This document shows positions 1 through 64,000 of a DNA stretch of 64,000 bases, piece by piece. Under the pieces are notes generated by a model. It saw nothing but the letters and a program-made list of their open reading frames with translations. It was not told where the DNA came from and did not search any database. Within the stretch, counting starts at the first letter, position 1. Each line of letters opens with the position of its first letter. The DNA lies in the NCBI RefSeq assembly GCF_004114375.1, contig NZ_CP034692.1, forward strand, positions 2,108,001 through 2,172,000, given 5' to 3'. This stretch comes from Halorubrum sp. BOL3-1. Lineage in GTDB: Archaea > Halobacteriota > Halobacteria > Halobacteriales > Haloferacaceae. The position numbers were made by a program, and so were the translations under genes.

Positions 1-118
1 ACCAGTCGACGCCCGGGCGACCGCGGTGTTCGCGGATCGCCCACGCGAGCGCGAGCGCCCCGACCCCGCCCGCGAGCGAGCCGACGGCGGGCCACGCGGG
101 GACGAGGTCGAAGACCAT
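1..118 (-). CDS. N-terminal fragment of a membrane protein (runs off the window)
   Basis: The reverse strand opens with ATG at 118 and stays open to the window edge, giving 39 residues that begin MVFDLVPAWPAVGSL. Residues of about 8-27 form one hydrophobic, Gly/Ala-rich helix followed by a basic stretch (REHRGR), so this is probably a membrane anchor or the first helix of a multi-pass protein. Too little is present to name a family. The gene is divergent from nothing nearby; it lies head to tail with the minus-strand gene at 205-849. Confidence 0.5.
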   Translation of the reverse strand, partial: MVFDLVPAWPAVGSLAGGVGALALAWAIREHRGRPGVDW

Positions 119-204
119 GTGTGGCGTATGACGCGGACTGCCGGCGTAAAACTGTCGTGCGGCGCGAGGATATCGAGTTCCCCCCAGCGGTCCCGCGCGC
201 CGCG

Positions 205-849
205 CTACAGGTGGCGCTCGATGACGCGTTTCGCGGCCTGCCCCTTCTCCTTCCAGCCGTACCCCTCGTCGTACACGTGGCGCTTGGCGTCGACGAGCTC
301 CTCCGGGGTCGACTCCTCGAAGCCGCCCCGGTCCCACGCGCCCGACTCGCGGAGCCACTCGACGACGTTCTCGCGTGACTCCGGCCACGAGAGGCCGACC
401 ATCTCGTACCACGCCACCATCGCGAAGACGGCGTTGTCGTGACAGCCGGGGACGGAGCCGTGTTCGTACACCGTGCGCATCGGCTCGCGGGTCGGCTCGG
501 AGACGAGTTCCTTGAACTCGGCGGCGGTGAGCAGCCGGAGGCTGTCGCCGTCCTCGACGACGCGCTGGTCGCGGCGGAGCGCGCCGAGCGCCGCCTTGTG
601 GAGTCCGCCCCAGTCGGCCGGGACCGCGTCCCGGAGCGCCGCCTCCGAGAGACCGTCCGGCTCGGCGGAGAGCACCGACAGGAGGTCCGTGTACGCCTTC
701 TCGACGGCCGGCCAGCTCACGCCCTCGAACTCGCAGTCGGCGTCGTGAAGGCTGTTCGTCGTCCGACAGCCGGGACACGGGTAGCGGAACGTCGGCACGG
801 GGAGTCGCTTCGACGCCGCGGGAGTTAGGGGTTTCGCGACGACGTTCAC
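205..849 (-). CDS. Conserved haloarchaeal protein with N-terminal zinc finger
   Basis: A 214-residue soluble protein whose function I do not recognise. Near the N terminus (residues about 25-39) is a cysteine cluster CPGC...C that could bind zinc. The middle looks like a small winged-helix-type segment ([10 protein letters not shown]...[19 protein letters not shown]). The C-terminal half is rich in Trp and aromatic residues ([22 protein letters not shown]) and ends in a basic helix. The arrangement suggests a haloarchaeal DUF protein, perhaps nucleic-acid binding. ATG at 849 is the first in frame. It is divergent from mdh. Confidence 0.7.
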
Positions 850-872
850 GAACGTTGCTGTGATTCCGAAAC

Positions 873-880
873 GTTTACTC
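873..880 (+). promoter_or_regulatory. TATA box of mdh
   Basis: GTTTACTC sits about 27-34 bases before the ATG at 907, the usual position for a haloarchaeal promoter serving a leaderless or nearly leaderless mRNA. Confidence 0.5.
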
Positions 881-906
881 GCCGTCCGGACGCGATCGCA
901 TACGGT

Positions 907-1821
907 ATGACAAAGGTCAGCGTCATCGGTGCGGCGGGGACCGTGGGAGCCGCGACCGGCTACAACCTCGCCTTACGCGACGTGGTCGACGAGCTCGTCC
1001 TCGTCGACATCCCGGACCAGCGCGAGACGACGATCGGGCAGGCCGCCGACACGAATCACGGCGTCGCCTACGACTCGAACACGACCGTCCGGCAGGGGGA
1101 GTACGCGGACACCGCCGGCTCGGACGTGGTCGTCGTCACGGCCGGCATCCCCCGGAAGGAGGGGCAGACGCGGATCGACCTCGCGGGCGACAACGCCCCG
1201 ATCATGGAGGACATCGGCTCGCAGCTGGCCGAGCACAACGACGACTTCGTCACCGTCACCACCTCGAACCCGGTCGACCTGCTGAACCGCCACCTGTACG
1301 AGGTCGGTGACCGCGACCGCCATCAGGTGATCGGCTTCGGCGGGCGGCTCGACTCCGCGCGCTTCCGATACGTCCTCTCGCAGCGGTTCGACGCGCCCGT
1401 AAAGAACGTCGAGGCGACGATCCTGGGCGAACACGGCGACGCGCAGGCGCCCGTCTTCTCGAAGGTGCGCGTCGACGGCCGCGACCCCGGGTTCGACGCC
1501 GACGAGCGGGAGGCGATCCTCGAAGACCTCCAGGAGTCCGCGATGGACGTGATCAGCCGGAAGGGCGCCACGCAGTGGGGTCCCGCGACCGGCGTCGCCC
1601 ACGTCGTCGAGGCCGTCCTGAACGACACCGGCGAGGTGCTCCCCTGTTCGGTCGTCCTCGACGGCGAGTTCGGCTACGAGGACACCGCGCTCGGCGTGCC
1701 CGCGAAGCTCGGCTCGGACGGCGTCGAGGAGGTCGTCGAGTGGGAGCTCGACGAGTACGAGGCGGACCTGCTCGACGAGGCCGCGGAGAAGCTCTCCGAG
1801 CAGTACGAGAAGATCGCGTAG
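907..1821 (+). CDS. mdh: Malate dehydrogenase
   Basis: A 304-residue NAD(P)-dependent malate dehydrogenase that interconverts malate and oxaloacetate in the TCA cycle, of the lactate-dehydrogenase-like tetrameric type known from haloarchaea. Seen: the N-terminal Rossmann motif [11 protein letters not shown]; an acidic residue at the end of beta-2 (LVLVDI) that favours NAD; the NPVD loop; the substrate-binding arginine region [10 protein letters not shown]; and the catalytic histidine in GEHGDAQ. Length matches the family. The protein is strongly acidic, especially the C-terminal helix ([12 protein letters not shown]), as expected for a salt-adapted enzyme. Transcribed alone from the TATA box just upstream. 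Confidence 0.95.
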
Positions 1822-1924
1822 CGAACCGGCCGACGCGATCGGTTCGGGTCGCGGGGACCGACGCGGACCGCCGCGGCGACCGTCACCCACCGGATTTTTA
1901 CCGCCGCCCCGCGCCGGGTACGGC

Positions 1925-2113
1925 ATGAACCGCGCCGAGATCGACACCGACGACCTGCTGAAACTCGTCCTGCTGCTCGTCGTGGTATGGCTTCTCGTGG
2001 AGATCGTCGAGACCGTCCTCGACGTCGCCTCCTGGCTGTTCGACGCCCTCCCGACGCTGATCGGGATCGCGCTCGTCGTCGTGATCGCCTTACGGCTGAC
2101 CGATCGGATCTGA
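1925..2113 (+). CDS. Small two-helix membrane protein
   Basis: A 62-residue protein with two strongly hydrophobic stretches (about residues 11-29 and 36-56) after a short acidic N terminus. It matches the pattern of small uncharacterised haloarchaeal membrane proteins; I cannot assign a role. A TATA-like ATTTTTAC at about 1894-1901 lies some 27 bases before the ATG, supporting a real leaderless gene. The following phosphoesterase gene starts 12 bases after its stop, so the two may be cotranscribed. Confidence 0.75.
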   Translation: MNRAEIDTDDLLKLVLLLVVVWLLVEIVETVLDVASWLFDALPTLIGIALVVVIALRLTDRI

Positions 2114-2125
2114 AGCGGCGACGCC

Positions 2126-2728
2126 GTGTTCAGTCTCAACGTCCCGCTTCCCCCGGCAGTCGACCAGCTCGCGGCCGATCTCCACCCGAAACGCTCGGGC
2201 TTCGACCGGGTGCGCGAGCGCCACGCCCTCGTCTGTAAGCGGTTCGGGACCGACGACGTGAGCGGCGCGGGCAGAGACGCGAGCGACGCGGACGCGAGCG
2301 GCGCGGACAGGGAGTTTACCGCGGTGCCGTCACGAGCGGACGCGCTCGACCGCCTGCGTGAGCGGCTCCGTCGACCGCTCCGGGGGACCGCACCGTTCGA
2401 CGTGGCCGTGACCGGCGTCGACGTCTTCGACGCGCCCGCGTCCGGGTCGGCGCCGGTCGTCTACCTCGCCGTCGAGAGCGAGGGGCTCGTCCGGCTTCAC
2501 GACCGGCTCTGTGCCGCGTTCGGAGCCGTCGAGGGGATCGAGGGCGACAGCTACGTCCCGCACGTCACGCTGGCGCGGGGCGGGAACCCAGAGCCGGGCG
2601 CGGTCGCGGGGTTGGTGGACGCCGCGTTCGAGCCGATCCGGTGGCGGGTCCACGCGCTCGACGTGTGGGACCCCGAGTTCCGCGAGGTCGCGGCGACGGT
2701 CGAGTTGTATGCGCGAACCGACAGGTGA
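2126..2728 (+). CDS. 2'-5' RNA ligase / 2H phosphoesterase family protein
   Basis: A 200-residue LigT-like 2H phosphoesterase read from a GTG start at 2126. The C-terminal signature PHVTLARG is a canonical HxTx motif. The N-terminal partner motif reads HALV, so the Thr/Ser of HxTx is replaced by Leu. Known members cut or make 2'-5' phosphodiester or cyclic-phosphate bonds; here the altered first motif makes catalysis uncertain. Between the motifs is a Gly/Asp/Ala-rich low-complexity insertion (about residues 50-68). A second, canonical member (ThpR) lies at 8690. Probably cotranscribed with the small membrane gene upstream. Confidence 0.75.
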   Translation: MFSLNVPLPPAVDQLAADLHPKRSGFDRVRERHALVCKRFGTDDVSGAGRDASDADASGADREFTAVPSRADALDRLRERLRRPLRGTAPFDVAVTGVDVFDAPASGSAPVVYLAVESEGLVRLHDRLCAAFGAVEGIEGDSYVPHVTLARGGNPEPGAVAGLVDAAFEPIRWRVHALDVWDPEFREVAATVELYARTDR

Positions 2729-2737
2729 CGCCGCCGA

Positions 2738-2842
2738 TCAGCGGCCGTCGGCACCGCGCAGCAGGCGAAAGAGCAGTCCGAGCGTCACCGTCGCCCCGAC
2801 GACGACGGCGACCCCGACGACGACCGTCCCGAGTCCGACCAT
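2738..2842 (-). CDS. Tiny single-helix membrane protein, 34 aa
   Basis: ATG at 2842 gives 34 residues: a hydrophobic Val/Gly-rich helix (VGLGTVVVGVAVVVG) followed by FRLLRGADGR, a basic C-terminal end expected to face the cytoplasm. A longer in-frame reading to 2932 exists, but a TATA-like GGTATTTC at 2869-2876 is exactly 27 bases before this ATG, so the short leaderless form is preferred. It converges on the phosphoesterase gene. Function unknown. Confidence 0.6.
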   Translation of the reverse strand: MVGLGTVVVGVAVVVGATVTLGLLFRLLRGADGR

Positions 2843-2868
2843 GCGAGGGGTCGGAAAGCCGATCGGAA

Positions 2869-2876
2869 GAAATACC
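2869..2876 (-). promoter_or_regulatory. TATA box for the 34-aa membrane protein
   Basis: GGTATTTC on the reverse strand, 27 bases ahead of the ATG at 2842. It decides the start of that gene, because any upstream start would lie before the predicted transcript. Confidence 0.5.
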
Positions 2877-2999
2877 CGACTCGGTACCGTTGCGTACCCG
2901 GTAGGTGGGCCGGTACCGAGAGTCGCCCCCACCGACGGAGCGATCGGACGGGTACGCCGGGCGCGTGGTCTCGTTCCGCCCCGGCCGTCACGGCGGGGA

Positions 3000-3188
3000 T
3001 CAGGGTGTGTCGGCGTCGCTGCGGTCGTCGACCGCGTGGTGGGGTCCCACCGGCCCGTGGGTCGGACAGACGCCGGGGATCGGCGTCGCGTTGAGACAGC
3101 AGGCGCGCTGCTCGCCGGCGACGAGGCCGCGAGAGAGGGGTTCGCCGCAGCGAGCGCAGTAGGCGTCGTCCCCGCCGGCGTCCGCCAT
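3000..3188 (-). CDS. Small cysteine-rich zinc-ribbon protein
   Basis: ATG at 3188 opens a 62-residue frame, 2 bases after the stop of the P450 gene on the same strand, so it is almost certainly in the P450 operon. The protein carries CARCG, then a CC pair and CPTHG: five cysteines with flanking histidines, a likely single zinc site. The spacing CxxC...CC...C..H is unusual for a classic ribbon. Haloarchaeal genomes hold many such mini-proteins. Whether it helps the P450, for example as a regulator or metal donor, is inference from position only. Confidence 0.65.
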   Translation of the reverse strand: MADAGGDDAYCARCGEPLSRGLVAGEQRACCLNATPIPGVCPTHGPVGPHHAVDDRSDADTP

Positions 3189-3190
3189 CT

Positions 3191-4585
3191 CTATCGCTCG
3201 CGGATCCGCATCGGGACGGGATGGTTCGGGTGCATCGTCAGCGAGCCGCGTAAGGAGAGGTCCGGCCCCTCGTAGTCGAGTTCGAACCGCGAGCAGACCT
3301 CCGCGAGGATGAGCTTCGCTTCGAGCAGCGAGAAGGCCTTCCCGATACAGTGGCGGGGACCGCCCCCGAACGGGAAGTAGGCGAACCGGGGCCGTTGGCT
3401 CCGGCGCTCCGGCTTCCACCGGTCCGGGTCGAACGCCTCGGGGTCGTCGTACCAGCGCGACGAGCGGTGGACGGCCCACTGCGAGAGCATCAGCGCGGAG
3501 CCCTCCGGGATCCGGTAACCCCCCAGTTTCACGTCGAGCTTGGGTTCGCGGAACAGGGTGTAAACCGGGGGATACAGTCGCATCGACTCGTTGAGCACGC
3601 GCTCGGTGTACGCCATCTCGCGGACGTCGGCCGCGGTCGGCGGGCCGTCGGCGACTGCCGTCTCGGCCTCGCGCTCCACCCGCTCGCGGGCCTCGGGGTG
3701 ATTCGAGAGCAGGTAGAAGGTGTAGGTGAGCGCGAGCGCGGTGGTGTCGTGGCCGGCCAGCAGCATGGTGACCAGCTCGTCGCGCAGGTTCTCGTCGGTC
3801 TGCTCGCCGCGGTCGCGGGCGCGCAACAGGACGGAGAGCAGGTCCATCGGCAGGTCGCCGTCGCCGTCCCCCGCGGGACCGGGCACCGCGACGCCCTCGG
3901 AGCCCGCGGGGTCGACGCTCGGGTCGCGCTCCGTGCCGCGGCGGCGGTCGACGATCCCGTCGATGACGGATTCGAGGGTGTCGATCGCCGCGTCGAACTC
4001 GCGGTTCTCGCGGGTCGGCACCCAGTTCGGGATCAGGTACCGCCGGGGGTCCGGCTCGAACCGAGCGCCGAGCGGTTCGAGGTTCTCCTGGACCGTCTTC
4101 ACTTCTTCGTCGGTGATGTCGGCGCCGAACATGGCCGAGACGATGATCTTCACGGTGAGTCGGGCGACCTCGAGCTGGATGTCGACGACGTCGCCGGCGC
4201 GCCAGTCCGCGAGCTGCGACTCGGTGTGGTCGACCATCGTCCCGTCGAGCGCGCCGATCCGCCGGTTGTGGAACGAGGGGTTCGCCAGCTTGCGCTGCCG
4301 CTGCCACGTGTCGCCCTCGCTCATGAGGAGACCGTCCCCGAGCAGGGCGTCCATCGCGTCGTCACCGAACTGCGGCTTGCGGTAGCGCTCGGCGTCGGCG
4401 ACGAGCACGCGCTCGACGTCGGCGGGGTTCGTGAGCAGGTACGTCTCGCGGGGACCGAGGTCGAGTCGCACCACGTCGCCGTAGCTGTCGGCGCAGGCGC
4501 GGAGGAAGCCGAACGGGTCGTCAGCGAACTGGCGACCGTTCCCGAACAGGGGGTCACCGAGCGGTCCGGGCGGCGTGACAGACAT
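3191..4585 (-). CDS. Cytochrome P450
   Basis: A 464-residue haem-thiolate monooxygenase. Seen: an I-helix oxygen-activation motif AGHDTT near residue 272, the ExxR pair ESMR, the PERF-like region DPDRWKPER, and the haem-binding loop FGGGPRHCIG with the axial cysteine at about 413. No N-terminal membrane anchor is present, so it should be soluble like bacterial P450s. Haloarchaeal P450s of the CYP174 type are known; the substrate cannot be read from sequence. An Asp/Gly-rich insertion (about residues 236-255) is a halophilic loop. TATA box at 4609-4616 gives a leaderless message, shared with the small zinc gene downstream. Confidence 0.93.
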   Translation of the reverse strand: MSVTPPGPLGDPLFGNGRQFADDPFGFLRACADSYGDVVRLDLGPRETYLLTNPADVERVLVADAERYRKPQFGDDAMDALLGDGLLMSEGDTWQRQRKLANPSFHNRRIGALDGTMVDHTESQLADWRAGDVVDIQLEVARLTVKIIVSAMFGADITDEEVKTVQENLEPLGARFEPDPRRYLIPNWVPTRENREFDAAIDTLESVIDGIVDRRRGTERDPSVDPAGSEGVAVPGPAGDGDGDLPMDLLSVLLRARDRGEQTDENLRDELVTMLLAGHDTTALALTYTFYLLSNHPEARERVEREAETAVADGPPTAADVREMAYTERVLNESMRLYPPVYTLFREPKLDVKLGGYRIPEGSALMLSQWAVHRSSRWYDDPEAFDPDRWKPERRSQRPRFAYFPFGGGPRHCIGKAFSLLEAKLILAEVCSRFELDYEGPDLSLRGSLTMHPNHPVPMRIRER

Positions 4586-4608
4586 ACGATTTCTGAGGGT
4601 TGAGCGGG

Positions 4609-4616
4609 CTTAAACG
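4609..4616 (-). promoter_or_regulatory. TATA box of the P450 operon
   Basis: CGTTTAAG on the reverse strand, about 24-31 bases before the ATG at 4585, typical for a leaderless haloarchaeal mRNA. Confidence 0.5.
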
Positions 4617-4640
4617 TTCGGCGGAGCGCGAATACGAGCC

Positions 4641-4646
4641 AAAAAA
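4641..4646 (-). terminator. T-tract terminator after the transducer gene
   Basis: A run of six T on the reverse strand about 85 bases after the transducer stop. Archaeal RNA polymerase terminates at such oligo-T tracts without needing a hairpin. Confidence 0.4.
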
Positions 4647-4731
4647 GCGGCGGGAGTCGAGACGGGACGGGGCGGGACGAGACGGGAAGCGGTACGGCCG
4701 CGAGGAGTCGCGAGCGCGGCGCGCCGGAGGG

Positions 4732-6351
4732 TTATCGTGAGTCGAGCTGCTCGACGCGGGTGATCAGCTCGTCGACGGCCGCCTCCTGGTCGTCGGTGGC
4801 GTCGACGATGCGGTCGGTCGCCTCCTCGGTGCGGTCGGAGCGCTCGCGGACCTCCTCCAGCGACGAGGTGAGCTCCTCGACCGTCGCGGCCTGGTCGTCG
4901 GTGGTGCGCGCGACCTCCGAGACGCCCGCGGCCGCCTCGTCGACCGCGTCCGCGATCTCTTCGAGGGAGTCGAGGACCGTCTCGATCTCGGTGCCCGCGT
5001 CCTCGATGCGGTCGTGAGAGCGCTCGACGGCGGTCGTGGTCTCCGCGGACTGCGCCTGGAGCTTGTCGAGGCTCTCCGTGATCTCCTCGGTGTAGCCGCG
5101 GGTCTCGTCCGCGAGCTTCTTCACCTCCTCGGCGACGACCGCGAAGCCGTCCCCGCCGTCGCCGGCGCGGGCGGCCTCGATGTTGGCGTTCAGCGCGAGC
5201 AGGTTCGTCTGCTCGGCCACGTCGGATATCACTTCGATGACCTCCTCGATGTCGTCCATCCGCTCGGAGAGCGCGCCGACGCTCTCGACTAACTCGTCGC
5301 CGATCTCGACGACGTCCTCGGTCGCGGTGCGGGCGTCCTCGCTGGCGTCGAGTCCCTCGTCGGCCGCGTCGGCGGCGGCGACCGCGGCGGTGTCGACCTG
5401 GTCGGCCGTCGCGGCGACCTCCTCCATCCCCGCCGAGAAGGACTGCATCTCCGAGACGCTCTCTTCGAGCAGTTCGTTCTGCTCGTCGACGTTCTGGGCG
5501 ATGTCGGCGGCCGCGGCGCTCGCCTCGCTGACGGTCGCGTCGAGGTCGCGCGCCTTCTCGTGGACGCCCGTCGAGAGGTCCTCTAAGTTCTCGGCCATCC
5601 GGTTGACGACGTCGACGACTCGGAGCAGGTGGTCGTCGAGTACGTCCTCGCACTCCCCGTGGCAGACGGCCCGAGCGTCGAGGTTCCCGTCACCGATCTC
5701 CTCTGCGGTCTCGCGGATCTCGGAGACGAGCCTCGCGGTGGCGTCGCGCTCGTTGAGGTTCTCGGTGCGGTCGATGACGATTTCGGTGACGCCGACGAGC
5801 TCGCCGTCGTCGAACATCGGCGTCGCGGTGAACTCGATGTGCTTCTCGTCGCCGTGGCGATCGATCATCGTACTCGTGTCCCGGTAGCGCGTCGTCTCTG
5901 ACTCGCAGCGCTCGACTCCGTACACTTCGTCGGCGGTCTCCGGCGCGTCGAGGACCTTGTCCGCGAGGGTGTCGGCCCGTCGGCCGTCGGGGTAGAACAG
6001 CTCGGAGACGTGGCCGTGGCCGATCGCGTCTCCCCGCTCGGCCCCGGTGAGAGAGACGATCGACTCGTTCCATTCGGCGACGTTCCCCTCGCAGTCGAGG
6101 ATGAACGTCGGAACGCTCGTCGCGTTGAACACCTGCTCGAAGCCGGCGCCGGCGAGCGTCTCGGCCCGGTTGACTCCCTGTTCCTCTATGATCTCGTACT
6201 CTTCGACGCCGGTTTCGTTCGGTCCGTTACCGGCGCCGCCCGGAGCGTCGTCGCCGGAGGAACCGTCGACGACGGCTCCCCCGTCCGGGATCGACCGGGA
6301 GTCGCTCTCCCCGCCGAACAGCCGTCGAACACGTTCGCGAAGTCCCGTCAT
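4732..6351 (-). CDS. Soluble methyl-accepting transducer (Htr-type) with PAS domain
   Basis: A 539-residue halobacterial chemotaxis transducer. From the chosen ATG at 6351 (preceded by GGGGAGGAG; an in-frame ATG at 6414 is less likely) it has an Asp/Gly-rich leader, a PAS domain at about 75-195, a HAMP-like or linker segment, and a long coiled-coil signalling domain with the conserved tip [18 protein letters not shown] that contacts CheA/CheW. There is no transmembrane helix, so it senses a cytoplasmic cue. The linker has a CHGEC motif (about residue 230) that could hold a metal or respond to redox, which is inference. No che gene lies nearby. Methylation-type Glu/Gln pairs occur in the flanking helices. 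Confidence 0.9.
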
Positions 6352-6492
6352 GCCGTCTCCTCCCCGAACCAGGCAAATAAACTGTAGTGTGTAAAAATCA
6401 CGTTTGATATCCATGAGGGCTGTGGTCGACCCGCGAGTCGGAGAACCCCGCAGCGTTCAAACGCGTCCGACGGCTACGGCGATCCGAGACCG

Positions 6493-8277
6493 ATGGACGC
6501 CGACGCGGTGCGCGAGCGGGCCGGAACCCTCCCGACGGAGCCGGGGGTCTACCAGTTCCGGACGGGCGAGACGACGCTGTACGTGGGGAAGGCGCTCGAC
6601 CTCCGCGACCGGGTGCGGTCGTACGCGGACCCGCGGTCGGGCCGGATCCGCGGGATGGTCGGGCGCGCCGACCGGATCGAGTTCGCGGTCACCGACACGG
6701 AGACGCAGGCGCTCCTCCTGGAGGCGAACCTCATCAAGCGGCTCCGGCCGCGGTACAACGTTCGGCTGAAGGACGACAAGTCGTACCCCCTCGTCGCCTT
6801 CACCGACCACGAGGTGCCCCGTATCGAGGTGACCCGCGACCCCGAGGCGGGCGCGGTCGCCTACGGGCCGTTCACCGACGTGGGGCGCGTCGAGACCGTG
6901 GTGAAGGCGATCCGCGACGAGTACCGGCTACGGGGCTGTTCGGACCACAAGTACGAGGGCCGCGAGCGCCCCTGTCTCGACTACGAGATGGGTATCTGCT
7001 CGGCGCCGTGTACCGGCGAGATCGACCCCGAGGGCTACGCCGAGGACGTGGCGGCCGCCCGACGGTTCTTCGAGGGCGAGACGGGCGTCCTCGCGGACCC
7101 CCTCCGCCGCCGGATGGAGGCCGCCGCCGAGACCAACGAGTTCGAGCGCGCCGCCAACCTCCGGGACCGCCTCGAAGCCGTCGAGGCGTTCCACGGCGAG
7201 GGCGGCGAGGCCGTCAGCGACCGCTCCGACGACCGCACCGTCGACGTGCTGGCGGCCGCGATCGAGGGCGACACCGCGCGCGTGGCCCGGCTCCACAGCG
7301 AGCGCGGGCAGCTGGTCGACCGGAGCCGCCACCGGTTGGACGCGGCGGCGGTGGAGGACGCCAGCGGGGAGGAGGCGGCGGTCGACGACGAAGCGGATCC
7401 CGACGCCAACACCCCCGCCGCCGTCCTCGGCGCGTTCCTCGCGCAGTACTACGCCGAGCGGGAGTTCCCGGACGCGGTCCTCCTCGCGGAGCGCCCCGCG
7501 GACTCGGACGTGGTCGACTGGCTGGAGGGCGAGGGGGTCGCGGTCCGCGTCCCGGGCGCCGGCCGCGAGGCGAAGCTCGTCGAGCTCGCGCTGAAGAACG
7601 CCCGGAAGCGCGGCGGCCGCGACGACCCCGTCGGCGCGCTCGGTGACCGGCTCGGAGTCGGCCGCCCCGAACGGATCGAGGGGTTCGACGTGAGCCACGC
7701 GCAGGGGACGGCCGTCGTCGGCTCCGACGTGTGCTTCGTCGACGGGAGCGCGGAGACGGCCGACTACCGACGGAAGAAGCTCACCGAGCGCAACGACGAC
7801 TACGCCAACATGCGCGAGCTGGTCCGGTGGCGCGCCGAGCGCGCACTCGCCGGCGAGGACGACCGCCCCGACCCGGACCTCCTCCTGATCGACGGGGGCG
7901 AGGGGCAGCTGGGCGCCGCCCGCGACGCGCTCGCGGAGACGGGGTGGGACATGCCCGTCGTCGCGCTCGCGAAGGCCGAGGAGCTGGTCGTCACCCCGAC
8001 CGGAACCCGGCGGTGGGACGACGACGCGCCGGAGCTTCACCTCCTCCAGCGCGTGCGCGACGAGGCGCACCGCTTCGCCGTCTCCTACCACCAGACCGTC
8101 CGCGACGAGGTCAAGACGGTCCTCGACGACGTGCCGGGCGTCGGTCCCGAGACGCGCCGCCGGCTGCTCCGGCGGTTCGGCTCGGTCGAGAACGTTCGGG
8201 ACGCCTCGCGCGACGACCTCACCGACGTGGACGGCGTCGGCGACGCGACCGCCGACACGCTCCGAGAGCGGTTGTAA
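6493..8277 (+). CDS. uvrC: UvrABC excinuclease subunit C
   Basis: A 594-residue nucleotide-excision-repair endonuclease that makes the two incisions around a lesion held by UvrB. In order: GIY-YIG nuclease (PGVYQFR...[10 protein letters not shown], first 90 residues); a cysteine cluster (GCSDH...PCLDY...GICSAPC, about 140-175) of the kind implicated in an Fe-S site in UvrC proteins; the UVR domain (about 205-240) that binds UvrB; the RNase-H-like second nuclease ([12 protein letters not shown]...[13 protein letters not shown]); and tandem helix-hairpin-helix motifs at the C terminus ([20 protein letters not shown]). Full length. UvrA and UvrB are not in this window. Element A begins 10 bases after the stop. 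Confidence 0.96.
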
Positions 8278-8287
8278 ATCAGTCTGC

Positions 8288-8590
8288 GGTGGCGCGCGCC
8301 TCCGAGGCCGCATCGCGGCCGAGGAGCGCCGCGCGAGGGAGTCGCTGGGGGCCGGAGCGGAGCGAAGGCCGCCAGCGACGAGGCTGGGGAGGTGTGAGGT
8401 GCTGTGGGGTGTAGGGCGGGACTCGAAGGGGCAGTCGCGAGGGCGAAGACGCGCGACACAAGGACCGCAGGAGCGAACGCAGTGAGCGACGAGGACCGCA
8501 GCGAGCGCATCGAGTCCTCGCGACTGGGGCTTCGGCGGTCGTCTCGTCGGGAGCAACCGCGCCGTCCCGAGCGGCCGGGGCTTCGGCGGT
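8288..8590 (+). repeat. Structured intergenic repeat element, copy A
   Basis: The gap 8278-8689 between uvrC and thpR is filled by this element. In order: a GC hairpin (stem I) with GA on both sides of its inner helix; stem II, with arms GTCGCTGG (8341-8348) and CCAGCGAC (8372-8379) around a purine-rich loop; the core GACGAGGCTGGGGAGG then GTGAGG; a G-rich linker; stem III formed by CGAAG/AGTCGCGAG and CTCGCGACT/CTTCG, with GGGC facing GGGG; and a tail motif ending GGGGCTTCGGCGGT, repeated once more at 8569-8590. The same design occurs at 35858, 58981 and 60064. Arg/Ala-rich reading frames across it are not conserved and look spurious. Could be a structured RNA or a mobile element. Confidence 0.8.
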
Positions 8591-8689
8591 GTTCGTGTCG
8601 ATGTGCCAGTTATTAACGTGTACGCACAGCCAAGCCGTCGCGAGCGCCACCACCGCCGGTCTCTTTTGAATCGGGATCGTACACGTCGT

Positions 8690-9280
8690 ATGCGCGCGTT
8701 CTTCGCCGTCGACCTCCCGGAGGCCCTCGCGCCCGCCGTCGCGGACGCGCAGGCCGCGTTCGCGGACGCCTCCGGAGTCAACCCGGTCGATCCGGAGCAG
8801 GCGCACGCGACGCTGAAGTTCTGCGGCGATATCGACGACGCGACCGACGACTCCGCCGGCGGCGACGACTCTCCCGTCCTCGACGACGTGATCGCCGCCG
8901 GCGAGCGCGCGGTCGACCGCGCCGGCTTCGACCCGTTCGACTGCGAGGTCGGCGGTCTCGGCGTCTTCCCGAGCCGCGAGTACGTCTCGGTCGTCTGGAC
9001 CGGGTTCGACCGAGGCGGCGAGTCGCTCGCCGCTCTCAACGAGGCCCTCGAAGCGGAGACGACGGCGCTCGGCGTCGACCCGGCCGACCACGCGTTCACG
9101 CCGCACGTCACGCTGGCTCGGGTCGAGAACGCGACCGGCGCCGACGCGGTCCGGGACGCGCTCGACGCCGAGAAGCCGGACGTCGGAGCGTTCTCGGTCG
9201 ACGAGATCCGACTGGTGAAATCGACCCTGACCGCGTCCGGGCCGGAGTACGGCGTCGTCCGAGAGTTCGGACTCGACTGA
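8690..9280 (+). CDS. thpR: RNA 2',3'-cyclic phosphodiesterase ThpR
   Basis: A 196-residue canonical 2H phosphoesterase with both catalytic motifs: HATLKF near residue 38 and HVTLARV near residue 140. The family opens RNA 2',3'-cyclic phosphates and can ligate tRNA halves through a 2'-5' bond in vitro. The start MRAFFAVDLPE at 8690 is where family members begin; an upstream in-frame ATG at 8603 would add 29 Arg-rich residues derived from element A and is rejected. Transcription probably starts just before it (TATA-like CTTTTGAA about 28 bases upstream). It sits directly downstream of repeat A. Confidence 0.9.
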   Translation: MRAFFAVDLPEALAPAVADAQAAFADASGVNPVDPEQAHATLKFCGDIDDATDDSAGGDDSPVLDDVIAAGERAVDRAGFDPFDCEVGGLGVFPSREYVSVVWTGFDRGGESLAALNEALEAETTALGVDPADHAFTPHVTLARVENATGADAVRDALDAEKPDVGAFSVDEIRLVKSTLTASGPEYGVVREFGLD

Positions 9281-9369
9281 CCCGAGCGAACTCGCCGCCG
9301 TCAAATAATTCTCATCACAGATAATCGCGGCCGTGCGTTTAACGTACCGGATCGGTGAGGTGTCTACGG

Positions 9370-10782
9370 ATGGACGACGGGCCGCGAACGGCGAAATCCG
9401 CGGGGCCGACGGAGAGCGGCGACGCCGGGAGTGACCGTCGCGCCCGCGCTGACGGCGGTCGCCCTCCCGCGCTGGCGCGGCTCGACCGACGGTTCGACGC
9501 GTCGACGCGCCGCGAGGCCGCCGAGGCGCTCGGCAACCCCTCCAGTTCGATGAGCGCCGAGCGGGACCGGATCGTCGAGGCGCTGTTCGCGACCGCGCTC
9601 GACGACCCCGACGAGGCCGTCCGCGCGGCGGCGATCGAGTCGCTGTACTTCCACGGCGACGACCACGTCGACCGGCTGGCGAGGCGGATCGCAGAGCGGC
9701 GGCGCGGCGAGGACGCGGGAGGCGAGAGCGGGGAGCCGGAACGGCACGCCGCCGGGACGTTCGCGCGGTGGCTGGAGCGCGAGCGGGCCGCGTATCGGAT
9801 GGTCGGCGCGACCGGGCTGGCCGCGGTCGGGGGCGAGGGCGCCGCCTCCCGGCTCCGCGAGGCGTTCGACGACGAGGACGCGCGGGTCTGCGCCCGGGCC
9901 GTCAGGGGGTACGCTCGGGTGGGCGGGGAGACGGTCGAGGCGGTCCGACCGCTGGTGAACGTGCCGAACGACCTCGTGCGCGGCGCCGCGGTCGACGCGC
10001 TCGTCGCGATGGACACCGGCGACGCGGTCGAACTGCTCGCGCTCGCGGCGCGACGGGGGAACGAGCGGCTCCGGCTCGCCGTCGTCGAGCGGCTCGGGAA
10101 AACCGACCGGCGAGACGCGACCGGCGTGTTGATCGGGTCGCTGCGGGACCCTTCGGAGGCGGTGCGGCGGGCCGCCGCTGAATCCGTCGCCGCGGTCGTC
10201 GCCCCGGCGGACGCCGTCCCCGCGGGAGACGTACGCGACCGGCTCCTGACCGAGCGCCCGTTCGAGAGCGACGGGCTGCTCGCGGCGTTCCGCGCGGTCG
10301 TCGACGAGCGGACCGCGGCCGATCGAGGGGGAGAGAGCGGGAATGCGTCCCCCGAATCGGGAGCGCCCGTCGCCGCCGACACGCGGCGATACGCGGCGTG
10401 GCTGTACTGCGAGCTCCTCGACGCCGGGGACCCCGCCGCGGCCGACCGGTCGACGGCGGTCGAGTGGCTGATCGACGCGCTCGACCACCGCGACCGGTTG
10501 GTGGCGGACCTCGCCGCCGCGTACCTGCCGCGGGTCGTCTCGGAGGACGGGACCGGGTCGAACGAGTCGGACGGCGAGACCGAGTCTCCGGTAGGCGTCG
10601 ACGTCGAGCGGGAGCTCCGGGCGCTCGCGAGCGACGGGAGCGCCTCCGAGGCCGCCCGCGAGCGCGCCCGAGCGGTGCTGCGGCGGTTCAAGCGGGCAGT
10701 CGTCGAAGCGGCCGCGGACCGGCAAGTCGAGTACGTCTACGTCCGCTGGCCCGCGGACTACACGGAGAGCTACGGCGAGTAG
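9370..10782 (+). CDS. HEAT-repeat protein
   Basis: A 470-residue protein built of about eight helical HEAT/PBS-lyase-like repeats, recognisable by recurrent units such as DDPDEAVRAAAIESLYFHG, FDDEDARVCARAVRGYARVG and RDPSEAVRRAAAESVAAVV. Such solenoids bind protein partners; no enzymatic motif is seen. GTG at 9355 is also in frame, but TATA-like TTTAACGT at 9337-9344 lies about 26-33 bases before ATG 9370, which is preferred. The last 20 residues (VEYVYVRWPADYTESYGE) are aromatic and may be a docking tail. It converges on the minus-strand gene at 10820. Exact role unknown. Confidence 0.8.
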   Translation: MDDGPRTAKSAGPTESGDAGSDRRARADGGRPPALARLDRRFDASTRREAAEALGNPSSSMSAERDRIVEALFATALDDPDEAVRAAAIESLYFHGDDHVDRLARRIAERRRGEDAGGESGEPERHAAGTFARWLERERAAYRMVGATGLAAVGGEGAASRLREAFDDEDARVCARAVRGYARVGGETVEAVRPLVNVPNDLVRGAAVDALVAMDTGDAVELLALAARRGNERLRLAVVERLGKTDRRDATGVLIGSLRDPSEAVRRAAAESVAAVVAPADAVPAGDVRDRLLTERPFESDGLLAAFRAVVDERTAADRGGESGNASPESGAPVAADTRRYAAWLYCELLDAGDPAAADRSTAVEWLIDALDHRDRLVADLAAAYLPRVVSEDGTGSNESDGETESPVGVDVERELRALASDGSASEAARERARAVLRRFKRAVVEAAADRQVEYVYVRWPADYTESYGE

Positions 10783-10819
10783 CCGGGCGCGGCCGGAAAG
10801 CGAGACATGACGACCCCGC

Positions 10820-11650
10820 CTACGGGCGGCGGACGAAGCGATCGCCGTCGACCGCGACGGTCAGGTCGATCGTCTCGTCGAGGAAGTTCAGGACGGTGGC
10901 GACGTTGGGGTCCGCGTCGGCGTCGACGTACAGCTGTAACACGCCGCCGTCGGCGGCGAGACGCGCGGCGAGCATGCGGAGGAACGCCACCGCGCGCTCG
11001 ACGTCGAAGGCGGCGACGATCTGGTGGAAGACGCTTACCTCCAGCGAGACGCGCTCGCCGCGCTCGTGGTTGGCGTCGAGGATCCGCGAGACGGTCTCGC
11101 CGACCTCGTCGGGGGAGAGGCGCGGGTCGAGTTCGACGATCTCGACGTCGAGACCCTCGAAGTCGACGCCGGGCGTCGCCTCGAAGTCGTACTCGCCGGT
11201 GCTGACGATCACCGTCCGGCGAGGCCACGACGCGAGGCGCTCGTCGAGCGCGCGGACCAGCCGCTCCGGCGCGGGCGTCACGGCGACGACGAGTCCCGTA
11301 GCGCCGTGGAAGTGGGCCCGGAGCGAGTCGGCCTCGTCTCCGGTGGGTGAGGCGTCGACTCGGACGACGCCGTCCCAGCCCACCCGGTCGGCCACGTGGA
11401 CCCCGTCCGCGATCCGGTCGGCCACGTGGCCGTGGAGGTGCGACTTGAACTCCGCGACCGCGCCGTCGGTGTCGTATGCGGTCTTGGCGGTGGCGCAGTA
11501 CGGGCAGTCCCAGCTCACGCGGAAGTCGGACTTGGAGAGCGCGTCCGAGTGGTGCGCGAGCAGGTGCGACCCGGTCACCGCGGGCATCTCAGACCGGTCC
11601 CGCGTCCACGCGACGAACCCGCATCGGCCACACGTCCAACGGCTCACCAT
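10820..11650 (-). CDS. Zinc-finger protein with degenerate RecA/KaiC-like domain
   Basis: A 276-residue haloarchaeal protein. The N terminus has two metal-binding-like pairs (CGRCGF near residue 7, CPYC near residue 49) followed by HLHGH, so one or two zinc fingers. The rest alternates beta strands and helices (GLVVAVTPAPERLV, RTVIVSTGEYDFE, VSLEVSVFHQIVAAFDVERAVAFLRML) as in the KaiC-like DUF835/DUF7504 type proteins, but lacks a Walker A motif, so ATP binding is not expected. ATG at 11650 overlaps the stop of the small gene 11644-11856 and is preferred over the longer frame. Regulatory role possible but unproven. Confidence 0.65.
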   Translation of the reverse strand: MVSRWTCGRCGFVAWTRDRSEMPAVTGSHLLAHHSDALSKSDFRVSWDCPYCATAKTAYDTDGAVAEFKSHLHGHVADRIADGVHVADRVGWDGVVRVDASPTGDEADSLRAHFHGATGLVVAVTPAPERLVRALDERLASWPRRTVIVSTGEYDFEATPGVDFEGLDVEIVELDPRLSPDEVGETVSRILDANHERGERVSLEVSVFHQIVAAFDVERAVAFLRMLAARLAADGGVLQLYVDADADPNVATVLNFLDETIDLTVAVDGDRFVRRP

Positions 11651-11856
11651 GATCGAGAACGTGTCTCTCGGGACCCGTCGGAAGGGTATGTATGTTGTGT
11701 TGTATGTGTCGGCGCCGCGCGGACGGCCGCGACGAGCGAGTCGACCCGGTGGGTCGGCACCGAGAACACCGCGAGCTCCGAGCTGAAAAAGAAGGTTCTC
11801 ACGGCGGTGAGCGCGAGGATGCCGCCGACGCCGACGAACGCGATCGTGAAGTCCAT
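11644..11856 (-). CDS. Small membrane-anchored protein, 70 aa
   Basis: ATG at 11856 gives 70 residues: a hydrophobic N-terminal helix (FTIAFVGVGGILALTAV), then FFFSS and a polar C-terminal half ending in Arg/Ser. The stop at 11644-11646 overlaps the start of the zinc-finger gene (ATG 11650), so the two are translationally coupled. A near-perfect TATA box CTTTATATAC at 11874-11883 precedes it by about 20 bases, one of the clearest promoters in the window, arguing that this short frame is expressed. Function unknown. Confidence 0.65.
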   Translation of the reverse strand: MDFTIAFVGVGGILALTAVRTFFFSSELAVFSVPTHRVDSLVAAVRAAPTHTTQHTYPSDGSRETRSRSW

Positions 11857-11873
11857 GTCCCGAGGGTACGGTC

Positions 11874-11883
11874 GTATATAAAG
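11874..11883 (-). promoter_or_regulatory. Strong TATA box
   Basis: CTTTATATAC on the reverse strand matches the archaeal TATA consensus and drives the two-gene unit 11856-10820. An ORB lies about 40 bases further upstream. Confidence 0.6.
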
Positions 11884-11920
11884 AGCAGTACCGGCGCAGC
11901 AAGTGTACACGAACGCGCGC

Positions 11921-11942
11921 TCTCCACCCGAAACGGAGGGGT
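11921..11942 (+). other. Origin recognition box (ORB) away from the origin
   Basis: TCTCCACCCGAAACGG followed by AGGGGT: a 22-base match to the ORBs at the orc1 origin (core GAAACGRAGGGGT, G-string on the right). It lies in the intergenic region between the divergent serA and small membrane genes, 33 kb from the origin. Orc1 should be able to bind it; whether it regulates serA, titrates Orc1 or is a remnant is unknown. Confidence 0.7.
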
Positions 11943-12027
11943 AGATGGGCACGATCGGGGATCCGATCGGGCGGCAAAACGGCGCGATGAAGAAAGCGTT
12001 AACCCCGCGTCGTGGGTGTATTTCGGC

Positions 12028-13632
12028 ATGAAGGTACTCGTGACCGACCCCATCGCGGACGCGGGGTTGGACCAACTCCGAGACGCCGGCCACGAGGTCG
12101 AGACGGACTACGAGGTCGAGGGCGACGAGTTGCTCAACGCCGTGAGCGACGCCAACGCGCTGATCGTCCGCTCCGGAACCGACGTGAACGAGGCGGTCTT
12201 CGAGGCCGCCACCGACCTCGTCATCGTCGGCCGCGCCGGCATCGGCGTCGACAACATCGACATCGAGGCCGCCACCGACCACGGCGTCATCATCGCGAAC
12301 GCGCCCGACGGGAACGTCCGCGCCGCCGCCGAGCACACCGTCGCGATGACGTTCGCCGTCGCGCGCTCGATCCCGCAGGCGCACGGCCGCCTCGTCGACG
12401 GCGAGTGGGCGAAAGGCGAGTTCCTCGGCACCGAGGTGAACAACAAGACGCTCACCGTCGTCGGTCTCGGTCGCGTCGGGCAGCAGGTCGCCAAGCGCCT
12501 CGACTCGCTTGGGATGGATCTCGTCGTCTACGACCCGTACATCTCTGAGGAGCGCGCCGACCGGCTCGGCGCCGACCTCGTGGACGACCTCCACGAGGCG
12601 CTCGGACGCGGCGACTTCGCGACGATCCACACCCCCCTCCTCCCGGAGACCGAGGGGATGATCGGGGAAGACGAGCTGGCCCGGCTGGAGGGCGGCTATC
12701 TTATCAACTGCGCCCGCGGCGGCATCGTCGACGAGGACGCGCTCGCGGCGGCGGTCGAAGACGGCGTCCTCGCGGGCGCCGCGCTCGACTCCTTCGCCGA
12801 GGAGCCGCTCCCCACCGACTCCCCGCTGCTCGACGTCGAGGAGGTCGTCGTCACCCCGCACCTCGGCGCCTCGACCGAGGCCGCCCAAGAGAACGTCGCG
12901 ATCGACACCGCCGAGGCCGTGATTTCGGCGTTCGACGACGAGCCCGTGCTGACCGCGCTCAACGCGCCCTCCGTCGACGAGACCGCCTTCCCGCGGATCG
13001 AGCCGTACATCGACGCGGCCGAGACCGCCGGGAAGGTCGCCGCCCAGCTCCTCGACGGCCGGATCACGGAGGTCGAGGCGACCTACGAGGGCGACATCGC
13101 CGAAGAGGACGTCGAGCTCGTCACGGCGTCGGCGCTGAAGGGCGTCTTCGAGCCACTGGAGTGGCAGGTGAACGCGGTGAACGCCCCGCGGCTCGCGGAG
13201 GAGCGCGGTATCGAGGTGACCGAGTCGAAGACGCGGCAGACCGAGGACTTCCAGAGCCTCGTGCGCGTCACCGTCCGCAACGGCGACGACGAGATCGCGG
13301 TCGAGGGGACGCTGTTCGCTGGCGAGGACGCCCGCATCGTCCGTATCGACGGATTCCGCGTCGACGCGGTCCCGTACGGCCACATGCTCGTCGCGCGCAA
13401 CACCGACAAGCCGGGCGTCATCGGGTTCATCGGCACCGTGCTGGGCGAACACGACGTCAACATCGCCGGGATGTTCAACGCCCGCGAGACGCAGGGCGGC
13501 GAGGCGCTCACCGTCTACAACCTCGACCAGGGCGTTCCCGAGGCGGCGATGGAGGAGCTGTTGGGCGACGACCGGATCGTCGAGGCGACGGAGATCACGC
13601 TCGACGGCGCGGACGAGCGCGACGCGGAGTAG
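12028..13632 (+). CDS. serA: D-3-phosphoglycerate dehydrogenase
   Basis: A 534-residue NAD-dependent enzyme catalysing the first step of phosphorylated serine synthesis. It is the long bacterial/archaeal form: catalytic domain with nucleotide-binding GLGRVGQ (about residue 148), catalytic Arg in NCARGG, Glu in EEPLP and His in TPHLGAST; then the intervening ASB domain; and a C-terminal ACT domain (about 455-534) that in relatives binds serine for feedback inhibition. ATG 12028 (MKVLVTDPIADAGL) is the natural start; the longer reading through the upstream region is not supported. No ser gene is adjacent. Confidence 0.95.
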   Translation: MKVLVTDPIADAGLDQLRDAGHEVETDYEVEGDELLNAVSDANALIVRSGTDVNEAVFEAATDLVIVGRAGIGVDNIDIEAATDHGVIIANAPDGNVRAAAEHTVAMTFAVARSIPQAHGRLVDGEWAKGEFLGTEVNNKTLTVVGLGRVGQQVAKRLDSLGMDLVVYDPYISEERADRLGADLVDDLHEALGRGDFATIHTPLLPETEGMIGEDELARLEGGYLINCARGGIVDEDALAAAVEDGVLAGAALDSFAEEPLPTDSPLLDVEEVVVTPHLGASTEAAQENVAIDTAEAVISAFDDEPVLTALNAPSVDETAFPRIEPYIDAAETAGKVAAQLLDGRITEVEATYEGDIAEEDVELVTASALKGVFEPLEWQVNAVNAPRLAEERGIEVTESKTRQTEDFQSLVRVTVRNGDDEIAVEGTLFAGEDARIVRIDGFRVDAVPYGHMLVARNTDKPGVIGFIGTVLGEHDVNIAGMFNARETQGGEALTVYNLDQGVPEAAMEELLGDDRIVEATEITLDGADERDAE

Positions 13633-13769
13633 ACGCTTCGACGGCGAGAGAGCCGTCGACCCGGCGGACGAGCGACGTTTTTGATACCGATCGCGGGCAG
13701 AGTCCCCGGACACTCGAAGTCTAGTCTACGCTACCGTCGAAGGGAGCGATGTTATATTCGTCTCAGCGG

Positions 13770-13777
13770 TATATTTA
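13770..13777 (+). promoter_or_regulatory. TATA box of the lactonase/alcohol dehydrogenase operon
   Basis: TATATTTA in an AT-rich patch. It ends 28 bases before ATG 13806 and only 13 before ATG 13791, which favours 13806 as the start. Confidence 0.55.
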
Positions 13778-13805
13778 TCAATAATCATGAATGACTCTAA
13801 ACGCT

Positions 13806-14612
13806 ATGGTGGAAGCGGAAGTCCACGTCATCGGCCGCGGGGGACTGCTCTGTGACATGAATTACATGATGGAGGCGAACACCATCGGGAGCCACGACGA
13901 TCCGAACCCCGACACCGAGTACGGGGAGATTCCGGTGTGGAACCTCGTCATCGACCATCCGGAGGCGACGATCCTGTGGGACACCGGGTCACACCACGAC
14001 GCCGCCGACGGCCACTGGCCGGAGGGGCTCGTTCAGGCGTTTTACCCGCACGACGCGAGCGAACACCGGCTCGACGACGACCTCGAGGCGGCCGGCTACT
14101 CGCTCGACGACATCGACGCGGTGTTCCAGAGCCACCTCCATCTCGACCACGCCGGCGGACTGGAGTTCTTCGCGGGCACCGACACGCCCGTATACGTCCA
14201 CGAGGCGGAGCTGAAGTTCGCCTACTACAGCGCGAAGACGGACGAGGGGAGCGCCGCGTACGTCCTCGACGACTTCGACCATGACCTGAACTGGCAGGTA
14301 CTCCACCGCGACCGCGAGGAGCGGTTCGCCGACCTGGAGTTCGTCCGGTTCCCCGGCCACACGCCGGGACTCACCGGGAGCGTGATCCACCTCGACGACG
14401 AGGGGACGGTCGTGTTCACCGGCGACCAGGTGTACATGGACGAGAACTACGAGGCGGGGACGCCCCTCGGCGGCCCCCTCGTGTGGGGGAAGACGCAATG
14501 GGCCGAGAGCATCGAACGGATCCGCGAGCTGGAGCGGCGCCACGACGCGGAGGTCGTCTTCGGCCACGACCCCGACCAGTTCGAAGCGATCCAGCCGGGG
14601 TGGGGAGTGTGA
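13806..14612 (+). CDS. Metallo-beta-lactamase-fold lactonase (AiiA/AttM-like)
   Basis: A 268-residue dinuclear metal hydrolase of the N-acyl-homoserine-lactonase type. Seen: the metal motif SHLHLDHAGG near residue 110, a further His in FPGHTPG (about 182), Asp in FTGDQ, and a terminal His in VVFGHDPDQF. N-terminal elements (CDMNYMMEAN, WNLVIDHPEATILWDTG) match the lactonase branch rather than glyoxalase II. Family members open lactone rings, from quorum-sensing homoserine lactones to gamma-butyrolactone. Its stop overlaps the start of an iron alcohol dehydrogenase by four bases (GTGA), so the two act together. An alternative start at 13791 would add five residues. Confidence 0.8.
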   Translation: MVEAEVHVIGRGGLLCDMNYMMEANTIGSHDDPNPDTEYGEIPVWNLVIDHPEATILWDTGSHHDAADGHWPEGLVQAFYPHDASEHRLDDDLEAAGYSLDDIDAVFQSHLHLDHAGGLEFFAGTDTPVYVHEAELKFAYYSAKTDEGSAAYVLDDFDHDLNWQVLHRDREERFADLEFVRFPGHTPGLTGSVIHLDDEGTVVFTGDQVYMDENYEAGTPLGGPLVWGKTQWAESIERIRELERRHDAEVVFGHDPDQFEAIQPGWGV

Positions 14613-15922
14613 GCTACGAGCGCTCCGTCTCCGCCGACCCCCACGATCTCTCCCCCGAGACCGTCTGGGAGGTCCAGATGCCGGCGATCCGCGTCGGCGC
14701 CGGCGCCGCCGCCGAGCTCGGCTACCAGCTCGGGCAGCTCGGGCTTGACGGCGACGAGCGCGGGCTGATCGTCACCGACTCCGACCTCACCTCGCTGGGC
14801 CACGTCGCCCGCGTCGCCGACGAGCTGGCGGCCGACGGGTTCGACGCGGACGTGTACGACGGCGCCGAGCGCGAGCCGAGCGTCGAGGCCGTCGAGGAGT
14901 GTATCGCGTTCGTCCGCGAGGAGATGGGCGAGGACGGCTACGACTTCTACCTCGGCCTCGGCGGCGGCAGCTGTATGGACACTGCGAAGGCGACGCGAGC
15001 GGTCGTCGCCAACGGCGGCGACGTGCTCGACTATGTGGCGGCGCCGACCGGCGCCGGCGAGACGCTCACGGAGTCCGGGCCGCCGCTCATTCTGCTCCCG
15101 ACGACCGCGGGGACGGGCTCGGAGATCTCGCCGGTCGCGATCCTCTCGGTGCCGGCGAAGAACATCAAGGAGGGGATCTCCAGCCCGCACGTCCGCGCCG
15201 ACGCCGCCGTCCTCGACCCGACGCTCACCACGACGCTGCCGCCGGATCTTACCGCGAAGACGGCGATGGACGCGCTCGGTCACGCGATCGAGGGGTACAC
15301 GACCCACCGGTACGAGGACCTCCTCCGGCCAGAGGACCCGGCCGATCGCCCCGTCTACGCCGGCCGAACCGGCTTCACCGAGATGTTCAGCGAGAAGGCG
15401 ATAGACCTGCTCTCCTCGAACGTGCGCCGCGTCGTCAACAACGGCGACGACATCGAGGCGCGCGGCGCGATGCTGAAGGGCGCGCTATTCGGCGCCATCG
15501 CCGGGCTCACGGCCGGCGCGAGCCTCGCTCACGCGATGGCGTACCCCGTCGGGAACAACTACCACACCTTCCACGGGGAGACCATCGCGGCGCTCACGCC
15601 CGCCAGCACCCTCGGTTACAACGTCGCCAGCGACCCGCCGCGGTTCGCGAAGGTAGCGGAGACGCTCGGCGCCGACACGTCGGGGATGAGCACCCGCGAG
15701 GCAGCCGACGAGGCCCGCGAGGAGTTCGTGCGGCTCCAGCGGGACCTCAACGTCCTCCCGAGCGGGCTCAACGAACTGGCCGGGGTCACCGTCGACGACA
15801 CCGGCGCCCTCGCCGAGAGCACGGTCGAGAGCCAACAGCGGCTGCTCCGGTGTAACCCGCGGCCCGTGACGAAGGAAGACGTCGAGGAGGTGTTCCAGGA
15901 CGCGCTGTACAACTGGGAATAG
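14609..15922 (+). CDS. Iron-containing alcohol dehydrogenase (group III)
   Basis: A 437-residue Fe-dependent NAD(P) alcohol dehydrogenase translated from a GTG that overlaps the lactonase stop. Seen: the nucleotide loop GGGSCMDTAKA (about 110), PTTAGTGSE (about 163), and metal ligands in DALGHAIEGY, the HAMAYP region and YHTFHGE. It resembles the gamma-hydroxybutyrate dehydrogenase/transhydrogenase (ADHFE1, BlcB) side of the family more than the butanol dehydrogenases. With the upstream lactonase it would turn gamma-butyrolactone into 4-hydroxybutyrate and then succinic semialdehyde; this pathway is inference. No semialdehyde dehydrogenase is adjacent. Confidence 0.85.
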   Translation: MSYERSVSADPHDLSPETVWEVQMPAIRVGAGAAAELGYQLGQLGLDGDERGLIVTDSDLTSLGHVARVADELAADGFDADVYDGAEREPSVEAVEECIAFVREEMGEDGYDFYLGLGGGSCMDTAKATRAVVANGGDVLDYVAAPTGAGETLTESGPPLILLPTTAGTGSEISPVAILSVPAKNIKEGISSPHVRADAAVLDPTLTTTLPPDLTAKTAMDALGHAIEGYTTHRYEDLLRPEDPADRPVYAGRTGFTEMFSEKAIDLLSSNVRRVVNNGDDIEARGAMLKGALFGAIAGLTAGASLAHAMAYPVGNNYHTFHGETIAALTPASTLGYNVASDPPRFAKVAETLGADTSGMSTREAADEAREEFVRLQRDLNVLPSGLNELAGVTVDDTGALAESTVESQQRLLRCNPRPVTKEDVEEVFQDALYNWE

Positions 15923-15966
15923 CGAACTGTCGGGTCGGTCAACTGCGTGTGGTCAGTGCGTGGCGA

Positions 15967-16295
15967 TCAGTACCCGGCGACAGCGACGAACGGCTCGAAG
16001 TCGTCGACGTTGCGGGTGACAGCGGTCACTCCTTCGGCCTCGACGACTCCCGCAATAAGCAGGTCCGCGGTGGCCGCGTCGACGGCGCGTCGGGTGTGAT
16101 CGGAATCACTTCGAGCCAGTCGAACGCCGCCGAGAGGGCCGACAGATCGAACGTGTCGTTTAGACGCTGACCGACCGCGACTTCCTTGTAGTTCATCACG
16201 GTCGTCGCGAACTCGTCTTCCTCGTGTGCTTCGAGGAACCGACAAACGTCGTCAGAACCGTCTGAATAATCGATAAGAAACGTGGTGTCGCAGAT
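15967..16295 (-). pseudogene. Decayed VapC-type PIN-domain toxin
   Basis: Two frames on the reverse strand together make a damaged PIN ribonuclease. Frame 1, from about 16295, reads ICDTTFLIDYSDGSDDV, the usual PIN start with the first catalytic Asp, down to WLEVIPITPDA. The reading then shifts near 16083-16088 into VDAATADLLIAGVVEAEGV, VTRNVDDFEPF, the C-terminal half with catalytic acids. About 15-20 residues normally found between these parts are missing, and no start codon remains in the first frame (a TGA lies just before it). So the toxin is frameshifted and partly deleted, while its antitoxin gene upstream stays open. Confidence 0.75.
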
Positions 16296-16368
16296 ACCGA
16301 CTCACGCCGACCCTTCCTCTCCAGCGTTCTCATCATCGGGGTCAGCGTCGTCGTCCGATCGGTCGTCG

Positions 16369-16608
16369 TCACCGCCAACCCCCACCGGATGCGTCCGCCG
16401 AGCGATCGGTCGCTGCGGTCTGTCGTTTGCGCACCGACTCGTTGGAGCGTTTTCGGGACTCCGTCGCGGCCTCTCGAAGCGAGTCAGCCTCCTCAGCCGA
16501 CAACGATCCGAACCCCTCGCGCCAGTCGCCGCCGCTGTCGTCGTCGCGCTTCCGAGCGCGGAGCCGCTCGTACACCTCCTCCGTGACGCCGGTCGTCTTC
16601 GTTCCCAT
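16369..16608 (-). CDS. VapB-type antitoxin (orphaned)
   Basis: A 79-residue protein with the haloarchaeal VapB/UPF0330 pattern: MGTKTTGVTEEVYERLRARKR, an N-terminal DNA-binding strand-helix, then GSLSAEEADSLREAATESRKR, a helix that normally clamps the toxin. It precedes the broken PIN toxin on the same strand, in the normal antitoxin-toxin order. With the toxin disrupted, it may still repress its own promoter or cross-neutralise another VapC elsewhere in the genome. Confidence 0.75.
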   Translation of the reverse strand: MGTKTTGVTEEVYERLRARKRDDDSGGDWREGFGSLSAEEADSLREAATESRKRSNESVRKRQTAATDRSADASGGGWR

Positions 16609-16674
16609 CTCAGATTTGTGTACGCGTTTGTGTGTGAGAGGTTGCGTCCGTGCGGATCTGCGACGGCGACCGCC

Positions 16675-17958
16675 TCAGTCCCGAACGTGCTCCAACACCG
16701 CGTCGACGTCGTTCGGGACCGGCTCCGGCTCGCCGCCGGCCTCGTAGGCCGCCTCGGGGTCTTTGAGGAGGTGCCCGGTCGTCAGGCAGACGACCCGCTC
16801 GTCGTCGTCGACGACCCCGGAGCGCCGGAGATTCTTGAGTCCGGCGAGGCTCGCGGCGGAGGCGGGCTCGACGCCGACGCCCTCGCTGGCGAGGTGGCGC
16901 TGCGCGGCGGTGATCTCCGAGTCGCTCACGGCGACCGCGGTGCCGTCGGTGTTCCGGATCCCCGGGATCGCCTTCGGGGCGTTGACGGGGTTGCCGATGC
17001 GGATCGCGGTCGCGCGGGTCTCGACCTCCTCCCAGCGACGGATCTCGTCGTTGTCCTCCTCGATCGCCTCAACCATCGGCGCGGCCCCGTCCGCCTGAAC
17101 GCCGGTCAGCTCGGGGACCTCGTCGACGTCGAGCGCGCCCGATTGGACGAGTTCGCGGAACCCCTTGTACAGCGCCGAGGTGTTGCCCGCGTTACCGACG
17201 GGGAGGACGATCCGGTCCGGAAAGACGCCGTAGTCGGCGTAGAACTCCTCTAGGATCTCGAAGCCGATCGTCTTCTGTCCCTCCAGCCGGAACGGGTTCA
17301 GCGAGTTGAGCAGGTACGCCTCGCCGCGGGCGGCCAGCTCCTGGACGATGTCGAGACAGGCGTCGAAGTTGCCGTCGACCTCCAGGATGCGCGCCCCGTG
17401 GAGGCTCGCCTGCGCGATCTTCCCGGCCGCGACCTTCCCCTGCGGGAGCAACACGAGCGTCTCCATGCCGCCGCGACCGCCGTAGGCGGCGAGGGCGGCG
17501 GAGGTGTTCCCCGTCGAGGCACAGGCGAGCGCGCCGACGCCCAGCTCCTCCGCGACGCGGACGCCGACGGTCATCCCGCGGTCCTTGAACGAGCCGGTGG
17601 GGTTCATCCCCTCGTGTTTGACGCGGAGCGCCTCGACGCCGACCGACTCCTCGATGCGGGGGACGCGGTGGAGCGGCGTGTCGCCTTCGGGGAGCGTGAC
17701 GCCCAGATCGAACGGCAGCGCCTCGCGGTAGCGCCAGACGCCGCGGTCCGGTCCGTCGGAGGGCGCACCGGAACCGAACTCGTCGAACGTCGGCGGGTCG
17801 TCGTACCGGACTTCGAGCAGCCCGTCGCACTCGTCGCAGGTGTACCGTACCGCCTCGAAGGGCGCGAACGTCTCGTCGCACTCGATACAGGCGAGCCACG
17901 TCCCGTCGGCGGCGCAGTCGGGCGCCGCCGGGGCCGGGGCGTCGATGGCGAGGTCCAT
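16675..17958 (-). CDS. thrC: Threonine synthase
   Basis: A 427-residue PLP enzyme that converts O-phosphohomoserine to threonine. An N-terminal zinc-ribbon-like segment (CIECDETF...CDECDG, residues 23-44) is typical of archaeal ThrC. The PLP lysine is K124 in GSFKDRGM, and the phosphate-binding loop is VGNAGNTSALYKGF. The region ASTGNTSAALAAYGG completes the fold. C-terminal VVCLTTGHLLKDPE matches the family. Aspartate kinase of the same pathway lies at 41314, unlinked. TATA-like CTTAAG elements precede ATG 17958. Confidence 0.94.
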   Translation of the reverse strand: MDLAIDAPAPAAPDCAADGTWLACIECDETFAPFEAVRYTCDECDGLLEVRYDDPPTFDEFGSGAPSDGPDRGVWRYREALPFDLGVTLPEGDTPLHRVPRIEESVGVEALRVKHEGMNPTGSFKDRGMTVGVRVAEELGVGALACASTGNTSAALAAYGGRGGMETLVLLPQGKVAAGKIAQASLHGARILEVDGNFDACLDIVQELAARGEAYLLNSLNPFRLEGQKTIGFEILEEFYADYGVFPDRIVLPVGNAGNTSALYKGFRELVQSGALDVDEVPELTGVQADGAAPMVEAIEEDNDEIRRWEEVETRATAIRIGNPVNAPKAIPGIRNTDGTAVAVSDSEITAAQRHLASEGVGVEPASAASLAGLKNLRRSGVVDDDERVVCLTTGHLLKDPEAAYEAGGEPEPVPNDVDAVLEHVRD

Positions 17959-18075
17959 TACGTCCGGGTCCGTTCCGCCGCGGCTTAAGCCGGGCGGTCG
18001 GAACGGACGTTGCCGCCCGGAACGAAGGTGTTCGGCCGTCCCCGACGAGATCGCGGCTATCGGGCGTCGCCCGGC

Positions 18076-18294
18076 TCAGTCGACGATGATCTCGGAACTG
18101 TCGCTGTCGCCGTCGTCGGGCGCGGAGCCGAGCCGGTCCTGATAGCGCTGGATCCAGTCGGCGAAGCAGTCGGGACACAGCCGCTGGGTGTCGATGTTCG
18201 CCCGGTCGACGCTCAGCCGGACGGTGCGCGCGAGCGCGTCCGTCGTCGGCTCGCCGCAGGCGTCGCAGGGCTCGGTCGTCGGCGCGTCGCTCAT
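18076..18294 (-). CDS. Small zinc-finger protein, 72 aa
   Basis: ATG at 18294 gives MSDAPTTEPCDACGEPTTDA and later LCPDCFADWIQRYQ: two CxxC knuckles forming one zinc ribbon, then an acidic tail ending SSEIIVD. TATA-like CTTTTAAG at about 18326-18333 is some 32 bases before this ATG, which rules out the longer frame. It lies between thrC and upp on the same strand with its own promoter. One of many haloarchaeal zinc mini-proteins; role unknown. Confidence 0.75.
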   Translation of the reverse strand: MSDAPTTEPCDACGEPTTDALARTVRLSVDRANIDTQRLCPDCFADWIQRYQDRLGSAPDDGDSDSSEIIVD

Positions 18295-18358
18295 GTCGTA
18301 CCGGTCGCGGCGGCGACTCTTAAAAGTACGTCGCGGGAACGGTCGGCACCGCGGAGCC

Positions 18359-19036
18359 TCAAACCGTCCGGAACGCCCGGTCGCCCGCGTCACCGAGCCC
18401 GGGGACGATGAACCCGTCGTCGTCGAGTCGGTCGTCGATGGCGACCGTCAGGAGGTCCGCCGCCGGGACCGCCTCGCTCACCCGGACGAGACCGGCGGGC
18501 GCGGAGACCGCCGAGAGCACGAACAGGTCCTCGAAGCCGTCGGTCTCGTCGAGGACGTGGTCGAGGACGGCGGTCATCGTCGACCCCGTCGCGAGCATCG
18601 GGTCCGCGACGATCACGGTGTCGTCCGGGGAGATCTCGGGCAGCTTCACGTAGTCGATGGAGATCGGGAACTCGCCGTCGTCGGTCATCCCGGCCTCCTC
18701 GTCGCGGCCGGCGGAGATGACGCCCTGTTTCGCGCGGGGGAACGCCTTCAGGAGCCCCTCGACGAACGGGGTCGCGGCGCGGAGGACGTTGATGATCACC
18801 ACGTCGTCGAGTCCCTTCACGCGCTCGCCGGTCGTCTCCTCCAAGGGGGTCTCGACGGGGACGTACTCGGTCTCCATCGCGCCGTCGATGATCTCGTAGC
18901 CACAGATGCGGCCGAGCTTCACCAACCCCTTCCGGAACGCGACCTGCTCGGTCTCGACGTCGCGCAGCCGCGAGAGGGTGTCCGTCGCCAGCGCGTGGGT
19001 GATGAGGTACGCGTCGTCGCGGTCTTCGATGGTCAT
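18359..19036 (-). CDS. upp: Uracil phosphoribosyltransferase
   Basis: A 225-residue type I phosphoribosyltransferase that makes UMP from uracil and PRPP (pyrimidine salvage). Seen: an early hood region ([14 protein letters not shown]-like, [12 protein letters not shown]), the flexible loop RDEEAGM, and the PRPP-binding loop [14 protein letters not shown]; the C-terminal uracil-binding [13 protein letters not shown] is present. Length fits archaeal Upp. A dihydroorotate dehydrogenase of de novo pyrimidine synthesis lies at the window's right edge, unlinked. Confidence 0.95.
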
Positions 19037-19127
19037 TGTCGGGAGGAGGACCGCGTTCGTGTAAAACGTGGCGAACCCCGCTGAACGCGTCGTTCGTCGG
19101 CGTCGGCCGGGGAGTCGGTGACGCGCG

Positions 19128-19343
19128 CTACCGCACCGCGACGACGTACGTGAGCGCGAAAAGCACCAGCGCGACCGCGGCGACGTTGCCGAGGCCGAAC
19201 GTCAGCGCCCCGAGGAGGTCGAGTCCCCAGACGACGGTCCACGCGAACCCCGCGGAGAGGACGACGCCGAGGAGGAACACCGCCTTCGGGTCGCCCTCCG
19301 AACTCTCCACTCCGTCTCGAACTCCTCTCTGCGGGTCGCTCAT
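19128..19343 (-). CDS. Small two-helix membrane protein
   Basis: A 71-residue protein with a polar acidic N terminus ([19 protein letters not shown]) and two hydrophobic helices (about 22-42 and 47-69). Not recognised beyond a typical haloarchaeal membrane mini-protein. It is divergent from the 19403 gene. Confidence 0.7.
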
Positions 19344-19402
19344 GTTCCGTATCCCGTGAGACCGCCACTTAGCTCTTGTTCACGGAGGGACACGGTCGAT
19401 CC

Positions 19403-19744
19403 ATGGACCAGCGGGGCCGACGCGACGACCGCCGACTCCGGAACCGACGGGGAGACCCGGTAGACCCCGTGCCGTTCGTCGTGTGCGTCTGTCTCGCGTT
19501 CATGTTCACGATGTCTGTCGGCCCGCTGTACGGGCTCGCGTACGGGCTGTCGCTCGCGTGGTCGATCGCGCTGTCGACGCTCGGGTTCTGTGCGCTGGCC
19601 CTCGTCGCGTACCGCCAGCTCGTCCGGTCGGCACCCCCGATCGACGCCGGGCCGCTCCCCGTCGAGCCGCGGTTCGTCCGCCTCGCGTACGTCGCGATCG
19701 GTCTCGGCGTCGCGCTCGTGGGGCTGACTCTTCCGCTGTTTTAA
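19403..19744 (+). CDS. Three-helix membrane protein
   Basis: A 113-residue protein: an Arg-rich N terminus (MDQRGRRDDRRLRNRRGD), then three membrane helices at about 22-40, 46-66 and 93-112. ATG 19403 is chosen over 19376 because it gives the clean basic leader. It is separated by 26 bases from the SRPBCC gene and may share its transcript. No known family motif. Confidence 0.65.
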   Translation: MDQRGRRDDRRLRNRRGDPVDPVPFVVCVCLAFMFTMSVGPLYGLAYGLSLAWSIALSTLGFCALALVAYRQLVRSAPPIDAGPLPVEPRFVRLAYVAIGLGVALVGLTLPLF

Positions 19745-19770
19745 CACGGTCGGCCCCGCCAGTCTCGCAC

Positions 19771-20187
19771 ATGCGCGAGGTCGAAGTCAGCCGGTTCGTC
19801 CCGGAGTCGCCCGCGGTGGTGCGCCGAGGCCTCTCCCCGGAGCGGATCGTCGAGTGGGAGCGGAGCTTCTCGGTCGCCGACGCGGCGTCCGTCGACGAGG
19901 AGACGACGCTCGTCACCGTCGCGGGGCCCGGCGTCGGGTTCCGCCTCCGGTTCGAGCGCCGGTCGGACGGGTATCGGTACGCGGTCGACGGGGACGAGGA
20001 CGTGCCGGGTCCGTTCGACCACCTGGAGACGTGGCTCACGGTCGAGCCCGAGGACGAGGGGTCGCGGGTCACACTCCGGTCCGCCGTCTCGCTGAACGCG
20101 CCCATCCCCCTCGCGGACCGGGTCGCCGGCTGGAAGCGCCGCGGCGAGCTCCGCCGCGCGCTCGACGGGCTGGCCGAGTCGGTGTAA
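19771..20187 (+). CDS. SRPBCC (polyketide-cyclase/START-like) protein
   Basis: A 138-residue protein with the pattern of the SRPBCC helix-grip fold: MREVEVSRFVPESPAVV at the start, a central run of beta strands (TLVTVAGPGVGFRLRFE, DGYRYAVDG, HLETWLTVEPEDEGSRVTLRS) and a long C-terminal helix (RVAGWKRRGELRRALDGLAE). Such proteins bind hydrophobic ligands in the groove under that helix. The ligand is unknown. Confidence 0.7.
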   Translation: MREVEVSRFVPESPAVVRRGLSPERIVEWERSFSVADAASVDEETTLVTVAGPGVGFRLRFERRSDGYRYAVDGDEDVPGPFDHLETWLTVEPEDEGSRVTLRSAVSLNAPIPLADRVAGWKRRGELRRALDGLAESV

Positions 20188-20277
20188 CGGCTCTATTCGC
20201 CGACGCGCCGACGCGGGTGTGCGTGGCACTCGCACAGCACCACGAGAATAACACTCGGAGAAACATACCGGATTATC

Positions 20278-20517
20278 ATGGGTATTATTGGCACGGTGTC
20301 CGACGTACTGGAGAGTTCGACGCAGCGTGCGCCCGACGAGGGCGGAGACGACGGCTCGGACGGGTCGTACTGGTGTGACGACTGCGGGCTCCGCGTTCGC
20401 GACGTCGAAGTCGACGCGGAGGGACTCGATCGGAGCGACGACGACGTCCCGCTGTGCCCGGACTGCGGTGACGCGATGCGCTTCGAGCGGGCGAGCGGGA
20501 GCGGCTGCGCCTGCTAG
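20278..20517 (+). CDS. Small zinc-ribbon protein, 79 aa
   Basis: Residues 33-36 (CDDC) and 60-63 (CPDC) form a zinc ribbon; the tail ends GSGCAC, giving an extra CxC that could be a second metal or redox site. Upstream is a moderately AT-rich stretch (ACATACCGGATTATC) with a TATA-like element. Unassigned function. Confidence 0.7.
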   Translation: MGIIGTVSDVLESSTQRAPDEGGDDGSDGSYWCDDCGLRVRDVEVDAEGLDRSDDDVPLCPDCGDAMRFERASGSGCAC

Positions 20518-20547
20518 TCCGGGAGTACCCTCGTTCGGACGAGGACG

Positions 20548-21843
20548 CTACGGCTCTCGGAGCGGGACCGCTTCTCCCTCGTCGGGGAAGCAGTCGGTGA
20601 CTTCGAACGTTCCTTCCTCGGCGGCCCTCCACTCGTCATCGGTCACGAGCGCGTCGTCGAGTCTATCTCGGAGCGCGCCCTCGTCGAACGCCGTCCCGAT
20701 GACGACGTACTCCGTCAGGCGGTCGCCGTGTTCGTCGTCCCAGTCGATGTTCGGCCGGTTGGACCGCAACATGTCGCGTTCGACCTCCGGGAGGCTCGCG
20801 ATCCACGGTCCGGTCGCCTCGACGCGCACGGAGGGGCCGGCCTGCCCGACCTGTTGGCGGGAGTCGTCGCCGGCGATCCACAGCGTTCCCTTCGAGCGCA
20901 CGACGCCGTCGGGGAGGTCTCGCAGGACGTCGGCGATCCGCTCCGGGTGGAACGGTCGCCGCGCCTCGTAAGTGAAAGATCTGACGCCGTACACCTCGTC
21001 CGGATGCCGGTGCCCGTGGTGGCCGGCCTCGCCTCCCTCGCGGTCGGTGTCCCCGTCTCCGTCCTCGCCGTGACCCTCCTCGTGCCCGTCGTGGCCGTTC
21101 TCGATTCCGTCCTCGCTGTGGTCGTCCGCGTCTTCCAGCGCGCGCTTCCAGCCGGGGAGGTGGCCGACTTCATCCTCATCAAACAGGTCGCGGTCGAGGA
21201 TCCGGTCCGAGTCGACCGCGGAGAACTCCGTACGGACCGTCTCCGCGTCGGGCTGGAGCGCGTGAACCAGCTCCTCGGCCTCCGTCAGTTCGGCGTCCGT
21301 ACAGAGGTCCGTCTTGTTGAGCAGGACGAGGTTCGACACCTCGGTCTGCTCGACGAGCAGGTCCGACAGCGGGCGCTCGTCGTCGTCCCCGGCGGTCGTC
21401 CGCTCGGGCGCCCCTTCACCGCCGAACCAGTCGAGGAATAGGCGCGCGTCGAGGACGGTCACGAGCGTGTCCACGCGGTAGCGGGCGGCCGCCCTCGACT
21501 CCGTCGTGAACAGGCGGGCGACGGGCGCGGGCTCGGAAATCCCCGACGACTCGACGACGAGGTTATCGAAGTCGCGCTCGTCGGCGAGTCGGACGACGGC
21601 GGCCTCGAGGTCGTCCTGGAGCTCACAGCAGATACAGCCGTTCGAGAGCTCCGTGACGCCGTCGTCGAGGTCAAGCGCCGACCCCTCGGCGATCAGCTCG
21701 GCGTCGACGTTCACGTCGCCCATGTCGTTGACGAGGACGGCGACGTCGCGGTCGCCGGCGTGTCTTAGAAGATGATTGAGCAGCGTCGTCTTTCCCGCCC
21801 CGAGACTCCCCGAGAGGACCGTCACCGGGATCCGGTCGTCCAT
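20548..21843 (-). CDS. CobW/ZNG1-family GTP-binding metallochaperone
   Basis: A 431-residue COG0523 GTPase. Seen: Walker A GSLGAGKTTLLNH at residue 10, the metal-binding CxCC motif GCICCEL near residue 69, ESSGISEPAP, and the guanine-recognition motif LNKTDL. Between the GTPase and the C-terminal CobW_C domain (about 295-431) lies a His/Asp/Glu/Gly-rich linker (about 240-290) with many histidines, a probable Zn2+ or Ni2+ store. Family members hand zinc, cobalt or iron to client enzymes. The absence of cobalamin genes nearby favours a zinc role. It converges on the small zinc-ribbon gene at 20278. Confidence 0.88.
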   Translation of the reverse strand: MDDRIPVTVLSGSLGAGKTTLLNHLLRHAGDRDVAVLVNDMGDVNVDAELIAEGSALDLDDGVTELSNGCICCELQDDLEAAVVRLADERDFDNLVVESSGISEPAPVARLFTTESRAAARYRVDTLVTVLDARLFLDWFGGEGAPERTTAGDDDERPLSDLLVEQTEVSNLVLLNKTDLCTDAELTEAEELVHALQPDAETVRTEFSAVDSDRILDRDLFDEDEVGHLPGWKRALEDADDHSEDGIENGHDGHEEGHGEDGDGDTDREGGEAGHHGHRHPDEVYGVRSFTYEARRPFHPERIADVLRDLPDGVVRSKGTLWIAGDDSRQQVGQAGPSVRVEATGPWIASLPEVERDMLRSNRPNIDWDDEHGDRLTEYVVIGTAFDEGALRDRLDDALVTDDEWRAAEEGTFEVTDCFPDEGEAVPLREP

Positions 21844-22022
21844 ACGGGACGATCGGTACCCCAGTTCTTCAACTCCCCGGCGGCAGGAGCGACCCCGGCC
21901 GCTACGACGTGGTCGAGCGGAATGCGGCCGACCGGGCACGCGAACGCGCCGTCGCGACGCCTTGTCGAGAAGGTTCGACAGAAGACGATACGTTGAAAAC
22001 CTCGGCTAATCGAGCGTGACAC

Positions 22023-22232
22023 ATGAGCTTGTACGTCCTTATCACGGCCATCGGCGCGGTCGTCGTGACCGTCTTGATGGTCACCGCGATGCTCTATCTC
22101 GTCTGGGGGGCGATCGACGACGACACGCACGCCCCGAGCCCGGGCGATGACCCGGAGGACCCCGAACTCGCCGAGGGATCGGAGTCGGGCGAGACGCAGG
22201 GCGAGCTGCCCCCCGACGGCGACGCGACGTAG
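22023..22232 (+). CDS. Small membrane protein with acidic tail
   Basis: A 69-residue protein: one long hydrophobic N-terminal helix (residues 3-30) followed by a highly acidic, Gly/Pro-rich tail (SPGDDPEDPELAEGSESGE). It looks like a bitopic protein with a flexible cytoplasmic tail. Function unknown. Confidence 0.65.
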   Translation: MSLYVLITAIGAVVVTVLMVTAMLYLVWGAIDDDTHAPSPGDDPEDPELAEGSESGETQGELPPDGDAT

Positions 22233-22361
22233 GGCGCGGCGGAGGTGACGGAAGACGGCGCGACTCGACGCTTCTGGCACGGTTAACGCTCCGGTGACGC
22301 GTTCCACGGTAGGGGTGCGACCGCGACAGTTTTTAACCCACCCCAAGCGTCACGATAGATA

Positions 22362-22658
22362 ATGGAAGTTTCAGACAGAATCGCGGCGTTTCGGGAGGTG
22401 CTCGACGAGTGGCTCCGTGGCCTGTACCACGGAATGGTTTCGCACGCGGCCTACGAGAAGATAGAGAAGGAGGCCGAGGACGTCGAGGACTCGTTCATGC
22501 TTGCGTGTTTCCCCGACGCGTTCGGGGTGCCGTCCCCGGTGTCATATTACACCGCCGAGCTGCTCCCGTACCTCGAAGACGAGTTCGAGGCGTGGGAGCG
22601 GCGGCTGTGGGACCGCGGGAGTCTCCTCGAACGCAAAGGACAGCAGTACCACTTCTGA
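22362..22658 (+). CDS. Conserved archaeal protein coupled to an ArsA/Get3 ATPase
   Basis: A 98-residue, mostly helical, aromatic-rich protein (LRGLYHGMVSHAAYEKIEKEAEDVEDSFMLACF). Its stop overlaps the ATG of the ArsA-type ATPase (TGATG), implying translational coupling and joint function. TATA-like TTTTTAAC at about 22331-22338 precedes it by some 25-30 bases, so it leads the operon. I do not recognise a named family; an adaptor or client-handling partner for the ATPase is possible. Confidence 0.75.
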   Translation: MEVSDRIAAFREVLDEWLRGLYHGMVSHAAYEKIEKEAEDVEDSFMLACFPDAFGVPSPVSYYTAELLPYLEDEFEAWERRLWDRGSLLERKGQQYHF

Positions 22659-23683
22659 TGACGGTCTCCGGGGACGACGCGACGGGCGACCGTCGGACTG
22701 CGGACTCGATCGAGCCGTTCGTCTTCTTCGGCGGAAAGGGCGGCGTCGGCAAGACGACGGTCTCGTGCGCGTACTCCCGCAAGTGTGCCGCCGCCGGGGT
22801 GGAGACCCTAGTCGTCTCCACCGACCCGGCTCACTCCGTCTCTGACGTGTTCGACCAGTCGTTCGGGGACGAACCCGGGGTAGTCGAGGGGGTCGAGGGG
22901 CTGGACGCGATGGAGATCGACCCGGAAGAGGAAGTCCAGCGACACCTCCAGTCGATCCGCGAGAGCCTCTCCGAACAGGTCTCCGCCGCGATGGTCTCGG
23001 AGATCAACCGACAGCTGGAGATGGCCCACGGCACCCCCGGGGCCTACGAGTCGGCGCTGTTCGACGCCTTCGTCGAGGTGATGCGCGAGGAGAGCGACGC
23101 GTACGATCGGGTCGTCTTCGACACCGCACCCACGGGATCGACGCTCCGACTGCTGGGACTCCCGGAGTTCCTCGAAGACTGGATCGACCGGCTGATGTAC
23201 AAGCGGCGGGAGTCGATCGACCTCTTCGAGAAGGCGGCGATCGGCAACGTCGAACCGCGGCGCGTGATGGACGGCGACCCCGTTCTCGACCGACTCCAGC
23301 GACGCAAGGAGTTCTTCGAGTACGCCGGGCGCACCCTCCGTGAGGACGCCGCGTTCTTCCTCGTGTTGAACCCCGACCAGCTGTCCGTCAACGAGACCGG
23401 ACGCGCGATCGAGGGGTTCGCGGAGAAGGACCTCGCGGTCCGCGGGCTCGTCGCGAACAAGCTCACGCCCTCGCCGGACGACGACGAAGCAGGTCGTGGC
23501 GCCCGATACCTTCGGGACCGCGTCGAGACCGAATGCGACCGGATCCGACAGGTCCGAGAAGGGTTCGATCCGCCCCTCGTCGCGGAGATCGAGTCGCGGA
23601 CGCGCGAGGTGAAAGGAGACCTCCTCGGCGAGGTCGCGGCCGAGCTCGACGTGGCGACCGCCGTCACGGACACGGGCGAGTGA
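22658..23683 (+). CDS. ArsA/Get3-family ATPase
   Basis: A 341-residue single-domain SIMIBI ATPase. Seen: deviant Walker A FFGGKGGVGKTTVSCA near residue 24, switch I region STDPAHSVSDVF, A-loop/Walker B FDTAPTGSTLRLL, and NKLTP for base recognition. The Met/Gln-rich segment typical of the hydrophobic groove is replaced by MVSEINRQLEMAHGTPGAYE. The CxxC zinc motif of eukaryotic Get3 is absent, which is common in archaea. Family roles are tail-anchored protein delivery (Get3) or arsenite pumping (ArsA); lack of ars genes nearby favours the former. Confidence 0.88.
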   Translation: MTVSGDDATGDRRTADSIEPFVFFGGKGGVGKTTVSCAYSRKCAAAGVETLVVSTDPAHSVSDVFDQSFGDEPGVVEGVEGLDAMEIDPEEEVQRHLQSIRESLSEQVSAAMVSEINRQLEMAHGTPGAYESALFDAFVEVMREESDAYDRVVFDTAPTGSTLRLLGLPEFLEDWIDRLMYKRRESIDLFEKAAIGNVEPRRVMDGDPVLDRLQRRKEFFEYAGRTLREDAAFFLVLNPDQLSVNETGRAIEGFAEKDLAVRGLVANKLTPSPDDDEAGRGARYLRDRVETECDRIRQVREGFDPPLVAEIESRTREVKGDLLGEVAAELDVATAVTDTGE

Positions 23684-23906
23684 CGCGAGCGTGCGGGCAA
23701 GCTCCTGACCGACGCCGACACCCTGCCTGCGGATCGATTTCGCACCTTCGTGACCTCGCGGCTGGAACCAATATTTACTTTCTCGTCATGAGTGCGTATC
23801 AATGTGTTCAAAAAAGCGATAGTAGCCGGCGGCAGCGGCGAATGTCATGATTGAAGCTAACGTTTAAGTGTGATTTACTGTATGAACTCTACGAGGTAGG
23901 CACACA

Positions 23907-25796
23907 ATGACAAGCATAATTTGGATTACAGTTGCGGTGTTAGGAACGTTTACCGTCGGATATATGGGGTACTCCAGATACCTCTCGCAGTTTCTCGAAC
24001 TCGACGCGGAGAACGAGACGCCGGCGCACAAATACGAGGACGGACAGGAGTACGTCCCGTCGAAAAAACCGGTGTTGCTCGGACACCACTTCTCGAGCAT
24101 CGCCGGAGGGGCACCGATCGTCGGTCCGATCACGGCCGGCGCGGTGTGGGGGTGGGTCCCGGCACTCCTGTGGATCGCGATCGGGAACCCGCTGATGGGG
24201 TCGGTCCACGACTTCGTCTCCCTATCGGGGTCGCTCCGGCACGAGGGGAAGTCGATCGGCTACATTATCGGCCAGTACGTCGGCGAACGCGGAAAGAACA
24301 TGCTGCTGTGGTTCGCGTTCCTCACGATTATCCTCGTCGTTGCGGTGTTCGCCCTCGTGGTGGCCATCGTCTTCGACGCGTTCCCGCAGGTGACGACCGC
24401 GAGTACGATCTACATCGGGCTCGCACTGGTGTTCGGCGTGTACCTCTACCAGCTGAACGGCCCGTTCATTCCGGGGACGGTGCTGTTCGTCGCCGGCGTC
24501 TTCGCCGGCGTCTGGGTCGGGATCGAGTTCCCGTTCGCGCTGTTCCCGTACCCGGCCGGCGCCGAAGGGTCTTACCCCCAGGGGACGCTCGTGCTCGCGG
24601 ACGCCCTCGGACTCGGGAGCGGAGGATGGATCCCCGGATCGTCGGCCACCGCGATGAACCCGAACCGCGCCGCCTGGGTCCCGCTCATCATGGTGTACGC
24701 CGGTATCGCGAGCGCGCTGCCGGTGTGGACGCTGCTCCAGCCGCGCGACTACCTCTCGTCGTTCCTGCTGTACACGGGCGTCGGAGGGACCCTTTTAGCG
24801 GTCATCGTCGGCACGGTGTTCGGCACGGCCTCGCAGCCGCTGGTCATCGCCGACTCGATGGGCGCGTTCAACGGTTTCTGGGGGGTGGAGGGTGCGGGAC
24901 TCATGCCGCTGTTCCCAATTCTGTTTCTCACCATCGCCTGCGGGACGATCAGCGGGTTCCACTCGCTGGTCTCCTCGGGCACGACCGCCAAACAGCTCGA
25001 TAAGGAGACCGACGCACGGCTGATCGGTTACGGCGGGATGCTCGGCGAAGGGTTACTCGCCGCGGTCGCGCTGTCGACGCTCGCGGTCGCCGGGTTCGCC
25101 GACCCCGCCGGGGGTATCGGCGCCGCGCTGCCGAACTTCGCGACCGGCGGCGGCATCATCCTCACCAGCTTCGGGCTGCCCCAGTCGTTCGGGGCGCCGT
25201 TCATGGCGCTGGTGCTCGTGAGCTTCCTGCTCACCTCGACCGACACGGCCGTCCGTCTCGGTCGGTACATGATGGAAGAGATCGTCGGTCTCCCCGCCGG
25301 GGAGACGGCGAGCGGGTTCGAAGGCGCGACCGGCAGCGGCTCCGCGCTCGGCAGCCTCGCTCGGGGTCGGTACACCAACCCGCTAATACAGGCCATCCCG
25401 GCGTACCTCATGGTCATCTCCGGCGAGTGGCTCACCCTGTGGGCCCTGTTCGGCGGCGCGAATCAGCTGCTCGCGGCGCTGGCACTGCTCACGGCCACCG
25501 TCTGGCTGGCGAACTGGGACGAGTCCAAACAGCTCGTCTCGACGGGGGTGCCGATGGCGATCATGACGACGATCACCGTCCTCGGCCTCGCCTGGCTGGC
25601 GTTCTACAGCAACCTATATAAGAAGCTCATCCAGGGAGGCGCGGAGGGACTGAGTGCGATCGCCTCGTCGGTGGTCCAGATGGTGCTCGCGGTCGTCCTC
25701 ATCTACATCGCGCTGTCGCTGGTCAAGATGGGATACGATAACATCCAGTCGGTCCGCGACACGGGCGGCGTCGCCGCCGAACCCAGCGACGACTGA
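23907..25796 (+). CDS. cstA: CstA-family carbon-starvation transporter
   Basis: A 629-residue integral membrane protein with about 16 helices. The N terminus has the family motifs GYSRYLSQFLELD, KPVLLGHHFSSIAGGAPIVGP and GWVPALLWIAIGNPLMGSVHDF. In bacteria CstA/BtsT proteins take up pyruvate or peptides under carbon limitation. The upstream 223 bases are AT-rich for this genome, with TATA-like GTTTAAGTG at about 23861-23869 that leaves a short 5' leader. T7 downstream should terminate it. No sensor pair is adjacent. Confidence 0.92.
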   Translation: MTSIIWITVAVLGTFTVGYMGYSRYLSQFLELDAENETPAHKYEDGQEYVPSKKPVLLGHHFSSIAGGAPIVGPITAGAVWGWVPALLWIAIGNPLMGSVHDFVSLSGSLRHEGKSIGYIIGQYVGERGKNMLLWFAFLTIILVVAVFALVVAIVFDAFPQVTTASTIYIGLALVFGVYLYQLNGPFIPGTVLFVAGVFAGVWVGIEFPFALFPYPAGAEGSYPQGTLVLADALGLGSGGWIPGSSATAMNPNRAAWVPLIMVYAGIASALPVWTLLQPRDYLSSFLLYTGVGGTLLAVIVGTVFGTASQPLVIADSMGAFNGFWGVEGAGLMPLFPILFLTIACGTISGFHSLVSSGTTAKQLDKETDARLIGYGGMLGEGLLAAVALSTLAVAGFADPAGGIGAALPNFATGGGIILTSFGLPQSFGAPFMALVLVSFLLTSTDTAVRLGRYMMEEIVGLPAGETASGFEGATGSGSALGSLARGRYTNPLIQAIPAYLMVISGEWLTLWALFGGANQLLAALALLTATVWLANWDESKQLVSTGVPMAIMTTITVLGLAWLAFYSNLYKKLIQGGAEGLSAIASSVVQMVLAVVLIYIALSLVKMGYDNIQSVRDTGGVAAEPSDD

Positions 25797-25813
25797 GCGC
25801 GTCTACGGGACTC

Positions 25814-25820
25814 TTTTTTT
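25814..25820 (+). terminator. T7 terminator after cstA
   Basis: Seven consecutive T 18 bases after the cstA stop on the coding strand, a standard archaeal oligo-T terminator. Confidence 0.5.
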
Positions 25821-25904
25821 GATCTCGGTCGGAGACGGGCACGACCGTCGGGCGACCGAACGCGGAAGTCACGCCGCGGTCGAACCGGAAGTGAGAGCGG
25901 AGCG

Positions 25905-26549
25905 TCAGGCGTCGCGTGAGAGGTCGCCGAACGGCGCGTCGCCGTCGACGCCGTCGGGGGTCACGGCGATCGCCGTGACGGCGTCGTCTCCGGCCCGGAC
26001 CCGGACGCGCTCCAGTTCGACGCCCGTCCCGTCGGCCGTCGCCGTCGTCGTCGACGCGGTGACGTCGTTTCCGAGGACCGACCGCGACCCGGCGTCGCTC
26101 CAGTCACCAGCGTCCGAGACCGCCGCGCCGGTCGCCAGTTCGACGCTGCGCGCGGTCGACAGCGCGGCGACCGGGTCGCGGACGACCTCGGGCTGCTCGA
26201 TGACCGCCACCGCCGGGGCGGTGACGACGCCGAACTGCCGCCCGTCAGCGGCGTACCCGCGGCGGTACACCGTGGCGATCACCTCGCGGGTGTTCGAGAG
26301 CTGTACGTCCCCGGAGAGGTCCACCGTTATCGAGACCGTCAGCGTGGTCTCCTCGGCGATCGTCTCCGCGGATCCGAGGTCGGACGCGGCCGCGTCCGGG
26401 AGGAACGTCGGTTCGTCCGCGCTCGCCTCGATCGGCTCCGGTTCCTCCGGGAGCAGCGCGCAACCGGCCGTCGCCGCGGTGGCAGCGGCCGTCGCGCCGA
26501 GGAACGCGCGCCGCGTCGAAGCCGGCGCGGTGGCTCCGGGGGCGCTCAT
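25905..26549 (-). CDS. Tat-exported lipoprotein
   Basis: A 214-residue secreted protein. The signal has twin arginines (STRRAFLGATA), an Ala-rich core and a lipobox-like AGC at about residue 33, so it should be exported folded through Tat and lipid-anchored, as most haloarchaeal lipoproteins are. The mature part is beta-rich with no catalytic motif, similar to the haloarchaeal DUF6517-type lipoproteins. ATG 26549 overlaps the stop of the gene before it (ATGA). Last gene of a three-gene operon headed by a cupin. Confidence 0.75.
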   Translation of the reverse strand: MSAPGATAPASTRRAFLGATAAATAATAGCALLPEEPEPIEASADEPTFLPDAAASDLGSAETIAEETTLTVSITVDLSGDVQLSNTREVIATVYRRGYAADGRQFGVVTAPAVAVIEQPEVVRDPVAALSTARSVELATGAAVSDAGDWSDAGSRSVLGNDVTASTTTATADGTGVELERVRVRAGDDAVTAIAVTPDGVDGDAPFGDLSRDA

Positions 26550-27175
26550 CTCCAGAACCGCCTCGCGAACCGGGAGAAGAAGCCCTCGTCCGGTTTCTCG
26601 ACGGGCTCCCACATCCGGAAGGCGTCGGTGACGCCCGCGGCCTCGCTGTCGACGATCTCCTCCCGGTCCGGGGCGACGACGATCAGGTTCACCTCGTAGT
26701 GGCCGTAGTAACCGAACTTCAGCAGGGTCCGGTCCCGGAACCCGTCGACGAACGCCGCGACCTCGTCCGAGATCCGGTCCGCGACGAGGACGAGGGTGAC
26801 GTCGGTGCCGAAGTGCTCCTCGTTGGGCGTGATCCGCTCGTCCGCGACCGTGTGGCCGAGGTCGACGAGCCGCTCTAACTCCCCGACCGTCGGACTGGTG
26901 ACCCGGCGCGCGAACAGATGCTCCATGATGTCGTGGTTCGCGTAGCTCAACGCGGGGTGAAAGAACTGCTTCTGGTTGCGCATCCGCATCGTTCCGGCGA
27001 ACTCGAACCGCTCGCCGTGAACGACGACGTCACGGTCGAGGTCGTAGCTGTACATCAGCCGGTCCGAGACCCGGTCGAAGTACTCGTCGTCGTAGTCCGG
27101 GACTCTCTCGCGGACTTCCGCCGGCAGCTCCTCGGGGTCGCGTCGGTCGTCGCTCCCGTTCGCCGTGTCACTCAT
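26546..27175 (-). CDS. Conserved haloarchaeal protein, 209 aa
   Basis: A soluble acidic protein with no motif that I recognise. Landmarks: VPDYDDEYFDRVSDRLMYSYDLDRDVVV near the N terminus; NQKQFFHPALSYANHDIMEHLF with aromatic and His residues; a VTLVLVADRIS strand; and a basic C-terminal tail FFSRFARRFWR. It overlaps both neighbours (8 bases with the cupin gene, 4 with the lipoprotein gene), so the three are one operon. Possibly it works at the membrane face, given the amphipathic end. Confidence 0.7.
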   Translation of the reverse strand: MSDTANGSDDRRDPEELPAEVRERVPDYDDEYFDRVSDRLMYSYDLDRDVVVHGERFEFAGTMRMRNQKQFFHPALSYANHDIMEHLFARRVTSPTVGELERLVDLGHTVADERITPNEEHFGTDVTLVLVADRISDEVAAFVDGFRDRTLLKFGYYGHYEVNLIVVAPDREEIVDSEAAGVTDAFRMWEPVEKPDEGFFSRFARRFWR

Positions 27176-27548
27176 CGTCCGGGTCGTAGGCGTGGACGTC
27201 GCCGTCGACCGGTGGCGCGCCGACCGCCAGCACCGTCACGGGCGCGCCGGCGTCGGCCGGGTTGTACGCGCGCTGCGGACTGTCGGGGTCGACGACGAAC
27301 AGGTCGTCGGCTGGAACCTCGTAGCTCCGGTCGGGCGTCTCGACCGAAAGCGTTCCCTCGAGGACGTAGAACGCCTCCTGTTGGGTCTCGTGGTAGTGGT
27401 ACGCGATCGGGAGCTGTTCGCCCGGCTCCGCGCGGAAACGGTTGATCGCCGCGGCGTCGAGTTCGCCGGGCTCCGAGAGCTTCCGACACTCACAGGGGCG
27501 GTCCGGTTCGGGGTCGACCGAGTCGATATCGACGACGCGATATCCCAT
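27168..27548 (-). CDS. Cupin-domain protein
   Basis: A 126-residue single-domain cupin. The first cupin motif reads PGEQLPIAYHYHETQQEAFYVLEG with metal ligands His, His, Glu; the second is weaker (DLFVVDPDSPQRAYNP) and lacks the usual final His. An N-terminal CECRKL segment might bind metal too. Substrate unknown. ATG 27548 is preferred; an ATG at 27674 would add 42 residues out of the promoter region. First gene of the operon running to 25905. Confidence 0.75.
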   Translation of the reverse strand: MGYRVVDIDSVDPEPDRPCECRKLSEPGELDAAAINRFRAEPGEQLPIAYHYHETQQEAFYVLEGTLSVETPDRSYEVPADDLFVVDPDSPQRAYNPADAGAPVTVLAVGAPPVDGDVHAYDPDDE

Positions 27549-27694
27549 GTGAATCCATTCCACGGAGTGGGTGAAAAACTCGTCGGGGCGACGTCGGTCG
27601 GTCTCGGAGTCGGCGTCACTCGTCGAATACCCCCCGTAACGGGGCCGACTCCAGATTTTAAGTCCTTTGAACACGATCGTTCGACATAGATGCT

Positions 27695-27928
27695 ATGTCA
27701 GACGAAGAGATCCACACAGAGGCGTGCGGGCGGTGTTCGATGTCGACCGTCGTAGGCGCCGTGAACGGCGACAAGGACCCGGAGGAGCGCGTCGAACACG
27801 ATCCGTTCGCCGGCGAGCGGATCGAAGTCGACGAGTCGGCGCTCCGGCGGATCTCGCCGGGAGGGTTTCTCGCCGAGCTCAAACAGCGGGCCGACGAACT
27901 CGGCCGCCGGCTCTCGTACGGGAAGTAG
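27695..27928 (+). CDS. Small acidic protein with CGRC motif
   Basis: A 77-residue protein: MSDEEIHTEACGRCSMSTVVG, then an acidic stretch and a helix (FLAELKQRADELGRRLSYGK). A single CxxC cannot make a full zinc site alone, so it may dimerise around a metal or act in thiol chemistry. TATA box GATTTTAAG at 27654-27662 lies about 33 bases before the ATG. Not recognised. Confidence 0.65.
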   Translation: MSDEEIHTEACGRCSMSTVVGAVNGDKDPEERVEHDPFAGERIEVDESALRRISPGGFLAELKQRADELGRRLSYGK

Positions 27929-27976
27929 CGGCTCCGACTCGTGTCGGCCGTCCCCGGCGCACATCGGTTCGGAGAG

Positions 27977-27984
27977 ATTTATAC
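27977..27984 (+). promoter_or_regulatory. TATA box of the DUF5828-type gene
   Basis: ATTTATAC ends 28 bases before ATG 28013 and fixes that start against an in-frame ATG at 27941. Confidence 0.55.
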
Positions 27985-28012
27985 GCCTCCGTTCCGTAGG
28001 CGGGGCCAATCG

Positions 28013-28699
28013 ATGGAAGAGAGCATCTCCGGGTTCAAGCTGCGCGGCGACTGGGGGGACGTCGTCGAACACGGCGAACGGATCGCCCTCGCGCTCCGGG
28101 AGGTCGGTATCGACGGCGACGCCTACTACGAGTTCGACGAGTGGCGCCCAAAGACCCACGAGCGGATCGACGAGGACGTCTCGGAAAAGACCGCGGCGCA
28201 GGCGTCCGTCGACGAGGGGGAAGGCGAGCGCGCGGGAAAATCGCCCGGCGACGACCTCCAGACGGCCGGCGAGAAGCTCACGGAGTCCTACGAGCAGGTC
28301 GAGGAGAACGACACCGAGAGCGCCCGCGAGAGCTGGGGCGAGTCGATCGAACACGTCGCCCGCGCGGCGGACTCGGCCAGCCGAAAAGCGCTCAGGAAAG
28401 TCGAAGACGCCGTCTACCGCAACGTGATGACCCAGATGGCGCCGTACTACTTCGACAACGAGCTGGTCAGCGCCAACATCCAGGAGGTCGCCCGCGCCGA
28501 GGACGGCGAGACGTTCGTCTTCGAGGTGAACGTCAACGACGACGAGCTGAAAGGCGAGGTGTCGGACGTTCTCGGGGACTACGAGTCCGAGATAGACCGC
28601 TGGCACGTCGAGGCGGAGAAGCGGACCGAGGACGTCGCTGCCGCCGAGGGCATCGAACCCCCCGCCGAGGAGGGCGGCCCGGACTCCACGACGACGTGA
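28013..28699 (+). CDS. Conserved haloarchaeal protein (DUF5828-like)
   Basis: A 228-residue acidic protein, mostly helical in its first 150 residues (repeated Glu/Arg patterns such as KLTESYEQVEENDTESARESW) and ending in a small alpha/beta part (NIQEVARAEDGETFVFEVNVNDDELKGEV). It resembles the haloarchaea-only DUF5828 group, of unknown function. Leaderless start supported by the TATA box above. Confidence 0.75.
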   Translation: MEESISGFKLRGDWGDVVEHGERIALALREVGIDGDAYYEFDEWRPKTHERIDEDVSEKTAAQASVDEGEGERAGKSPGDDLQTAGEKLTESYEQVEENDTESARESWGESIEHVARAADSASRKALRKVEDAVYRNVMTQMAPYYFDNELVSANIQEVARAEDGETFVFEVNVNDDELKGEVSDVLGDYESEIDRWHVEAEKRTEDVAAAEGIEPPAEEGGPDSTTT

Positions 28700-28793
28700 G
28701 CGGACCCGACCGCGGCGAACGCTCCGAGCGTGCGCCCGTCCGAACCCGAGAGACATCGGTCGGCTTTATTTCGCGGCTCCGCGAATCGCACCC

Positions 28794-29033
28794 ATGAGCG
28801 AGGTACTCCGGGTCGATGCGGGAGAGCTGTCCGCCGACGAACTCATCGACGCGCTCAACGACGGGCGGCGGATCCTCGTCGACGTCGAGGTCGCCGGGGG
28901 CAGCCACGAGGTCGCCCTCCGCTACGACGGGGAGACGTACCACTGCGACACGCCGACGAACCTCCACCGACACGCGGACGAGTCGGACATGCGAGGGTGT
29001 ATCGATCAGATGGGGTACGCGGCCGGGAAGTGA
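28794..29033 (+). CDS. Small conserved haloarchaeal protein, 79 aa
   Basis: A 79-residue beta-rich protein with GGSHEVALRYDGETYHCDTPTNLHRH and a second Cys in MRGCIDQMGY; the Cys/His set could bind a metal. CTTTATTT at 28764-28771 is a clear TATA box 23-30 bases before the ATG. No assigned role. Confidence 0.7.
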   Translation: MSEVLRVDAGELSADELIDALNDGRRILVDVEVAGGSHEVALRYDGETYHCDTPTNLHRHADESDMRGCIDQMGYAAGK

Positions 29034-29088
29034 CCGTCGCAGGGACGATACGCCGGGGTTTAATCCGTCCGCCCGCGAACCGACCGGC

Positions 29089-29463
29089 ATGAGCGACCCC
29101 GAAATCGAGGACCTCGTCGGCGACGGGTCTCCTTCCTTCGAGCACGTCCTCGCTTGCGTCTTCGGTGTGCGCGACCACGAGAGCCGCGCGTACCTCGCGC
29201 TGCTCGATACCCCCGGCAGCACCGTCTCGGAGCTCGCGGGCGCCCTCGACCGGGACCGGTCGAACGTGAACCGGTCGCTGTCGACGCTACGGGAGAAGGG
29301 CCTCGTCGAGCGCCGCCGCCGGCTACTCGACTCCGGCGGGTACGTCTACCAGTACACCGCCGTTCCGGTTCCCGAGGCCAAGCGCCGGCTCCACGACGCC
29401 CTCGACGAGTGGGTGGCCGACGTCCACGACGCCATCGACGCGTTCGACCCCGACGAGCGCTGA
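29089..29463 (+). CDS. Winged-helix transcription regulator (TrmB/MarR-like)
   Basis: A 124-residue DNA-binding protein. Residues about 25-85 form a winged helix: SRAYLALLDTPGSTVSELAGALDRDRSNVNRSLSTLREKGLVERRRRLL, with the recognition helix in RDRSNVNRSLSTLR and the wing in YVYQYTAVP. The C-terminal helix ERRLHDALDEWVADVH-type segment likely dimerises. No ligand domain, so it acts as a simple repressor or activator. TATA-like GTTTAATC at about 29054-29061. It converges on the S9 peptidase gene, 12 bases apart. Confidence 0.82.
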   Translation: MSDPEIEDLVGDGSPSFEHVLACVFGVRDHESRAYLALLDTPGSTVSELAGALDRDRSNVNRSLSTLREKGLVERRRRLLDSGGYVYQYTAVPVPEAKRRLHDALDEWVADVHDAIDAFDPDER

Positions 29464-29475
29464 GCCGGGAGCCGG

Positions 29476-31617
29476 CTACTCCTCGTCTTCCTCTCCTCCT
29501 CCGTCCGACTCCTCTCCCGCGGTCAGCCCGTCGTCCTCGGGGCGGTCGAGCGCGCGCTCGGCGTCGTGGTGTTCGGAGTAGCCGTCGAACCAGCGGGCGA
29601 TCCGCTCGATGCGGTCGACGATATGCGCCGGCTCGCCGGACCGAGAGAGCTCGTGGCCCTCGCGGGGGTACCTGACGAAGCGCGTGTCGACGCCGTTCTT
29701 TCGGAGGATCCGGTGGTACAGCTCGGCCGTACCGATCGGGGTCCGCGTGTCGTCCTCGGAGTGGATCAGGAGGGTCGGCGTGTCGACCGCGTCGGCGTGA
29801 CCGGCCGGCGACCGCTCCCAGAGCCACTCCGGCTCGTCGGACGGGACCGTGTCGAAGTCGCCCTCGACGAGCTTGTAGGCGGCGTCTGTCGAGCCGTAGA
29901 ACCCGGTGAGATCGTAGACGCCGCGCTGGGAGACGGCCGCGCGGAAGTAGTCGGTCCGCCCGGCCGCCCACGCGGTCATGAACCCGCCGAAGGAGCCGCC
30001 GGTGACGAAGGCGTTCGACGCGTCGACCTCGGGGCGGTCCGCGACCGTCTCGACGCCCGCCATCACGTCGCGCATGGTGACCGCGCCCCAGTCGCGCTCG
30101 ATCGCCTGCGTGAACTTCTCGCCGTAGCCGGTCGAGCCGCGGGGGTTCGACCAGAAGACGGCGTAGCCGCGGGCCGCCAGCGCCTGGAACTCGTGCCACA
30201 TCGTCCCCGCGGTCGACCACATCGCGTGCGGGCCGCCGTGGACCTCGACCGCGAGCGGATACGGTTCGTCGGCGTCGGGCGCGTCGGTAGACTCACCGCC
30301 GTCGACCCCAGACGGCGGCGTCAGCAGCCATCCCTGGATCTCGGTCCCGTCGGACTCGAACCGGAGCTTCTCCGGCTCACCGATCGCCCGCTCGTCGAGG
30401 TAGTCGGCGTTCAGTTCGGTCAGTCGGGTTGTCTCGTCGTCACCGGCGTCGTGGGCGAACGCGTCGCCCGGGTGGTCCCACTCGCTGGCGGCGTACGCGA
30501 CGGCCACGGACTCGGGGCCCGCGTCGGTCTCACCCCCGACGGTCGCGGCCGAGACGGTCCCCGGGCGGAGCAGGCGCTCGGGGTCGGCGCTCCCGTCCGC
30601 GGGGACGTGCCAGAGGGCCGTCTTCCCCTCGTCCGGCGTCGCGAAGTACAGCGTCTCCTCGTCCGGTCCCCACTGCGGCGTCGTCCCGTGACCCAGCCCG
30701 CGGTCGAGGTCACCGGTGAGGTCGGTGACCACGCCGGACTCGACGTCGAGCACGCGGAGGTCGGTCTGCTGCATGGACACCCGGTCCGGCTCCGCGCGGG
30801 TGAACGCGACGCGCCCGTCGGCGGTCGCCGCGAGGTCGGCGCCCCAGCCGGTCGTGGCGTGGACGCGCTCGGCGTCGCCGGCGGCGAGGTCGCGGGCGTA
30901 GATCGCGATCTCGACGGAGTCGTCGGGGTCGTCACCGACCGGCTCGGTGTAGTACAGGGTGTCGGCGTCGCCCCACGTCGGGGCGGCGAAGTCGGCCTCG
31001 CGGTCGGTGACCCGCTCGATCGAGCCGAACTCGGCCGGATCGGGGTCGGTGACGCCCCCGACGGTCGCGTCCGCGTCGACGACGTACACGCCGGACCGCC
31101 GACCGTCGAAGTACCGCTCGCCGGCCCGGTAGACGGTCCGGTCGATGACGCGGGGGTCCGGGTGCTCGTCCGGCTCGTAGTCGTCCGGTACGGCGAGGTC
31201 GCGGTCGGCCGCCCGGTCGTCGGCCGTCACAGACTGGACGAACGCGATCCGCTCTCCGTCCGGCGACCACGCGATCTGCGAGACGCCGCCGCCGACATCG
31301 GTGAGGCGGCGCGCCTCGCCCCCGTCGACCGGGAGGACCCACAGCTGCTGGCGGTCGTCGTCCGCGCCCCGAGTCGAGGTGAAGGCGATCCGGTCGCCGG
31401 AGGGACTCCAGCGCGGCTCGGCGTCCGACCCCTCGGGGAGAGTGAGCCGGCGCGGGCCGTCGTCGCCCGCGACGTTGACGAGGTGCACCGTCGCCTCGTA
31501 GCTGTCGTCGTCGTTCGGCTGTCGGCGCACGAAGGCGACACGGTCGCCGTCCGGCGATATCTGGGGGTCGGACGGGACCGCGATGTCGTGGTAGTCGGCC
31601 GCGGTAACGCGCTCCAT
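29476..31617 (-). CDS. S9-family (prolyl oligopeptidase-type) serine peptidase
   Basis: A 713-residue two-domain peptidase. The first 430 residues form a beta-propeller of TolB/WD40-like blades (ISPDGDRVAFV, WSPSGDRIAFTS, WSPDGERIAFV) that gates access. The C-terminal alpha/beta hydrolase carries the triad Ser in GGSFGG (about 542), Asp in HSEDDTR (about 623) and His in EGH (about 655). It resembles acylaminoacyl peptidases, which trim small peptides in the cytoplasm. The Glu/Asp-rich tail is a halophilic feature. ATG 31617 (MERVTAADYHD) is preferred over 31626. Confidence 0.92.
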   Translation of the reverse strand: MERVTAADYHDIAVPSDPQISPDGDRVAFVRRQPNDDDSYEATVHLVNVAGDDGPRRLTLPEGSDAEPRWSPSGDRIAFTSTRGADDDRQQLWVLPVDGGEARRLTDVGGGVSQIAWSPDGERIAFVQSVTADDRAADRDLAVPDDYEPDEHPDPRVIDRTVYRAGERYFDGRRSGVYVVDADATVGGVTDPDPAEFGSIERVTDREADFAAPTWGDADTLYYTEPVGDDPDDSVEIAIYARDLAAGDAERVHATTGWGADLAATADGRVAFTRAEPDRVSMQQTDLRVLDVESGVVTDLTGDLDRGLGHGTTPQWGPDEETLYFATPDEGKTALWHVPADGSADPERLLRPGTVSAATVGGETDAGPESVAVAYAASEWDHPGDAFAHDAGDDETTRLTELNADYLDERAIGEPEKLRFESDGTEIQGWLLTPPSGVDGGESTDAPDADEPYPLAVEVHGGPHAMWSTAGTMWHEFQALAARGYAVFWSNPRGSTGYGEKFTQAIERDWGAVTMRDVMAGVETVADRPEVDASNAFVTGGSFGGFMTAWAAGRTDYFRAAVSQRGVYDLTGFYGSTDAAYKLVEGDFDTVPSDEPEWLWERSPAGHADAVDTPTLLIHSEDDTRTPIGTAELYHRILRKNGVDTRFVRYPREGHELSRSGEPAHIVDRIERIARWFDGYSEHHDAERALDRPEDDGLTAGEESDGGGEEDEE

Positions 31618-31717
31618 GGGCGTCACTCGGACGGGGGAGTCAAAAGGCGTCGGGAGCCGGAAAGGCGGTCGGTGCGGCGTCGTCCAGCCGAGACCCGACT
31701 GCCGACGGACGGAGCGG

Positions 31718-32311
31718 TCAGTCCCCTCCGTTGTCGAACCCGAGTGTCACGCCGTCGCCGTCGACGGTGGCGCCGGCGGCGCACACCGGGTGTTCGAGGT
31801 CGTCTTCCAACAGTTCGGTCGCGACGCCGGCGGCGTCGGTCGCAGTCAGGTCGTACGGCTCGGGGGAGTCCGTCTCGTAGGTCGCGACCACGGTCGGCTC
31901 GTCGACGGTCTCGACGAGCAGCGCGTCGCGGCGGACGACGCCGATCGCGGCCGCGTCGGCGCCGACGACGCCGGCGACCCGGGGCGTGTCGTAGTCGTCC
32001 TTCTCGAAGTCGAGCGCGAGGAGCGGGGTGGCGAGCGCGTCGCGAGAGGGGTAGCCCAGCTCCAGCTTCTCAGCGATGGGGTCGACGTGCGAGCCGTTCC
32101 CGAGGACCGCCAGCGGCTCCCCGGTCGGGGTCTCGACGCGGCGCGCGCAGTTGTACGAGACATAGGGGTTGTCGGTCTCCGGCGCGTCCTCGGTCGGGCC
32201 GACGGTGAGCGTGTCATCGCGGTCGCTGACGCGGCGGTTCGGGAACGAGCGCGAGGAGACGCGGTAGCCACCGATGCCGGGCGCGACGACGACGAATCGT
32301 CCGACGTACAT
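31718..32311 (-). CDS. purO: IMP cyclohydrolase (archaeal PurO type)
   Basis: A 197-residue enzyme that closes the ring of FAICAR to give IMP, the last step of purine synthesis in many archaea, in place of the PurH domain. The N-terminal signature [20 protein letters not shown] is diagnostic, followed by YVSYNC and [13 protein letters not shown]. Full length. GTTTTATACG at 32333-32342 is its TATA box, giving a leaderless transcript from ATG 32311. Confidence 0.92.
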
Positions 32312-32509
32312 ACACTTTCGTGCGGATTGAGTCGTATAAAACGCGTCGATATACGCACGAATGCGATCTGACAGCGGCGGGACGGAGCGACACTGTCGGG
32401 GTCGCGACGGCGACGAAAGCGACTGACGCGAGCCGAGGGCGTCAACCGATCGCACGGCGGTCGCAACGCGCAACGCTTACAAAGACGTGCGGGCTACTCG
32501 TGAGTACGC

Positions 32510-32582
32510 AGTCCATTGGGGTAGTGGCCAATCCTGAAGCCTTCTGGGGGCTTCGACCCTGGTTCGAATCCAGGATGGACTA
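32510..32582 (+). tRNA. tRNA-Gln (CUG anticodon)
   Basis: A 73-base cloverleaf. The acceptor stem AGTCCAT (32510-32516) pairs with ATGGACT (32575-32581), with discriminator A at 32582 and no encoded CCA. The D arm contains GGGGTAGTGGCC. The anticodon arm AAGCC-TTCTGGG-GGCTT presents CTG, reading CAG (Gln). The T arm is CCTGG-TTCGAAT-CCAGG. No intron. Upstream CTTACAAAG at about 32476-32484 is a plausible TATA box. Haloarchaea charge this tRNA through Glu-tRNA amidation by GatDE. Confidence 0.93.
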
Positions 32583-32633
32583 CTTCTGTCACGCTCGGTT
32601 CAACTGGAACAGAGAAGCGTTCCCGTCCGGCGG

Positions 32634-32655
32634 TTTCCAGCCGAAACGAAGGGGT
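32634..32655 (+). other. Origin recognition box (ORB) between tRNA-Gln and cgi121
   Basis: TTTCCAGCCGAAACGA followed by AGGGGT, a 22-base ORB with intact G-string, 52 bases after the tRNA and 5 bases beyond the cgi121 stop. It lies 12 kb from the origin in a convergent intergenic gap. Confidence 0.7.
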
Positions 32656-32660
32656 AGTCG

Positions 32661-33281
32661 TCACTTCTCGACGTCCAGCAGCGCGACGCGCTCGCGGACG
32701 ACATCTGTGAGGTCGCCGTTCGTCGCGGCGAGTTCGCGGTCCGTGACGCCGTAGAACTCGCGGACGCGGTCCGCGTCGAACTCGTGATCGAGGAGATCCT
32801 CCGCGACGACGACGGCTGACTCGTCCGCGTCCGCAAGGCCCGCGACCGCCTCGACGGCGTCGTCGAGGTCCGCGAACTGTCGGTCGGGGCCGGACACGTC
32901 CCCGAAGTCGGCGACGACGACGATCGCGCGACGCTCACCCGCGGAGACGCCGAGTTCGAGCGCGCGGTCGATCTGTCTCCGTCCGGCCGCGTACAGCAGT
33001 ATCTCGACACCAGGGTCGCGAGCGACCGCCTCGCCCCGAGCGATCGCGCGGGCGGCAAGCCGGGTCGCCTCGCGGAGCTGCGTCGCGGAGACGGCGAGTT
33101 CGGCGTCGAACGCCTGAACCACGGCGCCGGTCTCCGCGGCGATCCCGTCGAGGTCGTCGAGGAACGCGTCGAGGTCGTCGATCGCGAAGGTCCCGTCGAC
33201 GAGTCTGACGCCCGGTTCGGGAGCTGGTTCGGGACCGGGTTCCGACCCTGGGTCCGCCGGCGGCTCCGACGGTCCCATCAT
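32661..33281 (-). CDS. cgi121: KEOPS complex subunit Cgi121
   Basis: A 206-residue KEOPS subunit; the complex adds the t6A modification to ANN-reading tRNAs. After a Pro/Glu-rich N-terminal linker, the Cgi121 fold shows [29 protein letters not shown] and [30 protein letters not shown], the strand-helix pattern that contacts Bud32 and tRNA. Its start overlaps the stop of hel308 (ATGATG at 33278-33281), a gene order repeated in many archaea. Other KEOPS genes (Kae1-Bud32, Pcc1) are not here. Confidence 0.85.
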
Positions 33282-35746
33282 CCGAAATCACCCAGGCTGG
33301 CCTGTCCGTCGCCGTCGCCGTCGCTGTCGGCGCCGGCGGTCGCCGCCGCCGAGGCCGAGCTGTCGGGGGCGACCCCGTCGAGCGAGGGGTCCTCGCGGCC
33401 GGCGTTCTCCAAGATTCGCTCGGCGGTGCGCTCGCGGCCACGGAGCGCGCCCAACACCACCGCCTTGTCCGCCTCGCGGAGGTCGGCGCGGCTCTCGATG
33501 CCGGCCTCGTAGAGGCGGCGGGCGCGCTTTCGGCCGACGGTCCGGACGCCCGCCAGGTCGAGCAGCTCCTCGCGGACCCCGTACTCCAGGCGCTTGCGCG
33601 CCTCGCGGACCCGGACGACCACGTCGCCGTCAACGCCCTCGACGTCGCGGGCGAGCGTCTCGGCCGCCCGGAGGAGCCACTCGGCGGTATCGACCTTTCC
33701 GCGGATGTCGCCGGGACCGACGCCGTAGCGCTCCGCGATCCGGTCTTCGTCCACCTCGTTCGCCCAGTCTTCGAGGAGTCGGGCGGTCTTCAGTGCGGCG
33801 AGCCAGTCCTCGAACCGCACGTCCTCGTACTCGGAGGGCACGTCGCCGAGGAACTCCGTCTCGCGCTCGTAGCAGACCTCGGTGTACCGCTCGCGGTCGC
33901 CGGACTTGAGGTACAGCTCGTAGGTGTCTGGGGTCCGGGCGACCAGGTGATAGAGGCCGAGCGGGGTGACCGCGGGCGGGTCGCTGTCGTCGGAGGCGGC
34001 AGTTTCGGCGTCGCCGTCGCGCTCCTCGGCGTCCTCTCGCGTGTACGTGGTAAAGCCCGGCTCGTCGGCGTCGGAGTCCGCGTCGGCGTCGGCCGCCGGA
34101 ACGAACTCGTCGGCGGCCGCGGAATCACCGGACTCGGCGGCGCCCTCGGCCGCGTCCGCGACGGTACGGAGTCCGTCGAGGATCTCGGCCGCGCTCATCG
34201 GGTCGAGGTAGAGCCGCGAGACGGTGTGCCCGATTCCCGTCGCCGCGAGTCCCTCGGTTCCGCCCTCGCGGTTGCGTTCGAGGAAGCCGTTGACGTTGAG
34301 GTAGTCGAGGACCGTGTCGGTGACCGCGGCGAGTCGCCCCTCGTCGTCCGTCTGCGCCGCGTAGAGGGTGTTATCGAGGAAGGAGAGCAGGCCCTCGCGA
34401 GTGGCGGCGAAGCCGGACGCGACCGTCGCGAGGACGTGCGTGCGGAGCGCGGGTTCGGCCGCGAGCTTCGAGCGGACCGGCTCGGCGTCGGCCCAGACGT
34501 ACCGCTCGAACAGCTCCTCCCGGGTGTCGTCGTCGTTCGCGAGCAGCACCGCCTCACCGTAGGGGTCGAGTCCGGGGCGGCCCGCACGGCCGCACATCTG
34601 GTGAACTTCGAGGACATCGAGGGGTTTCATTCCGCCGAACTCGCCGTCGTAGCGCCGCCAGTCGCGGACGATCACCCGGCGGGCCGGGGTGTTGACGCCG
34701 GCCGCGAGCGTGGGCGTCGCGGAGATACACTTGATCAGGCGGTCCCGGAACGCGTCCTCGACGAGGCTCCGGTGTTCGCTCGCGAGGCCGGCGTGGTGGA
34801 AGGCGGACCCCTGCTCGACCGCGTCCGCGAGGTCCTCGGAGGTGTCGGTGTCGGAGACGCCGCGGATCTCGTCGGCCAGCTCGCGGAGGCGGTCGCGCTC
34901 GTCGCCGGTGAGCCGGGAGCTCGTGACCTCGCCCAGCTTGCGGGCCGACGACTCGGCGTTGCGCCGGGAGTTAACGAAGACGAGCGAGGAGCCGCCCTGG
35001 CCGCCCTCCTCGGTGTCCAAGGCGTCCCCGACGAGCTTCGCGGTCTGGTCTTCGCCGCGCTCGACGGGCACCTCCCGCTGGCTCCCGTCGTCGAAGTGGA
35101 CCGCGTTGCCGAAGTGGACGCCGGTCCGGAGGTCGATGGGGCGCCAGTCGGACTCGACCAGCTCGGCGTCGAGCCAGTCGGCGACGACGTCGGCGTTGCC
35201 GACGGTCGCGGAGAGCGCGACCGTCTGGAGTCCGGGGTTCACCTTCCGGAGCTTCGCGAGGGTGACTTCGAGTGTGGGGCCGCGGTGCGAGTCGTCGGCG
35301 AGGTGAACCTCGTCGCTGACGACACAGCTCAAATCGTCGATCCACGGCGCGCCGTTCCGAATGAGCGAGTCGACCTTCTCCGAGGTGGCGACGATGATGT
35401 CCCGGCTCGCGAGCCACTCGCCGTCGGAGTCGTAGTTGCCCGTCGAGACGCCGACCGTCACGTCGAACTCCTCCCAGCGCTCGAACTCCGCCTTCTTCTC
35501 GCTGGCGAGCGCGCGCAGCGGGACGATGTACAGCGCCTTGCCGCCGCGCTCGACCGACGCGAGCATCGCCAGCTCGGCGATCAGCGTCTTGCCGGAGGCC
35601 GTCGGCACCGCCGCGACGAGGCTCTCGCCGTCGACCACCCCGGCCTCGACGGCCGCCTCTTGGGGCGGGTACAGCTCCGCGACGCCCTCCGCTTCGAGCG
35701 CCTCGCCGACGCCCGCAGGGAGCCCGGAGAGCGAACTCGGTTCCAT
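33278..35746 (-). CDS. hel308: Ski2-type DNA helicase Hel308
   Basis: An 822-residue superfamily-2 helicase that unwinds lagging strands at stalled forks, 3'-5'. Seen: Walker [14 protein letters not shown] (about residue 48), Walker B DEVH, motif [14 protein letters not shown], and [17 protein letters not shown]. The C-terminal ratchet and helix-hairpin-helix-like end ([23 protein letters not shown]) are present. An Asp/Ala-rich insertion (about residues 525-585) is a halophilic loop. The tail ends QASLGDFG, like a PIP-type or RPA-binding motif of Hel308 proteins. ATG 35746 replaces the longer frame that runs into element B. Confidence 0.94.
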
Positions 35747-35857
35747 TACCGGAGTCTGGTCCCCGACGCGATTTAAACCGTCGGAACCGGGCGACGGGAG
35801 AGACGGTGAACGCGACCACGACCTCCGACGGCGACGGTGCTTATGAATGGAGATTAC

Positions 35858-36157
35858 GGTGGCGCACGCCTCCGAGGCCGCGTCGCGGCCGAGGAGCACC
35901 GCGCGAGGTCCCCGGACTACGTCCGGCTGCCAGAGAATCTTCGATTCTCGCTGGAGTCAGTCGCCGGAGCAACGCGGAGGCGAGTGACGAGGCTGGGGAG
36001 GCGTGAGGCTGCGGGTGCGGGGCGGGGCGGGGCGGGACTCGAAGGGGCGGCTGCGAGGGCGAAGACGCGCGACGCAAGGACCGCAAGGAGTGAGCACCGC
36101 GAGCGACTGAGGACCGCAGCGAGCGCATCGAGTCCTCGCGGCCGGGGCTTCGGCGGT
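35858..36157 (+). repeat. Structured intergenic repeat element, copy B
   Basis: Occupies most of the 515-base gap 35747-36261 upstream of hel308. It starts GGTGGCGCACGCC like copy A, has the same stem I (GGCCGC-GTC-GCGGCC between GA pairs), a short stem II (TCGCC/GGCGA), the core GACGAGGCTGGGGAGG (35986-36001), a very G-rich linker with repeated GGGGC, and stem III in which GGCTGCGAG pairs with CTCGCGGCC instead of AGTCGCGAG/CTCGCGACT. Between stems I and II is a 51-base insertion with two small hairpins of its own. One tail motif only. The 100 bases after it are AT-rich. Confidence 0.78.
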
Positions 36158-36261
36158 GTTCCCGTTTATCGAGCCCGTTGAAACGCTATTTTTAGGAATA
36201 GATAGAACGAAAGATCCGGTTGATTAAGAGTGCGAACTGAGTGCGCACCAGTGATTCAGAG

Positions 36262-36453
36262 TCAGTCGGCTCCTTGGATGAGAGTCTCTTCACGGGAGAG
36301 GTAGAATCCGTAGAGACCAAGAATCGCCGATATCCAAATCAGGACAGTATACGGCCAGACGGAGCCAAACTCCTGTCCATAGATACGGATCTCGCCGAAA
36401 CAAGCAATCAAGCCTAATAGAATAGCAAGTCGCTGAATTGACTCTCCGTTCAT
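36262..36453 (-). CDS. Small membrane protein in an AT-rich patch
   Basis: ATG 36453 gives 63 residues with two hydrophobic helices (about 8-24 and 31-52) and a short polar tail (REETLIQGAD). The region 36160-36570 is visibly richer in A and T than its neighbours and the codon use is less GC3-biased, suggesting recent arrival or decay. TATA-like CCTTTTAGC at about 36472-36480. Possibly a genuine but species-specific gene; not recognised. Confidence 0.5.
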   Translation of the reverse strand: MNGESIQRLAILLGLIACFGEIRIYGQEFGSVWPYTVLIWISAILGLYGFYLSREETLIQGAD

Positions 36454-36580
36454 CGAATAACGATTCAAACGCTAAAAGGGAAATGCTTTCTGTGAATCAC
36501 CTACCGCTACGCAGTTTTTTGTGTTGAGCGATCCGTGAGTACCCTGTATTGATTACAATTCGATCCACACAACATCCGAC

Positions 36581-37258
36581 TCAGGGCGCGACGCCGACCG
36601 TCAACAGCGTTCCCCACGTCCGATACCGATCCACCATCGCCTCCCGGGAGTCGTACCCCTCCGTCGGGAACTCCGAGGCATCCGGGATCTCGACCTCACG
36701 GTCCGGGATCGCGTCCTGTTCCGCGACGTACAGCCCGGCCTTCCGGAACGCCTCGCGGTACTCCGCCCGGTCCCACAGCGTCATCTCCACCGAGATGTTC
36801 TCCTGCCACGCGTGGGTCGTCTCGCTCTCCGCAAAGTAGTTCACCGCGCAGTAGAAGGTGCCGCCCGGCCGCAACACCCGGCGAACCTCCTCTAACGTGT
36901 GGACCGGATCGGTCGCGTAGTAGAACGCCTCCATCGAGAAGACGCCGTCGAACGAGTCGTCCTCGAAGGGCAGCTGGTCGAAGTCGCCGACCACGAACCC
37001 GACCGCGTCGTCGTCGGTGTACCCGCGGGCGTTGCGGGCCATCTCCGGCGCGCCGTCGAGACCGTACCCCCGACCGATCCCGCGCTCGCGGAGCGCACGG
37101 AGGGCGTAGCCGGAGCCGGTCCCGAGGTCCAACACGTTGTCGCCCGGCTCGACCGGCATTCGCGCCAAGACGTGTTTCGCGGTGTGCCAGTGGCGGTCCT
37201 CCATCCCGCGGTCCTTCCCCGTCGCCGCCCACTCGTCGAACTCCTCGCGGACGCTCAT
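36581..37258 (-). CDS. Class I SAM-dependent methyltransferase
   Basis: A 225-residue methyltransferase. Motif I reads NVLDLGTGSGYAL, motif II GLDGAPEM, then VGDFDQLPFEDDSFDGVFSMEAFYY and the post-motif LRPGGTFYCAVNYF. The set matches UbiE/Coq5-like small-molecule methyltransferases; a haloarchaeal group of this kind has been annotated loosely as such. Substrate not inferable. ATG 37258 fits the family start. Confidence 0.85.
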   Translation of the reverse strand: MSVREEFDEWAATGKDRGMEDRHWHTAKHVLARMPVEPGDNVLDLGTGSGYALRALRERGIGRGYGLDGAPEMARNARGYTDDDAVGFVVGDFDQLPFEDDSFDGVFSMEAFYYATDPVHTLEEVRRVLRPGGTFYCAVNYFAESETTHAWQENISVEMTLWDRAEYREAFRKAGLYVAEQDAIPDREVEIPDASEFPTEGYDSREAMVDRYRTWGTLLTVGVAP

Positions 37259-37325
37259 ACCGAGACGACGGAGAGAACAGTGAAAAACGGCGGTGTTTTA
37301 CCGACTCCCCCTCTCCGCCGTGGAT

Positions 37326-37769
37326 ATGAAGCGGCCGAAGTCGCTCCGGCGACCGAGCTTCCGGCTGGCGGACTCCGCTCAGCAGGCGGTCGGGGGGTTC
37401 CTGCTCGCCGGCCCGTTCGTCGTCACCGAGGAGGTGTGGGTGCTGGCGGCCGGCATGCACTGGATCCAGGGGGTGGTGACAGCCCTGATCGTCGGGCTGA
37501 TCGGCTACGCCGCCCTGTACCGCGCCGACACCGACCGCGACCCGGACGGCGAAAGCGAGATCGCCGGGATCCCGGCCCGGTTCGTCTCCCTGATGGTCGT
37601 CGCGTTCGGCTCCGTGTTCCTGCTAGCCGTCCTCTTCGACGCGCCGGACACGTTTCTGATCGAGGAGGGCGTCGTCGGGGTCGAGCTGTGGTCGACGACG
37701 TTCAAAGCAGTCTCGGTCGGCGCGGTGTTCAGCGTCGTCGGCGCCGCGACCGCCGACAGCGTATTCTGA
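37326..37769 (+). CDS. DUF2391-type membrane protein
   Basis: A 147-residue integral membrane protein with four helices and a basic N terminus (MKRPKSLRRPSFRLADSAQQAVGGFLLAGPFVVTEEVW), matching the DUF2391 pattern found in archaea and cyanobacteria. No known activity. It is divergent from the methyltransferase gene; TATA-like GTTTTACC at about 37292-37299. Confidence 0.75.
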   Translation: MKRPKSLRRPSFRLADSAQQAVGGFLLAGPFVVTEEVWVLAAGMHWIQGVVTALIVGLIGYAALYRADTDRDPDGESEIAGIPARFVSLMVVAFGSVFLLAVLFDAPDTFLIEEGVVGVELWSTTFKAVSVGAVFSVVGAATADSVF

Positions 37770-37848
37770 GACGGCGGCGAGCACCCCGGCGCTCGGAAAT
37801 CACGTCACTGCACTGCCGAGACGCCGTCACAGCACTACCGAGACGTCG

Positions 37849-38424
37849 TCACAACACGACGCCGACGACCGCGAAAAGGATCAACACGCCGGCGATGTCA
37901 CAGACGTTCGTCACCACGGGGATCGTCGTGTCGTCTGGGTTGAGTCCGACCCGATAGGAAACCTCGACCGCGGCGACGCTCGCGACGACCACGAGGACCG
38001 CGAGCAGCATACCGGAGACCAGCGAGATCAGCAGGACTCGGCCGAGCGCGAGCGACCCCCCGAGCGCGAGTCCGATCGCCCACGCGGCGACGCCGACCGC
38101 GCCGAAGACGGTCGCCGCGAGTCCGAACACCGCGGCCGCGTTGGCGCGGAGGGCGGGGTTGGAGGGACTGAGCTCGTAGGTCCCGAGGTACAGCTGGGTC
38201 GTGAGCCGCGAGCAGGTGATCGACGCGAGGTTCCCGGCCGTCCCGATCTGAACGGGCACCAACACCAGAAGCGCCGGGTACCGCAACAGGACCGCCTCGT
38301 AGGTCTCCAAGACGGTCCCGGAGACGAGCTGTAACACCGACAGCGCGGCCAGAAGGGGGATCATCGTCCGGACGATCCGCCGGACCGACCACTCGTCGAT
38401 CGCCGTCGGCTCCAGGTCGGTCAC
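37849..38424 (-). CDS. MgtE/SLC41-type Mg2+ transporter, second half-protein
   Basis: A 191-residue five-helix membrane protein equal to one MgtE transmembrane domain. Diagnostic parts: PALLVLVPVQIGTAGNLASITCSRLTTQLYLG and LNPDDTTIPVVTNVCDIAGVLILF, where the DP-D-T-P pattern lines the divalent-cation pore. It lacks the N and CBS domains of bacterial MgtE. Its start overlaps the stop of the sister half at 38421 (ATGA), so the two halves should form a heterodimer in place of the duplicated SLC41 protein. Confidence 0.85.
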   Translation of the reverse strand: MTDLEPTAIDEWSVRRIVRTMIPLLAALSVLQLVSGTVLETYEAVLLRYPALLVLVPVQIGTAGNLASITCSRLTTQLYLGTYELSPSNPALRANAAAVFGLAATVFGAVGVAAWAIGLALGGSLALGRVLLISLVSGMLLAVLVVVASVAAVEVSYRVGLNPDDTTIPVVTNVCDIAGVLILFAVVGVVL

Positions 38425-38993
38425 GACACCGCCCCCACGACGGCCACCCCGACGAGGAGGAAGAACACGCCGAACACGTCACCGAGCGTCGTGACGACCG
38501 GACCGATGACGTTGTCGGGGTCGAGTCCTCGGCGGTAGCCGACGAAGATGACCGCGATCAGCACCGTTATCATGAGCACGGCCGAGAGGAAGCCGGCGAC
38601 GACCATCACGCCGACCAGCTGAAAGAGGCTCCCGCCGTCCCCGAACAGGACGAGCGTGAGATAGGTGACGACCGCGATGAACACCGAGACGGTCATCCCG
38701 TTGAGAAAGGAGGCGACGATCGCGTTCGTGAGCCGGCGGTCCGGCCGGAACCGCGGCTCGATGACCCCCTGGTGAAGCCCCGTCGAGAGCCGGGCGCCGA
38801 GCGAGCCGTACACCCCGCCGCGGGTGGCGAGGAACGCCGGAAGCAACAACAGGAGTCCGGGAACCTCCGCGATGTTCGCGCGCATGGTCTCGGAGCCGAG
38901 TATCGTCCCCGCGAACAGCCCGGCGAGCAGGCTGACCGACATCACCGGGAGCGCCTGCCGATAGATGTCACGCGCGGAGTCGTGTCCAGGCAT
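38421..38993 (-). CDS. MgtE/SLC41-type Mg2+ transporter, first half-protein
   Basis: A 190-residue partner of the gene above: LLLLLPAFLATRGGVYGSLGARLSTGLHQG and LDPDNVIGPVVTTLGDVFGVFFLL are the same pore motifs. ATG 38993 (MPGHDSARDIYRQ) is taken as start because upstream frame residues are not membrane protein-like. Both halves keep pore aspartates, so both probably contribute to cation passage. Confidence 0.85.
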   Translation of the reverse strand: MPGHDSARDIYRQALPVMSVSLLAGLFAGTILGSETMRANIAEVPGLLLLLPAFLATRGGVYGSLGARLSTGLHQGVIEPRFRPDRRLTNAIVASFLNGMTVSVFIAVVTYLTLVLFGDGGSLFQLVGVMVVAGFLSAVLMITVLIAVIFVGYRRGLDPDNVIGPVVTTLGDVFGVFFLLVGVAVVGAVS

Positions 38994-39143
38994 CAGACAC
39001 ACTGACGGGGGATGGAGCAAAAAAACGACCGCCGCGTCGGGGGCTCGGCGTCGGCCGAACGGGGACGAGCGATCCGTCCGCGTCCGACGGTCTCCGGTCG
39101 CTCCGGCCCGCACCGTTAAGTCGGTCCGGCGAGTTCCGATCCC

Positions 39144-39722
39144 ATGGACTACTCCCTCGCCGTCGAGAACGGGCCGGAAACGATACCGGGCGGGACCGGA
39201 CTCCTGCTCGTCCACCCGAGCATCGGCGAGACGGACCGGATCGACACCGACTTTCTGAAGACCGACACGGACGCGTTCCTCGTCGTCTCGACGCGCACCA
39301 CCGCCCGCGAGGTCGAGCAGAAACTGGAGTACTACGACGTCGACGAGACGAAGGCGACGATCCTCGACACGCTCTCCGTCGAGCGCGGCTACTCGCGACG
39401 GAGTTCCGACGACGTCTACTACGTCTCCGCGCCCGATGACCTCGACGGCGTCGTCGACCGCGTCGAGCGCTTCCTCACCGAGAACGAGGGGAAACGTCGG
39501 GTCTCGGTCGACTCGGTCACCGAGATGGCCTACTACGCCGACGACGACGCCGTCTACGAGGCCGCCGCCGAGATCCTCGACCTCCTCGAAACGCACGACG
39601 CGGTCGGTATATTCCACCTCTCGGAGGAGGTCCACGAGGTGGCGACGCTCGACCGGTTCCGAGAGCTGTTCGGCGGCGTCATCGACCTCGACGGCGACGG
39701 GAACGTCGTCGTCGACCTCTAA
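39144..39722 (+). CDS. Haloarchaeal KaiC-like protein without Walker motif (DUF7090-like)
   Basis: A 192-residue protein with an alternating strand/helix order (GTGLLLVHPSIGETD, DAFLVVSTRTTAREVEQKLEYYDV) like the RecA/KaiC core, but with no P-loop. The second half, VSVDSVTEMAYYADDDAVYEAAAEILDLLETHDAVGIFHLSEEVHE, matches the DUF835-like KaiC relatives. Likely regulatory. TATA-like CGTTAAGTC at about 39112-39120 gives a leaderless start. Related in design to the protein at 10820. Confidence 0.7.
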   Translation: MDYSLAVENGPETIPGGTGLLLVHPSIGETDRIDTDFLKTDTDAFLVVSTRTTAREVEQKLEYYDVDETKATILDTLSVERGYSRRSSDDVYYVSAPDDLDGVVDRVERFLTENEGKRRVSVDSVTEMAYYADDDAVYEAAAEILDLLETHDAVGIFHLSEEVHEVATLDRFRELFGGVIDLDGDGNVVVDL

Positions 39723-39735
39723 CGGTCGCGTCCGG

Positions 39736-40632
39736 CTACTCCGTCGTCTCCTCGTCGACGAGGGCTCCGAACGTCTTCTCCGCCCACGCGACCGCGTAGG
39801 GCGCCCCTCGCTCGCGGTAGGCGGCGGTGTCGAGCGCGCCGTACGGCGCCGGGAGGTCGAGGTCGTGTTTCACCGCGGAGCAGGCGTACTCCGTCGCGCT
39901 CGCGAAGTCGGTCTCGCCGCGGGCGACCTCGGCGGAGAGGTCTCCGAGCCGGCCGGAGAGCCGGTCCCCGGCGTCGACCCACGCGTCGAACAGCCAGGGG
40001 TACTCCTCGCTCCACGACGCGAACTCCTCGCGGGTGTGAAGCCCGATCCACGCGTCGAACAGCGCGTTCGCGACCTGGAAGACGTCGGCCGGGCCGAACC
40101 CCGTTGTCGACGCCCCCGTCTCCGGGTCGGGGCGGCGGATCGCCGCGTCGAGGTCGCGGTAGCGCCCGCCGAAGAAGGGGAGGAACGACTCCGGGAGACC
40201 GGGCACGCCGTCTCCGGCTCCCTCGGTCCCGCCGACCCTCGACACGGAGCCCGGAACCGGCTCGCGGCCGATCTGGACCAGCCGCTCGGCGATGAGGAAG
40301 GCCAGGAAATCGTCCGGTGTCCCCTCCGCGCGCCGTTTGACGAGGACGGCTGGCGGGTCGGTCTGTGCGGTCCGGACGACAGTTCCGTCGCCCGGGAGAC
40401 CGACCGTGAACGCTGGTCCCGCGTGTTTACGGAGCAGGTCGGGCACCGCCTCGGGGAGCCACTCGGCGGGGTACGAGGCGGGGTCGAGCGCGTCGACGAG
40501 GAGACCGAGGTCCTCCGCGGCGGCCGGCGGGAGCGTCTCGAAGTCGGACTCGACGTCGAGGACGGGCGACCCCGGCGCGTACCGGTCGCGGACCGTCGCG
40601 AGGTCGTCGTCGAGTGAGCGGATCGAGAACAT
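39736..40632 (-). CDS. Conserved haloarchaeal protein, 298 aa
   Basis: A soluble, mainly helical protein of unknown function. Landmarks: LDVESDFETLPPAAAEDLGLLVDAL, FTVGLPGDGTVVRTAQTDPPAVLVKRRAEGTP, and an aromatic C-terminal half (EEFASWSEEYPWLFDAWVDAG). Some members of this group are listed as DUF7089-type. ATG 40632 overlaps the stop of the 29-residue gene before it (TGATG), so the two are coupled. Confidence 0.7.
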   Translation of the reverse strand: MFSIRSLDDDLATVRDRYAPGSPVLDVESDFETLPPAAAEDLGLLVDALDPASYPAEWLPEAVPDLLRKHAGPAFTVGLPGDGTVVRTAQTDPPAVLVKRRAEGTPDDFLAFLIAERLVQIGREPVPGSVSRVGGTEGAGDGVPGLPESFLPFFGGRYRDLDAAIRRPDPETGASTTGFGPADVFQVANALFDAWIGLHTREEFASWSEEYPWLFDAWVDAGDRLSGRLGDLSAEVARGETDFASATEYACSAVKHDLDLPAPYGALDTAAYRERGAPYAVAWAEKTFGALVDEETTE

Positions 40633-40721
40633 CAGCCGAGGACGTACGAGAGGACGATGAACACCGAGAGGACGGCCGAGACGCCGACCGTTCCGACCAC
40701 GATCTTCGTTGAATTGGACAT
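40632..40721 (-). CDS. Tiny membrane protein, 29 aa
   Basis: ATG 40721 reads MSNSTKIVVGTVGVSAVLS with a single membrane helix to the end (29 residues in all). Three facts support it: a TATA box (GATTTTAAC, 40745-40753) 24-32 bases before the ATG, a stop that overlaps the next start by one base, and a sequence that is membrane protein-like throughout. It probably starts the operon with the 298-residue protein. Confidence 0.7.
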   Translation of the reverse strand: MSNSTKIVVGTVGVSAVLSVFIVLSYVLG

Positions 40722-40744
40722 GGGGGTTTGTGGGTCCGCCGGTC

Positions 40745-40753
40745 GTTAAAATC
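40745..40753 (-). promoter_or_regulatory. TATA box for the 29-aa gene operon
   Basis: GATTTTAAC on the reverse strand, placed for a leaderless transcript from 40721. Confidence 0.55.
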
Positions 40754-40810
40754 AACCGGTCCGTGCCGATCGTGGGGCGATTTTATGTCGTCGGCCGAGA
40801 GTACTGAGGT

Positions 40811-41284
40811 ATGCGAGTTCGCGACGCGGTCGAGACCGACGCCGCGGCCTTGGCGTCGATGACGGAGCGGCCCCGGAGCGTCGTCCGAGACATGATCCAC
40901 GATCGGTCGGTGCGCGTCGCGGTGACGGACGAGTCCGCGCAAACGGGAGGCGAGGACGGCGACGACGGGGGGGCGGCGGGAGACGTGGACGGCGACGACG
41001 GGACTCCCGCGGATTCGGTCGCCGGGTTCGTCGCGTTCGACGTGCGCAACGGGACGGTCCACGTGACGAACTTCGATGGCGGACCGGAAGGGATCCGCCG
41101 GCTGTTCGAGGAGCCGATGGGGTTCGCGGTCCGCGAGGGCATGCCCGTCGAGGCGGTCGTCCCGACCGATGGGACCGCGACGGCAACCGTCGAAGCGATC
41201 GGGTTCGAGGCGGTCGGCTCCGGACCCCGGATCGACGCCGCGTCGACGACGCGATACCGGTTCGATCCGGCGGAGACCGAGTGA
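40811..41284 (+). CDS. GNAT-like acetyltransferase
   Basis: A 157-residue protein with a GNAT start (MRVRDAVETDAAALASMTERP), a strand pair VAGFVAFDVRNGTVHVTNF, and AVREGMPVEAVVPTDGTATATVEAIGFEAVG near the end. An Asp/Gly-rich insertion (about residues 44-70) splits the first half. The pyrophosphate loop (Q/RxxGxG/A) is not clear, so acetyl-CoA use is uncertain. CGATTTTATG (about 40780-40789) is the TATA box, 22-31 bases before ATG. Confidence 0.6.
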   Translation: MRVRDAVETDAAALASMTERPRSVVRDMIHDRSVRVAVTDESAQTGGEDGDDGGAAGDVDGDDGTPADSVAGFVAFDVRNGTVHVTNFDGGPEGIRRLFEEPMGFAVREGMPVEAVVPTDGTATATVEAIGFEAVGSGPRIDAASTTRYRFDPAETE

Positions 41285-41313
41285 CGTCGCCGGGGGTCCG
41301 GTCGAAGGTCCGG

Positions 41314-42495
41314 TCAGTCGAAGCGGCCCTGGACGATGTCGAGCGCCTCCTCGCGGTCGTCCCAGTCGACGAACACCGCCACTGAGGTCGCACTCGTTAT
41401 CAGGTCGATGATGTTGATGCCGGCGTTCGCGATGGGCGCGATGATGTCTTGGATGACGCCCGACTGGTTGGGGAGTTCGCCGCCCGTGACGCGGATCACG
41501 GCGATGGGGTCCGCGACGGTGACCGAGGAGAGCGCCTCGTCGGTGACGACCGCCTCGTGAAGCAGCGCCTCGGCGGTCTCCGCGACGTCGACATCGACGT
41601 AGAAGGTGACCGAGTCCATGCCGGAGGCGACCGCGTCGACGTTGATCTCCTCGGCGCGTAAGGCGTTCGCCAGCTCCGAGAGGATCCCCGGCCGGTTCCG
41701 GATCGCGCGGCCGGCAATCGTGAGACACGCGAGCGGCTCCTCGCGCATGTCGATCAGGCTCTCGAACTGGCCCTCGATACGGGTCCCCCCGCGGAGGAGG
41801 TCGCCGTGCTGGTAGTGGACTACTCGGACGTCGAGTCCCTCGTGCTTGTACGAGAGCGCGGAGGGCGCGACCACCTCGGCGCCGCGGAAAGAGAGGTTCC
41901 GCAGCTCATCGACGGTGATCTGGCCGACGTTTCGCGCGCCCTCGACCACTCGCGGGTCGCCGGTCATCACGCCCTCGACGTCGGTGACGATCACGACCTC
42001 GTCGGCGTCCATGTAGTTGCCGAGCATTACCGCGGTCGTGTCCGAGCCGCCGCGGCCGAGCGTGGTGACGTTGCCGTCGCCGTCCTCCGCGAGGAAGCCG
42101 GTGATGATCGGGACGACGCCGTCGAGCCGCTCCGCGATCTTCCGCGCTCGGCGCTTCGTCTCCGCGATGTCGACCTCGCCGCGCTCGTTCGTGACGACGG
42201 GCCAGTCCGGGTGGCCGGGTTCGAGGAAGAGGGCGTCGATGTCCCGGACCGACAGCGCGGCCTTCAGCATCCTGACGCTGGTGCGCTCGCCCATCGAGAT
42301 GATCTCCGCGCGGTCGGCGTCGTCCGTCTCGAAGGTGATGTCATCGAGGAGGTCGTCGGTGGTCGACCCCATCGCGCTCGCGACGACCGCGATCTCGTGG
42401 CCGGCCGCGACCGCGCTCGCGACCGAGTCGGCTGCGCGCTCGATTCGGTCGCCGCTGCCGAGGCTCGTGCCGCCGAACTTCGCGATTACGCGCAT
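41314..42495 (-). CDS. lysC: Aspartate kinase
   Basis: A 393-residue enzyme for the first step of lysine, threonine and methionine synthesis. Seen: KFGGTSLG at residue 5, SMGERTS, the catalytic-phosphate region TLGRGGSDTTAV, and two C-terminal ACT domains (about 255-330 and 335-393) for feedback control; the second reads VIRVTGGELPNQSGVIQDI. Threonine synthase is at 16675. The 263-base gap beyond its start to the oapC gene is GC-rich with no gene that I can support. Confidence 0.94.
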   Translation of the reverse strand: MRVIAKFGGTSLGSGDRIERAADSVASAVAAGHEIAVVASAMGSTTDDLLDDITFETDDADRAEIISMGERTSVRMLKAALSVRDIDALFLEPGHPDWPVVTNERGEVDIAETKRRARKIAERLDGVVPIITGFLAEDGDGNVTTLGRGGSDTTAVMLGNYMDADEVVIVTDVEGVMTGDPRVVEGARNVGQITVDELRNLSFRGAEVVAPSALSYKHEGLDVRVVHYQHGDLLRGGTRIEGQFESLIDMREEPLACLTIAGRAIRNRPGILSELANALRAEEINVDAVASGMDSVTFYVDVDVAETAEALLHEAVVTDEALSSVTVADPIAVIRVTGGELPNQSGVIQDIIAPIANAGINIIDLITSATSVAVFVDWDDREEALDIVQGRFD

Positions 42496-42758
42496 GCGAA
42501 TACCTCGTCGCGGGACCGGAGCGCGTCGGGAGACCGGAGCGGTCGGGCTCCGGTCGGCGGTCGAGCGCGGGCGAGCGAGACGGCACGGGCCGACCCGAGT
42601 CCGGAATTCCGGCCCGGTCGGCAGAAGCGATCGGTAAACATGCGACCCCGTAGCGGAGGAAGCCGGATAACAGTATCTTCTTCGACAAGGGTCGCCCGAA
42701 GCGGCACGTCGTCCGAACGGACGCTAATTGCGGAGTGGGACGGGAAAAGTCGGCGGAA

Positions 42759-43409
42759 TCACTCGTCTTGAATGCCCCACGCGTCGGGCATCTCGATGAC
42801 GTACCGGCCGTCCTCCTGAAGGGAGATGATGTACTCCTGTCTGTCGTACAGCTCCATCAGGTTGAGCTCGTACTGCCCGGGGCTGACGATGCGGATGCTC
42901 TCGAACTGGTCGTTGAGCTCGTCGCGGAGCGCGTCGATACCGGGCTGCTCCTCGTCGGCCGGCGGCGTCTCCGCGGCGTCGACCTCGTGGCTCGCGCGGT
43001 CGAGTTCGTCCGGCGAGACCACCTCGGAGCGGGCGCTCGCCTGCGCGGTGTCCTCGTCGCTTCGGTCCCCGATCTGTTCCGTGCCGTCGCTCTCGGCCGA
43101 GGGGTCGGTACTCGTGGCGTCGCTCGGCGTCGGATCGGTGGGATCGCTCGGCGTCGGATCGGGGGGATCGCTCGGCGTCGGGTCGGAGGTGTCCTCCTCC
43201 GGCGTCGGCGTCGAGCGATCCTCGGGGGCCGGAGGGGAGGGACCGGCCGCCGCACCGGCGGAGCCGTCGTCGTCGCCCGCGGCCGGATCTTCGGTCGCGC
43301 CGGCGGGCTTGAACTGGAACTTGTTTCCGCCGCAGTCGGGACACCCCGACAGCATCTCCTTGGAGCCGTCCGAGAACGTCCGGCCGCAGGTGGTACACTG
43401 GTGGGGCAT
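42759..43409 (-). CDS. oapC: Origin-associated protein OapC (zinc ribbon)
   Basis: A 216-residue protein of the OapC/ArvC type. The N terminus is a zinc ribbon (MPHQCTTCGRTF...MLSGCPDCGGNKF). A low-complexity Asp/Pro/Ser/Thr linker follows, with exact 24-base tandem repeats at 43120-43191. The C-terminal domain ends in a beta pair (ISLQEDGRYVIEMPDAW). It starts directly after the oapB stop (TAGATG) and forms the operon oapA-oapB-oapC, which sits beside oriC1 in haloarchaea. Its biochemical role is unknown. Confidence 0.85.
   Translation of the reverse strand: MPHQCTTCGRTFSDGSKEMLSGCPDCGGNKFQFKPAGATEDPAAGDDDGSAGAAAGPSPPAPEDRSTPTPEEDTSDPTPSDPPDPTPSDPTDPTPSDATSTDPSAESDGTEQIGDRSDEDTAQASARSEVVSPDELDRASHEVDAAETPPADEEQPGIDALRDELNDQFESIRIVSPGQYELNLMELYDRQEYIISLQEDGRYVIEMPDAWGIQDE
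43120..43191. repeat. Three 24-base tandem repeats inside oapC
   Basis: Units starting at 43120, 43144 and 43168 share TCGCTCGGCGTCGG and encode the peptide repeat DPTPSDPP/T. Being a multiple of three, the unit number can change without breaking the frame, so the linker length should vary between strains. Confidence 0.75.
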
Positions 43410-43826
43410 CTACTTGCGGGAGACGAGCGTGCTGATGAGGTTCTCGTCTTTGTGCAGCGTCTCGATCCGGTTCGCCGGGCCGATGACCGTGAGCTTCTGG
43501 GTCGACTCGCGGCCCATCAGTTTGTCGAGGAAGCTCTGGTCGCCCGCCTCAGCCTTCGGGTACGTCTCGATCTCGATGCCGGTGAAGTCGTCCGGGCTGA
43601 TCTCGGTCATCGTCACCTCGATGAGCTTCGACTCCTCGTCCGGGGAGAGCCCCTCTTCGAGGATGACGATGTTCCCGTCGCGGACGCCGTCGAGGATGAG
43701 CCGGATCTTCTCCATGCCCGTGAGCCCCTCCATCCGCGCGCCGCTTATCATGTCGATTCGGACGCCGTCGTCCGGAGCGTCGTCCGGGGCGTCGTCGCCG
43801 TCGACATCGGGAGTCGGTCCGGGCAT
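43410..43826 (-). CDS. oapB: Origin-associated protein OapB (DUF2073)
   Basis: A 138-residue protein of the DUF2073 family: VRIDMISGARMEGLTGMEKIRLILDGVRDGNIVILEEGLSPDEESKLIEVTM, then FTGIEIETYPKAE and RESTQKLTVIGPANRIETLHKDENLISTLVSRK. The family is restricted to archaea and always sits by the GTPase OapA. Its start overlaps the oapA stop (TGATG). Function not known. Confidence 0.88.
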   Translation of the reverse strand: MPGPTPDVDGDDAPDDAPDDGVRIDMISGARMEGLTGMEKIRLILDGVRDGNIVILEEGLSPDEESKLIEVTMTEISPDDFTGIEIETYPKAEAGDQSFLDKLMGRESTQKLTVIGPANRIETLHKDENLISTLVSRK

Positions 43827-44467
43827 CAGCCGAAGTACTCCGCGATCTGGGTGTACACTTCGTCCATGTTGTCGCCTTCCAGCGCTGACAGCGGGATCGT
43901 CTCGTGTTGCGGGAAAGCGTTCGCGATCTGCTGGACGTCCGAGCCGGGGAGGTCCGTCTTGTTCGCGAGGATGAGCGCCGGGAGGTCCTGCGACTCGATG
44001 ATCCCGATCAACATCGTGTTCACCTGCGTGAACGGGTCCGTCGTCGAGTCGAGCACGTAGATGACGCCGTCGACGTCCTCGCGGAGCCAGTGCATCGCCT
44101 CCGCGACGCCCTCGGTCGCCTCGCGCGACCGGCGGACGGCGTCGTCCTTCTCCATGTCGTGATCGAGGAACTCCTTGTAGTCGACCTTCGTCGTCACCCC
44201 GGGGGTGTCGACGATGTCGATGGTGACCGTCCGCCCGTTGCGTTCGATCTCGACGCCCTCCTTCCGGCGCGCCCGCCGGGTCTCGTGAGGGATGTGGCTC
44301 TCCGGGCCGACGGCGTCACCCGTCCAGTCGCGTGCGATCCGGTTTGCGAGGGTCGTTTTGCCGGCGTTCGGCGGTCCGTAGATCCCGATCCGCTTGGGCT
44401 CGTCGGCCGCGAACAGGCCGTCCGTGACCCGCGATATGCTGTCTCTGAGATTCGTGAGCAGTCCCAT
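43826..44467 (-). CDS. oapA: Origin-associated GTPase OapA (Era-like)
   Basis: A 213-residue TRAFAC GTPase. G1 is GPPNAGKTTLANR (about residue 33), G3 VDTPGV, G4 NKTD, and a C-terminal SALEGDN-type G5. Related to Era/Obg GTPases but shorter. ATG 44467 is preceded by GAGGT and preferred over an upstream in-frame start at 44503. It is the first gene left of the origin and reads away from it. In haloarchaea this gene is found beside oriC1 and orc1. Confidence 0.88.
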   Translation of the reverse strand: MGLLTNLRDSISRVTDGLFAADEPKRIGIYGPPNAGKTTLANRIARDWTGDAVGPESHIPHETRRARRKEGVEIERNGRTVTIDIVDTPGVTTKVDYKEFLDHDMEKDDAVRRSREATEGVAEAMHWLREDVDGVIYVLDSTTDPFTQVNTMLIGIIESQDLPALILANKTDLPGSDVQQIANAFPQHETIPLSALEGDNMDEVYTQIAEYFG

Positions 44468-44894
44468 CTTGACCTCTAGTCCGTGTGTGGTTTTCCCGAA
44501 CATCGCATTCGTCGGTCTCGACGGCGCTCACTCCGAGCGCTCGACGCCCGTTCGGGGAATTACGGTAGGATCCTCGCCGCTCTCACTTAAGAACTGCGTC
44601 AGACGCCGCCGATCCGGAGCGTCGACGCCGGACAAACCCGAAATTCGGGTGTTAGGACGGAATATTATCAGGAGCCAGAAACGTGTGGGGTCGGGTGTCG
44701 CGTTTTGATGCGAGAGGGCCTCAGTCCTCGCCGCTTCCCGTCTCTCTGTTGCCCGCGAGGGCGTCTGTGGGCTCGCCGCCGCCGTCGTCACCGTTATTGC
44801 CCCGCTATCGCCGCGCCGGTCGTCCGCCAGAAGCTGCCCTCGCTGACCGCGTTGTCGATACCCAGGCGGTCGGCGTTGATTGGGATCCTCCCCC

Positions 44895-44916
44895 ACCCCT
44901 TTGTTTCGAGTGGAAC
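44895..44916 (-). other. ORB, left of the unwinding element
   Basis: On the reverse strand GTTCCACTCGAAACAA then AGGGGT; a 22-base origin recognition box where Orc1 is expected to bind through its winged helix and AAA+ domain. Confidence 0.85.
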
Positions 44917-45118
44917 TCCGGAGATGCTGCGGGTGGCCAGTTGTTGTCAGACGGATCTCGGTGTGTCGGCAGTAAATATCTTAGTCTATACAAATAAAAT
45001 AAATATTCTTCTACTAATATAATTTAGAGACAATTGCCGAGGGCACTATTTGTGAGATTATATATTAAAACCTTTGGTTATATTATTCACTCACACAACC
45101 CCACCCCACCCATTCGCC

Positions 45119-45140
45119 GTTCCACCCGAAACGAAGGGGT
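45119..45140 (+). other. ORB, right of the unwinding element
   Basis: GTTCCACCCGAAACGA then AGGGGT, followed by more G (GTGGGGG). Mirror partner of the box at 44895. Confidence 0.88.
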
Positions 45141-45480
45141 GTGGGGGTCCATCGAATTGAGCAACGCTGCGACGGGGACACGGTCGCGGTATCGTTCCAT
45201 CGGAAACTGTCCTCGTACTTCCAATTTCCCCGTCTTTGCCATCTCCTCGTCGACCTGAACGGTCCGTCGCTGGGTCCGAACACCCCTCGATCAACTCGAA
45301 TCAACCTCGAAGTGACGCGGTACCCGGTGGGATGGGGATCGTTTCCACTCCAGAGAGGAACATTTTTGTACCGTCTCTTCTTCTGGTTCGAGTGTATCAA
45401 CTGGACGTGGTCGGTCTCTACTCCGACCACAGATCCGTATTTCCGGCTGGAGACGGCGTGAGAACCGACTTACACGACCG

Positions 45481-45502
45481 TCTCCACATGAAACGGAGGG
45501 GT
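45481..45502 (+). other. ORB at the orc1 start
   Basis: TCTCCACATGAAACGG then AGGGGT, ending 4 bases before the orc1 ATG. With CTTACACG at about 45469-45476 as the likely TATA element, the box covers the transcription start, so Orc1 binding should block its own promoter. Confidence 0.85.
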
Positions 45503-45506
45503 TCAC

Positions 45507-47357
45507 ATGAACGAAGGCGATCACACATCGCAGGCTGCCGACGGTATCGACCCGGACCATAGCGACGACTCCGACGCCGGCGGTTCCGAGGTTGAACCTT
45601 CCGACCGCGACGATCCAACTGAAGCTGAATTCGACCGCGGTGACGACCCCGATCTCGGCTCCGATGACGACTCTGACATCGACGTTGACTCCAACCTCGA
45701 CGTCGACTCCGACCTCGATGTCGATGTGGGATCGGACTCTGATACGTCACATCTCGACTCTGTCGACTCGGACGCGTCGCGGTCTACCGAGGCGAACGAG
45801 GATACCGGCGAAGACCCCGATTCCGGATCGACTCCCCGATCGGACCCCTCGATCGACGCCGAACCCGAAACGGGGGAAATCGACAACGGCGGCCGCGACA
45901 GATCGTCTCCCGACCTCGACGGGGTCGTCCTCGACGACGACGACGACGAGAACCAGGGACTGTTCGACGACCTCCTCTCCGGCGAGCCCATCTTCGAGAA
46001 CAAGGAGGTACTCCGGCCCTCGTACACGCCGCACGAACTCCCGCACCGCACCGACCAGATCAACCGGATGGCGACGATCCTCGTCTCCGCGCTCCGCGGT
46101 GAAACCCCCTCGAACATCCTCATCTACGGGAAGACGGGGACCGGGAAGACCGCCTCGGCAAAGTTCGTCTCTCAGGAACTCGAATCCACCTCCCAGAAGT
46201 ACGACGTCCCGTGCGAGGTCGAGTACATCAACTGCGAGGTGACCGACACCCAGTACCGGGTCCTCGCCCAGCTCGCGAACACGTTCATCGAGGAGAATCA
46301 GGCCGTCATCTCCGACAAGCTCGACCGCCTCGGAGACCTCCGCGACGACGCGCTCGGCGCCGAAGGGACTCCGAGCGGCGACGCGGCCGACACGCTCGGC
46401 GGCACCGAGTTCGACTCGGTCGACGAGCTCGACGACCGCATCGAGACGCTCGAAGCCGACGCCGAGGAAATGGAGGAGGTCCCGATGACCGGATGGCCCA
46501 CCGACCGCGTCTACTCCACGTTCTTCGAGGCGGTCGACTACCACGAGCGCGTGGTCGTGATCATGCTCGACGAGATCGACAAGCTCGTCGAGAAGAGCGG
46601 CGACGACACCCTCTATAACCTCTCTCGGATGAACTCCGAACTCGGCCGCTCGCGCATCTCGATCATGGGGATCTCGAACGACCTGAAGTTCACCGACTTC
46701 CTCGACCCTCGGGTCAAGTCGAGCCTCGGCGAAGAGGAGATCGTCTTCCCGCCGTACGACGCCAACCAGCTCCGGGACATCCTCCAGCACCGCGCCGACA
46801 CCGCGTTCAAGCCCGACGCGCTCACCGACGACGTGATCCCGCTGTGCGCGGCGTTCGCGGCGCAGGAACACGGCGACGCCCGCCGAGCGCTCGATCTGCT
46901 CCGGACCGCGGGCGAGCTCGCGGAGCGCTCCCAGGCCGAGATCGTCGCGGAGAAACACGTCCGACAGGCCCAAGACAAGATAGAGCTCGACCGCGTCGTG
47001 GAGGTCGTCCGCACCCTCCCCACCCAGAGCAAGATAGTCTTGTTTGCCGTCATTCTCCTCGAAAAGAACGGCGTCCACAACATCAACACCGGCGAGGTGT
47101 TCAACATCTACAAGCGGCTCTGCGAGGAGATCGACGCCGACGTCCTGACCCAGCGGCGCGTCACCGACCTCATCAGCGAGCTCGACATGCTCGGGATCGT
47201 CAACGCCGTCGTCGTCTCGAAGGGGCGCTACGGTCGGACGAAGGAGATGGGCCTCTCCGTTCCCGTCGAGGAGACCGAGGCGGTCCTCCTGTCGGACTCG
47301 CGGCTCGGTGACATCGAGAACGCGCAGCCGTTCGTTCAGGCTCGGTTCGACAACTGA
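45507..47357 (+). CDS. orc1: Origin-binding initiator Orc1/Cdc6
   Basis: A 616-residue archaeal initiator. Residues 1 to about 150 are an exceptionally acidic, Asp/Ser-rich low-complexity arm. The AAA+ ATPase follows: Walker A GKTGTGKTASAK (about 207), Walker B VIMLDEID (about 352), and sensor-1 GISNDLKF. The C-terminal winged helix (about 530-616: VFNIYKRLCEEIDADVLTQRRVTDLISELDMLGIV) reads ORBs. Between Walker A and B an acidic insertion is seen (about 275-325). Common Orc1 proteins are near 400-500 residues; the excess is the acidic arm. It is divergent from the oap operon across the origin. Confidence 0.95.
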   Translation: MNEGDHTSQAADGIDPDHSDDSDAGGSEVEPSDRDDPTEAEFDRGDDPDLGSDDDSDIDVDSNLDVDSDLDVDVGSDSDTSHLDSVDSDASRSTEANEDTGEDPDSGSTPRSDPSIDAEPETGEIDNGGRDRSSPDLDGVVLDDDDDENQGLFDDLLSGEPIFENKEVLRPSYTPHELPHRTDQINRMATILVSALRGETPSNILIYGKTGTGKTASAKFVSQELESTSQKYDVPCEVEYINCEVTDTQYRVLAQLANTFIEENQAVISDKLDRLGDLRDDALGAEGTPSGDAADTLGGTEFDSVDELDDRIETLEADAEEMEEVPMTGWPTDRVYSTFFEAVDYHERVVVIMLDEIDKLVEKSGDDTLYNLSRMNSELGRSRISIMGISNDLKFTDFLDPRVKSSLGEEEIVFPPYDANQLRDILQHRADTAFKPDALTDDVIPLCAAFAAQEHGDARRALDLLRTAGELAERSQAEIVAEKHVRQAQDKIELDRVVEVVRTLPTQSKIVLFAVILLEKNGVHNINTGEVFNIYKRLCEEIDADVLTQRRVTDLISELDMLGIVNAVVVSKGRYGRTKEMGLSVPVEETEAVLLSDSRLGDIENAQPFVQARFDN

Positions 47358-47420
47358 CGCCGCCGGTCCCGTAACCCCCGACACGCGCGTCGAGTCGAAA
47401 CCGGCCCGTCGAAGGGGGGA

Positions 47421-48554
47421 TCAGGCTGCGGGGCTCGACAAAGCGATCCCCGCCTGCGACGCCGGTACCCCGACGCCGACCGTCCGTGCTATCGCCTCGT
47501 TCAACTCCACCTGTCCCGTCGCGATCAGGCGGATGTATCCGAGGTACGGGACACGAAGGCGGGCCACACCGTTTATCCACTCGGCCTTGACCGGCGGTGA
47601 GAGGCCGCTGGCCTGGTCGTAGGCCCCGTTGTTGTCCCCGAGCGTGACGTATCCGTCGTGGGGCGCCGGACAGTTGGCGAGCGACTCGCAGTCGACGGCG
47701 TTGTGATACCGCTCGTCGGCGCGGTCGTACCAGTTCTCTCCCTCGGTAACGTGGAACATGGCTCGGTGGATGATCGGAGACCCGGTCCGGCCCGGCGGGG
47801 TGTATATCACGACGGAACCGTCGGAGCCGAACGTCCGGTAGTCGACCGCCTCTCCGGTCTCGTGGGTCACGACGCCGACTCCGTTGTCGGCCGCGTCCGG
47901 CGCGAGCCGACCGGGTTCGGTGACGAACACCAGATCACCGACCTGCATGTTCGGTTCCATGCTCCCGGACTCGACGGCGACCATTGGGGGCCAAACGCCG
48001 CTGACGCCGAACAGCAGCAGCCCGAACAACAGGACGACCGCCACGCTCGACAGCATCTCTCGGATCCACATCAGCGCCCCGTCGCGGTCGTGACGAAAGC
48101 GGTCCAACAGCGATTCGCCCGCGTCGGAGTCCGGCCGATCCGATCGGTCGGAGGGACGCCCGGACCGCCCAGAGAAACGCTCGGACCGCTCGGACCGACC
48201 GTCGGTGTCGACCGCTTCTCCGGTAGCGACGGACTCGTCGCCGCCTTCGGTCCTCCCCGTTTCAGGGGTGGACTCCTTCACGGGAGTCGGTTCGGTCCGT
48301 CCTTCGCTCGAAATCTCGGCTTCAGCGGTCGAGTCGGTTTCGGCGGTCGAGTCGGCTTCGGACACGGGGCCGGTCCCGCTCTCATCGCTGGGAGTCTCGG
48401 CACTCGACCTCTCTGATCGGTCGAGCGTTTCGTCGTCCGGTCGGTCTGTCGTCTCGTCGTTCGTCCGGTCGCGACTCCCCTCGGACTCGCCGTCCGTCCG
48501 CTCGTCTCGACCGGCCGACCCGTCGGCGTCTGTCGACCGATCCCCTTCGTCCAT
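47421..48554 (-). CDS. sec11: Signal peptidase I (Sec11-like)
   Basis: A 377-residue membrane peptidase that removes Sec signal peptides outside the cell membrane. The catalytic part (about residues 160-330) has one anchor helix (VAVVLLFGLLLFGVSGVW), the Ser in VESGSMEPNMQVGDLVFV, the histidine of the archaeal Ser-His type in PIIHR, and YVTLGDNN. Residues 1-150 are a low-complexity Glu/Ser/Thr/Asp arm facing the cytoplasm. A C-terminal second helix (YLGYIRLIATGQVEL-like) closes the chain. It converges on orc1. The gene order orc1-sec11-polD1 is a haloarchaeal oriC1 hallmark. Confidence 0.9.
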   Translation of the reverse strand: MDEGDRSTDADGSAGRDERTDGESEGSRDRTNDETTDRPDDETLDRSERSSAETPSDESGTGPVSEADSTAETDSTAEAEISSEGRTEPTPVKESTPETGRTEGGDESVATGEAVDTDGRSERSERFSGRSGRPSDRSDRPDSDAGESLLDRFRHDRDGALMWIREMLSSVAVVLLFGLLLFGVSGVWPPMVAVESGSMEPNMQVGDLVFVTEPGRLAPDAADNGVGVVTHETGEAVDYRTFGSDGSVVIYTPPGRTGSPIIHRAMFHVTEGENWYDRADERYHNAVDCESLANCPAPHDGYVTLGDNNGAYDQASGLSPPVKAEWINGVARLRVPYLGYIRLIATGQVELNEAIARTVGVGVPASQAGIALSSPAA

Positions 48555-48685
48555 TACGACGGCGTTAGCGGGTTTCGTTCATAAGCTTCCGGGTGTGAAC
48601 GCCGACTTCGAGTCCGCGACCTCGGTCGGGGATCCGGTCCGACGCCTCCGGAACGGTTTTGGTCGCGACCGCCCTTTCGGGTAGC

Positions 48686-50329
48686 GTGCCGCTGGAGTCG
48701 AACGCCCGGATCGCCAAAGCCCTCGCCCAGCGCGGCTACAACGCCGAGCGCGAAGCGATCACCCTGCTCGCGGGCGCGACCGACCCGGCCGCCGCCGTCG
48801 AGGCCGCGGTCGACCACGCTCCGGACGAGGCCCTCCGGATCACTGCCGACCACGTCCGTGAGGCCTCCGCTGACTCTACCGCCGAGGCCGAGAGATCCGC
48901 AGCCTCACCCGATACGAGCGGACAATCTCCAGTCGAAACGGAGGGGTCCGCGAGCCGCGAAGCCGGAGGGACCGAGACGGTCTCCGCGGCCGCGACGGCG
49001 GACGGCGAACCCGCCGGAAAGACCGGGTCCTCCGACCCCGGGACCACCGACGCCACCGCGACTGCCGACTCAGCGACTACCGGACCGCAGGCGATCGACT
49101 CCGAACGGTCTCGCGATCCCGACCTGCGCGACCTCGAAGTCGGCAACGACATGACCGGTCACAGCACGGGAACCGGCGAGTACGCCGACTTCGTCACGAC
49201 GTTCCGGGACCGCTACGAGCGGCTCTCGAAGATCCTCCGCGGCCGCGTCAACCACCGTCCGGCCGAAGCGATCGCGGACATGCCCGGCGGCAGCGACGCC
49301 GCCATGATCGGTCTCGTCAACGACGTGCGCTCGACGAAGTCCGGCCACTGGCTCGTCGAGCTGGAGGACACCACCGGAACCTTCCCCGCCTTGGTGATGA
49401 AAGACAAGGGCCTCGCGGACGTCGTCGACGAGATCCTGTTAGACGAGTGCCTCGCGGTCGAGGGCACCCTCGCCGACGACGCCGGTATCCTCTTTGCCGA
49501 CTCGATTCACTTCCCCGACGTTCCCCGAACCTACCGCCCCGGCGGGGCGGACCGCCACGTCCAGGCCGCGCTGATCTCCGACGTCCACGTCGGCAGCGAC
49601 GAGTTCATGACCGACGCGTGGCACGGCTTCACCGACTGGCTCCACACGCCCGAAGCCGACCCGGTCGAGTACCTCCTGCTCGCGGGCGACATGGTCGAGG
49701 GCGTCGGCGTCTACCCCGGCCAGGACGACGAGCTGGAGATCGTCGACATCTACGAGCAGTACGAGGCGTTCGCGGAGCTCCTCAAGGAGGTGCCCGCGGA
49801 CACCGAGGTCGTGATGATCCCGGGCAACCACGACGCGGTCCGGCTCGCGGAGCCGCAGCCCGGGTTCAACGACGAGATCCGCTCCATCATGGACGTCCAC
49901 GACCCGCGGATCGTCTCGAACCCGGCCACCGTCTCCGTCGAAGGCGTCGAGGTGCTGATGTACCACGGCGTCTCGCTCGACGAGGTGATCGCGGAGCTGC
50001 CCGAAGAGAAGGCGAGCTACGAGGAGCCGCACAAGGCGATGTACCAGCTGCTGAAGAAGCGCCACGTCGCGCCGCAGTTCGGCGACCACACCCGCGTCGC
50101 GCCGGAGGACCGTGACTACCTCGTCATCGAGGACGTGCCCGACGTGTTCCACACCGGCCACGTCCACAAGCTCGGCTGGGGGAAGTACCACAACGTCCTC
50201 GCGGTCAACTCCGGCTGCTGGCAGGCCCAGACCGACTTCCAGAAATCCGTCAACATCGACCCCGACGCCGGCTACGCTCCCATTCTCGATCTGGACACGC
50301 TCGATATGACGGTCCGAAAGTTCTCGTAG
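48686..50329 (+). CDS. polD1: DNA polymerase D small subunit (DP1)
   Basis: A 547-residue proofreading subunit of the archaeal replicase. GTG 48686 (MPLESNARIAKALAQRGYNAEREA) is preferred over an upstream TTG; CGGTTTTGG (about 48654-48662) is a TATA box about 25-32 bases before it. Order: an N-terminal small helical domain; an Asp/Ser/Thr/Glu low-complexity linker (about 70-150) containing an ORB in its DNA; an OB fold (GHWLVELEDTTGTFPALVMKDKG); and the calcineurin-like nuclease with motifs SDVHVG, GDMVEG, GNHD, YHGVS and HTGHVHKLG. All catalytic motifs are intact, so 3'-5' exonuclease activity is expected. Confidence 0.94.
   Translation: MPLESNARIAKALAQRGYNAEREAITLLAGATDPAAAVEAAVDHAPDEALRITADHVREASADSTAEAERSAASPDTSGQSPVETEGSASREAGGTETVSAAATADGEPAGKTGSSDPGTTDATATADSATTGPQAIDSERSRDPDLRDLEVGNDMTGHSTGTGEYADFVTTFRDRYERLSKILRGRVNHRPAEAIADMPGGSDAAMIGLVNDVRSTKSGHWLVELEDTTGTFPALVMKDKGLADVVDEILLDECLAVEGTLADDAGILFADSIHFPDVPRTYRPGGADRHVQAALISDVHVGSDEFMTDAWHGFTDWLHTPEADPVEYLLLAGDMVEGVGVYPGQDDELEIVDIYEQYEAFAELLKEVPADTEVVMIPGNHDAVRLAEPQPGFNDEIRSIMDVHDPRIVSNPATVSVEGVEVLMYHGVSLDEVIAELPEEKASYEEPHKAMYQLLKKRHVAPQFGDHTRVAPEDRDYLVIEDVPDVFHTGHVHKLGWGKYHNVLAVNSGCWQAQTDFQKSVNIDPDAGYAPILDLDTLDMTVRKFS
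48926..48947 (+). other. ORB inside the polD1 coding sequence
   Basis: TCTCCAGTCGAAACGG then AGGGGT, a 22-base ORB that encodes SPVETEG within the low-complexity linker of DP1. A linker tolerates such a constraint, which suggests that the DNA rather than the peptide is selected. Confidence 0.75.
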
Positions 50330-50344
50330 ACCGGTTCCGAGTAG

Positions 50345-50977
50345 CTATCGATCGATCTCGACCCGCCCGCTCGTCGCGTCGTTGAGCCGCTCGCGGAGCG
50401 CGTCGACCTCCTCGACCAGTACTCGGAGGTCGAACCGGACCCGCTGCCCGTAGTCGGCCTCGAACGCGAGGCCCGCGGACTCGATGATTCCTCGCACCGT
50501 CCCCGAGTCGTCGTATTCGGTCTCGACGACGAGCCGGCGGTGCGGGCGCTCCTCGATCACGCCCGCGGCGTCGACACCTTCCTTCGCCGCGCGCGAGTAG
50601 GCGCGAGCGAGACCGCCGACGCCGAGGTTCGTTCCGCCGTAGTACCGGGTCACCACCGCGGCGACGTTCCGGACCTCGCGCTGCTGGAGGACGTTCAGCG
50701 CCGGCTTTCCCGCCGAGCCGGTCGGCTCGCCGTCGTCCGACGAGTACTCCCTGAGCATCGGGTCGGACGCCGGGGCGCGCTCCGACGGCTCGCCCGCGGG
50801 GACCCGGTACGCGGGCACGTTGTGGGTCGCGTCGGCGTACTCGCCCCGAATCACCTCGACGAACGCCTCCGCCGCCTCGACGGTGTCGACGGGGGCGACG
50901 TGCCCGAGGAACTCCGAGCCTCGGACCTCGAACCCCGCGGTCGCGCGTTCGGCCACCGTCCGGTACGCGTCGGTCAC
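50345..50977 (-). CDS. IMPACT/YigZ family protein
   Basis: A 210-residue protein with the UPF0029 signature RYYGGTNLGVGGLARAYSRAAKEG and the N-terminal core FLGHVAPVDTVEAAEAFVEVIRGEYADATHNVPAYR. The C-terminal domain is the ferredoxin-like RNA-binding type of YigZ (VETEYDDSGTVRGIIESAG). Family members are linked to ribosome regulation and nucleic-acid binding. Its GTG start (50977) overlaps the stop of the membrane gene before it (GTGA). Last gene of a coupled three-gene operon. Confidence 0.88.
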   Translation of the reverse strand: MTDAYRTVAERATAGFEVRGSEFLGHVAPVDTVEAAEAFVEVIRGEYADATHNVPAYRVPAGEPSERAPASDPMLREYSSDDGEPTGSAGKPALNVLQQREVRNVAAVVTRYYGGTNLGVGGLARAYSRAAKEGVDAAGVIEERPHRRLVVETEYDDSGTVRGIIESAGLAFEADYGQRVRFDLRVLVEEVDALRERLNDATSGRVEIDR

Positions 50978-51420
50978 GGCCGATCCTCTCGCTCCTCTCT
51001 CCGTTGCTCGACGACGACGCTCGTCGGGGGCGCGAGCCGGTACAGCGCGAGGTAGGCCCCGAGACCAATGACCTCGACGATCGCTGCCACGACCGCCAGC
51101 GGGTCCGCCGAGAGCGCCGCGGCCGCGCCCGTCCCGTGCCACGCGAGGAACCCGCCGAGGAACGTCCCGAGCGTCCCCGCGCCGAGCGCGTACAGCCGGC
51201 GGTACTCGCCGGCCCGCAGCGTCGCGACGCCGACCGCCACGGCGAGCGCGCTCCCGGCGAGGAAGAAGTAGGGGCGCGCGTCCGGCGGGGACCCGAGTCG
51301 CGGCCACGCCCACAGCAGGTGGACCGCGGCGGTGACGACCGCGGCCTGGACGGCGACCCCGCGGAGGACTCGCTTCCGCGTCGCGTCGCGGGACGCGCTC
51401 GCGGGCGACTCGCGACTCAC
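50974..51420 (-). CDS. Four-helix membrane protein
   Basis: A 148-residue membrane protein starting at GTG 51420 (MSRESPASASRDATRKRVLRG). Four helices at about 22-40, 48-64, 73-94 and 100-122, then a charged tail (VVVEQRREEREDRP). Both ends overlap neighbours by GTGA. No motif recognised; by context it may be tied to membrane stress together with the PspAB-like protein. Confidence 0.7.
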   Translation of the reverse strand: MSRESPASASRDATRKRVLRGVAVQAAVVTAAVHLLWAWPRLGSPPDARPYFFLAGSALAVAVGVATLRAGEYRRLYALGAGTLGTFLGGFLAWHGTGAAAALSADPLAVVAAIVEVIGLGAYLALYRLAPPTSVVVEQRREEREDRP

Positions 51421-52022
51421 TCCCACGGGTGATTTCCGGGCGCGTCCGGCCACAGCGGGTACCAGTAGGACTCGTCGCCCTCCAACCCGAGCTCGCCGTC
51501 CAGCACCGACTGGAGCTTGAATTCGATCCGCTGGTTCCGGTCGTTCGTCCCCCGCGGCGCGAACGGGTAGTACGCGCCGCGCCGGAACGAGTAGATCCAG
51601 TAGGCCGCCCCGTCGTCGTTCTCGAAGCCGAACACGGCGGCGAGCAGCCGCGAGCCGAACCCCTCCTCGATGAACTGGTCGGCCGCGAAGTGGACGCTCG
51701 TCACGAGGTCCTCCGGGTCGTCGTCCTCGAGGACGAACCACCGGTAGCCGTGGTCGTCCTCGTGTCGGTGAAACTCGGTACCAGTCTCGATCTCGCCGGC
51801 CTCCAGGATGGCCTCGACGGTCTCGACGGCGTCGTCGAACCGCGTGCTGTCGACCCCGGAGAAACACAGCGCGGCCTCCCCGCAGTGGTCGTAGCCGAGG
51901 TCGGCCTGCATCGTCATGTACGCGGTCGACATCCCGAAGAGGTCCTCGGGGTCCGCCTCGCGGGTCGCGTCGGTCTCGGCGCTCGTCCCGAGCACCGCCC
52001 GGATCGTGTCGAAGATGCCCAT
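51417..52022 (-). CDS. PspA-associated protein PspAB-like
   Basis: A 201-residue acidic protein that begins MGIFDTIRAVLGTSAETDATREADPEDLFGMSTAYMTM and ends ESYWYPLWPDAPGNHPWE, the start and end patterns of the haloarchaeal PspAB family (proteins found with PspA or HtpX in envelope stress loci). It contains LHEDDHGYRWFVLEDDDPEDLVTSVHFAAD-type core residues. Neither htpX nor pspA lies nearby. First gene of the operon 52022-50345. Confidence 0.7.
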   Translation of the reverse strand: MGIFDTIRAVLGTSAETDATREADPEDLFGMSTAYMTMQADLGYDHCGEAALCFSGVDSTRFDDAVETVEAILEAGEIETGTEFHRHEDDHGYRWFVLEDDDPEDLVTSVHFAADQFIEEGFGSRLLAAVFGFENDDGAAYWIYSFRRGAYYPFAPRGTNDRNQRIEFKLQSVLDGELGLEGDESYWYPLWPDAPGNHPWE

Positions 52023-52128
52023 CTGCTCGGGCCTACGTGCGGCGGGGTTTAGGGCGTTTCCGTCGCCGGCGTTCGTCGCCCTCGGTGTTCCTCGCCCTCA
52101 GTGTTCGTCGTCGATCTCTCCGACGCCG

Positions 52129-53043
52129 TCACTCCTCCTCGTCGACCTGATCGAGGTACGTCAACACGCCGCGAGCGTTCAGGCTCGTGTTCGCCCGCGC
52201 CCGCTCGGGATTCCAGTAGTCGATGTCGCGGCTCGCCGCCTCGAAGTGGTCGACGACCGCCTCGTCGTCGTCGAGTTCGGCGCGCTTCCGCCGGACCCGC
52301 TCGACCCACTCGACGAACGCCCGCTTCGCTTCTCCGATCAGGTCCGCGTCGCAGTCCCGCGGTCCGAAGTGGCCGAAACAGACCGTGTCGGGGTCGAGTT
52401 CCCCGATCAGGCGAACGTCGTCGAGACACTGCTCGAAGTCGAACTGCGGCGGCGGCGACGTGGGGGTCACGGCGTCGACCTCCGGGACGTAGATGCCGGC
52501 GGCGTCGGCGGCGAAGACGACCCCCGCGTCGGGCTCGTGGTAGACGGCGTGGTGGGGGGCGTGGCCCGGCGCCTCCCGGACGACCAGCTCGCGGTCCCCG
52601 AGGTCGATCCGGTCGCCCTCGGTGAGCCCCTCGATCCGGTCGTCGGGCACCGGCTCGGGGTTGGCGTAGTGCTCCCACTGGTCTCCGACCGCCGACTTGG
52701 TACCGGCGACGAGCGCCCCGGGGTCGACGAGGTGGCGAACCCCTTTCTCGGGCACGCGGACCTCGGCGTTCGGGAAGCGCTCCGCGAGGTAGCCGGCGCC
52801 CCCGGCGTGGTCGAGGTGGGCGTGCGTCGGGAGGATCCACGCGAGCTCCTCGCGGCCGATTCCGACCTCCTCGATCGTCTCGAAGAGGGCCTCTCGGTTC
52901 GCCCCCGTCCCGGTGTCGATCACGATCGGTCGGTCGGTGTCGTACACGTAGACGGCGCCGTACTCGTCGGTGTCGAACATGCCGGTGTCGTGGACGTACA
53001 GGTCGTCGACGCCGCGAACCGGTTCGGACTCGCCAGCGCGCAT
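52129..53043 (-). CDS. Metallo-beta-lactamase-fold hydrolase
   Basis: A 304-residue hydrolase with the dinuclear metal motif PTHAHLDHAGG (about residue 77), later His in EAPGHAPHHAVYHEPD, Asp in VFAADAAG, and CFGHFGPRD as the last ligand. The overall layout (alpha helical C-terminal end with NPERARANTSLNARGVLTYLDQ) resembles the glyoxalase-II-like group of unknown substrate. The insert VRHLVDPGALVAGTKSAVGDQWEHY makes the active site pocket deeper. ATG 53043. Confidence 0.85.
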   Translation of the reverse strand: MRAGESEPVRGVDDLYVHDTGMFDTDEYGAVYVYDTDRPIVIDTGTGANREALFETIEEVGIGREELAWILPTHAHLDHAGGAGYLAERFPNAEVRVPEKGVRHLVDPGALVAGTKSAVGDQWEHYANPEPVPDDRIEGLTEGDRIDLGDRELVVREAPGHAPHHAVYHEPDAGVVFAADAAGIYVPEVDAVTPTSPPPQFDFEQCLDDVRLIGELDPDTVCFGHFGPRDCDADLIGEAKRAFVEWVERVRRKRAELDDDEAVVDHFEAASRDIDYWNPERARANTSLNARGVLTYLDQVDEEE

Positions 53044-53144
53044 ACCGGACGAGGGACCCGGGGCTACTTCTAGCGATCGGTCCGGGAGCCGTCTCCGGGG
53101 GTCCGTCTCCTCCGCCGGTGCCGTCTCCCACCGGACGGGCCGGT

Positions 53145-53154
53145 GCTTATAATC
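53145..53154 (+). promoter_or_regulatory. TATA box of the NmrA-like operon
   Basis: GCTTATAATC ends 21 bases before ATG 53175, consistent with a leaderless or nearly leaderless mRNA. Confidence 0.55.
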
Positions 53155-53174
53155 TCGCCGCCCCAGGTAACGGT

Positions 53175-54119
53175 ATGCGAGTGCTCGTCACCGGCGCGAC
53201 CGGATTCGTCGGGAGCCGGCTCGTCCCGACGCTCCTCGCGCGCGGCCACGACCTGGTCGCGCTCGTCCGCGACGCCGACGGCTACGCGGCGCCCGAAGGC
53301 GTCACCGTCGTCGAGGGCGACCTGCTGGAACCGGACACGCTGCCGCCCGCGTTCGAACTCCGCGGGGAGACGGTCGACGCCGCGTACTACCTCGTCCACT
53401 CGATGGACGGCGGTCCGGGCTACGAGGAGCGCGACCGGAACTGCGCGACCAACTTCGTCGAAGCGGCGTCGGCCGCGGGAGTCGACCGGCTCGTCTACCT
53501 CGGCGGTCTCGGTGAGGACCGCGAGGAGCTCTCCGAACACCTCCGGTCGCGGCGCGAGGTGGAACGGATCCTCGGGGAGGGGACGCCGGCGCTCACGACG
53601 CTGCGGGCCGCGATCATCATCGGCGCCGGCAGCGCTAGCTTCGAGGTGATCGCCGGGCTGGCGCGGCGCCTTCCGGTGATGGTCACCCCGAAGTGGGTCG
53701 ACACGCTGTGTCAGCCGATCGCGATAGCCGACGTGGTCGGGTACCTCGCGGGCGTCCTCGACGTCCCCGAGACCGCGGCCGAGACGTTCGAGATCGGCGG
53801 GCCGGAGGTGTTGACCTACGCCGAGATCCTCCGCCGGACGAGACGCCAGCTCGGCGGCGGACTCCGGATCGTCAGGGTGCCGGTGTTGAGTCCGGAGCTG
53901 TCGGCGCGCTGGCTCCGGCTCGTCACCGACGTGAACCCGTACCTCGCCCGGTCGCTCGTCGAGGGCCTCCGCAACACCGTGATCGTCGAGGACGACCGGG
54001 TCCGCGAGTTCGTGCCGGTCGAGCGTACCCCCTTCGAACTCGCGGTCGCGCGGGCGCTGACCGACTCGCGAAACGCCGAGCGTTCGCGGCTGAGCGCCCT
54101 CCCCGGGGTCTCACCGTGA
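53175..54119 (+). CDS. NAD(P)-binding NmrA/epimerase-like protein
   Basis: A 314-residue atypical short-chain dehydrogenase. Rossmann start MRVLVTGATGFVGSRLVPTLLARGHDLVALVR, then VEGDLLEPDTL and YYLVHSMDGG. The YxxxK pair is not clear, so it is likely an NmrA/DUF2867-type regulator or reductase; the closest pattern is the complex-I NDUFA9-like group. GCTTATAATC at 53145-53154 is a strong TATA box before ATG 53175. GTGA overlap couples it to the membrane gene downstream. Confidence 0.85.
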   Translation: MRVLVTGATGFVGSRLVPTLLARGHDLVALVRDADGYAAPEGVTVVEGDLLEPDTLPPAFELRGETVDAAYYLVHSMDGGPGYEERDRNCATNFVEAASAAGVDRLVYLGGLGEDREELSEHLRSRREVERILGEGTPALTTLRAAIIIGAGSASFEVIAGLARRLPVMVTPKWVDTLCQPIAIADVVGYLAGVLDVPETAAETFEIGGPEVLTYAEILRRTRRQLGGGLRIVRVPVLSPELSARWLRLVTDVNPYLARSLVEGLRNTVIVEDDRVREFVPVERTPFELAVARALTDSRNAERSRLSALPGVSP

Positions 54120-54796
54120 GCCGCGACTACGGCGAGACGTGGGTGTACGAGAGCCTCGTGGGCGGGATCCCCGGACTCGGAATCTCCCGGACGCTGGCCG
54201 TCGCGCTCCAGTTCGCGATCTTCGAGGCGGGCGTCGTCGGACTCGGCTGGTACTACGGGACGTGGAACGCCGTGGCCGCCGGCACGGTCGCGGTCGTCGT
54301 CGCCGCAGTCGGCAGCGTCGAGATGCACCGATTGGGCGCGAAAAACCGGCTGCTCGGGACGCCGCCGGAACACAAGCGACTGCTGTTCGGGTCGAGCGTC
54401 GAGATAGTCCTTGGCGTGCTGGCGTTCATCGCCTTGGTGACGTACCTGTTCGCGTGGGACGGCGCCGCGGGACCGACCCTAATCGACCGGCTCTTCGGGC
54501 CGGAGCCGCCGCTCCCCGTCGTCTACCTCACGCTGCTCGTCCTCTGGGACCTGACGTACCGCATCGGCACCTCGTGGTGGAGCGCGGTCGTCGCGCTGTG
54601 GCGCGCGGTCCACGTCGACCTCCCGCCCGAGGAGCGGGCGACGGTCCGACGGCTCGACGCCGAGAACATCGGCTTCTCGGCCGTCCAGCTCGCGCTCGTT
54701 CCCTTCCTGCTCACCGAACCCGTACTGCTCGGCGCGGTGGTCGGCCACGTCCTCGCTGTCGCGGTCGTCTGCTCGGCGGCGATCCGGCTGACCTGA
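54116..54796 (+). CDS. Conserved membrane protein, 226 aa (DUF7530-like)
   Basis: GTG 54116 overlaps the previous stop. About six helices, the first ones in the segment FAIFEAGVVGLGWYYGTWN and AAGTVAVVVAAVGSVEM, with cytosolic loops HRLGAKNRLLGTPPEHKRLLFGSS and DLPPEERATVRRLDAENI. It fits a haloarchaeal DUF family of unknown function. Coupled to the dehydrogenase-like gene, so perhaps a membrane partner for it. Confidence 0.75.
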   Translation: MSRDYGETWVYESLVGGIPGLGISRTLAVALQFAIFEAGVVGLGWYYGTWNAVAAGTVAVVVAAVGSVEMHRLGAKNRLLGTPPEHKRLLFGSSVEIVLGVLAFIALVTYLFAWDGAAGPTLIDRLFGPEPPLPVVYLTLLVLWDLTYRIGTSWWSAVVALWRAVHVDLPPEERATVRRLDAENIGFSAVQLALVPFLLTEPVLLGAVVGHVLAVAVVCSAAIRLT

Positions 54797-54918
54797 GCGC
54801 TCCCTCGGTCGCGGTCGAGGGTGCTGTCGGTCGCGGTCGAGAGCGCGGTCGCTCGCGAGAGTGACCACTATCCGGCGTTTGAGAACGGATCAGGAGGTGC
54901 GGCGTCGCCGCGGCCGCG

Positions 54919-55092
54919 TCACTTGCCCTGAAGCTCTTCGAACTTGTCGAGGAGTGCCTCCGCGGAGTCGCCCGAGTCGTAGGTCAGGGAACCGGAGTAC
55001 TCGGGCCGCTTCGCGTCGAAGTCCGCGTCGACTTCGCTGGTCTTCTTCTCGCGACGCTCGTGTTCGGCCTCGTCATAGGCACCCATTGACAT
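54919..55092 (-). CDS. Small acidic protein (DUF5786-like), 57 aa
   Basis: ATG 55092 gives MSMGAYDEAEHERREKKTSE and the end DSGDSAEALLDKFEELQGK, matching the haloarchaeal DUF5786 family. CAGATATATT at 55121-55130, 29 bases before, is a textbook TATA box; the longer in-frame reading to 55173 lies upstream of it and is rejected. Function unknown. Confidence 0.8.
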   Translation of the reverse strand: MSMGAYDEAEHERREKKTSEVDADFDAKRPEYSGSLTYDSGDSAEALLDKFEELQGK

Positions 55093-55120
55093 GATACACT
55101 CTCGCTTGGACACTTCCTGT

Positions 55121-55130
55121 AATATATCTG
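55121..55130 (-). promoter_or_regulatory. TATA box of the DUF5786-like gene
   Basis: CAGATATATT on the reverse strand; distance to ATG 55092 is 29 bases. Confidence 0.6.
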
Positions 55131-55211
55131 TCGCCAAACGCATCAGGGATCGTGATAGTTCGGTCCCGTCCACCGGAATCGATTAACCCCGCGGCGTGAT
55201 ACCAAACACCT

Positions 55212-56261
55212 GTGGCACAACCCCTCCGTTTCAGGCGCTCGTCCGGTCGGTGGAGTCCGGACCGCGTCCGGTCGCAGATCGGCCGCCCCCTCGACGAGAA
55301 CCTCGGAGCGACCGCCGGCGACCCGTGGTTCGCGCCGCCGCCCGGCTACGAGGCGCGCCGGTTCGACATGGACGACGGCTCGTTCGCGCTGTTCTGCTGG
55401 ACCGACGACGACCCCGATCCGCCGTCCGGCGCCGACGGCGGGCCGGTCGGGTACTGGCTCGGCAACACGGAGACGCCGAGCGAGCTCTGGCGGACGGAGA
55501 AGTACGGGTTCGACGAGGTCCCGTACCCGGTCTCGCGGTGGACACAGCGGGAGCTGCTCGCCGGCCTCCACGACGACGAGCCGTGGCTGGCCGACTATCC
55601 GTACGTCTCGTGGTACTTCCTCCCGGTGTTCTGCTCGAAGGACGGCGCGGAGACGAGCCGGGCGTTCTTCCGCGATCACGCGGCCGGATTCCCGGAGGCG
55701 ACCCCCGAGGCCGGGACCCGGTTCGTCGAGGAGACGCTCCGACCGGGGGTACTCGACGACTATCGCGAGACGATGGCCGGGAAGCTCGGCACGTCCGCCT
55801 CGATGGACCCCGTCCGGATGAGCGCGGCGATAGCCGAGTTCACCGCGGCTCGGATCCTCACCGAAGCGGGGTACGGAATCACCCCGGAAATCGAGGTGAC
55901 GACGGGGCACTCGCTCGACTTCCGCGCGACGGACCCCGACACGGGCGCCGGCCGGCTCGTCGAGGTGACGCGCCCCCAGCCGACGGCCGGGCGCTCTGCG
56001 AACGACCCCGTCGCCGCCGTCCGCGACACCGTCGAGACGAAGACGAGCGGACAGCTCGCGGCCCACGCCGGCGGTGTCACCCTGTTCGTCGACTGCTCGT
56101 CGTTCCCCGCCGACGAGTGGGCCGCGGTGCGCGCGGCCGGACCGGCGGTCCGTCACAAGCCCGCGGTCGTGTACCGCGCCGAGCCGGACGGCTCGATCGA
56201 GGGGTATCGGAAGGGGTCGGTCCCGCTGGACCTCTCCGGAGTCGTCAAGTGGGTGGCATAG
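55212..56261 (+). CDS. Conserved haloarchaeal protein (DUF5784-like), possible nuclease fold
   Basis: A 349-residue protein from GTG 55212 (MAQPLRFRRSSGRW). The first 200 residues are rich in Trp/Tyr (LADYPYVSWYFLPVF). The last third has a PD-(D/E)xK-like order: EFTAARILTEAGY, then ITPEIEVTTGHSLDFRATD and GRLVEVTRPQPT, i.e. E...D...EVT with no clear lysine, so the active site would be atypical. It resembles the haloarchaeal DUF5784 group. An ORB overlaps codons 3-10. TATA-like GATTAACC at 55182-55189. Confidence 0.72.
   Translation: MAQPLRFRRSSGRWSPDRVRSQIGRPLDENLGATAGDPWFAPPPGYEARRFDMDDGSFALFCWTDDDPDPPSGADGGPVGYWLGNTETPSELWRTEKYGFDEVPYPVSRWTQRELLAGLHDDEPWLADYPYVSWYFLPVFCSKDGAETSRAFFRDHAAGFPEATPEAGTRFVEETLRPGVLDDYRETMAGKLGTSASMDPVRMSAAIAEFTAARILTEAGYGITPEIEVTTGHSLDFRATDPDTGAGRLVEVTRPQPTAGRSANDPVAAVRDTVETKTSGQLAAHAGGVTLFVDCSSFPADEWAAVRAAGPAVRHKPAVVYRAEPDGSIEGYRKGSVPLDLSGVVKWVA
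55220..55240 (-). other. ORB at the start of the DUF5784-like gene
   Basis: On the reverse strand GCGCCTGAAACGG then AGGGGT, overlapping the first codons of the gene at 55212. Half-site CTCCA is weaker here, but core and G-string are intact. Confidence 0.6.
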
Positions 56262-56318
56262 CCGCCCTCGGACCGGATTCTCGGAAAATCGAAGTCGGCC
56301 GCGAACGGTATCCAGGCG

Positions 56319-56603
56319 TCAGAACGAGACCGGCGAGGGACCGTTCTCCGCGTCGGTGGTCGGGTCGCGGTCGGAGTAGAACCGGCGACCGACTCCCCGG
56401 TGACAGACGCCGGCCCGGATCGCGGTGAACACCTCGCCGGCGTCCTCGAAGGTCTGGTCACCGAACCGCTCCAAGACGTCGCCGAGCCGCTCAGACCCGT
56501 TCGCGAGCTCTACGGTCGCGTTTCCGTGAGCCGCGATGATCTCCTCGGAGGTGGTCGGGTACTGGTGCCGTTCGAGTCGGTCGTCGACGCCGTTCAAGCG
56601 CAT
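56319..56603 (-). CDS. DUF5789-family protein
   Basis: ATG 56603 gives 94 residues (MRLNGVDDRLERHQYPTTSEEIIAAHG) ending YSDRDPTTDAENGPSPVSF, the start and end of the haloarchaeal DUF5789 family. An in-frame ATG at 56705 exists, but two TATA elements (56671-56690) lie between, so the long form is unlikely. The mRNA would have a 5' leader of about 45-55 bases, unusual among these mostly leaderless genes. Function unknown. Confidence 0.8.
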   Translation of the reverse strand: MRLNGVDDRLERHQYPTTSEEIIAAHGNATVELANGSERLGDVLERFGDQTFEDAGEVFTAIRAGVCHRGVGRRFYSDRDPTTDAENGPSPVSF

Positions 56604-56670
56604 CAACAGTTGAGAGTCGCCGGTAGTTGTTAATGATTGTCCATGTACGTCCTTAGTCGGAGGGGACACC

Positions 56671-56690
56671 TTATATCGCCTTATATCTGA
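56671..56690 (-). promoter_or_regulatory. Two tandem TATA boxes
   Basis: On the reverse strand TCAGATATAA (56681-56690) and GGCGATATAA (56671-56680): the same GATATAAGG motif twice, 10 bases apart, upstream of the DUF5789 gene. Suggests two alternative start sites one helical turn apart. Confidence 0.55.
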
Positions 56691-56750
56691 TCGCTCCAGC
56701 GTCATCCAAGGACCGCCGCCGATTAGTGTCAGGCGCCGCTACTCACCGTT

Positions 56751-57611
56751 ATGTCCGCTGCTACCGACGATTCCGTCGTTGCCGACCTCCACGCGCATAC
56801 GACCGTCTCGGACGGCACGCTGACCCTCGACGAGGTGCCGGTGGCCGCCCGCGAGGCCGGCGTCGACTGGGTCGCGGTCACCGACCACGACCGGATCCAC
56901 CCGGGTCTCGATGCGCCGGTCGTCGAACGCGACGGCGTCCGGATCGTGCGCGGGATCGAACTCCGCGTCGACGCCGGGTTCGAGCGGCTCGACCTCCTCG
57001 GGTATGGCGTCGAACACACCGACGCGCTCGACGCGGAGGTCAATCGCCTCCAGCGCGACCGCCGGGAGCGCGGCGCCGCGATCCTCGACGCGGTCGAGTC
57101 GCACCTCGGCGTCGACCTCGCCGTCGAACCCCGCGCCGGACTGGGACGACCCCATATCGCGCGCGCAATCGACGAGTCGGACGCGCCCTACGACTACGCC
57201 GGCGCGTTCGACGAGCTGATCGGGAACGACGGCCCGTGTTACGTCGCGCGCGAGGTGACTCCGCTCGACGAGGGACTCGACCTCCTCGCGGACGCGTGTT
57301 CGCTCGTCGGACTCGCCCACCCGTTCCGGTACGACGGCGTCGACGAGGCGCTCGACGTCGCCCGCGAGTCGGCCGCGATCGACGCGGTCGAGCGCTTCTA
57401 CTCGTACGGCCGCGCGGCCGACGACGCCCGGATCGACCGCGTCGCGGCCGAGGCGGATCTGCTCAGAACGGGGGGTACCGACGCGCACGAGCGGACGCTC
57501 GGCGTCGCGGGGCTGACGGAATCGGCGTTCGAGCCGGTCCGCGAGCGCCTTCCCGATCCGGTTCCGGTCGAATCGCTCTCCGCCGGGACGACGGCCTACG
57601 AACAGGATTAA
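56751..57611 (+). CDS. PHP-domain phosphoesterase
   Basis: A 286-residue PHP hydrolase. Metal ligands: DLHAHTTVSDG (residue 13 on), VTDHD, GIELRVD, a His in GLAHPFRYD, and TDAHERTLG. The whole set matches the RNase AM/YciV type (PHP exonucleases acting on short nucleic acids or 3',5'-bisphosphates). Full length for that group. The stop overlaps the TATA box of the next gene. Confidence 0.88.
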   Translation: MSAATDDSVVADLHAHTTVSDGTLTLDEVPVAAREAGVDWVAVTDHDRIHPGLDAPVVERDGVRIVRGIELRVDAGFERLDLLGYGVEHTDALDAEVNRLQRDRRERGAAILDAVESHLGVDLAVEPRAGLGRPHIARAIDESDAPYDYAGAFDELIGNDGPCYVAREVTPLDEGLDLLADACSLVGLAHPFRYDGVDEALDVARESAAIDAVERFYSYGRAADDARIDRVAAEADLLRTGGTDAHERTLGVAGLTESAFEPVRERLPDPVPVESLSAGTTAYEQD

Positions 57612-57636
57612 GCCCGCGCCGAACGGAGCGTCGCGT

Positions 57637-57801
57637 ATGCGGTGTCACTACTGCGACCGAGAGGCCACGTACGAGGCCGAGCAGCGCGGCGTGGTCGTCG
57701 GTCTCTGCGAGTCCCACTTCAAACAGCGCGTCGAGGAGTTCGCGGAGTCGGACGAACTCGCGGCGCTCCGCGACCGGATCGACATCGAGTCGTCGGAGTA
57801 G
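57637..57801 (+). CDS. Small zinc-finger protein (DUF6757-like), 54 aa
   Basis: ATG 57637 reads MRCHYCDREATYEAEQRGVV, then CESHFKQRVEEFAES, 54 residues: CxxC plus CxxH zinc knuckle followed by a helix. This matches the haloarchaeal DUF6757 pattern. GGATTAAG at about 57605-57612, across the stop of the PHP gene, is its TATA box, 25-32 bases before the ATG. Role unknown. Confidence 0.8.
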   Translation: MRCHYCDREATYEAEQRGVVVGLCESHFKQRVEEFAESDELAALRDRIDIESSE

Positions 57802-57958
57802 CCGCGGCGCCCGGACCGTCCGGACGCCTTGGCGTCGACGCTCCGCTCCCTTCCGCTGACGCGTCGCTCCTTCTGCCGAGCGACCTTCGCCCCCCTCCGC
57901 CGAGCGACCTCCGTCCCGAGACGAACACTAAAAGTCCGCGGGGAACCGATCTGTCGGC

Positions 57959-58939
57959 ATGGACCTCACGGACCGGCCACGCCGACTCCGGACCGACGGC
58001 GTTCGCCCGCTCGTCGCCGAGACCGACCTCTCGGCGTCCGACCTGGTCGCGCCCGTCTTCGTCGACGCGACGACCGACGAGCGCGTCCCCATCGAGACGA
58101 TGCCCGGTCACGAGCGCGTCCCGGTCGAGCAGGCCGTCGACCGCGTCGACGAGATCCGCGAGACCGGCGTCGAGACCGTCATCCTCTTCGGCGTCCCCGA
58201 GTCGAAGGACTCCGAGGGGAGCCGCGCCTACGCCGACGACGGCGTCGTCCAGCGCGCGATCCGGCGGATCGACGCGGAGACCGACGCTACCGTGATCGGT
58301 GACGTCTGTCTCTGTGAGTACACCGACCACGGCCACTGCGGAGTGATCGAGGAGTCCGCCGAGGCGGACCCGACGCTCACCGTCAAAAACGACGAGACGC
58401 TCGACCTGCTCGCGAAGACCGCGGTCTCGCAGGCCGACGCGGGCGCGGACGTGGTCGCGCCCTCCGCGATGACGGACGGGCAGGTGGGAGCGATCCGCGA
58501 GGCGCTCGACGCGGCGGGCCACGAGGCGGTCGCAATCCTGAGCTACGCCGCGAAGTACGAGTCCGCCTTCTACGGTCCCTTCCGCGACGCGGCCGACGGC
58601 GCGCCCGAGTTCGGTGACCGCCGGCACTACCAGATGGACCCCGCGAACCGTCGCGAGGCGCTCCGCGAGGCGCGGCTCGACGCCGAGCAGGGCGCGGACG
58701 TGCTGATGGTGAAACCCGGGCTGCCGTACCTCGATATCGTCGGGGACCTCCGCCGGGAGTTCGACCGCCCGATCGCGGCGTACAACGTTTCCGGCGAGTA
58801 CGCGATGCTCCACGCTGCCGCGGAGAAGGGGTGGCTCGACTTGGAGGCGACCGCGCTGGAGTCGCTCGTCGCGCTCAAGCGCGCGGGCGCGGACCTGATC
58901 GTGACGTATTTCGCTGAGGACGTGGCCGACTATTTATAA
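57959..58939 (+). CDS. hemB: Delta-aminolevulinic acid dehydratase (porphobilinogen synthase)
   Basis: A 326-residue enzyme that joins two 5-aminolevulinates into porphobilinogen in haem and cobalamin synthesis. Seen: the zinc-cysteine site DVCLCEYTDHGHCG (about 119-132), the first lysine in AAKYESAFYGPFRDA, and the Schiff-base lysine in LMVKPGLPYLD. C-terminal YNVSGEYAMLHAAAEKGWLD matches the family. TATA-like ACTAAAAG at about 57927-57934. Copy C of the structured repeat begins 42 bases after its stop. No other hem gene is adjacent. Confidence 0.95.
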   Translation: MDLTDRPRRLRTDGVRPLVAETDLSASDLVAPVFVDATTDERVPIETMPGHERVPVEQAVDRVDEIRETGVETVILFGVPESKDSEGSRAYADDGVVQRAIRRIDAETDATVIGDVCLCEYTDHGHCGVIEESAEADPTLTVKNDETLDLLAKTAVSQADAGADVVAPSAMTDGQVGAIREALDAAGHEAVAILSYAAKYESAFYGPFRDAADGAPEFGDRRHYQMDPANRREALREARLDAEQGADVLMVKPGLPYLDIVGDLRREFDRPIAAYNVSGEYAMLHAAAEKGWLDLEATALESLVALKRAGADLIVTYFAEDVADYL

Positions 58940-58980
58940 ACGAAACTCGGGGATCCGACCGCTTCTTTCGCTCCGTTCCA

Positions 58981-59370
58981 CGTCGGCGCGCGCCTGCGAG
59001 CGGCCGCCCCCGGCGGCCGCGAGAAGCGCGTGCGAGGGAGTCGGGCGCGATGAGGGCGACCGAAGGGAGCCCGATGGACGCGCCCGACGAGGTTGGGGAG
59101 GTGTGAGGCCCGGGGCGGTCGGGGTCGGGCGGGACTCGAAGGGGCAGTCGCGAGGCGGGCGCAGGCGACGGCAGCACCGCAGCGAGGGAGCGAAGCGACC
59201 GAGTGAGGAGCGCCCCGAGCGTGCGCCCGCCTCGCGACTGGGGCTTCGGAAGTCGCAGTCGTGTCGATCGACGATGTATCGGTAGCCACGTACGGCCGAG
59301 CGACTGGGGCTTCGACGGTCTCAGCGACGTTGTCGGTCGCGGAGTATCGAGCGACTGGGGCTTCGGTGGT
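58981..59370 (+). repeat. Structured intergenic repeat element, copy C
   Basis: Fills the 488-base gap 58940-59427. Stem I inner helix is GCGGCCGCC/GGCGGCCGC between GA pairs. Stem II has arms GTCGGGCGCG (59040-59049) and CGCGCCCGAC (59079-59088), ten perfect pairs, with a small hairpin in its loop. The core is GACGAGGTTGGGGAGG then TGTGAGG, followed by a G-rich linker and stem III (AGTCGCGAGG/CCTCGCGACT with GGGC facing GGGG). The tail motif GCGACTGGGGCTTCG occurs three times (about 59234, 59300 and 59351), with 48- and 34-base unique spacers. It points at the ferredoxin gene. Confidence 0.8.
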
Positions 59371-59427
59371 GTTAGAAGTCGAGCCGCTACCGATTCTTTA
59401 TAAGGGAACGATCGGAACTTCGACTCG

Positions 59428-59670
59428 TCACACCACCTGCTCGCCGTCGTCGTCGTACACTTCGATCGCGTCGACGGGGCACGACCGGGCCGCGAACTTC
59501 GCGTCCAGATCCTCGCCGTCGGGGACCTCGACGACGAAGAGGTCCGGCTCCTCCTCGGTGCTGCCCGCTAAGTCCGCCTTCCCGTCGTTCAGGTTCTTCT
59601 CGAAGGCGTCCCACTCGGCGACGCACTGGAACATTCCCACGCAGGTGTCGCGGTCGAACTCGACGCGCAT
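59428..59670 (-). CDS. Small ferredoxin (3Fe-4S type)
   Basis: An 80-residue ferredoxin: MRVEFDRDTCVGMFQCVAEW carries CxxxxxC, and SCPVDAIEVYDDDGEQ the final C-P. The motif lacks the full set for two clusters; the pattern fits a single 3Fe-4S (or 4Fe-4S) cluster as in ferredoxins that feed P450s. The chain is strongly acidic. ATG 59670 is chosen over an in-frame start at 59697. It stands alone between two inverted copies of the structured repeat. The window's P450 is 55 kb away, so a functional link is only a guess. Confidence 0.85.
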   Translation of the reverse strand: MRVEFDRDTCVGMFQCVAEWDAFEKNLNDGKADLAGSTEEEPDLFVVEVPDGEDLDAKFAARSCPVDAIEVYDDDGEQVV

Positions 59671-59740
59671 GGGTTCCGGTTCGGTGAGCCGGTACAAAGC
59701 GGTGACGACGCGCTACGGGTGAAACGCTCCTGCGACCGGG

Positions 59741-60064
59741 ACCACCGAAGCCCCAGCCGCTCGGCGATACGTATCTATTTGTAAATCGCCGATCGATACG
59801 CAGACCCTCGAAGCCCCAGCCGCGACGGCTCGCGCGCCTCGTTGTGCGCCTCACTCAGTCGCTCGTTTCACTCGCTCCTTCGCTGCGGTGCTTACTTCGG
59901 CGTGCTTCGCCCTCGCGACTGCCCCTTCGGATCCCACCCCGCACAGCACGGCCTCACGCCTCCCCAACCTCGTCGGCGGTCCTCCGCTTCGCTTCGGACC
60001 GCCGACTCCCTCGCGCGTGCGCCTCGCGGTCGCCGAGGGCGACCGCTCCCCGGCACGCGCCACC
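59741..60064 (-). repeat. Structured intergenic repeat element, copy D (inverted)
   Basis: Reads leftwards and fills the 460-base gap 59671-60130. Stem I inner helix is GCGGTCGCC/GGCGACCGC between GA pairs; its outer arms are GCGTGC/GCACGC. Stem II has arms GTCGGCGGTCC (60006-59996 on the other strand 59972-59982) around loop GAAGCGAAGCGGA, eleven pairs. Core GACGAGGTTGGGGAGG then CGTGAGG. Stem III pairs AGTCGCGA with TCGCGGCT, one T-G wobble. Two tail motifs (59828-59807 and 59766-59745). Faces copy C across the ferredoxin gene; its 5' end abuts the promoter of the 60131 gene. Confidence 0.8.
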
Positions 60065-60130
60065 GCGGATCGCTCAGATTCGCTCTCTCCGACCGTCCTT
60101 TTTAAGCGTCGCAGGGATCGACTCACGAGT

Positions 60131-60385
60131 ATGACCACCGTCTGGCTCGTCGACCGCCGGTTCGACTCGAAGGGGCTCGTGCGGCTCACGTACGCCACCG
60201 AGGACGGCGAGCGAATGCACACGAAGGAGTTGGCCGAACAGCGCCTCGTCACGGGCGACGGGATCACCGCCGGCCGGGAGGTCGACGAGACCGCGATCGG
60301 GGAGAGCCCCGAAGACGAGGTCGAGCGGTTCGCGACGGAGGCGTCGAGGATGGCGTCCGACCACGACCTCGACGACCGGGTCTGA
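60131..60385 (+). CDS. Small conserved haloarchaeal protein, 84 aa
   Basis: MTTVWLVDRRFDSKGLVRLTYATEDGE opens a small beta-rich domain, followed by an acidic helical end (SPEDEVERFATEASRMASDHDLDD). CTTTTTAAG at 60098-60106 is a clear TATA box 25-33 bases before ATG 60131; the longer frame starting in repeat D is rejected. No named family recognised. Confidence 0.75.
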   Translation: MTTVWLVDRRFDSKGLVRLTYATEDGERMHTKELAEQRLVTGDGITAGREVDETAIGESPEDEVERFATEASRMASDHDLDDRV

Positions 60386-60479
60386 GCGCCCGGCCGCGCC
60401 CGAACCCCCCGCTCGGCCACGCTACCCTCTCCGCGTAACCGAGTCCGTTAAGAGGGAACCGGCGGAACGTGCTGGTGAA

Positions 60480-63152
60480 ATGCCCAGTGGAGAGTACGAC
60501 CCCGACGCCGTCGAACCGCGGTGGCAGCGGCGGTGGGTCGACGAGGAGACGTACGCGTACGACGACGACGACGATCCGACCGATCCGAACACCGTCTTCT
60601 CCATCGACACGCCCCCGCCGACGGTATCGGGGAGCCTCCACATGGGCCACCTGTACGGATTCACCCTGCAAGACTTCGTCGCCCGCTTCGAGCGCATGAA
60701 CGGCGGATCGACGTTCTTCCCGTTCGGCTACGACGACAACGGGATCGCCTCCGAACGCCTGACAGAAGACGAGCTCGACGTCCGCCACCAGGAGTTCGAC
60801 CGCCGCGAGTTCCAGGCGAAGTGTCGGGAGGTCTGCGCGCGGTACGAGGAGCAGTTCACGGAGAACGTCCAGTCGCTCGGCGTCTCCGTCGACTGGGACT
60901 ACACCTACCAGACGATCGAGCCGCGCGTCCAGCGCGTCTCCCAGCTGTCGTTCGTCGACCTGTACGACCAGGGCCGCGAGTACCGCGAAAAGGCCCCGGC
61001 GATCTGGTGTCCCGAGTGCGAGACCGCCATCTCACAGGTCGAGACCGAGGACGACGAGCAGGCCAGCCACTTCAACGACATTGCCTTCGACGTCGCGGGG
61101 AGCGACGGGAACGACGGGATCGCTGACGAGTTCGTCATCTCGACGACCCGACCGGAGCTGCTCCCGGCCTGCGTCGCCGTCTTCGTCCACCCGGACGACG
61201 ACGAGAACCAGGGTCTCGTCGGCGAGTCCGCCGAGGTCCCGCTGTTCGGCCACGAGGTCCCGATCGTCGCCGACGAGCGCGTCGACACCGAAACCGGCTC
61301 CGGCATCGTGATGTGCTGTACGTTCGGTGACCAGAACGATATCGAGTGGTACCAGGTCCACGACCTGGACCTCCGGGTCGCCATCGACGAGTCCGGCCAC
61401 ATGACGGACGTCGCTGAGGGGTACGAGGGGATGTACTCCTCGGAGGCCGGCGAGGCTATCGTCGAGGACCTCGACGAGGCGGGCGCGCTGTTAGACCGCC
61501 GCGACATCACCCACACGGTCAACGTTCACGAGCGCTGCGGGACGAGCGTCGAGTTCCTCGTCACCGAGCAGTGGTACGTCGAGATGCTCGACAAGACCGA
61601 CGAGTACCTCGATGTCGGTCGGGAGATGGAGTGGTCCCCCGAGAAGATGTTCACTCGATACGAACACTGGGTCGAGGGACTCCAGTGGGACTGGCTGATC
61701 TCCCGCCAGCGCTCCTCGGGCATCCCGTTCCCCGTGTGGTACTGCGAGGACTGTGGCGAGGAGATCATCGCCGAAAAGGCGGACCTTCCGGTCGATCCGC
61801 TCTCGGACGACCCGCCCGTCGACGCCTGCCCCGAGTGCGGTCACGACGAGTTCGAACCCGAAGACGACGTGTTCGACACGTGGGCGACTTCCAGTCTCAC
61901 GCCGCTCATCAACGCCGGCTGGGACTGGGACGAGGCGGCCGGGGAGTTCACCATGGAGCGCCCGGAGCTGTACCGGTTCGACCTCCGTCCGCAGGGCCAC
62001 GACATCATCAGCTTCTGGCTGTTCCACACCCTCGTCAAGTGCTACGAACACACCGGCGAGGTCCCGTTCGAGGAGACGATGATAAACGGGCACGTCCTCG
62101 ACGAGAACCGCGAGAAGATGTCCAAGTCCGTCGGCAACGTCGTCGAACCCGAGACCGTCCTCGACGAGTTCCCGGTCGACGCCACGCGCTACTGGGCGGC
62201 CGGCACCGCCGTCGGTGACGACTTCCCGTTCAAGGAAAAGGACCTCCGCGCGGGCGAGAAGCTGATCCGGAAGCTGTGGAACGCCTCGAAGCTCGTCGAG
62301 TCGCTCGCGCCCGAGCCGTTCCCGGGCGAGCCGGACGACGGACTGCGCGAACTCGACCGCTGGCTCCTCGCCGAACTCGACGCCGAAGTCGAGCGGCTCA
62401 CCGGTCTGCTCGAGGACCGGGCGTTCTCGAAGGCTCGGGACGAGCTCCGGAGTTTCTTCTGGAACACGTTCTGTGACGACTACCTCGAGATCGCGAAACA
62501 GCGCGAGGACGACGCGGCGGCGTACACCCTCCGGACTGCGCACCGCCGGTTCCTGAAGCTGTTCGCGCCCCTCCTCGCGCACGTCACCGAGGAGCTGTGG
62601 CACGATATGTACGCTGACGCCGCGGCCGACGCCGACGGAACTCCCCTCGCGGACGACGCGAGCGAATCGATTCACCTCACCGACTGGCCCGAACCGCTGG
62701 GAGTCGAGGCCGACCGCGATGCCGGGACCGCGGCCACCGCCGTCGTCGGCGCCCTCCGGAAGTACAAAAGTGAGAACCAGCTCCCGCTCACCGCCCCGCT
62801 TGAGGCCGTGGCGGTGTACGCCGACGTGCGCGGCTTCGAGGACGACGTCACCGGCGTCATGCACGTCGACGACCTCGCGGTCCATCCCGACGGCGACGCC
62901 CCCGTCGAGACGGTGATCACGGGTATCGACCTCGATTACGCCACCGTCGGTCCGAAGTACGGCGATCAGGTGGGCGATATCGAGGCCGCCTTGGCACGCG
63001 AGGAGTACGAACTCGACGGCGACGAACTCCGTGTCGCGGGCGTCACGCTCGTCGACGACGAGTTCGCGGTCGAAGAGGAGCGGCAGTATCGCGGGGAGGG
63101 CGAACTGCTTCAGGCGGACGACGTCGTCGTCATCGTCCGAAACGAGGCGTAG
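60480..63152 (+). CDS. valS: Valyl-tRNA synthetase
   Basis: An 890-residue class Ia synthetase. Seen: HMGHLYGF (the HIGH motif, about residue 57), the CP1 editing domain (TTRPELLPACVAVFVHPDD), a zinc-binding pair CEDCGEE...CPECGHDEF, WCPEC, and KMSKSVGN (about 547). The C-terminal anticodon-binding domain ends without the long coiled coil of bacterial enzymes, as in archaea. Discriminates valine from isoleucine by editing. TATA-like CCGTTAAGAG at about 60447-60456 serves ATG 60480. Confidence 0.96.
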   Translation: MPSGEYDPDAVEPRWQRRWVDEETYAYDDDDDPTDPNTVFSIDTPPPTVSGSLHMGHLYGFTLQDFVARFERMNGGSTFFPFGYDDNGIASERLTEDELDVRHQEFDRREFQAKCREVCARYEEQFTENVQSLGVSVDWDYTYQTIEPRVQRVSQLSFVDLYDQGREYREKAPAIWCPECETAISQVETEDDEQASHFNDIAFDVAGSDGNDGIADEFVISTTRPELLPACVAVFVHPDDDENQGLVGESAEVPLFGHEVPIVADERVDTETGSGIVMCCTFGDQNDIEWYQVHDLDLRVAIDESGHMTDVAEGYEGMYSSEAGEAIVEDLDEAGALLDRRDITHTVNVHERCGTSVEFLVTEQWYVEMLDKTDEYLDVGREMEWSPEKMFTRYEHWVEGLQWDWLISRQRSSGIPFPVWYCEDCGEEIIAEKADLPVDPLSDDPPVDACPECGHDEFEPEDDVFDTWATSSLTPLINAGWDWDEAAGEFTMERPELYRFDLRPQGHDIISFWLFHTLVKCYEHTGEVPFEETMINGHVLDENREKMSKSVGNVVEPETVLDEFPVDATRYWAAGTAVGDDFPFKEKDLRAGEKLIRKLWNASKLVESLAPEPFPGEPDDGLRELDRWLLAELDAEVERLTGLLEDRAFSKARDELRSFFWNTFCDDYLEIAKQREDDAAAYTLRTAHRRFLKLFAPLLAHVTEELWHDMYADAAADADGTPLADDASESIHLTDWPEPLGVEADRDAGTAATAVVGALRKYKSENQLPLTAPLEAVAVYADVRGFEDDVTGVMHVDDLAVHPDGDAPVETVITGIDLDYATVGPKYGDQVGDIEAALAREEYELDGDELRVAGVTLVDDEFAVEEERQYRGEGELLQADDVVVIVRNEA

Positions 63153-63190
63153 GCGGTCCGACCCGGCGCCCCCAACCTCGGAGTCGGGTC

Positions 63191-64000
63191 CTAAGACAGA
63201 TCCGCACCGACGGCGTCTCCGACCGAGTCGAACCCGTCCCGTTCGAGTCGTTTGAGGAGTCCCTCGTTGATGTCGCGCGCGAGTCCCGGCCCCTCGTAGA
63301 CGAGTCCGGTGTACAACTGGACCAGCGAGGCGCCCGCCCGTATCTTCTCGTAGGCGCCCGCGGCGTCGGAGACCCCGCCGACCCCGATCACCGGGACATC
63401 GGTCCGCTCCGCGACGAACCGGATCCGCCCCGTCGCCAGCGATTCGATCGGCTTGCCGGAGAGACCGCCCCGCTCCGCTCGGTTGTGACTCCGAAGCGAA
63501 TCCGGCCGCGACGTCGTCGTGTTGGTCGCGATGACGCCGTCGAGGTCGAGATCGTCGACGACGTCCAGCGCGTCCGCGACGACCGGTTCCTGGAGGTCCG
63601 GTGAGAGCTTCACGAGCAGCGGGTCAGCGCCAGCGTCGTCGAGCGTTCCGAGGATACGCTCTAGGGCGGCGCGGTTCTGGAGTTCGCGGAGCCCCGGCGT
63701 GTTGGGGCTGGAGACGTTGACGACGAAGTAGTCGCCCGCGTCTGCGACGCGCTCGTACGTGTACAGGTAGTCGTCTGCGGCGTCGTCGAGCGGCGTCGAC
63801 TTCGATTTCCCGATGTTGATCCCGACCGGCACGTCCGGTAGGGCATCGCGGTTGAGGCGTTTCCCGACCCTGTCCGCGCCCTCGTTGTTGAATCCCATCC
63901 GGTTGACGAGCGCCTCGTCCTCGGGGAGTCGAAAGAGTCGTGGACGGGGGTTTCCGGGCTGACGCTCGGCGGTGACGCCGCCGACTTCGACGTGACCGAA
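63191..64000 (-). CDS. pyrD: Dihydroorotate dehydrogenase, class 2 (N terminus beyond the window)
   Basis: The last 270 or so residues of a quinone-linked dihydroorotate dehydrogenase (de novo pyrimidine synthesis), open to the right edge. Seen: FGHVEVGGVTAERQPGNPRPRLFRLPEDEALVNRMGFNNEG, the catalytic-serine region VNVSSPNTPGLRELQ, KLSPDL, and FMN-phosphate loops IGVGGVSDAAGAYEKIRAGA and VQLYTGLVYEGP. Haloarchaeal members pass electrons to menaquinone. The start lies to the right of 64000; ATG 63898 is internal. Confidence 0.93.
   Translation of the reverse strand, partial: FGHVEVGGVTAERQPGNPRPRLFRLPEDEALVNRMGFNNEGADRVGKRLNRDALPDVPVGINIGKSKSTPLDDAADDYLYTYERVADAGDYFVVNVSSPNTPGLRELQNRAALERILGTLDDAGADPLLVKLSPDLQEPVVADALDVVDDLDLDGVIATNTTTSRPDSLRSHNRAERGGLSGKPIESLATGRIRFVAERTDVPVIGVGGVSDAAGAYEKIRAGASLVQLYTGLVYEGPGLARDINEGLLKRLERDGFDSVGDAVGADLS

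Follow-up and report, generated by a model that had tools for sequence, protein, structure and literature searches.

An abundant intergenic repeat with covarying hairpins on the chromosome of Halorubrum sp. BOL3-1

In enterobacteria, the REP and BIME sequences are high-copy, intergenic palindromic repeats that favour convergent gene ends and have structure at the DNA level, and REP is mobilised by RAYT, which belongs to the Y1 family. MITEs have terminal inverted repeats matching those of a transposon, usually with a target duplication, and the double-hairpin elements of fungal mitochondrial DNA are dispersed hairpins whose arms vary yet remain complementary. Among haloarchaea, the palindrome-associated transposable elements (PATEs) of Haloquadratum walsbyi are described as non-coding and palindrome-bearing, without inverted ends or duplication (PMC3119063).

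We analysed a 64,000-nucleotide stretch of the Halorubrum sp. BOL3-1 genome (NZ_CP034692.1, positions 2,108,001 to 2,172,000), hereafter the window. It contains four copies, A to D, of a dispersed, non-coding repeat of ~254 nt (about 250), of which the hairpin at 8341-8379, stem II, is one part. From 5' to 3', the element comprises GCGGTGGCGCG, stem I, GCGAGGGA, stem II, the core GAGGNTGGGGAGGNGTGAGG, a G-rich linker, stem III and CTGGGGCTTYGGNGGT. The copies, whose ends are approximate and not fixed to a single base, and the parts of copy A are as follows (flanking genes of copy A named by Pfam; stem I from the sequence and folds).

8286-8539, plus strand: copy A, flanked by uvrC (6493-8277) and a LigT/2'-5' RNA ligase family gene (8690-9280)
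35857-36157, plus strand: copy B, with a double-hairpin module inserted between stems I and II; stem II at 35956-35988
58980-59254, plus strand: copy C; stem II at 59040-59088, core at 59089-59108
59804-60066, minus strand: copy D; stem II at 59972-60006; a small minus-strand gene (ORF 59428-59670) separates it from copy C, which it faces
8292-8334, plus strand: stem I of copy A, with imperfect outer arms at ~8292-8299/8327-8334
8300-8303/8323-8326, plus strand: next layer of stem I, CTCC/GGAG
8304-8305/8321-8322, plus strand: tandem G.A of stem I
8306-8311/8315-8320, plus strand: inner stem I, GGCCGC/GCGGCC, with triloop ATC
8341-8348/8372-8379, plus strand: stem II, GTCGCTGG/CCAGCGAC, with purine loop GGAGCGGAGCGAA
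8380-8399, plus strand: conserved 20-nt core GAGGCTGGGGAGGTGTGAGG, presumed single-stranded
8424-8534, plus strand: stem III, with base CGAAG 8424-8428/CTTCG 8530-8534 (general form CRAAG/CTTYG)
8433-8442/8516-8525, plus strand: arms of stem III, AGTCGCGAGG/CCTCGCGACT, extending inward
8473-8487, plus strand: tip of stem III, a G.A ladder reading GC-GA-AC-[GCA]-GT-GA-GC

The preliminary description had located stem II of copy A and its two arms correctly, but the helix runs further than it said, with four more pairs in folds (GGCC 8350-8353/GGCC 8367-8370) beyond a G.G mismatch. GA flanks this stem on both sides (8339-8340 and 8380-8381). The arms given for copies C (59040-59049/59079-59088) and D (60006-59996/59982-59972, minus strand) also hold. 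Copy B had been credited with a shorter TCGCC/GGCGA arm pair; its arms are in fact GTCAGTCGCC/GGCGAGTGAC (35956-35965/35979-35988), with 9 of 10 positions paired and one G.G mismatch. The statement that stem II has the same placement in all copies needs amending for copy B, in which the preceding block is GCGCGAGGTC plus the inserted double hairpin. Extra perfect hairpins occur as inserted modules (GTCGCCGGC..GCCGGCTGCC; AGAGAATCTTCGATTCTCGCT), sometimes several consecutively, both at 35857-36157 in the window and in copies L130, L129, L147 and L169. A solo 3' motif, CTGGGGCTTYGGNGGT...TTTATAA, follows many elements and is sometimes in tandem (window ~8580-8600, L134, L071).

The element begins with GCGGTGGCGCG and ends with CTTYGGNGGT on the same strand, and these termini are not inverted copies of each other; palindromes lie near both, stem I near the 5' end and stem III near the 3' end. 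We found no terminal inverted repeats. A search for target duplication was also negative, the longest string common to the 5' and 3' flanks being 5.9 within and 5.5 between copies, values that are approximate as the ends are inexact. Lacking both traits, the element is not a MITE as judged from its ends.

A pattern search of the BOL3-1 genome (3.67 Mb, 4 contigs) yielded 129 core matches with up to 3 mismatches, compared with 3 for the reversed pattern, and blastn placed copy A at at least 43 sites. Approximately 125 copies lie on the 3.37-Mb chromosome; the other contigs have none against ~10 expected, all matches listed being chromosomal. The repeat is present in 34 of 34 same-genus genomes, at 16-184 copies each. 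Among 146 genomes of the order, it is common in this genus (g1, Halorubrum by its named matches) and in a second genus, g17 (0-93 copies), less frequent in a few others and missing from most. Named matches outside the genus include Halorussus litoreus and Halobellus captivus, and the likeness of g17 copies to that of H. litoreus suggests that g17 is Halorussus. In the g17-type copies shown, the 5' part is present together with stem II and the core, but the Halorubrum-type stem III is not. This reduced version is represented by L297-L307 (mostly from g17 and Halorussus-like) and by L182, and its stem II frequently takes the form of a G.A ladder, e.g. AC-GA-CC-GA-AC-GAA-GT-GA-GG-GA-GT. The core sequence was absent from the literature searched.

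PATEs as described for Haloquadratum (PMC3119063) share several properties with the present element: both are short, haloarchaeal, non-coding and palindromic, without terminal inverted repeats or target duplication, and both have heterogeneous copies and reduced 'terminal' versions. The same source relates PATE ends to IS605-type transposons, and the present element is likened to PATEs by the other features only; conversely, the text consulted mentions neither three covarying helices nor a G.A ladder for PATEs. Unlike PATEs, the copies are rarely found off the chromosome, and a Y1 (IS200/IS605) transposase went undetected in several copy-rich genomes. This was the case for 7 of 39 genomes of the genus, six of which have 75-130 copies (G002, G004, G005, G016, G019 and G027). 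The BOL3-1 genome has one Y1_Tnp, and by eye copy number shows no correlation with Y1. IS200/IS605 TnpA as a required resident partner is thus unsupported by its distribution. By description, the element also resembles REP/BIME sequences in being intergenic, high-copy, palindromic and biased to convergent ends, and possibly in acting through structure at the level of DNA; it differs in its ~254-nt length, its three main hairpins and its archaeal host, with no RAYT partner found and no visible sequence relation. Likened again by description, the fungal mitochondrial double-hairpin elements share the variable complementary arms but differ in genomes and layout.

The genetic context was read from stretches around the copies and a few control stretches. 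None of 218 copies falls inside a gene predicted by a home-made gene caller; convergent genes flank 88 of them and divergent genes 24, and sense and antisense orientations to the neighbours are both common. Copies less than 3 kb apart (window 58980-60066 and pairs elsewhere in genomes) are ordered '+ then -' in 17 cases, '- then +' in 1, '++' in 4 and '--' in 3, so that their 3' ends typically face each other across a gene. The genes enclosed are ordinary, coding for ferredoxin-like proteins, MsrA, Thi4, CysS and others, named by the look of the proteins. Within the chromosome, the copies listed leave a 380-kb zone free at 2.93-3.31 Mb (G000:C3:2929032-3309361), which has a chance below 0.001 under uniform spacing; its sampled GC content is 0.49-0.68, compared with 0.687 at copy-bearing loci. 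A second stretch without listed copies spans 845963-1041889 (196 kb; GC 0.59-0.65). Both stretches are probably acquired DNA. In genome G022, all 64 copies are on the main contig and none on the others. Searches of viral contigs and phages returned no copies, and those of plasmids almost none.

Such a distribution could be expected of a chromosomal site with a function in nucleoid organisation, replication or repair, bound by a host protein in the manner of BIME/REP arrays, rather than of a selfish repeat. The confinement to the high-GC chromosome, with the mostly lower-GC 380-kb zone and the other contigs devoid of copies, and the facing arrangement of close pairs are consistent with this proposal. 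However, genomes of a single genus range from 0 to 93 copies and most genera of the order have none, the same locus can be occupied or empty depending on the species, and the confinement could equally reflect the age of the DNA. We consider a host function of this kind very improbable.

Variable but complementary arms, the central claim of the preliminary description, were confirmed on a larger set of 48 distinct stem-II sequences, all 35 nt long and aligned without gaps. Standard pairs make up 97.4% of pair cells; reassigning arms at random between copies lowers the share to 85.3 +/- 0.7%, and sliding one arm against the other to 19-50%. Both-sided changes occur at 8 stem-II pairs, and the covariation score is 0.380, relative to 0.152 +/- 0.010 for shuffled and at most 0.096 for slid arms. 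Over 55 distinct arm pairs, pairing is 7.25 of 9 within copies and 5.84 +/- 0.14 between copies.

Shared ancestry was taken into account with a tree of 162 copies, on which the changes of each column were re-placed at random and same-branch co-changes were counted for each pair. Stem II has 68 such co-changes for 13.7 expected, with p<=0.01 in 7 of 9 pairs; a larger alignment therefore does covary above the phylogenetic background in this pair-specific test. Stem III gives 107 for 41.5 expected and its base 21 for 3.1. The position-2 pair of that base is mostly G-C in the copies of BOL3-1 and mostly A-T in its relatives, with intermediates almost absent. Stem I yields 18 for 9.8 expected; it is mostly invariant, and its outer arms, being nearly so, are uninformative on covariation. 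In the slid-partner control over all stems, 60 co-changes were counted for 49.7 expected. A more severe null pooled over all column pairs, run before the pair-specific one, leaves E<0.05 in 2 of 36 pairs and in no other pair, and hence individual pairs are not all significant. The pair-specific null is better matched to the variability of each pair, and both nulls depend on a tree that was derived from the very columns under test and whose copies probably recombine. The covariation signal is solid for helices and moderate for single pairs. As paired arms change together well beyond shared ancestry, the fold adopted by one strand of the DNA, or by its RNA, appears to be important.

Ladders are formed at the tip of stem III and in many loops of stem II: 2-bp rungs alternate with GA/GA mismatches and a triloop closes the end. 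With rung pairing as the sole guide to the frame, 104 stem III copies have a full ladder, 73% of them with GNA loops, and none of 240 shuffled segments does. In a first test, whose frames were partly chosen by the GNA loop, the inner rung is complementary in 0.80 of copies compared with 0.33 +/- 0.04 after permutation. That rung is mostly GC/GC, AC/GT or GT/AC. The rungs covary while the tandem G.A mismatches stay conserved. The loops of distinct perfect hairpins comprise 189 triloops, 63 tetraloops and 9 pentaloops; among the tetraloops listed, UUCG is absent and GNRA accounts for at most a few. DNA mini-hairpins with GNA loops are described as extraordinarily stable, and GCGAAGC is reported to melt at 78 C (PMC4686876). 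GC-GNA-GC loops of this type recur in stems II and III; the mini-hairpins are, however, an oligonucleotide structural motif and not an element family, and RNA can form similar pairs.

On the purine-rich strand, inferred changes lead to G.T in 102 cases and to A.C in 59; among distinct helices the counts are 100 and 52 (p=1.2e-4, an optimistic value given shared ancestry). If only double-stranded DNA mattered, the two mismatches should be equally frequent; one strand is therefore probably read single-stranded. This asymmetry and the conserved tandem-G.A ladder favour a single-strand fold as the target of selection, probably that of the purine-rich strand.

The same asymmetry would be explained if the element were transcribed, either as a separate small RNA or as part of untranslated regions, and its helices selected as RNA, in which G.U is tolerated above A.C. 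The RNA fold of copy A has a z of -2.48, with 1 of 200 shuffles equally stable, relative to -1.56 for the DNA fold, and a TATA-like box near -14 precedes 93 of 208 copies as opposed to 2 of 208 in a control stretch. From the usual archaeal promoter spacing, however, such a box would put the start at about +15, within the left arm of stem I, and although enriched it was rejected as an own promoter on account of this misfit. A T5 run past the 3' end is found in only 5 of 199 copies and orientation to neighbouring genes has no clear bias; these checks, with that of the box, revealed no evident independent transcription unit. The dominance of triloops over RNA-type tetraloops also argues against RNA. 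G.T makes up just 2.6% of pairs; the genome's RNase P RNA, taken as a control, contains 4 G.U among 64 pairs, too few to separate the two. Rfam 15 returned no match in the window at the gathering score, and the best hit in this region at permissive thresholds was chrB-a, with 18.2 bits for 43.9 required. RNA action is not supported as first put forward; RNA function is possible and unproved, a structured RNA being a real though rather doubtful explanation, and single-stranded DNA seems somewhat more likely as the folded form. Enrichment of TTTATAA-like boxes is seen upstream of the element near -14 and -45, and at ~+40 after CTGGGG; they are commoner in relatives (about 60%) than in BOL3-1 (about 20%).

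Comparisons between species document the turnover of the element. At the uvrC-LigT locus, it is present, reduced or absent depending on the species. The orthologous copies L188 and L218 are stable, with few substitutions and one G.T pair in stem III of each, while L175 and L219 have nearly identical upstream flanks (few differences in ~70 bases) and stems that have changed yet remain paired. Exchange of hairpins between copies would be the simplest explanation of the latter pattern, and such swapping is probably behind much of the complete replacement of arms from one copy to another. Accordingly, the proposal that multiple compensatory changes betray selection for base-pairing stands in part: co-changes exceed the tree background and a single-strand fold is favoured, but the both-sided changes are not all independent compensatory events. 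In rare copies the loop or inner stem is inverted relative to the others (L055 and L142 in stem II, L247 in stem III), and these look like products of recombination between arms.

Template switching during replication (quasipalindrome correction) would give both-sided changes without any selection. The near-perfect Watson-Crick arms with few intermediates, the fast change at orthologous sites and the appearance of extra perfect hairpins all fit this mutational mechanism. It would nevertheless convert the tandem G.A of the ladder into pairs, yet G.A is conserved and the rungs covary; it predicts no asymmetry between G.T and A.C; and distant genera retain the unpaired core. As the only cause it appears improbable.

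The reading that we tentatively prefer is that of a non-autonomous, palindrome-bearing dispersed repeat of PATE/REP type that is maintained because of its fold as a single strand and undergoes reshuffling from copy to copy; we regard it as a good possibility without being confident of it. In its favour, the analysis has shown high copy number, intergenic siting, covariation of stems II and III, mismatch asymmetry and the ladder, and found no terminal inverted repeats or duplication. The purine-rich strand, as given here, would work as a folded single strand, and a putative trans-acting factor would recognise its shape together with the unpaired GAGGNTGGGGAGGNGTGAGG core, the mode of recognition proposed for PATEs and REP sequences. 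This factor may have spread the element or may copy it still; placed copies would then be inherited vertically in the chromosome, and recombination would exchange hairpins between copies, both arms moving together. The mobility part of this reading is based on sequence comparison between species, transposition not having been seen directly. The near-confinement to chromosomes is odd for an active transposable element, and the lack of detectable Y1 in six copy-rich genomes and a G.T excess of only ~2:1 also count against it. Rather unlikely, but worth naming, is an undescribed genus-wide class of chromosomal elements that would function through a strand-specific single-strand fold, made up of exchangeable hairpins and tandem-G.A/GNA ladders, and would have a dedicated partner reading shape and not sequence. 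Such elements would in principle resemble integron attC sites or IS200/IS605 ends, here in archaea and without a known enzyme.

The claim of covariation holds: the element is real, abundant and covarying. About 100 copies per genome across an archaeal genus covary above a tree-based background, in a repeat found in neither Rfam nor the literature searched. Whether the fold acts as RNA or as single-stranded DNA, compensatory changes alone are no proof of RNA function. If it acts as RNA, the copies would constitute a large unrecognised haloarchaeal RNA family. If it acts as single-stranded DNA, they would represent thousands of natural experiments on the hairpins accepted by a DNA-processing enzyme.
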